From a virus: a stretch of DNA of 24,406 bases. The DNA lies in IMG/VR virus record IMGVR_UViG_3300030388_000381, positions 1-24,406 of that record. The stretch is one strand, 5' to 3'. The notes under the pieces are model-generated. The model had not been told where the DNA came from and did no database searches. It saw nothing but the letters and a program-made list of their open reading frames with translations. A program made the translations under genes and the position numbers. Below, piece after piece: positions 1 to 24,406 of the stretch. How positions within the stretch are numbered: position 1 is the first letter of the stretch; every line of letters starts with the position of its first letter.

Positions 1-52
1 TAATGAGAACTATGAAAAAAAGAAAAAAGAAAAAGGTTTAACTCTACTTTAG
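1..52 (+). other. Possible 3' end of an upstream rightward gene (uncertain frame)
   Basis: Two forward frames are open from the window edge and close with a stop soon after: one ends at TAA 39-41 and encodes a very basic tail (Lys/Arg run, last residue Val), the other ends at TAG 50-52 with a Lys/Glu-rich tail ending Leu-Leu. Either could be the C-terminus of a gene that lies mostly to the left of the window. Nothing in these few codons identifies a product. The next forward gene does not start until 3338, so this would belong to a separate unit. Confidence is low because a short open frame at a window edge is weak evidence. Confidence 0.2.
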
Positions 53-70
53 CTGGGGTGCAGTATTGCT

Positions 71-95
71 TAGAGTAAAACTTTACGTAAACTTT
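71..95 (+). repeat. Dispersed palindromic element, copy 1 (AAAACTTTACGTAAACTTT)
   Basis: Bases 77-95 read AAAACTTTACGTAAACTTT, which is AAACTTT repeated directly around an ACGT spacer, with the central TTTACGTAAA a perfect palindrome. The same 19 bases recur exactly, inverted, at 20732-20750. The longer stretch 71-95 matches 6849-6873 (inverted) at 23 of 25 bases. This copy is non-coding, downstream of the leftward terminator. A protein-binding site is the simplest reading (inference). Confidence 0.6.
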
Positions 96-102
96 CACAT
101 AT

Positions 103-134
103 AAAAAGACCGGCTATACGTATGTAGCCGGTCT
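103..134 (-). terminator. Intrinsic terminator of the leftward 200-3291 block
   Basis: A perfect 9-bp inverted repeat, GACCGGCTA (108-116) and TAGCCGGTC (125-133), is separated by an 8-base loop and extends by one A-T pair at 107/134. On the minus strand the GC-rich stem is followed directly by TTTTT (103-107), the normal form of a Rho-independent terminator for leftward transcription. It lies about 65 bases past the stop of the 171-aa gene, so it plausibly ends the rusA-to-171-aa transcript. There is no T-run on the plus-strand side, so it is not clearly bidirectional. Confidence 0.85.
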
Positions 135-199
135 AGTGTGTGTGTAGTAAGAGAATATGAATACCCTCAAACGAAACATAATCCCACCTTAAAACTGTG

Positions 200-715
200 T
201 CAACTAATTCCCCAAGTTTCATAAAACTTTTCTGTTGGCTCACATATCAAATTAAAATTCCCCAAAACACTTATCCATTTCAAGTCTTGCTCTACAAGAC
301 TTCTGTCATGCAATAACTTTATTAGAATATCGTATGACCTTATCCCCCCTGAACTCTTAATAGCAGACAAACAATTAGAAACTTTTCTTCTTAAAATAAC
401 TTCAGCCTCTCCTCTAGCCTCGTAACTAGAGTTAATCCTAGGATTATAATTTGATGCTTTTATACCAATCAATCCGGCTCTATGAAAATCGGAATAAAGA
501 TTGTCTAAGCATTTGTATTGGTCAAGAGATATACTATCATTCATAAGTAGCTTATCTAAGGTTGACTGATCAACCACTCTAAATCTTACTTCATTAGAGC
601 TACCTATAAACTCTGCTTTAAGACTATGATGCTTGCCTAATAGTTCTGCACCATAGTCCTTTTTATTATCTTTATTAGAACTTGATCCCATCGTATTCTT
701 CATTATCTTTGTCAT
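200..715 (-). CDS. Hypothetical phage protein, 171 aa, coupled to primase-helicase
   Basis: The product is a mixed-charge soluble 171-aa protein without membrane segments. Its centre (residues about 50-120) has a pattern of a short helix with a 'dSISLDQY' turn, then 'LYSDFHRAGL', followed by a basic helix. This resembles helical DNA-binding-type proteins of alphaproteobacteria and their phages such as the DUF6456 group, but the likeness is only approximate and was judged by eye. The start at 715 is preceded by AGGA about seven bases upstream. It lies inside the end of the primase-helicase gene (41-base overlap), so translation is probably coupled. It is the last gene before the terminator at 103-134. 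A role in replication or regulation is inferred from position only. Confidence 0.65.
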   Translation of the reverse strand: MTKIMKNTMGSSSNKDNKKDYGAELLGKHHSLKAEFIGSSNEVRFRVVDQSTLDKLLMNDSISLDQYKCLDNLYSDFHRAGLIGIKASNYNPRINSSYEARGEAEVILRRKVSNCLSAIKSSGGIRSYDILIKLLHDRSLVEQDLKWISVLGNFNLICEPTEKFYETWGIS

Positions 716-2513
716 GCCAATTCCTAACTGCCTTTGCTTTATATGGAGTTAACATATCCCTCTTACTTCTTTGTATATTAGAAATAGAATTATATCTTGA
801 TGTAATTTTATCAAATTCTAAATTACACTCCCCAATTGATCCTACCCAAGAAAACCTACATTTCCAAATTAATATTTGGCTGACGTTTGATGTTGATGCA
901 TTAGGTCTATGAACTGTCATACCTACATCGCTTTTACTAAAGAAAGATGCTGATCCGGCTATATCATATCCTTTTGGTGGTGGTACAGAGCCATCATCTT
1001 TTCTCATCATTTTTGTAGGATGAGCAACAAACCAAATATGTATCCCATGAGCCTGTGCAAATACTCTTAACTTAGTGAGCATATCAGATATCCAATCTGT
1101 CTCAGAGGTTGTCATGTCCTTTGCTATATAGTTGTATGGATCAATAACTACACCTCTAATACCATGTCTCATAACAGCAACTTTCATTCTATCTAATATA
1201 CTTTGCAACGTAGATAGCGATCCATCAGCTTGATATAAAAAACAAAAGTTATCCAAAACAAATTTCTTGCCCTGTTCTAATTCTTGTCTATTTAATTTAG
1301 GTGTATGCCCATCAAAAAATGGCTTTCCCATGTGCTTACTTATTAGTTTTGCTATGTGTATTCTTGGTTCATTCTCAAAAGAACATATGCCAAACTTCCA
1401 TCCTTTTTCTTTTGCTATGTTTACCATTATTTGATCTACAAATTCAGATTTACCGGATGATGGATGCCCTGTAACAACAGTTAACTGACCCTCTACGACT
1501 GTGTATAGGTCATCAACTTCTTTATATCCTGTGGATATCCCTGTTCCAATTCCTTTTTCATAAATATCATCTACTTGATCATAAAAATGAGAGGCATCAT
1601 ACAATCCGGAAACAGGATATGGGATTGGCTTTTCAGCTAATTCCTTTAGCTTTTCTTTCCCATACTTAACCAAAACTTCATTGGCATCCTTACAATCTGA
1701 TGGATAAACTACCTTGTAACATTTATCCTTGCCTACTCTTCTAGCTATTTCTTCTTCCATAGCAACACCGGATGCATCATTGTCCATAGCGATGACGACT
1801 TTATCGCATCCATCTAATATTTTTTTTGAGTTCCATATAAATTTAAATTTGCCATCGTCATGGGGATCAACTTTGCCATCAACAACTTTCATAACAGCAC
1901 CATGAGGAATTGATATTACACTATCGTAACCACTCTCAATGAAAGACAAACAGTCCATTTCTCCCTCGCAAATAATGACCCAATCTTTTTCTTTTACGTT
2001 ATCAATATTATAAAAGTTTAAAGCTGAACCTTGACTAGAAAAACCTTTTTCCGGAAATGATCTGATCTTTGCAAAATTACATATGCCTTTATTTTGATAA
2101 GGGAAAACTATACAGGGAACTTCTTTTTGTGCTGTTGCGATGTATTGCCTTGTAAATTTTACACCAATTTTTTCTGCTGTTTCTTTTGATATTCCTCTGC
2201 TTTGCAAATATTGTAAGCTACCATTCCCATCGCCAATAACCCCCCATCCATTTTTCTGTTCAACAGGTATTGGCTTGCTTATGTTACTCACATTATCTCT
2301 CCTCACAATTCTAAAGCTGTTGTCATTAAATTTTATTCCACCATCCTCGTTGCAATGCCAACAATTATAAAATAATGCCTCTTCATTGACTTTTAATGAT
2401 AAAGTTTTTTGATTTTTTTTTCTTCTTGAATTAGAACAAAAAGGGCAAGCAATCTTATGCTGACCACTACCAAGACGTAATCCTACATCTCTAATTGAGT
2501 GTTTTATTTCCAT
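675..2513 (-). CDS. DNA primase-helicase (T7 gp4-like)
   Basis: This 612-aa protein combines primase and replicative helicase, as phage T7 gp4 does: it primes lagging-strand synthesis and unwinds the fork as a ring. In order it shows a zinc-binding module with CPFC (Cys23, Cys26) and CWHC (Cys51, Cys54); a TOPRIM fold with CEGEMD (Glu183) and MDND (Asp244, Asp246); and a RecA/DnaB-type helicase core with Walker A GHPSSGKS (349-356), Walker B VVIDPY (Asp458) and a downstream VAHP motif (497-500). The frame stays open to 2570, but the start at 2513 is chosen because GAGGAG lies directly upstream with good spacing. The 171-aa gene overlaps its 3' end. Upstream is an AT-rich tract with tandem repeats. 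No DNA polymerase gene is seen nearby, so the phage may use the host polymerase or encode one outside the window. Confidence 0.95.
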   Translation of the reverse strand: MEIKHSIRDVGLRLGSGQHKIACPFCSNSRRKKNQKTLSLKVNEEALFYNCWHCNEDGGIKFNDNSFRIVRRDNVSNISKPIPVEQKNGWGVIGDGNGSLQYLQSRGISKETAEKIGVKFTRQYIATAQKEVPCIVFPYQNKGICNFAKIRSFPEKGFSSQGSALNFYNIDNVKEKDWVIICEGEMDCLSFIESGYDSVISIPHGAVMKVVDGKVDPHDDGKFKFIWNSKKILDGCDKVVIAMDNDASGVAMEEEIARRVGKDKCYKVVYPSDCKDANEVLVKYGKEKLKELAEKPIPYPVSGLYDASHFYDQVDDIYEKGIGTGISTGYKEVDDLYTVVEGQLTVVTGHPSSGKSEFVDQIMVNIAKEKGWKFGICSFENEPRIHIAKLISKHMGKPFFDGHTPKLNRQELEQGKKFVLDNFCFLYQADGSLSTLQSILDRMKVAVMRHGIRGVVIDPYNYIAKDMTTSETDWISDMLTKLRVFAQAHGIHIWFVAHPTKMMRKDDGSVPPPKGYDIAGSASFFSKSDVGMTVHRPNASTSNVSQILIWKCRFSWVGSIGECNLEFDKITSRYNSISNIQRSKRDMLTPYKAKAVRNWHDKDNEEYDGIKF

Positions 2514-2561
2514 TAATTTCTCCTCACTACACAACCCATAGTTAAATCTAAAAAAAATATT

Positions 2562-2690
2562 CGTCAACAAGAAAAATTATTTATTTATATATATATATAT
2601 TTATATTATATATATTTATATTATATATATTTATAACCATATAGATGGTTATAACCATATAGATGGTTATAACCCTAAAGATGGTTATAA
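2562..2690. other. AT-rich intergenic tract with repeats: candidate replication origin or operator
   Basis: The gap between the primase-helicase and the small gene at 2691 is the most AT-biased stretch of the window. Bases 2577-2632 are almost entirely A and T and include two exact 15-bp tandem copies (2600-2614, 2615-2629). An array of 18-bp repeats follows at 2633-2691. An easily melted tract beside iterons, next to the primase-helicase gene, is the classic look of a phage origin. The same features would also suit an operator controlling the helicase gene. On the minus strand TTGACG (2562-2567) could act as a -35, but no convincing -10 follows it. Confidence 0.5.
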
Positions 2691-2691
2691 C
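2633..2691. repeat. Three 18-bp tandem repeats with internal inverted repeats (iteron-like)
   Basis: Unit 1 (2633-2650) and unit 2 (2651-2668) are identical: ATAACCATATAGATGGTT. Unit 3 (2669-2686) is ATAACCCTAAAGATGGTT, three changes from the others, and a partial fourth (ATAAC) ends the array. Each unit carries AACC...GGTT arms, so across unit borders TTATAACCAT / ATGGTTATAA form a 10-bp stem with a 4-base centre in the first two units and about 8 bp in the third. The set could bind a dimeric protein on one face of the helix. It is too short and without spacers, so it is not CRISPR. Confidence 0.85.
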
Positions 2692-2918
2692 TACATGTTA
2701 AATGCTCTGCTTTGAATTGCTTTTTTTAACCTTTCCCCAATGTATCTTGCCACAACAGGTTTGCTAGTTAAAATCTCTTTCATTTTTTTTTGTAAATTCT
2801 CAGCATTAAAATTTGCCATGTCACAAACGTAAATAAAATCATCTGATTTTACCCATTTTGCTACAGATAATTTTTCTTTGTTATCCCCTAGATACGAATC
2901 AGAAATCGCTTGGCACAT
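2691..2918 (-). CDS. Small hypothetical phage protein, 75 aa, coupled to rusA
   Basis: The frame extends upstream to 3017, but most of that extension lies inside rusA in another frame, so the start at 2918 is preferred. It overlaps the rusA stop by 20 bases, is preceded by a weak GGA, and an in-frame GTG one codon earlier is an alternative. The 75-aa product is soluble and contains 'WVKSDDFIYVCDMANFN' followed by a basic helix. The pattern W-x-x-S-x-DF-x-x-VC-x-x-A is one I associate with small proteins of alphaproteobacterial phages, but I cannot name the family. No function is assigned. The last codons reach the edge of the iteron array. Confidence 0.7.
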   Translation of the reverse strand: MCQAISDSYLGDNKEKLSVAKWVKSDDFIYVCDMANFNAENLQKKMKEILTSKPVVARYIGERLKKAIQSRAFNM

Positions 2919-3291
2919 CACATGTTTCCAAAGTCGTGACTCTGATGTGAGTTCGTGGTGCATCTCTGTCCAAACCCCAATATACAAACTTTTGCTTGAC
3001 CTGTCTGTCGTTAACATAAATCTTTCCTTGCATACAATCTAAGATAACACTTTCGTCTAAATCCGGTCTACGTGAAGCATAGTATACAATTAACTCTACT
3101 TTCACATCTTTTTCAATAAGTTTTTCTAATGTGGGGCATTGTGGGGCAAATTCTTTTTCATAATTTCTAGCTTTATCAGATTTTATTACTCCAAATCTTT
3201 TCCCAAAATTAACTATTTTTCTAGAGTTTGCCTTGCTTGCCGGCTCTCCATAGATAATAAAATTTGTGCTTGTGTGTAATTGTGTTGACAT
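2899..3291 (-). CDS. rusA: RusA-type Holliday junction resolvase
   Basis: The 130-aa product is an endonuclease of the RusA family, which cuts four-way DNA junctions formed by recombination or fork reversal and is common in lambdoid and marine phages. The family signature is present: RRPDLDE followed by LDCMQGKIYVNDRQV, supplying the two close acidic residues and the third Asp that bind metal in E. coli RusA (Asp70, Asp72, Asp91). The frame is open to 3408, but the start at 3291 has AAAGGA at good spacing, and the extra upstream residues look like translated leader. Its start codon overlaps the -35 box of the rightward early promoter, so leftward rusA and rightward nuclease expression share one short control region. 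It fits with the nucleases and annealing protein encoded opposite. Confidence 0.92.
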   Translation of the reverse strand: MSTQLHTSTNFIIYGEPASKANSRKIVNFGKRFGVIKSDKARNYEKEFAPQCPTLEKLIEKDVKVELIVYYASRRPDLDESVILDCMQGKIYVNDRQVKQKFVYWGLDRDAPRTHIRVTTLETCDVPSDF

Positions 3292-3312
3292 AGTTTTTCC
3301 TTTCTGTATAAC
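3285..3312 (+). promoter_or_regulatory. Sigma70-type promoter for the rightward early operon
   Basis: TTGACA (3285-3290) is a perfect -35 box. It is separated by 16 bases from TATAAC (3307-3312), a five-of-six -10 box. Transcription would start near 3319, leaving a leader of about 20 bases with AGGAG just before the ATG at 3338. The -35 covers the first codons of rusA on the other strand. This is the best promoter match I found, and no equally good leftward promoter was found in the same gap. Confidence 0.8.
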
Positions 3313-3337
3313 GAAATGTGTGTAGTAGGAGATTAAA

Positions 3338-4255
3338 ATGAAAATAACCAACAACTTTGGGATGCCCCAACCTTTCGTAGATTTTGCCATAAATGATAAG
3401 TACAGCAAGGGTAAAGCAGATATTTCTGTAACCTCTTTAATTGACAGTCCAAGGGTCAGAGTAATGAAAGATTCTTATAATGACAAGATAGAAATTGATG
3501 CTGTCGATATGGTTTGGGCATTGTTTGGAACTGCTGTACACTCTGTGTTAGAAAGTTCTAACACTTACCCAAGGGTAGGTCATCCATCAGATAAAATTAT
3601 TAACGAAGAAAGATTGTACTCTGATCTTAATGGATGGACTATATCCGGTGCTATGGATAGGCAAGAAATCAAAGATGGTATAGCAACAATAATAGATTAC
3701 AAAGTAACATCAGTTTGGTCAGTAATTCATGGCAAACCGGAATGGGAAAAGCAATTAAATTGCTATGCTTGGCTGTTCAGAGAAAAGCATTTTTTTAAAG
3801 AATGGAAAGTTGGTTCTATAAAAATATGTGCAATACTTAGGGATTGGAATAGAAGAGAGGCAGAGAGAAGAGAAGATTATCCACAAGCACCTATAGTTTA
3901 CGTAGACATTCCTATTTGGAATGAAGAAGATGCAAAAAATTATGTGTCTGAAAGAATTTCAATTCATCAAGAGGCTCAAGTAAATTATGATTTAAATGGT
4001 TCTTTTCCTCTATGTACAAACGATGAAAGATGGCAAAAGAAAAACTCTTGGGCATTAAAGAAAAAGAAATTAAAGAGAGCTTTGAAAGTGTTTGATAACG
4101 AACAATCAGCTCATGACTATCAAGAAGTTTATCATCAACATAGACTGCATCCTAGTGATGCTACAGAAATAGAATTTCGTGGTGGAGAATACACACGATG
4201 TAAGGGCAACTATTGTTCAGTTGCTAAATTTTGCGATCAATACAATGAGGTATAA
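3338..4255 (+). CDS. PD-(D/E)XK superfamily nuclease with C-terminal Cys cluster
   Basis: This 305-aa protein looks like the RecB/Cas4/lambda-exonuclease-type PD-(D/E)XK nucleases that process DNA ends for recombination. Visible motifs in order are GTAVHSVLE (His68), GAMDRQE (Asp107), IIDYK (Asp120 and Lys122) and a QLNCY motif (Gln139, Tyr143), matching the usual H-D-DxK-QxxxY layout. The C-terminal part has Cys226 and then C-x4-C-x5-C (Cys288, 293, 299), which could hold zinc or an iron-sulfur cluster as in Cas4, AddB and Dna2. Those enzymes place their first Cys before the nuclease core, unlike here. It is first in the rightward operon behind the promoter at 3285-3312. Pairing with the annealing-type protein at 4917 suggests a two-component recombination system (inference). 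Confidence 0.88.
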   Translation: MKITNNFGMPQPFVDFAINDKYSKGKADISVTSLIDSPRVRVMKDSYNDKIEIDAVDMVWALFGTAVHSVLESSNTYPRVGHPSDKIINEERLYSDLNGWTISGAMDRQEIKDGIATIIDYKVTSVWSVIHGKPEWEKQLNCYAWLFREKHFFKEWKVGSIKICAILRDWNRREAERREDYPQAPIVYVDIPIWNEEDAKNYVSERISIHQEAQVNYDLNGSFPLCTNDERWQKKNSWALKKKKLKRALKVFDNEQSAHDYQEVYHQHRLHPSDATEIEFRGGEYTRCKGNYCSVAKFCDQYNEV

Positions 4256-4256
4256 A

Positions 4257-4502
4257 ATGACAGAAGATAATATAAAATATCCAAGTGATATAAAAAAAAC
4301 AAAGGTAGTAAGAGTAAGAAAAAAGAGTGGAGTTGTTAAGTTGAAATCTAGAAAAATAATGGGTACTAGATCGCCAAAATCATCTTTAATATCTGAGCAT
4401 ATAATTGAGGCAACAAACAAAGGTAAGGGTGCTTATGTATGTATGCCTATAAAAATTTATATGTATATAAGAGATAAAATAAGAAATTGGCTTAAACAAT
4501 GA
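4257..4502 (+). CDS. Small basic hypothetical protein, 81 aa
   Basis: The start at 4257 has GAGGT just upstream, two bases after the nuclease stop codon. An upstream in-frame ATG lies inside the nuclease gene and is less likely. The product is strongly basic, with Lys/Arg-rich residues about 12-45 (pattern VVRVRKKSGVVKLKSRK), so nucleic-acid binding is conceivable. The C-terminal half looks helical. No family is recognised. It shares a four-base ATGA overlap with the next gene, so the two are translationally coupled. Confidence 0.7.
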   Translation: MTEDNIKYPSDIKKTKVVRVRKKSGVVKLKSRKIMGTRSPKSSLISEHIIEATNKGKGAYVCMPIKIYMYIRDKIRNWLKQ

Positions 4503-4681
4503 ATAGCATAGTTGATTCAAAAAGAAGTAACTATCTCTCTGTATTTAAGCAAGGGATAGAGGATAGCATCTTTTATAAAGATAAGTACGAACAGAATAAG
4601 AGTTCAGCTTATTACAGAAAAGGATATGAATTTGGTTTGCTAATAGAAAAGAAAGAGAAAGAGAGAAAAAATGAAAAGTAA
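4499..4681 (+). CDS. Small charged hypothetical protein, 60 aa
   Basis: The gene begins in an ATGA overlap with the preceding gene and overlaps the next by 11 bases, which supports it being real despite its size. The product is hydrophilic with many Lys and Glu. The centre has a 'YYRKGYEFGL' turn, and the C-terminus is a Lys/Glu helix. Small phage proteins with a Y-x-x-GY-x-x-G pattern are common, but I cannot assign a family or a function. Confidence 0.65.
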   Translation: MNSIVDSKRSNYLSVFKQGIEDSIFYKDKYEQNKSSAYYRKGYEFGLLIEKKEKERKNEK

Positions 4682-4904
4682 TAGAGAAGTAGACTTATGT
4701 TATTTGCCAACAAATAATCTATGTAAAATTAATGAGGTTCTAGACGATAGTTATTTCCCGGAGAACAAAGGAGATATAATTAGTCAAGAATTAGTTACCT
4801 ATCAAAAAATAAAAGGTGGCATTAAGAAAACAACATTTGAAAGAAAGTTTACGAAAGTAAGCCATTACGATTCTTATAAAACAGAAATCTTTAACACTAA
4901 GTGA
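4671..4904 (+). CDS. Small hypothetical protein, 77 aa
   Basis: The ATG lies inside the end of the previous gene (11-base overlap) after a purine-rich AGAGAG ribosome-binding stretch. The product is a soluble 77-aa protein with two Cys near the N-terminus (about residues 10 and 18) and a basic C-terminal half. No domain is recognised. It lies directly before the annealing-type protein gene, so a role in recombination or replication is possible, but position is the only argument. Confidence 0.65.
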   Translation: MKSNREVDLCYLPTNNLCKINEVLDDSYFPENKGDIISQELVTYQKIKGGIKKTTFERKFTKVSHYDSYKTEIFNTK

Positions 4905-4916
4905 AAGGAATAATAA

Positions 4917-5609
4917 ATGAAAAGTGATATACCGGAAAATGTTGGAGAAACATTGAGGGAAATTGGCATGACACCGGATCAAGCCGGATGGAATTGTCAT
5001 GGAACTTATGTTCTGTTGCATAAGGCATTGGAAAAAGTCGCTGTTAAAAAAGGGATTGTTTTTAATGAGCCTACTATATTGGAATGTAATTCTGAAAATA
5101 GGATCGTAAGTCTTTTAGTAACAGGAAAGATGGGCGATAAATCAGAGTGGTCTATAGGAGAGGCATCTCCATCCAACAACAAGAACAGTTATCCATATGC
5201 TATGGCTGAAAAGAGAGCCAAAGACAGGGTTATCTTAAAGCTAGTTGGGTTACATGGGGATGTTTATGCAGAAGACGAGGCAGATGCCTTTAAAGAAGAG
5301 AGACCTGTAGAAATAAATGGTGGAACTTTAGAGAAAGGATTTAAAAAAGAAGAAGAAGTTAAAGAAGAAACTATATCTGTCAAAGATGTGTCTTCAGATA
5401 AAGTTGAAAGTATTCCTGTAAAAGAGGGTGTTGAGGTTATCAAAACTGTTTTCCTTACGTTTATGCCGGATGACAATATAGATAATCTTAGGAAGTTTAA
5501 GAACGAAAATGCTCAAGCATTAAAGGAACTTAAAAATCTAAGTGGCGATGCCTTTGGAGAAGTGTCTACAGCATTTCTTGAAAGAGCAGATAAATTAAAA
5601 AATAAATAA
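4917..5609 (+). CDS. Putative single-strand annealing protein (Erf/Rad52-like)
   Basis: The 230-aa product has an N-terminal domain (residues about 1-125) ending in 'YPYAMAEKRAKDRVIL' and 'GLHGDVYAEDEADAF'. The run AEKRA-x-x-R-x-I-L followed by an acidic 'Y-x-E-D-E' segment resembles the core of phage annealing proteins of the Erf/Rad52-like group and of related unnamed phage proteins. A Lys/Glu-rich linker (about 127-170) leads to a small helical C-terminal domain (about 180-230). The ribosome-binding site AAAGGA precedes the ATG at normal spacing. Between an exonuclease-type gene and an SSB-like gene, an annealing role in homologous recombination or replication restart fits well. The assignment is by pattern and context and could be wrong. 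Confidence 0.55.
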   Translation: MKSDIPENVGETLREIGMTPDQAGWNCHGTYVLLHKALEKVAVKKGIVFNEPTILECNSENRIVSLLVTGKMGDKSEWSIGEASPSNNKNSYPYAMAEKRAKDRVILKLVGLHGDVYAEDEADAFKEERPVEINGGTLEKGFKKEEEVKEETISVKDVSSDKVESIPVKEGVEVIKTVFLTFMPDDNIDNLRKFKNENAQALKELKNLSGDAFGEVSTAFLERADKLKNK

Positions 5610-5623
5610 CAAGGAGAAGATAT

Positions 5624-5968
5624 ATGACTGAATACCCACCAAGTGGCTCTTTATTTGAGGCACGAAATAAGAAATCAGAAAAAAGTCCGGACTACACAGG
5701 GTACATGGAATTGTCTAATGAGGTTATAGACGATCTTATCAAACAAAAAAATGATGGAGTTTCTAAACCTAAGTTTAATCTTGTTGGTTGGAAGAAGATG
5801 AGTTCAAAAAGTGGAAAGGCTTTTCTTTCTATTCGGAGCAATGTATTTGAGGAATACAATGCAAACAAGACTCAAGGCAATAGCTTTGGCTCTAATAACA
5901 ACACCACTATTAACAGAAATACATCAGCGATAGCGAGTACTATTGATGATGATGAAATACCATTTTAG
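5624..5968 (+). CDS. SSB-like / DUF736-like protein with acidic DDDEIPF tail
   Basis: The 114-aa product ends in DDDEIPF, nearly the C-terminal tip of bacterial single-stranded DNA-binding proteins, which docks polymerase, nuclease and recombination partners. Upstream are a low-complexity Asn/Thr/Ser linker (about 82-105) and a compact N-terminal domain with 'SGSLFEARNKK', 'PDYTGYMEL' and 'VGWKKMSSKSGKAFLSI'. That order resembles DUF736-type proteins and small phage SSB-like proteins. A textbook OB-fold signature is not obvious by eye. Start choice is clear (GGAG upstream of ATG 5624). It probably coats single-stranded DNA and recruits the phage recombination enzymes encoded beside it (inference). 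Confidence 0.7.
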   Translation: MTEYPPSGSLFEARNKKSEKSPDYTGYMELSNEVIDDLIKQKNDGVSKPKFNLVGWKKMSSKSGKAFLSIRSNVFEEYNANKTQGNSFGSNNNTTINRNTSAIASTIDDDEIPF

Positions 5969-5978
5969 GGAGATATTA

Positions 5979-6197
5979 ATGGAAAGCACAATACCTAATA
6001 TAAATTTTGAGGCTGTCAAAACATCTATGATGCAAGACAAAAATGGAACAAACATTAAACTTACTATTCATCCTAATGATGTTCCGGAGCAACTGCACAA
6101 GGATTGGGTAGGCTCTAGATATGTGGTTGCCATGGTTAAAGTGAATGACGATGGTACACCGGAAGAAAGGAAAGATAATGACATTAAGGAAATCTGA
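5979..6197 (+). CDS. Small conserved phage protein of unknown function, 72 aa
   Basis: The frame is open from 5943, but the start at 5979 has AGGGAG just upstream and avoids a run of Met codons lying inside the previous gene. The product includes 'LTIHPNDVPEQL' followed by 'GSRYVVAMVKVNDDGTP'. I recognise this arrangement (I-H-P-x-DVP, then GxRY and a beta strand) as recurring in small proteins of marine and other phage replication clusters, but I know no function for it. Its 3' end overlaps the next gene by 20 bases, indicating coupled translation. Confidence 0.7.
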   Translation: MESTIPNINFEAVKTSMMQDKNGTNIKLTIHPNDVPEQLHKDWVGSRYVVAMVKVNDDGTPEERKDNDIKEI

Positions 6198-6417
6198 AAA
6201 CAATGCTGATGTTAGTGCTGATTTTTTAACAATAGATGCTGTCGCTAAATATTTGTCTATAAGCAAAATGTCTGTTTATGGATTGATAAACAATGAGAGC
6301 AGAGAATTCCCTAAGTCCTATAACATTACTAAGTCTGAACAAAGGCAGAAAAGACTTTGGGATAAACAAGAAGTAAAGGATTGGCTGTTAAAACAACGAT
6401 CCGAAAACATTACATAA
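6178..6417 (+). CDS. AlpA/excisionase-type helix-turn-helix protein
   Basis: The start at 6178 is preferred over the frame's first ATG because AAAGGA lies just upstream; the product is then 79 aa. Residues 17-73 show the MerR/AlpA/Xis-type winged helix pattern: 'FLTIDAVAKYLSISKMSVYGLI', then 'FPKSYNI', then a basic 'RQKRLWDKQEVKDWL'. Such proteins bind DNA as excisionases, directionality factors or transcription regulators. It is embedded in the early operon and overlaps the previous gene. It is a candidate binder for the dispersed 19-bp element or the 18-bp tandem repeats, but that pairing is untested. Its presence is compatible with a temperate phage, although no integrase lies in the window. 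Confidence 0.8.
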   Translation: MTLRKSENNADVSADFLTIDAVAKYLSISKMSVYGLINNESREFPKSYNITKSEQRQKRLWDKQEVKDWLLKQRSENIT

Positions 6418-6423
6418 ACTTTT

Positions 6424-6861
6424 ATGTCTAGGGTAATGTACGAATCCCCAAAGAACTTGGGAGAAGAACAAAATGCTTTAAGATACATCTCACAAAAGTG
6501 GGGTGTATCTTATGCCAAACTACCAATATCATACAAATTAGATTATACGATGTATCGCAATGGTACACATATAGGGTTTACAGAAGTCAAATGTAGAACC
6601 AGCAGATTAAACGATTACAAAACATATATATTATCTTTATCTAAAGTAAAAGAAGCTAGAATATTAGCAGATATGACTAACACAAAATCTTTATTAATTG
6701 TTTGTTGGTCTGATTATACGGGCTGGATAAACCTAAGAAGTGAATTTATAATAAAACAAGGTGGAAGATCAGATAGAAATGATTGGCAAGATCAAGAACC
6801 TGTTTGCCATTTCAATATAAATCAATTTAAAATAATAGCTGAAACAAAAAACTTTATGTAA
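6424..6861 (+). CDS. Second PD-(D/E)XK-type endonuclease
   Basis: The 145-aa product has 'YKLDYTMYRNGTHIGFTEVKCR', with Asp40 followed after a beta hairpin by Glu54-Val-Lys56. This is the D-...-ExK catalytic layout of small single-domain nucleases of the PD-(D/E)XK superfamily. An upstream Glu (Glu14 or Glu15) and a following helix with Ser71/Lys74 fit the same fold. The exact substrate is unknown; branched DNA cutting or restriction-like cutting are both possible. The start is uncertain: ATG 6424 has no clear ribosome-binding site, whereas ATG 6436 has AGGG at short spacing. The stop codon TAA is part of a copy of the dispersed element at 6849-6873. Confidence 0.68.
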   Translation: MSRVMYESPKNLGEEQNALRYISQKWGVSYAKLPISYKLDYTMYRNGTHIGFTEVKCRTSRLNDYKTYILSLSKVKEARILADMTNTKSLLIVCWSDYTGWINLRSEFIIKQGGRSDRNDWQDQEPVCHFNINQFKIIAETKNFM

Positions 6862-6873
6862 AGTTTTACTCTA
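6849..6873 (-). repeat. Dispersed palindromic element, copy 2
   Basis: This stretch matches the reverse complement of 71-95 at 23 of 25 bases, including the ACTCTA extension that the other copies lack. It begins inside the end of the second nuclease gene, supplies its stop codon, and runs into the 49-base gap before the 85-aa gene. The position suits a regulatory site between two parts of the early operon. Confidence 0.55.
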
Positions 6874-6910
6874 TTGTCTCGGCAGCCAAAATAAGAGGAG
6901 AGGAAAAAAT

Positions 6911-7168
6911 ATGAAATTAGCAGATGGATTAGAGAAAGCCTTTATAGGCAGTACAATAAGTGCCTTCGACAGAAAGCAAGTTGCTTTATACGATTACAAC
7001 AAATGTATTCTTATACTTTCTCACGATCATGACATGACGGAAGAAGAAGCTATGGAGTACTTTGATTACAACGTGATTGGCTCTTGGGTGGGCGATGACA
7101 CTCCTGTATTTATTAACCAACATCAAATAGAAACAATAGAAGATTATTTAGAGGATGATTCAGAATGA
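6911..7168 (+). CDS. Conserved small phage protein, 85 aa, unknown function
   Basis: AGGAGAGG precedes the ATG, a strong ribosome-binding site. The acidic product has the pattern 'VALYDYNKCILIL', 'MTEEEAMEYFDYNVIGSWVGDDTPVFI', which recurs in small phage proteins of many hosts (recalled pattern, no name known). No catalytic motif stands out. It follows a 49-base gap carrying a copy of the dispersed element and is coupled to the next gene by an ATGA overlap, so these last two genes form a small sub-unit of the early operon. It may be a host-interaction or regulatory protein (inference only). Confidence 0.75.
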   Translation: MKLADGLEKAFIGSTISAFDRKQVALYDYNKCILILSHDHDMTEEEAMEYFDYNVIGSWVGDDTPVFINQHQIETIEDYLEDDSE

Positions 7169-7452
7169 CAGATAAAAAAGCACATAGAAAAAATACATTG
7201 GTTAAGGCTAGTGCTATAATTACTGGGGAAAGAGCAATCGAGTACGGAGATGCTTATGAGAACCATGCAAGGATAGCAAAGATATGGTCTGTGCTGTTGA
7301 CGAAGGATATTACTGTAGAACAAGTTTATCAATGTATGATAGCAGTTAAGTTGTCTAGACTAATTGAAACTCCAAATCATGAAGATAGCTATGTGGACAT
7401 ATGTGGCTATTCGGCTCTGGCATCAGAAGCCATGGACAAAAAAAATACGTAA
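7165..7452 (+). CDS. DUF6378-like phage protein, 95 aa
   Basis: The product carries the order typical of DUF6378: 'ASAIITGERAIEYGDAYENHARIAKIWS', then 'ITVEQVYQCMIAVKLSRL', then 'DSYVDICGYSALASE'. The all-helical layout with conserved acidic residues loosely recalls MazG-type nucleotide pyrophosphohydrolases, so a nucleotide-related role is conceivable but unproven. The gene starts in an ATGA overlap with the preceding gene and is the last of the rightward operon. Its stop codon TAA lies in a partial copy of the dispersed element at 7440-7458. It converges on the late operon, whose last gene ends at 7497. Confidence 0.78.
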   Translation: MTDKKAHRKNTLVKASAIITGERAIEYGDAYENHARIAKIWSVLLTKDITVEQVYQCMIAVKLSRLIETPNHEDSYVDICGYSALASEAMDKKNT

Positions 7453-7458
7453 AGTTTT
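7440..7458 (-). repeat. Dispersed palindromic element, partial copy 3
   Basis: Read on the minus strand, the stretch matches the 19-base element at 16 of 19 positions, with AAAACTTTACGTA intact. It covers the stop codon of the DUF6378-like gene and lies in the convergent gap between early and late operons. The 44-base gap (7453-7496) has only short imperfect inverted repeats, and I see no convincing terminator for either operon there. Confidence 0.45.
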
Positions 7459-7496
7459 GAAATAGGAGTAGTGCCGTTACTATCATAGATAGAGCT

Positions 7497-10400
7497 TTAC
7501 TGCTCCTTTAAACCAACTTGCCTCATTAAAACAACACCGGTCTTCATAAGACCTTGAATCTTTTCAGTTCTAAGTTTTATAAGTTTTGTTCTAGTTTCAT
7601 CCGGTATTCTTAAATTTCTTTCCAACTCACGAATTTGCCTTAACAATCTATTTCTAGCATTGTCTATGGCTTTAAATCTTCCATATATACTTAACTCATC
7701 TGCGTATTTAGCCCTAACACCTCTTACTTCATTAGCATCGCCTTTTCTACTAGCCAATTCCAACCTAGCAAATATCGTATATAGACCTTTTCTGTTTTCT
7801 AAATAAGTTGATGTGTCCACTCTTTCTGATGGTGATGCGATAAGTTTCCTTACAAAAGGTATTCTTTGTTCTAAGTTACCCTCAAATTCTCCACTTAATA
7901 CATCAGGTACAGTTGAAAATACTAAATTACCAAGTCTATTGACTGTAGCACCAGCACCACCAATGGCAAACTCTATCCAATACTCCAAAACATCCGGAGA
8001 CATATCTATAAGTCCACTCTCTACTTCATCTCCTCCGGATATTGTGTTGATGATGTCAACGACAGCTTTTGGTATTACACCTGTGTTGCCCCAATATTGT
8101 TGGCTATCAGGTCTAGGCGAAGATGCGTACATAGGACTTTCTTTATATATAGGAGCTTGTTTATAATTTTTATTAATTGCTAACTCAGCAAGTGGGTCAA
8201 GAAATGTAGGGGTTGCATATGTTTGCCAATTCTCTATAGCTCCAAATGGGCTTAATGTTTCCATAGTTGTGTTAAATATTGAATTGCTTGTCTGACCAAG
8301 TGTATACTCTCCTCTAGTGTACCTGCTTAACGATCTTCCTAAGTTAACAGCCATATTTAGTCCGTATGCCAAAGGTATTTTTATAAATTTTTCATCAGAC
8401 AGACCAAGTGATGGGAAAATTAAATTGTGTTCTAACGTGTAATCATCTAAATCATCATATTGTTTTCTGCCATTATCATCTTCATCATCACTAAGGAAAG
8501 ATACAAATTGATCTTGTAGTAATCCATAAGCGACCATACCTAACCAAAGTTTTCTTACTCTCTTTGATCGTCTAGCAGCTGTTAGTAGAGCCATACTTCC
8601 TTGTAAAGATGCATTGTAAAATAAATACAAAGAGTTCATAGCAACTTTATCTTCTCCACCTTTTGCAAAGTTTACTGTCACATCTCTCGCTGCTTCGGCA
8701 GCTCGTGCATCAGAGAAGCCTCTTTTTTTCAAAGCTGTGAATGTAGCGACACGAACACCATTCTCAACTGCTGTGTTGTAATCATCTAAAAACCTCAACA
8801 TCTTTTTAAAATTGCCTTTAATAAGACCCTGATTTTTAGTCCCACCAATCTCATTAAGTAAGTTATTCATATTTGCCATTTGATCTTGAACAGTTGACAT
8901 CATGTTAGTGGCGTTCTTACCACCAGACTTAACAAACTTAATGTATTCTTGTGCCCAATAACTATTGTCGTCAAGCGTATTACTTTTTGTTTTTCTTAAA
9001 ACATTTCTTATGCCAAGAATTGCTTTTCCTGTATTTAAAGTTATTTCTTTTGTTATGCCTTCCATGTCGTATTGTTGTACGTTAACAAGAGCTGTCTCTA
9101 AATCTTTTGCAAGGTTAGGTAATACGAAAGCTGGGTTATAAGTAGTGTTAACACTAGATAGCCATCTGTTTAATTTACCTACCATTCTAATAAATGTATT
9201 ATTAGTTTGTGGTTCTGAGTGCAGTTTTAAGGATCGAGCTATAGAACTGCTGTAAATGTTTACGTGAACTTCTTGTCCATCTTCTTTAATTGTAAATTGT
9301 TGAGCGTTCATTGCATCTTTTTTTGCTTCATAAGCAATAGTTTTAGACATATCTAATGCCAAAGCTTCGTTTATAGCGACAGTTCCGTCTGGTTGTGTTT
9401 CTTCTCCTTTAATTAATTTTAAAAATGACAATCCAACTTTATTTCTTTCGCCCCTATCAATTGCTCTTACATTTTGAGCAAGAGCAGAGCCTAATATATT
9501 TTGTGCATATTTAAGACCTCTACCTTTAGCAGATCTATCTTCATTGCCCATAGCACCAAATAAATTTGTTGTTTTTCTTAAAGATTGATTTTTGTCATCT
9601 TTAAACTCTTGATCAGAATCCATGTCACCTCTTAATGGAACATAATTTTTAAAATCATTTCTTTTTTCAAAAGTTTCTTTTGTAATTAACCCAGATTCGT
9701 ATCTTTGAACGTTTGTGTTTTCTGTAATTTCTTTCACAATCATAATTGAGTTAGTAACAGCTTTTCTATTTGATTCATTTAAACTTGCAACCCAATTAAG
9801 TATCGCTGTGGCTTCATTAAAAGACATACCTGATCCCATGCCTTTACCATAATCTGTAGTTATTTTGGCATTTCTTTCTTTAGCGTGTCTAGCATAAAGA
9901 ATAGAATCTATTATTGTCATTAATGGACTAATGCTTGTTTCTAAATCAGATTTAACAAATCCATCCTGTCCTGTTAACTTCGCTGCAGTTGCAGATAGAG
10001 CAGACAAATTATTTATTTGATCTTCTGTAACATTAATTTGTTTAATCTCTTCCATTAATGGTTTAATTAAAGTTTTTTCAACTTCATCTAATTTAGAACC
10101 CGTAATACCATGAGAGTTTTTTTCTTGCAAAAATGTATCGGCTGCATCAGCAATTGTATAGCCATTATTTCTTAACTCATCCATCATCTTTCCAATAGAC
10201 TGAAAAGAATCTTGATATTTTGTTACAATTCTGTCAGCAGCTTGTGTAGCAGTTCTGCCAAAAAGAGGTTTAACTACACCAAATGGAGTTTTAATTTTTT
10301 CAGGTAATATTCCTAATCCTTTAGCTATAATTCCTGAAAGATTATCGTATCTAATATTTTGTTGTGCTTTTTCTATAGCAATATCATTTTTAATTGCTAT

Positions 10401-13400
10401 GCCTTCTCTTTGAGTTGCCCCAAAAGTGCTTGCTCTTATGCTTGATCGTCTGATCTCAGATTCTCTGGGAGAGATTCCTCCAACTCCGCTGTCATCTCCG
10501 GAATCCCTTCCGGATAAATTAGATCTAGATAGTTCTCTCTCGTAACTGGAATTTCCACTGAATTCAGATACTGTATTATCGGGTCTAGCCCAACTTGGTT
10601 CTTCAAATCCTGCTGGCGTTGCATTTATAGCCTCCTGTCTAGCTTCGTCAATAGTTAATCTTCCTTCTTTATATCTGTTCCATATGTTCTCAATTTGAGC
10701 AACTTTTTGTGGATTAGATTTAAATGTGTTTGTGTATAACCCTCTTATTGCTTCCCATGTAATGGATTGCATTTGCCTAGGTAATACACCTCTGTCATTA
10801 GCGGCTCTTGCATAAGCATCTGCTACAAGTCCATAAGTTCCTCTAGATCCACTTATGCTTGAATTAGGTATTGTTCCATATTTAGCAGCTCTTCCCTCTT
10901 TTTTGCCTCCAGTATATGCACCAAAGTTATGATCAACTTCTAAAGCTTTACCACTCAATGGTTTAAAGTGCGCTGCAGCCACGGCATGAGTGTCTATTGT
11001 TGAGTGACCTTCTTTTGAATTAGGAGTAATTAAGTTATTAAAAAAACTTCTAATTTTATGCCTATTACCCATCTGTATAGATATGTTTTCTATTGAGCCA
11101 TCTTCCATAACTGAAACAGCTTTTGACATTTCAGATAAACTTCCCCACCCTGTCTTCTTAGGGGCCCCTTTACCAGTGAGTGCGTAATTTAAAAATTCTC
11201 CTTCTGGAGTAATTATTCTATGACCTCTGTCATTATATGTTTCATCAAAAATTCTTATCCACATAGCTTTGTGAAGTGAGTGATCTAAATTATTTAAAGA
11301 AGTTGAGTTTCTACTTGTATTACTTATATGATTAAGAGCTGCTTTATACTTGTCTTTACCAAATATTCTTTTAGCTGTTACCATCATTTCAGGTGTAAAT
11401 TGTGTATTTCCAAAGTTTTTTGTAATATCTAACATTCTTTCAGACAAAGAAACGTTCATAAACCAATCTTTTTGTGGAGACTGAGCCGACATTACAGCCG
11501 CTATTACTTCTGGTTTGTATCCATATTCATTAGAAAATCTATCTATAATAGCTCTTGCGCCATCATACCATTTAGAAGATCTGTTTCTTATTTCAGGATC
11601 TATAGAGTCATATATATATAATAGATTGCCTCTCATAGCCTCAATGTAATCTTCAATTATTTCTAAGTCTGAAAAGTTTTCGTAAAGTTTTGTGTTTTCT
11701 GAAATATTATAACCTTTAATAAGGTTAGCTGCTTGACTTGCTAATTTTGGATCTTGTCTAATAGCATCACCATTAACAAGAAGAATATCATTAATAGGAT
11801 TTTCTAGGCTCTTTACAGCAGTAGGAAATCTTGTGCTTATGGTATGCTCTTGTCCAAAGGCCATTACACTAGACCTCATTAATCTAGTCGCATTTTCTCC
11901 ACGTTTTTGATTAATTTTATCTTTGTATGCCTGAGTGTATTTTTGTGGTTGATAAGTTTGTGGTATATTTAATTCATTAAACATGGCTGCGGTAAAACCA
12001 CGACCTGAAGATTTGCTCCAATACCCACTTGCCCCTGATTCTTTAATCATTCTTTCCATAGCTGTGGTTATGTAACCTAATCTACCTTCACCACGCATAG
12101 GTTGAGCTTGTTTTTCTAATTCTTGATTGGCTTTGGCATTAAATCCTTTTTCATCTTTTGCCCAATCATACATATCGTCATAAGGAACTTCTATTTCATA
12201 GATGTTGTCTCCAACATTGTCCTCTGGATTATAACCTTCAGGATCGGCAATATTAATTGCATAGTAATTTCTAGCAGGATATCCACTATATGTTCTTCTG
12301 CGCTCCGCACCACGCATGTATAAATTACTTTGTTGTTTTTCTGGGTCTATACTGTTTAGGCCCTCTACAGGAGAGAAGTGCGTAAGTGTTATTGTGCGTT
12401 CTTTTGTGACTTGAGGTTCGCTCCTCTCTTGTAATGGTTCGCTCTCGCCAAGTACATCTGTCTGTCCTCTTCCTCTTCCTTCAAGTCCTCCTCTGTCGCT
12501 GGAGTCATCTCTTCTATTATTAAATTGTTGACTTCTTCGTAAAGCTTGTTCATTTGTTTCTGCCTCCATATCATTTGCTAAACCTTCTTCCATAACAAAA
12601 TTAGACAATAATGTTACTTTTTGGTCAGCGTAAACTGTTTCTTCTGCTTTATTCTTACTATTTCTATTTTGTTCTCCTACAGATTCACTGTAGTTTACCC
12701 ATGAATTTTGTCCTCTTGTTTCTGTAGTCATGGCTTTAGCCGCTAATGGACTATACATTCTTACGTGAGCTTGCCAAGCATTCTCTTCTCCTCTAGCAGA
12801 AAATGTAGCTCCTTCTAATCCATGACCAAAATAATCATGAACTATTCTAAATATATCATTATATCTTGCATTTGCACCATCTATAATTTCCCCTGTCTTT
12901 TTTAAAAGAGGATTTCTTGAAACATCTTCTTCGGTAAAACCTTCTTTTCCAAATCCAAAATCACTAGGATAAACCCACATATGGTTATTGTTATGCAAAT
13001 CATTTAACATATCTTTAGCACCATTAGAATATGGCTCTAATTGACCAAGCTTAATCAATTCTACTTTTAACCCAGTTGCTTTTACAAACTGCCATTGGTC
13101 AAACGTTTCATCGTTCATAGCATTATAGGATTCAATAACGTCAGGATTATACGGATCATCTATAGCTGAATCAAAATCATTAGCTATTTTTTTGGCTAAT
13201 TCAACATTTAAAGTTATGTATTTATCTTGTCTTCTTGGAGTTATATTTTTTGATGCTAAATAAGCAGCTTTTGCTTTTTGTGCTTTGTCTAAAGGACCTA
13301 AAGAAGAAAGGTGTAAGTTAGGTAATCTTTCTAGTTTGGAGCTTCTTATAGTTTCACTTTGATCAACATCAAGATAATCTCTACTAGTAGCATTCTCTCT

Positions 13401-16085
13401 AGCTCTTCTACCAATTTGGTTTTCTTTATTAGTTGTTTGTATATTATCAAAGATAGAATCAATATCTTTAAAGCCTTCACTATTATGAGTTGTAAATATG
13501 CTTTTAATAAACTTAACTATTTTATCAAATAATGTTTTAGGACGACCTACAATAGACAGCTTTCCTGAAGCGTAATCTCTATACATTTCTGCAATAGCTT
13601 CTTCAACAATTTGATCTTGAGATAAATTATTATTATTATCTGGATTTGAATGCATACGTGTTGCTCTGTCTAAATACGTATACTCTCTTACTTCTTTTTT
13701 ACCATTAATTATTTTTACATATTTTCTTTTGCTTACAGCATTTTCTAAAGCAACATATTCTTTATTGCTAAATAAACCTAAGTTTTTTAATGCATGTATT
13801 ATTTCATGGTTCATTACACCAGAAAGTTCTCTTTGCAACTCTAAATCACTCATATTAGGATTGTAAAGTTCCATAGCAAGAGCTATAACTCTTTGCCCAT
13901 CTTTAGATACATCAAACGTTCCTTCAGTTATCTCTGTTAAAGCTTCTCCTAAATTTATAGATCTTTCTAAGTTGTTCTCATCTATAAGATTTCTATCGTC
14001 TAAATACACATCAGTTAATCCAACTCTGGCTAACTCTCTTCTTAATGCACTCATAACTCTTTTTTGTTTTAATCTGTATTGTTCAGTTTTTTCTAACTCT
14101 GCACTATTATCAAATGCTTTCTTTGCCACATAGTTAGGGACAATATTAGAAGCTTTAATTTTATCTTGCTTTGAATCTATTTTATTAGCTTGGTTTTCTA
14201 AATCAAAAGCAAATCTTTGTAGATCAGAAAATTCTTTTGTTAATATTTCTAATTGTTGATTGTATGTTTCGGTTTGAATAGCATCGTCTAAAGATTTACT
14301 TTTTAAGTCTTCAACAGTTTTTCTAGCTTCTATATTTTGTTTTGCTAATTCTGTTAAACCTAATGCTTGACTCTCCATGTCAACTTTAGAAGGAGCTTCC
14401 TCTACAACTCGAGCTGTATACTTTCCTGCCTTTACTATTTTACCTTTTTTCATAATAGGAGGGGTATATTCTAATGCGCCTTTAGTTAGTAATGTATTTA
14501 ATACATTATCAGCATCCTCATTGGACATTTTTTCTTTATTAATTCTTGCAGCTATACGTTTAACTTCTGCTCTATTAATAACTTTAGCTTTTAAAATTGT
14601 ATTGGTAAATTTATTTGCTAATGCTTTTTCTTCTGCGCCTTCTAACTCAGGAAACAAGTCTTCTTTTTTTTGTTGTCCACTAAGTATAGGTTTTTGATTA
14701 GCTCTTTCTCTGTTAGCAGACTCAATACCAACAACATCCTCTATCTCTTGTAGTGAAGCGGGGTCATCAACAGCTATCTTTTTACCTAAATCAACTCTAG
14801 CTTTTCTAATCTTATAAGCTTCTGCTTCTGGTAAACTAGTTAAATTTACAGGTATATAAGGAGATTTTAATTCTTTAGAGGCTTCTAAAGTTTGATTTGC
14901 TTCTTCTTGTTTTTTAATTTCTTTTTGCAAATTAGTTTGATCATTAACAACTTCACCAAAATCAATTAACTTTTGATCTTTATCAAAGTTTTCATCTATA
15001 ACAATGCCATCTTCTTTTTCTGCAGGAGGAGGTAGTTCTAATACTTTTCTTGAATTAATAAAGTTAGTAGCATTTTGTAATTTTACGCCTGCATCTTTAC
15101 CTTCTTCTTTTTGATCTTCATCTAATTGTTTATATTGTTTGTCAAATTTCTTTAACTGTCTTCCTCTTATACTGTCTACTATAAGGTTTAGCGCAGCACC
15201 TGCGCCACCACCATAAACTGCATCATCATAAGCACTTTGACCAACCTCTAAATCAGGGTTGTACAAATTTTTCTCTATCATATCTTGAACTAAACCAGCA
15301 AGTAATTCTTGGCCACCCTCTCCAATACCTGCGATTAAAGATCTTTTTAATTTGCCACCAATAGTTCTTAAAGCCTCATCTACTTTTCCAGCTGGAACTT
15401 TTTTAAGTATCCTCATAGCTGTGCCTAAATGTTTTAATAAAGGAACTAAAGGTGCGGCTTCTGATGTTCCTAGTAATCCACTAAGTTGTACAGCATCTCT
15501 TTTTGTTTCTTCGTCAAGATCTCCACCACTTTCAATAAAACTAGCTATTCTATTCATTTGATCTTGTGAAGTTATTGCAGCACCTTGTGTAGCAGCTGTA
15601 GATAAAGCTAGTCCACTTGCTAATTTAGCTCCACCACCTAAAACAGATACTGTTTTTGCAACTGCTGTAGACGGAACCAAAAATGACAAGAGAGAACCAA
15701 TAGCTTGTCCTGATTTACTAGCTACACTGTCATTCATATCAGTAACTTCACGAATATAAGCTGAAGCATCATTAGAAAAACTTTGAGCAGCTTTACCTAT
15801 GCCTGTTGTGCCAACGTCATATCCTGCTATAGATTCTCCTAAAGCAGTAATACCACCGGGTATTTGAGCAAATGACTGACCAAAACCACCTACAGTTGAT
15901 TTAGCAAAATCAATAAGCCCACCTTGTGAGTCATCAACTTCTGGTAAAGCAACCTGACCAATGCCATCTTGAGTGTCTATATACTTTTGTATAGCAACAT
16001 CTTCTTGCTGATTAGGTTGATTGCCTGATATTGCTATAGGATATGTATTGCCTGTACGTTTACTTGTTACATTAATTGTACCCAT
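7497..16085 (-). CDS. Giant polyvalent virion protein (zincin, HDYFGH, ART-like, glycosylase-like, LPD38-like)
   Basis: At 2862 aa this is over a third of the window. The start has GAGGTAAC upstream. Residues 1-30 resemble the N-terminus of podovirus internal virion proteins; about 50-320 are Gly/Ala-rich with an EGGQELLAGL helix, suiting membrane contact. After coiled regions comes a zincin-type protease motif HEIIH (760-764) with a following Glu-rich helix. Next are a domain with HDYFGH (1083-1088) and TETRGQNSWVNY; an ADP-ribosyltransferase-like region starting at 'LTHFS' (His1236) with NYY (1273-1275); and a helical domain with SPQKDW (1536-1541) and TIDTH (Asp1698, His1700) that resembles phage DUF7178 and HhH-glycosylase layouts. 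The C-terminal third has NFAKGG (2472-2477) and NASLQG (2491-2496), the LPD38 pattern. Such proteins are thought to be injected with phage DNA to counter host defence. Domain names are by eye; activity is inferred. Confidence 0.88.
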   Translation of the reverse strand: MGTINVTSKRTGNTYPIAISGNQPNQQEDVAIQKYIDTQDGIGQVALPEVDDSQGGLIDFAKSTVGGFGQSFAQIPGGITALGESIAGYDVGTTGIGKAAQSFSNDASAYIREVTDMNDSVASKSGQAIGSLLSFLVPSTAVAKTVSVLGGGAKLASGLALSTAATQGAAITSQDQMNRIASFIESGGDLDEETKRDAVQLSGLLGTSEAAPLVPLLKHLGTAMRILKKVPAGKVDEALRTIGGKLKRSLIAGIGEGGQELLAGLVQDMIEKNLYNPDLEVGQSAYDDAVYGGGAGAALNLIVDSIRGRQLKKFDKQYKQLDEDQKEEGKDAGVKLQNATNFINSRKVLELPPPAEKEDGIVIDENFDKDQKLIDFGEVVNDQTNLQKEIKKQEEANQTLEASKELKSPYIPVNLTSLPEAEAYKIRKARVDLGKKIAVDDPASLQEIEDVVGIESANRERANQKPILSGQQKKEDLFPELEGAEEKALANKFTNTILKAKVINRAEVKRIAARINKEKMSNEDADNVLNTLLTKGALEYTPPIMKKGKIVKAGKYTARVVEEAPSKVDMESQALGLTELAKQNIEARKTVEDLKSKSLDDAIQTETYNQQLEILTKEFSDLQRFAFDLENQANKIDSKQDKIKASNIVPNYVAKKAFDNSAELEKTEQYRLKQKRVMSALRRELARVGLTDVYLDDRNLIDENNLERSINLGEALTEITEGTFDVSKDGQRVIALAMELYNPNMSDLELQRELSGVMNHEIIHALKNLGLFSNKEYVALENAVSKRKYVKIINGKKEVREYTYLDRATRMHSNPDNNNNLSQDQIVEEAIAEMYRDYASGKLSIVGRPKTLFDKIVKFIKSIFTTHNSEGFKDIDSIFDNIQTTNKENQIGRRARENATSRDYLDVDQSETIRSSKLERLPNLHLSSLGPLDKAQKAKAAYLASKNITPRRQDKYITLNVELAKKIANDFDSAIDDPYNPDVIESYNAMNDETFDQWQFVKATGLKVELIKLGQLEPYSNGAKDMLNDLHNNNHMWVYPSDFGFGKEGFTEEDVSRNPLLKKTGEIIDGANARYNDIFRIVHDYFGHGLEGATFSARGEENAWQAHVRMYSPLAAKAMTTETRGQNSWVNYSESVGEQNRNSKNKAEETVYADQKVTLLSNFVMEEGLANDMEAETNEQALRRSQQFNNRRDDSSDRGGLEGRGRGQTDVLGESEPLQERSEPQVTKERTITLTHFSPVEGLNSIDPEKQQSNLYMRGAERRRTYSGYPARNYYAINIADPEGYNPEDNVGDNIYEIEVPYDDMYDWAKDEKGFNAKANQELEKQAQPMRGEGRLGYITTAMERMIKESGASGYWSKSSGRGFTAAMFNELNIPQTYQPQKYTQAYKDKINQKRGENATRLMRSSVMAFGQEHTISTRFPTAVKSLENPINDILLVNGDAIRQDPKLASQAANLIKGYNISENTKLYENFSDLEIIEDYIEAMRGNLLYIYDSIDPEIRNRSSKWYDGARAIIDRFSNEYGYKPEVIAAVMSAQSPQKDWFMNVSLSERMLDITKNFGNTQFTPEMMVTAKRIFGKDKYKAALNHISNTSRNSTSLNNLDHSLHKAMWIRIFDETYNDRGHRIITPEGEFLNYALTGKGAPKKTGWGSLSEMSKAVSVMEDGSIENISIQMGNRHKIRSFFNNLITPNSKEGHSTIDTHAVAAAHFKPLSGKALEVDHNFGAYTGGKKEGRAAKYGTIPNSSISGSRGTYGLVADAYARAANDRGVLPRQMQSITWEAIRGLYTNTFKSNPQKVAQIENIWNRYKEGRLTIDEARQEAINATPAGFEEPSWARPDNTVSEFSGNSSYERELSRSNLSGRDSGDDSGVGGISPRESEIRRSSIRASTFGATQREGIAIKNDIAIEKAQQNIRYDNLSGIIAKGLGILPEKIKTPFGVVKPLFGRTATQAADRIVTKYQDSFQSIGKMMDELRNNGYTIADAADTFLQEKNSHGITGSKLDEVEKTLIKPLMEEIKQINVTEDQINNLSALSATAAKLTGQDGFVKSDLETSISPLMTIIDSILYARHAKERNAKITTDYGKGMGSGMSFNEATAILNWVASLNESNRKAVTNSIMIVKEITENTNVQRYESGLITKETFEKRNDFKNYVPLRGDMDSDQEFKDDKNQSLRKTTNLFGAMGNEDRSAKGRGLKYAQNILGSALAQNVRAIDRGERNKVGLSFLKLIKGEETQPDGTVAINEALALDMSKTIAYEAKKDAMNAQQFTIKEDGQEVHVNIYSSSIARSLKLHSEPQTNNTFIRMVGKLNRWLSSVNTTYNPAFVLPNLAKDLETALVNVQQYDMEGITKEITLNTGKAILGIRNVLRKTKSNTLDDNSYWAQEYIKFVKSGGKNATNMMSTVQDQMANMNNLLNEIGGTKNQGLIKGNFKKMLRFLDDYNTAVENGVRVATFTALKKRGFSDARAAEAARDVTVNFAKGGEDKVAMNSLYLFYNASLQGSMALLTAARRSKRVRKLWLGMVAYGLLQDQFVSFLSDDEDDNGRKQYDDLDDYTLEHNLIFPSLGLSDEKFIKIPLAYGLNMAVNLGRSLSRYTRGEYTLGQTSNSIFNTTMETLSPFGAIENWQTYATPTFLDPLAELAINKNYKQAPIYKESPMYASSPRPDSQQYWGNTGVIPKAVVDIINTISGGDEVESGLIDMSPDVLEYWIEFAIGGAGATVNRLGNLVFSTVPDVLSGEFEGNLEQRIPFVRKLIASPSERVDTSTYLENRKGLYTIFARLELASRKGDANEVRGVRAKYADELSIYGRFKAIDNARNRLLRQIRELERNLRIPDETRTKLIKLRTEKIQGLMKTGVVLMRQVGLKEQ
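11673..11691 (-). repeat. Dispersed palindromic element, copy 4 (one mismatch)
   Basis: On the minus strand it differs from AAAACTTTACGTAAACTTT only by ACGA instead of ACGT. It lies inside the polyvalent gene and is read there as Lys-Leu-Tyr-Glu-Asn-Phe. The lysozyme copy at 20732-20750 is in the same codon frame (Lys-Leu-Tyr-Val-Asn-Phe), so coding constraint could explain part of the match. Confidence 0.4.
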
Positions 16086-16096
16086 TAAGAGTTACC

Positions 16097-18133
16097 TCAA
16101 GCTGCTGGATCTAAGTTTGGATTGTACACAGGTATTTTAAATCCACGTTTATTCATATAGTCTAATAAAAACTGTTCTTCAGCTTTGTATTTTGCAAGAT
16201 CTTCAGGTTTAAGATCTAATAAAACTGAACTAAGATCACCTTGTTTGCCATGTATTTTGTCTCTAACATCATTAAGTTTATCATACGCTTCTTTAGTTGT
16301 CATTATGCCTTTGCTTGATGCTGTTTTTAACTTTGCTCTGGCATTTATCAAGCTTGTAACTCCATCACTATATCTTTTTTGAGAATCTCCAAGTGTTTTT
16401 AATCCTGTATTCATTGCTTCACCATAGCCTTGTTGATCCATTAGATTTAAACCAACTTGAGCCAATGCCATGTATCTATCAAAATCCCTATCCTTTTTAA
16501 GTTCTCTTTGAAGATCTAATATTTCTTGTTCAGTAGAACTAAGACTTGTACTTGGAGATCCATCAGCAAAAGTATAATTAGATTTTTCAGTTTGTGTATT
16601 ATTTTTATTGTCTTTAATTTCATTGCTATTTTTGAACTTAGAAGACATATCAACATTGTTAGAAGCGCCTAAATAAGTTGAAGCTGTATTAGCGCCTTCA
16701 CCTGCAGCAATTTTATCTTGAAATTTTTTAAATTCTTCTGCGGTTAATTCAGGTGTGTTTGCTCCTGCGTTAAATTCAAGATTTTCACCTACATAGTTAA
16801 CATTTTCTGGTGTAATTAAACCTTTTAAAACATTGTTAAATTGATTTGTGTCTTCAAAAGTAGTGGATTTAGGCTGATCTTCATTTTTAATTGTATTAAT
16901 ACTATTAAATAAATTGTTTTGTAAAAAATTTTTTTCCTGTTGTGACATAAGATCTAAAGTTTTTTGATCAACATTTTTACCTATATTCTCTCCGACATTC
17001 AAATCATAATCTGCTGACTGTTTAACTTTATTAGAAAGAATTTCTGAAAGATTAGGTCTTGGTTTATTTTGTTCTAAATCGTTTTGTAATTTTAATTGTT
17101 TTAAATAAGCCAACTCTCTTGTGTTTTGAGGTATGCTATCAATAGTAAAATCAGGCCCTACACCTTTTGGCACATTGCTTTGGCTTTCATTTCTGTTATC
17201 AAGATACTCTCCACTACCTTGACCTAAAGTTCCTTGGGAAAGATTAGATGTTTGCCCTCTTAAGCCATAGTTTCCTGCTTGCGGATAAGACAGATCAACT
17301 CCAAGTTCTTCGCCTCCACTAGTATCTCCAGACAAAGAATCAATACCAGATAACAACTCATTTACTTTAGTAACATCTTCTGTTTTAGATGCTGCTATTC
17401 CTTTATTAATAAGTTCAGGACTTGTATCTCCTGTGTATCCTTCAAATTGTGCCATAGCAGGTATCAACGCTTGTTTTACTGCATCATTAGAAAAATCTAC
17501 AGGATCATCAATTCCAACACCTAAAGCTCCTGCTACCATTTTAGCATACTGTTCATTGTTTTTATTATTATCTGCTGCCGGTGCATATCTACTAATAAAA
17601 TCTCTAACAGTTGATATACCTTTATCAGCGTAAGTGTTTGATAATCTAGACATAGCTCTTAAACCAAACTCTGGAGATGCATATGTAGAGTAACCTGCAT
17701 TTTCTCCTGTCTCTCCTATAAATCCAGCTTTCCTTATATTGCCCGGATTATAATTTCTATCTGCTAATGAAGCTCCATTGGCAGCTTTAATAATGCCACC
17801 CTCTGCATACTCTTCTACATTGCCACCATTCTTCATGGTTTGTGGCATCATTGCTCCAATGCCACCTGACTCTGCGCTTTGAGGGGCCATAGCCTCAGAC
17901 ATACCCATCATTTGATTTTGAGGTACACCAGCAGAAGCAACAGTATCTTGAGCAACAGTTTGTTGTGTGCTTGCCTGTCTTGCTTCAAAATCACCTTTAA
18001 CTCTTTTTCTTCTATTAAGTTCTGAAAGCACAAGAAACTGTGGAGCACTACCACTTGGTTGTTGCATTTCTTTAACTAATTGATCTTGAGAGAAATTTTT
18101 AAGACTATCTTGTACTTCTATTACATTCATCAT
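16097..18133 (-). CDS. Virion protein with NPGNI-type peptidoglycan-degrading domain
   Basis: The N-terminus (residues 11-50) has 'FSQDQLVKEMQQPSGSAPQF' followed by 'LSELNRRKRV', an arrangement I know from internal or tail proteins of podoviruses. A Met/Gln/Gly-rich segment leads to a domain (about 126-232) with 'RNYNPGNIRK', 'SPEFGLRAM' and 'RYAPAADNNKN'. This NPGNI pattern marks a phage virion lytic domain that opens the cell wall locally during DNA entry. The rest (about 240-560) is polar, low-complexity and probably extended, followed by a helical C-terminus (about 555-678). It overlaps the preceding virion gene by four bases (ATGA) and is followed by the polyvalent gene after 11 bases. 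It is distinct from the lysozyme at 20519, so the phage has separate entry and exit muralytic functions. Confidence 0.8.
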   Translation of the reverse strand: MMNVIEVQDSLKNFSQDQLVKEMQQPSGSAPQFLVLSELNRRKRVKGDFEARQASTQQTVAQDTVASAGVPQNQMMGMSEAMAPQSAESGGIGAMMPQTMKNGGNVEEYAEGGIIKAANGASLADRNYNPGNIRKAGFIGETGENAGYSTYASPEFGLRAMSRLSNTYADKGISTVRDFISRYAPAADNNKNNEQYAKMVAGALGVGIDDPVDFSNDAVKQALIPAMAQFEGYTGDTSPELINKGIAASKTEDVTKVNELLSGIDSLSGDTSGGEELGVDLSYPQAGNYGLRGQTSNLSQGTLGQGSGEYLDNRNESQSNVPKGVGPDFTIDSIPQNTRELAYLKQLKLQNDLEQNKPRPNLSEILSNKVKQSADYDLNVGENIGKNVDQKTLDLMSQQEKNFLQNNLFNSINTIKNEDQPKSTTFEDTNQFNNVLKGLITPENVNYVGENLEFNAGANTPELTAEEFKKFQDKIAAGEGANTASTYLGASNNVDMSSKFKNSNEIKDNKNNTQTEKSNYTFADGSPSTSLSSTEQEILDLQRELKKDRDFDRYMALAQVGLNLMDQQGYGEAMNTGLKTLGDSQKRYSDGVTSLINARAKLKTASSKGIMTTKEAYDKLNDVRDKIHGKQGDLSSVLLDLKPEDLAKYKAEEQFLLDYMNKRGFKIPVYNPNLDPAA

Positions 18134-19071
18134 AATCCTGAAATTCCTTTATATAAACCAAGTCCGGCTATACCTGTGCCTAACAAATCTTTAATTGGAT
18201 TGTATTGTTGAAACTTACTTGTCTCTGTGCTTGGCTGAACTGGCACACCTCTAAGTATAGAAGATAAAAATGTAAGGTCTTCTCTAGGCATGTCTCTTTG
18301 TCTTACAAAGTCCTCATAACTCACATCAAGTCCTGCTTGCTCTCTTGCTTGTCTATCTTTTCCTATTTTTTCTAGTAACTGAGCTGACTCTATGTCTCCC
18401 GCTCTTGCCTTCTCACCTAACTGAGCTAACATTTTACTTTGTTCAGTCATAGCATCTGCTGCTCCAAGACCCATTTTTTCCGCAGAAAATTTAGCATCTC
18501 TATCTGCTCCAAATTGTTGTTGGGCTGATTCAAAAGCTTTTTGTTGTCCTTCAGCTTGTATCCTTTGCATATCTCTTTGAAGACCTTGGCCAGCTAAAGC
18601 TTGTTGAACTCCTTGCCTAGATCCGCCAAAAGCTCCAGCTTGTTGAGCTGCAAAATTACGATCACCTTGGCCTCTATCAAAATCTAAAAGAGCTTGGCTT
18701 TTTTGAACATCTAATACATTTTGTACATATGGAGACATATATTTTTTAGCTTGAGCTGAGTCAAACATTTCAGGACTAAAATTCATTCCTTGTTTAGTTC
18801 TGGCCATAGCCGATGATACCCCTGCATTAGCTGCGTCAAATCCGGGCATACCGGCTTCTGCTGTTTTTCTAGCTAAATCTCTAGATGCAGTTATATCAGT
18901 ATTTTCATTAGCTAACCTTTGGCCTGTATAAGGAGTATAGTCTCTCTTAGATTCAGACTCAGCTCTTTTCATCATATCAATTGCATATGGCTCAAAGTAT
19001 TTAGGTAAACTAGTTTGAGTTATATTTTGCTCTGTTTGCTGCTGTGGCTGACCGCCTCCACCTTTACCCAT
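18130..19071 (-). CDS. Internal/tail virion protein, helical, 313 aa
   Basis: The product begins with a Gly/Gln-rich stretch. It carries 'YTPYTGQRLA' (45-54), 'YMSPYVQNVLD' (111-121), 'QQAGAFGGSRQ' (143-153) and long Gln/Ala-rich helices with 'QRIQAEGQQKAFESAQQQF' (169-187), then a short Gly-rich hydrophobic C-terminus (about 295-313). This order is common to a widespread podovirus structural protein found between tail and ejection proteins, but I cannot name a characterised member. The start overlaps the GNAT-like gene by eight bases, with GGAGAT upstream. A role in the tail tip or in the ejected core is inferred from neighbours and composition. Confidence 0.75.
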   Translation of the reverse strand: MGKGGGGQPQQQTEQNITQTSLPKYFEPYAIDMMKRAESESKRDYTPYTGQRLANENTDITASRDLARKTAEAGMPGFDAANAGVSSAMARTKQGMNFSPEMFDSAQAKKYMSPYVQNVLDVQKSQALLDFDRGQGDRNFAAQQAGAFGGSRQGVQQALAGQGLQRDMQRIQAEGQQKAFESAQQQFGADRDAKFSAEKMGLGAADAMTEQSKMLAQLGEKARAGDIESAQLLEKIGKDRQAREQAGLDVSYEDFVRQRDMPREDLTFLSSILRGVPVQPSTETSKFQQYNPIKDLLGTGIAGLGLYKGISGL

Positions 19072-19495
19072 TATCTATCTCCATTTTGTAAGCAATATAA
19101 TCAGGTTTCCAATTATATTTTTTTAAAACTCTCATCCATGCTTTTCTACCATAACCTTCTAAATGAGTGCAGTCACAGTCTTTTGCAAATTCTGTTAATT
19201 TTTTCATAGCTACAGGCATCCATTCTGACATTTTGCTACCACCAATCCAATCCATAGCTAATGATTTTTTATTTGGATATGATATTATACGAGTTGTAAT
19301 TGCAGCCACTACTTTACTTTCTTCATTATTTTCATCTATAGCTAACCATAAACTATAAACACCATTTTCTAAATCACGATAAATATCATCAACGTGAAAC
19401 CTACCGCTACTAGTTGCCACTGCTTTAGCCAGCATGTAAGCAACATCTTGCCAAACAATATCTAAAGCTTCTCTAGGAACTGCTGTAAATATCAT
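19064..19495 (-). CDS. GNAT-like acetyltransferase fold protein in the virion operon
   Basis: This 143-aa protein has the secondary-structure order of GNAT acyltransferases. A helix with 'VAYMLAKAVATSSGRF' comes first, then strands around 'SLWLAIDENN' and 'VVAAITTRIISYP', then a helix ('MKKLTEFAKDCDC') and 'HLEGYGRKAWMRVLKKYNWKP'. I see no clear R/Q-x-x-G-x-G/A acetyl-CoA loop, so activity is uncertain. Similar GNAT-like proteins sit in the structural region of many podoviruses. It overlaps its upstream neighbour by four bases (ATGA) and the downstream one by eight, so it is translated with the virion proteins. It could modify a virion or host protein, or serve as a structural adaptor (inference). 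Confidence 0.68.
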   Translation of the reverse strand: MIFTAVPREALDIVWQDVAYMLAKAVATSSGRFHVDDIYRDLENGVYSLWLAIDENNEESKVVAAITTRIISYPNKKSLAMDWIGGSKMSEWMPVAMKKLTEFAKDCDCTHLEGYGRKAWMRVLKKYNWKPDYIAYKMEIDNG

Positions 19496-20517
19496 ACAGG
19501 TAACATCATCTCTTCAGGCACTGCAGGAGGCTGTGTTTTTCCCCCTGTTCTCATTTCTCTAACTCTATCCATCATATCATAAAGCTTGTCTGATCCTGAG
19601 TCAGAAGATCCATTTCCTATACCGCTTACAACATCAGCAGGAACAACAAATTCTCCATCACTTAATAATACATCTTGTTCTTTTCCTAAAGATGCAGGAA
19701 CCATATCAGCCATTCCATCTCCAGCTCCTTTAATCATTCCGTCACCTTCTGTAGGAGCATCGTTAATTTCACCTGATTGAACTTTTGAAACTAAATCTTT
19801 TAAAGCTTCTTGACCAAACTGAGTTACAAACTGTGCAAGAATAACTTGTTGTTGCGTTGAATCAATTATGTCTCCTTGAATAACATCTATAGCACTACTA
19901 ATAAGCTCTTTATCATTCATGCCAGATTCTTTCATGCCACCTATACCCATGTCCATTGCTGCTGGGTCTTGTAGATCTCCACCTTCTGCATAGTTTTTAG
20001 CTATATTATAATCAAACTCTCCGCCTGCACCTCCAGCATCATAACCATAATCAGGAAATAAAGATGTATTTTTAATAGGCATTCCTCTTGGAGCAACAAA
20101 ATCATCTTCTTCTTTTTGTTTAAACGGAGGAGGAGCTGCCATAGACGCTCCAAGTCCAGCACCCATTGCTTCTGGCCTTGTTAAACCTTGCATTAATGTT
20201 GGAGGATCAATAAGACCTGTACCTGCTCCGCCCATTTTCATAGCAATGTCTGGGTTTAATGCAGGAGTAGTAGCTCCAAGTGCATTTGAAGTGCCCGGTA
20301 AAGCATTTTGACTGCCACCCATTTGTCCACCAAGATATCCACCAATGCCACCCATGGCCGCAGCACCTAAAGCATCTTTGCTAGAACCACCTTGTAAAAG
20401 AGACCCTATACCAGATCCCATTGCACTTGCTAAGAAAGGCATTGATGCCATAGAAGCCCCAAGCATACCTGAAGTAGCTAAAGAAGAACCCATTAAACCT
20501 AGTATAGCTGGTAACAT
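19492..20517 (-). CDS. Glycine-rich virion protein with DGMADMVPA module
   Basis: The N-terminal 70 residues are rich in Gly, Ala, Met and Leu with glycine-zipper spacing, suited to membrane insertion. A middle helical stretch (about 203-250) precedes a conserved C-terminal module: 'GAGDGMADMVPASL' (264-277), 'LSDGEFVVPADVVSGIGNGSS' region (285-305) and 'MMDRVREMR' (315-323). That module (DGMxDxxPA, then SDGEFVxPADVV) occurs in structural proteins of many marine podoviruses. The role is probably tail or ejection related (inference). The gene starts two bases after the lysozyme stop with AGGAG upstream, and ends in an ATGA overlap with the GNAT-like gene. Confidence 0.8.
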   Translation of the reverse strand: MLPAILGLMGSSLATSGMLGASMASMPFLASAMGSGIGSLLQGGSSKDALGAAAMGGIGGYLGGQMGGSQNALPGTSNALGATTPALNPDIAMKMGGAGTGLIDPPTLMQGLTRPEAMGAGLGASMAAPPPFKQKEEDDFVAPRGMPIKNTSLFPDYGYDAGGAGGEFDYNIAKNYAEGGDLQDPAAMDMGIGGMKESGMNDKELISSAIDVIQGDIIDSTQQQVILAQFVTQFGQEALKDLVSKVQSGEINDAPTEGDGMIKGAGDGMADMVPASLGKEQDVLLSDGEFVVPADVVSGIGNGSSDSGSDKLYDMMDRVREMRTGGKTQPPAVPEEMMLPV

Positions 20518-20518
20518 T

Positions 20519-20965
20519 TTATGCTCCTATATTTTTCATTCTTTGAACCAATCTTTCGGCTCTGTTTGGCACTTGTCTATACCATTTTGAATCGGTCATC
20601 TCTATAGATGCCTTTTCCCAATCACCTTTATCCACAGCTGCTTTTAGCTTACTAAATTTTGACAGTCTTGTGTAGCCTAAATTATACATCATATTACATA
20701 AGATCATTTTTGTTTCTTCAGGCAAGCTGTAAAAGTTTACGTAAAGTTTTTCACAGTCTTCCACAGTTCCTTGTATATCATCATTAAAGCAAGAGTTAAT
20801 TCTTTTTCTACTTACTGGGGTGCCTACTGGCATACCATATTCAGGATCATTCTTTTTAACCAAATGTCCAATTCCAAAAGTTTCTAATTTTAAATGATCT
20901 AAATAAATTTCTTCTACATTACCTTCGTCAGATTCTATTTCTTCTCTTAATTTACTTATATCCAT
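20519..20965 (-). CDS. T4-type lysozyme (endolysin, GH24)
   Basis: The 148-aa product hydrolyses the peptidoglycan sugar backbone to release progeny. The catalytic triad is spaced exactly as in T4 lysozyme: Glu14 in 'SDEG', Asp23 in 'YLDH' and Thr29 in 'ETFGIGHL' (T4: Glu11, Asp20, Thr26). The later 'MILCNMMYNLG' and 'WYRQVPNRAERLVQRM' segments also match the family's C-terminal lobe. Length fits a small GH24 enzyme without a wall-binding domain. There is no signal peptide, so it should depend on the holin candidate two genes upstream. A tiny basic gene separates the two. An exact copy of the dispersed element is embedded at 20732-20750. Confidence 0.93.
   Translation of the reverse strand: MDISKLREEIESDEGNVEEIYLDHLKLETFGIGHLVKKNDPEYGMPVGTPVSRKRINSCFNDDIQGTVEDCEKLYVNFYSLPEETKMILCNMMYNLGYTRLSKFSKLKAAVDKGDWEKASIEMTDSKWYRQVPNRAERLVQRMKNIGA
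20732..20750 (-). repeat. Dispersed palindromic element, exact copy 5
   Basis: The minus strand reads AAAACTTTACGTAAACTTT, identical to 77-95 over all 19 bases, with flanks that still match partly (23 of 26). It lies within the lysozyme gene, read as Lys-Leu-Tyr-Val-Asn-Phe. Confidence 0.55.
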
Positions 20966-20969
20966 ATTG

Positions 20970-21083
20970 TTATCTCTTCTTTATTATTTTAGTTAATGTT
21001 TTGGCCTGACCCGCATGTAACTTAGATGCTTTGTTAAGGCCTTTAATAACTTTTTTAACTGTTGATTTGTTTTTCTTTTTCAT
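20970..21083 (-). CDS. Tiny basic protein, 37 aa, in the lysis cassette
   Basis: The ATG at 21083 overlaps the holin stop codon by one base (TAATG) and has GAGGAAAT upstream. The frame runs 37 codons to a TAA at 20970-20972, five bases before the lysozyme ATG. The peptide is strongly basic with 'KKVIKGLNKASKLHAGQ' followed by a second basic helix. The pattern KGLxKASKxHAxQA is familiar from tiny genes next to lysis genes in marine phages, but no function is known to me. The tight coupling on both sides and good ribosome-binding site support it being expressed. It may be an amphipathic membrane-active peptide (inference). Confidence 0.72.
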   Translation of the reverse strand: MKKKNKSTVKKVIKGLNKASKLHAGQAKTLTKIIKKR

Positions 21084-21475
21084 TATTTCCTCTTTATCAT
21101 TTTCATTGCTTGTCCTACGCCTTTAATACCAAACGAACTACTAACTGCTATAAATAATAAATACTGATACCACTCTGGTAAAGTATTTAATACTTCAAAT
21201 CCTGACCTAACATACTCTGTCATACTAGGAATAAAAACTAAAATCGCTGGAGCTAACAGGACAATTAAAGCAAATTCATCTTTCCAGCTTGAATCTGTAG
21301 CTTCTGCCATAGATTTTTCCCACGCTATTTCACCTGATGCTACTTTATCAGCAACTGCCGCTTTTGATCTTGCTTGAGCCACTTTAGCCTGACCATCTGC
21401 CTTTACTTTTTCTACTTTTGATTCCATCCATGAACTAGCTAAGTTTGCTATTGGACCTATTAACGCTGCAAACAT
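21083..21475 (-). CDS. Putative holin (3TM-type)
   Basis: The 130-aa protein has a hydrophobic N-terminal helix (about 1-15), a charged coiled-coil-like stretch (about 18-58), then two membrane segments: about 68-83 (after WKDEF) and about 101-116 (after LPEWYQ). The order 'SWKDEF...LAPAILVFIP...GFEVLNTLPEWYQ...SSFGIKG' resembles the 3TM holin group of gene transfer agents and phages. It would make the hole that lets lysozyme reach the cell wall, which fits its place just upstream of the lysozyme gene. The short basic tail (KMIKRK) faces the cytoplasm in many holins. The start has AAAGGTG upstream. Confidence 0.75.
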   Translation of the reverse strand: MFAALIGPIANLASSWMESKVEKVKADGQAKVAQARSKAAVADKVASGEIAWEKSMAEATDSSWKDEFALIVLLAPAILVFIPSMTEYVRSGFEVLNTLPEWYQYLLFIAVSSSFGIKGVGQAMKMIKRK

Positions 21476-21476
21476 A

Positions 21477-21674
21477 TTAATACACCTTTACTGTTTTTGG
21501 GTCTATTTTTGGAATTAACTTGCACATACACTGATAGACCTTATCTTTATTATCTCTAGTAATTATCTGATTGTGTAGTTTTTTTTTATAACTCATACAA
21601 TCGTTAACATCTTTAAAATATATTCCACCTTCCATTTGTATACCAAAGTAACACATCAGCATAAAAGCTGTCAT
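21477..21674 (-). CDS. Small Cys-containing protein with N-terminal hydrophobic segment
   Basis: The 65-aa product has a hydrophobic start (about 1-12), possibly a short signal or anchor, and then 'GGIYFKDVNDCMSYKKKLHNQ' in the middle and a CMC pair near residue 50. Cys27 and the later pair could form a disulfide outside the cytoplasm. The pattern YFxDVNxCxxYxKxLHxQ recurs, as I recall, in short proteins next to lysis genes of marine podoviruses. It is coupled by TAATG to the preceding virion gene. A spanin-like role is conceivable from position, but the protein lacks a clear lipobox. Confidence 0.65.
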   Translation of the reverse strand: MTAFMLMCYFGIQMEGGIYFKDVNDCMSYKKKLHNQIITRDNKDKVYQCMCKLIPKIDPKTVKVY

Positions 21675-22054
21675 TATAAAGCGCTTTGTGGCGTTCTGTG
21701 TAAAGCAAACTCTTGTATACTTGCTACAACATGCAATCTATTAGCCGTTGCTGCTGTTACTGTTAATATTTCTCCACTTTGTAATATTAAATCTTCTGTT
21801 AACAGTTCTATTGTTGTGCTAGCTCCAACCGCTTTTACATGAAACAAAGTAAACACAGTGCTTCCATTAGTAATAATCATTGTTATTGTATCAGCATTGC
21901 CAGAATCTTCTGCAACTAATATTGAATTAATAACAGAGGCATTAAAATCTGAAGAGCTTGGAGCAGTGTACAAAACAGTAGCATTTGTTGTTGTTAAATC
22001 TAATTTAGCATTAGTTAAACCTTGAACATATTGCGGTATACTAGTAATTAACAT
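21674..22054 (-). CDS. Small beta-rich virion protein, 126 aa
   Basis: The product alternates short strands with Thr/Ser/Ala turns ('ATVLYTAPSSSDFN', 'VINSILVAEDSGNADTITMII', 'LQSGEILTVTAATANRLHVVASI'). That is the texture of phage capsid-decoration or tail-fibre-base proteins with a jelly-roll fold. No membrane segment or catalytic motif is visible. It is linked by one-base TAATG overlaps to the stabilisation protein upstream and the small Cys protein downstream. A virion or host-contact role is likely from fold style and neighbours. The exact place in the particle is not determined. Confidence 0.7.
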   Translation of the reverse strand: MLITSIPQYVQGLTNAKLDLTTTNATVLYTAPSSSDFNASVINSILVAEDSGNADTITMIITNGSTVFTLFHVKAVGASTTIELLTEDLILQSGEILTVTAATANRLHVVASIQEFALHRTPQSAL

Positions 22055-24390
22055 TATCTTTTTCCATCTGGGACCACATTAACTTGTGGTGTGCCTAATT
22101 TAAATTTTGTACCTAAAGAAGTGGACTCAACTCTTAATGCAAATGTTCTTCCTCTAACTCTTATGTCTAATTTTTCTGTGTATGTTTCTACAGGGCTTGT
22201 AGCTGTTCTTTGCGTTGCCTCTGTGTCAGTTTGAGTAAACCCTGAACCAGAATGAGATTTAGCTTTTACAGTAAAATTAACACTAGGATTAGTTGATGTA
22301 GATCCATTAAAATTAATGTCAGGTATAATTCTGTTTATAGAAGCAAACTTACTACCATCTCCTAGTGCCATAGGAGCTGACTCTACAAATGCTGTTATAG
22401 CAGATCCATCATCATCAAAGCCTGTTTCATGATTGTATAAATATTGTCCACCAGTTGCTATAGGCAACGTTCTAATACCTCTATCTAACCATGCTTGCCT
22501 TTCAAGAGTTCCAAAATACCAAACATTTTCTAAATAATTATACGTTACATAAGAATCAATTTCAGTAGTACTAGCACTAGGATAAAACCATATTATCTCA
22601 CTAAATTCTGAATTAACTCCAACATGCACCTTTGATTTTTCTTCAAAATTAAAATTTAAAAATACTTTATCTTTTACAGAGCAAGGTATTTGTTGAGTCT
22701 GTCCTGAATAAACATAAAATGTATCAACTCCCATCCAATATACGCTATCGTCAACAGCTACAGCTGAAGCAGAACTCATAATAGTTATATTTTTAGCAAG
22801 CTCCTTTATACCAAATGTAAATGGAGGGCCAATAAACTTCATTGCGTGTAAACTTTTATTTGTAAAAACTAATATTTGTTCTTTTGTTTCTACTGCTTGC
22901 ATAAACTCAGATCCACCACCTAACCTAATTTCACCAGCAGTATTTGTGGTAGTTGGAAACCAGTCTACAGGATTCTCTTGAGAAGAAAACCTTATTAACA
23001 ACGGATCTTGAACGCCATTACCTTGTGTTGTTGTAAGAGATGCGCCTAACGCATCAGCTCCAAATGCTATTACATGCCTATCTGAATCAGAAACTATAAT
23101 TTGTTTACATATTTGAGGCACACTTGTTTCGCCACTCAATATAGTTGTTGCGCTTAGTTCAATAGCTCTGGCTGTTAAACCTGAACTTCTATCCCAATAA
23201 AACAAACCTCCATTTCTAGGGTTAATAATTAAATCTTCACCAAAATTATCATGAGACCAAAGTCTTATCTGCGCTCCCGGAACCGTAATTGCGGCAGCAT
23301 TTCCAAACCCTACAAAATCATCTAAAGCTGAAACATTACCTTTTACTAAAAAAACTAATGTATTGTCCGTATGAGTTACAGCAGTTGTCCCACTGTGCCC
23401 TCTTGTTACGGTCATAGTGTCGTCATCGCCTGTGTTCGCCACAAGCATTAATTCTTGATCAACTAAAATAACATCTCCAGCAGCAGTCATGCCAGTTTCA
23501 TCGTCAACATCAACAGCAGTCTCACTATTATCTAAAGCTTCGTTAAGTTGCGTAGATTTAGCATTACTTGTTGTGCCACTCCATTGACCAGCTCCCCAAC
23601 CGGTTCCACCAACCGTTGTATTAAGACCAGTGTTTATTTGATAGGTTGCTTTTGAAATATTAAAAGACAAAGTTCCATTTGTTACTGAACCACCAGTAGT
23701 AGATGCACTAAGCTCAAATGTTGTTGAATTTGTAATTGAAGATACCGTAGCGCCTGCTGGTATCCCTGTGCCGGTAACTGGTATCCCTGCAACAAGAAGA
23801 GCTGTGCTATCCATTGTTATAGTAGGGTCATTATTATAATCACAAGTAGCATCTGTAAAAAACCCATTACTTGTGTCTGATGAATTAGCAGCAACAGAAG
23901 ATATAATTGTGTAAGAATTTGAACTTATTAGCGCTACAATTTTATATTCTATATTTAATATTGCTGCTGTAATAACACCACCTAAACTATCTGCACCAGA
24001 AAAAGTAACAAAATCATTTTCATTTGCACCATGCGCAGGATCTATTACGGTTATAGTTGTAGAGCCATTAGATGCAGAAAAAGTAATATCACCCGCACTT
24101 GTAATTACTCTTATTGGAGTGATGTCATTAAACGTTTGGCCTTCTTCTATATAATACTTTAACTCAGTCCCCAACCCTAAAAAATCTGAACCATCTAATG
24201 CAATCCAGTTATGTAATCTTCTTGCTGACCCTTCGTAATCACTGGGGCTATACTTAGACCAGCCTCCCATTTTTTCTGGTGTGCCTAATCTAAATCTAAT
24301 TTTATCCCCATCTACAAACCCACCTTCAGTGCTATAAGGTGTGTTATCAGAAGATATACCAGCTTTAAAATTTAATTTGGTTAATGGCAT
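22054..24390 (-). CDS. Tail/packaged-DNA stabilisation protein with inserted beta modules
   Basis: The 778-aa protein starts 'MPLTKLNFKAGISSDNTPYS', 'GGFVDGDKIRFRLGTPEKMGGW', a signature of the podovirus stabilisation/tail-nozzle protein that closes the portal after packaging. The core continues with 'GTGWGAGQWSG' (262-272), 'IRLWSHDNFGEDL' (375-387) and a beta-rich body (about 395-778) ending in a sandwich. Two modules interrupt the usual core: about 177-245 ('AGIPVTGTGIPAGATVSSI', a tail-fibre-type repeat) and about 279-352 ('MTVTRGHSGTTAVTH', another common beta module). The ATG has AAAGG upstream and overlaps a possible earlier stop (TAATG). It is the first complete gene of the late operon in this window; capsid genes probably lie beyond the right edge. 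Confidence 0.85.
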   Translation of the reverse strand: MPLTKLNFKAGISSDNTPYSTEGGFVDGDKIRFRLGTPEKMGGWSKYSPSDYEGSARRLHNWIALDGSDFLGLGTELKYYIEEGQTFNDITPIRVITSAGDITFSASNGSTTITVIDPAHGANENDFVTFSGADSLGGVITAAILNIEYKIVALISSNSYTIISSVAANSSDTSNGFFTDATCDYNNDPTITMDSTALLVAGIPVTGTGIPAGATVSSITNSTTFELSASTTGGSVTNGTLSFNISKATYQINTGLNTTVGGTGWGAGQWSGTTSNAKSTQLNEALDNSETAVDVDDETGMTAAGDVILVDQELMLVANTGDDDTMTVTRGHSGTTAVTHTDNTLVFLVKGNVSALDDFVGFGNAAAITVPGAQIRLWSHDNFGEDLIINPRNGGLFYWDRSSGLTARAIELSATTILSGETSVPQICKQIIVSDSDRHVIAFGADALGASLTTTQGNGVQDPLLIRFSSQENPVDWFPTTTNTAGEIRLGGGSEFMQAVETKEQILVFTNKSLHAMKFIGPPFTFGIKELAKNITIMSSASAVAVDDSVYWMGVDTFYVYSGQTQQIPCSVKDKVFLNFNFEEKSKVHVGVNSEFSEIIWFYPSASTTEIDSYVTYNYLENVWYFGTLERQAWLDRGIRTLPIATGGQYLYNHETGFDDDGSAITAFVESAPMALGDGSKFASINRIIPDINFNGSTSTNPSVNFTVKAKSHSGSGFTQTDTEATQRTATSPVETYTEKLDIRVRGRTFALRVESTSLGTKFKLGTPQVNVVPDGKR

Positions 24391-24406
24391 TAAGTAACCT
24401 TTACCG
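24390..24406 (-). CDS. Possible 3' end of an upstream late gene
   Basis: The minus strand reads an open frame ending Val-Lys-Val-Thr and a TAA whose last base is the A of the stabilisation protein ATG. The same TAATG join links three other pairs in this operon, which makes a real upstream gene likely. Only about five codons are visible, so no product can be named. Confidence 0.35.

Follow-up and report, generated by a model that had tools for sequence, protein, structure and literature searches.

A giant gene at the end of a phage virion block encodes a putative ejection protein with a constant frame and an exchangeable cassette of enzyme-like domains

The window analysed here is a whole IMG/VR virus contig of 24,406 bp, of which 35% is occupied by a single giant gene. 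The original prediction, a protein of 2862 amino acids covering more than one-third of the window, gave the limits of this ORF exactly and left its minus strand unstated. The giant gene is the last of a block that runs, in the order toward it, through the genes for a stabilization-type protein, a lysozyme, orf19492, an acetyltransferase-like protein, a DNA-ejection-protein homologue and orf16097. The features of the block and the regions of the giant protein are as follows.

22054–24390, minus strand: stabilization-type virion protein (phrog_3287), with small genes between it and the lysozyme gene
20519, minus strand: lysozyme gene
19064–19495, minus strand: acetyltransferase-like small protein by our reading of the sequence, syntenic in relatives
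18130–19071, minus strand: DNA ejection protein homologue (phrog_4287, E 8.5e-9), syntenic in relatives
16097–18133, minus strand: orf16097, 678 aa, with endolysin and tape-measure PHROG matches, always adjoining the giant gene in relatives
7497–16085, minus strand: giant gene, 2862 aa, uninterrupted from an ATG start, putative ejection or polyvalent protein
15066–16085, minus strand: N domain, residues 1–340, Gly/Ala-rich, part of the constant frame (chassis)
14046–15065, minus strand: middle region, residues 341–680, the least conserved chassis part
13296–14045, minus strand: zincin-like metallopeptidase, residues 681–930, with HEIIH at 760–764 (13794–13808)
12546–13250, minus strand: D3170 domain, residues 946–1180 (phrog_3170, E 8.8e-16)
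11901–12413, minus strand: ART/RES-like domain, residues 1225–1395, with H1236 and Y1274
10584–11849, minus strand: DUF7178 domain, residues 1413–1834 (Pfam DUF7178, PF23802, E 1.7e-23, 84 bits against a cut-off of 27), with conserved sites SPQ 1536–1538, K1677 (11055–11057) and D1698 (10992–10994)
10254–10583, minus strand: linker following DUF7178, residues 1835–1944, fastest-evolving (dN/dS 0.2–0.9)
7500–10253, minus strand: C-terminal chassis, residues 1945–2862 (phrog_14770, E 1.3e-108)
7926–8465, minus strand: LPD38, residues 2541–2720 (E 4.5e-29)

Full-length relatives of the giant protein were found at 99, 96, about 74–75 and 55% identity, all with the frame kept. Except in the linker, all domains had a dN/dS ratio of 0.12–0.29 when compared with L003 (the 96% relative) and of 0.13–0.22 when compared with L004 (the 75% relative). 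Because of these full-length relatives and the low dN/dS, the ORF is not a product of chance, and it is under purifying selection. In one related contig (IMGVR_UViG_3300006749_000412, loci L173 and L207; L173:7600–7720), a single in-frame TGA, falling after the ART and before the DUF7178 domain, splits the giant frame into ORFs of 1391 and 1466 aa, either as a natural split or by assembly error.

The predicted placement in a virion operon is borne out by the neighbours, namely the stabilization-type protein, the lysozyme, the DNA-ejection-protein homologue and orf16097. The gene order from the lysozyme gene on is kept, as far as the contigs reach, in L003, L013, L015, L091 and L211, and the identical upstream order was also observed in L232, L239, L242, L243 and L249, whose giant proteins have different middles. 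Every chassis relative whose contig extends there has the acetyltransferase-like gene, flanked by orf19492 and the ejection-protein gene. Close relatives encode orf16097 proteins of anything between about 320 and 780 aa; in L003 the best-matching segment shows only 40% identity, versus 72–97% for the neighbour genes. Among cultured phages, the closest relatives of the stabilization protein belong to phage DSL-LC04, pelagiphages HTVC023P and HTVC027P, and roseophages CRP-901 and CRP-902; these relatives suggest a marine proteobacterium as the probable host, and since their genomes are 52–62 kb in size, the window likely represents less than half of the phage genome. Elsewhere in the window, a PDDEXK_14 phage endonuclease (6424–6861, plus strand) was identified with a strong match (E 7.1e-35) and a PD-(D/E)XK protein at 3338–4255 with a weak Cas4 match, while tRNA genes and Rfam families were not found in the window.

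When HMMs of seven regions of the giant protein were run over all fetched loci, the N-terminus, the middle region, the zincin and the C-terminus formed a constant frame, and the part between the zincin and the C-terminus was variable. Thus roughly 1000 residues between the zincin and the C-terminus are a cassette that is exchanged among related phages. A total of nine distinct full-length chassis ORFs (2754–3318 aa) lacked D3170, and eight of the nine also lacked detectable DUF7178. The chassis protein of L232, one of these nine, carries a PBECR5 nuclease in its cassette, that of L255 carries ART and DUF7178, and those of L260 and L262 carry D3170. The domains of the cassette are better conserved than the N and middle regions of the chassis. 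Relatives L004–L007 have some 200 additional residues between the zincin and D3170 (L004:5355–6722), possibly a further cargo module.

The original parse of the protein into an N-terminus, a zincin, three more putative enzymes and an LPD38-like C-terminus was right, the last by the LPD38 match listed above. As to the membrane-active look ascribed to the N-terminus, the N domain is present and its membrane character is weak, with a single borderline hydrophobic stretch at residues 128–150 (KD19 1.51). The middle region of relatives gave weak Pfam matches of winged-helix type (MCM_C, DUF4423). The zincin protease is supported by the HEIIH motif and a downstream Glu within EEAIAEMY (residues 828–835), the HExxH and EE motifs being invariant in 19 relatives; Peptidase_M13 was matched weakly by 10 of 19 zincin members (best E 2.1e-4), and a PDB sequence search with the zincin profile gave no match. 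Self-processing is the role proposed for polyvalent zincin/MPTase domains (Iyer et al., PMC5512222), but since the N4 vRNAP is packaged uncut (PMC5512222), the zincin may by analogy be merely structural. By itself the C-terminus (29% of the query) is related, at 24–29% identity, to proteins of Ruegeria phages, among them 45A6, and of Stx-converting and Vibrio phages. Its structure model was poor (pLDDT 63) with generic helix matches only, and no ejection-protein fold, T7 gp16-like or other, was seen in this model, which is too poor to classify. By Foldseek against PDB, neither this model nor that of residues 945–1850 gave an E below 0.001; terpene synthases and transporters, which appeared with low scores, carry no meaning. 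Likewise, PDB sequence searches with whole-protein, D3170, D7178 and zincin profiles gave nothing meaningful, and the rows of galactose-1-phosphate uridylyltransferase and m4D2 in these searches were attributed to chance or composition.

The three further putative enzyme domains of the original prediction correspond to conserved enzyme-like domains at residues 946–1180, 1225–1395 and 1413–1834, and the suggested profile–profile comparison and structure prediction led to assignment of the second and third, by predicted fold, as ART-like and HhH-GPD-glycosylase-like. For this purpose residues 945–1850 were modelled with AF2 (mean pLDDT 83, and mostly above 90 in DUF7178), and the model was aligned to 600 PDB chains. 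The ART-like domain was aligned by VIA-align (range of Z, 4.4–7.6) with MbcT (Z 7.6), ParT (6.1), RES (5.4) and the diphtheria toxin catalytic domain (5.2), and H1236 and Y1274 were invariant in 13 of 13 sequences. These two residues match the pair of the H-Y-D clade of polyvalent ARTs, whose H belongs to strand 1 and whose Y to strand 2 (PMC5512222). The column at the strand-5 acidic position holds N, Y, D or E, and an acid occurs at one or the other of two adjacent positions. Support for an ADP-ribosyltransferase-like fold of residues 1225–1395 is good.

All the fold matches of DUF7178 with Z above 3 (4.8–9.8, moderate for a helical domain) were HhH-GPD enzymes. The VIA-align rows included Qng1/DUF2419 (Z 9.8–8.6), Pa-AGOG (8.0 and 7.5), MUTYH (6.3), OGG1 (5.9) and two AGOG-type entries (5.6 and 4.8), and unrelated rows appeared from 2.8 down. 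In the model, K1677 (model residue 733) begins the second helix after the hairpin, and D1698 (model residue 754) caps the next helix within IDTH; the Asp is conserved in 35 of 35 aligned rows and the Lys in 36 of 37. An equivalent K...VDTH arrangement was found in the fetched EndoIII-type sequences, the spacing from K to D being 21 in the giant protein and 18 both in these sequences and in S-CBP42 gp36. The family PF00730 (HhH-GPD) was not matched in the window, and direct hhalign of D7178 against HhH-GPD gave no profile similarity (p 0.66). After this direct comparison had failed, compact DUF7178 proteins such as S-CBP42 gp36 (L310:30543–31136; DUF7178 164 bits) were used as a bridge: they matched the DUF7178 of the giant protein by hhalign with E 1.6e-26, and HhH-GPD with p 0.0017, the Lys and Asp being in register; an unrelated control gave about 0.4. 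Q_salvage (PF10343) and AGOG (PF09171) gave no matches among the searched genomes, and the controls likewise gave none. In some records of Mycobacterium and Gordonia phages, compact DUF7178 proteins are labelled "glycosylase" or "N-glycosylase". The predicted fold, together with this bridge, makes a good case that DUF7178 belongs to the HhH-GPD glycosylase superfamily, though not filed under PF00730, and that its most likely reaction is excision of a nucleic-acid base. DNA is the first guess for its substrate, since apart from Qng1 the matching families are DNA-acting, but the substrate may be another one, as Qng1, a queuosine-nucleotide hydrolase, slightly outranks the DNA glycosylases.

No Pfam family was matched by D3170 in 11 members. 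Its invariant residues in the alignments are H1083-D1084...H1088, E1100, H1107 and E1122, within the pattern HDYFGH...GEENAW..H...ETRGQ of the giant protein, and a total of 39 D3170 sequences share H-D-x-F-G-H, G-E-x-N-A-W-x-x-H and T-E-T-R-G-Q-N-S; judged from these common motifs, the domain is enzyme-like. It was modelled with pLDDT mostly above 90. Parts of giant proteins from cyanobacterial phages are 41–48% identical to it, and mycobacteriophage gp99 (433 aa), encoded a few genes before a head decoration protein, is 31% identical. D3170 is likely a metal-dependent enzyme. Aromatic amino acid hydroxylases have an iron site similar to the H-D-x-x-G-H motif, a comparison chosen after the motif had been seen, and the profile of these hydroxylases was matched with p 0.0013 over only 32 columns (controls, about 0.4–0.6); D3170 gave no PDB profile match and was absent from the fold-list rows of the 945–1850 model. 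The aromatic-hydroxylase-like iron enzyme is a lead, not an assignment, and our reading of the chemistry is weak.

Among 55 distinct D3170 loci outside the chassis family, DUF7178 was present in the same ORF in 14 and in another ORF in one. The two domains are fused in both orders, and both are present in a 3606-aa protein of a bacterial genome. Because of this repeated fusion in both orders, D3170 and DUF7178 probably work together in one shared task.

Long DUF7178 proteins of 530–790 aa were found in dozens of contigs. In the T7-like L052, the gene order is major head, tail tube, tail, internal virion protein (phrog_418), a 548-aa protein, the DUF7178 protein, internal virion protein (phrog_6651) and tail fibre, and in roseophage CRP-738 such a long DUF7178 protein is encoded between the portal and coat genes. 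The compact genes are annotated as hypothetical or glycosylase. In cyanophages they belong to the early region and lie a short way upstream of the phage RNA polymerase, and in actinophages and Siovirus they are found close to the start or the end of the genome. These placements suggest a common theme of action at the start of infection. Entry into the host together with the DNA, as the original prediction expected, is inferred but well supported by the gene order, the N4-vRNAP-like layout and the DUF7178 homologues between internal-virion-protein genes. Virion proteomics naming an LPD38-type protein was not found in the papers examined; the detected proteins named in a paper on LPD38-bearing coliphages are head, fibre and virion structural proteins only.

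The case is strong for the architecture and the gene position, and the explanation that we favour, with somewhat better than even confidence, is that the phage is a marine, podovirus-like (short-tailed) phage and that the giant protein is its large ejection (pilot) protein, built of chassis and cargo, which would deliver the D3170, ART-like and HhH-GPD-type domains. By analogy with what has been proposed for N4 vRNAP, the N-terminus and the 900-aa LPD38-type C-terminus would anchor the protein in the virion and the delivery channel. The zincin, from its position, would free the cargo by cleavage. The cargo, consisting of D3170 as a probable metal enzyme, the ADP-ribosyltransferase-like domain and the DUF7178 glycosylase of putative HhH-GPD type, would then reach the cytoplasm together with the DNA and be active before phage gene expression. 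It is very unlikely that the giant protein is mainly a structural ejection or tape protein with decayed enzyme-like domains or spacers: its gene does end the structural block, and podoviruses commonly have large ejection proteins (PMC12633501), but the cassette domains are better conserved than the N and middle regions and have dN/dS of 0.12–0.29, and the catalytic-type K, D, H and E residues are invariant in dozens of sequences.

As to what the cargo does, the original prediction regarded this gene as the best place in the window for an undescribed anti-defence system. Such an activity is possible but unsupported, for the giant protein matched no PADLOC family, and its two fold-assigned domains fit DNA repair, host takeover and anti-defence equally. 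In this direction the cassette might remove host-modified bases, depurinate host DNA or RNA, or, in the manner of Qng1, hydrolyse a nucleotide, for example an immune signal, with host proteins as the targets of the ART. The virion-block or early-gene placement in separate phage groups, the ART partner, Qng1 as the top fold match and the PBECR5-nuclease cassette of L232 are in its favour, and with PADLOC against it we hold it as a tentative possibility. Rather less probable is that the cassette protects or repairs the incoming genome, the glycosylase excising light- or oxidation-damaged bases of virion DNA after entry with no action on the host. The fold-matched HhH-GPD relatives are 8-oxoguanine repair enzymes, DUF7178 keeps K and D in the pattern of bifunctional repair enzymes, and a pyrimidine-dimer glycosylase is known from the marine roseophage CRP-810 (PMC11288001), but DUF7178 is fused with D3170 and here also with ART, neither of them a known repair function, and its compact early genes sit among small unknown genes rather than replication genes. 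A more specific proposal, that D3170 alters a base or nucleotide which DUF7178 then excises, so that an injected pair would act on host nucleic acid, marks or signals before phage expression, is an improbable one.

The giant protein is a polyvalent protein, a kind already described (Iyer et al. 2017, PMC5512222), as it is located among virion genes and combines, by sequence and predicted fold, at least two disparate activities (zincin, ART-like, glycosylase-like, D3170 and LPD38). The 2017 descriptions of giant polyvalent proteins are mostly lists of domains; a fixed chassis with interchangeable cassettes and constant upstream genes makes phage-injected cargo testable module by module. The recurrent fusion of D3170 with DUF7178 hints, if virion-delivered, at an undescribed enzyme pair active at the first moment of infection, and a DUF7178 glycosylase truly delivered by the virion would join N4 vRNAP as an enzyme accompanying the genome.

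With the proteins of Iyer et al. the giant protein shares the joining of several unrelated enzyme domains in one protein linked to virion genes, the zincin MPTase hub, the ART with H and Y, and LPD38, which in their survey occurs in phage-type proteins only (PMC5512222). It differs in its glycosylase-like domain and D3170, as neither glycosylase nor hydroxylase appears in their main text (PMC5512222), and in that a constant chassis and a swappable cassette with fixed upstream genes are here resolved within one lineage. The closest working model is N4 gp50 (vRNAP), a protein of about 3500 aa with a membrane-associated N-terminus, a middle enzyme and a large C-terminal domain, which is ejected alongside two smaller ejection proteins (PMC12633501) and in which an MPTase domain has been reported (PMC5512222). 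The likeness, known here from genes and predicted folds, lies in the giant size and the three-part layout, but no RNA polymerase was found in the giant protein, whose middle consists of D3170, ART-like and glycosylase-like domains. The compact DUF7178 proteins (S-CBP42 gp36, ResDef gp85, WilliamBoone gp181) have SPxxxW...N, GPK/HK, IDxHA and QxITW in the same order as the giant-protein version, but they are products of early-region genes of about 190–210 aa, whereas the latter is longer by about 150–200 residues and lies inside a virion-block protein. With the HhH-GPD enzymes (Pa-AGOG, OGG1, MUTYH and Qng1/DUF2419) the DUF7178 of the giant protein shares the predicted fold, the helix-hairpin-helix Lys and the helix-capping Asp, but is different from these enzymes with respect to its large insertion and the lack of a PF00730 match.
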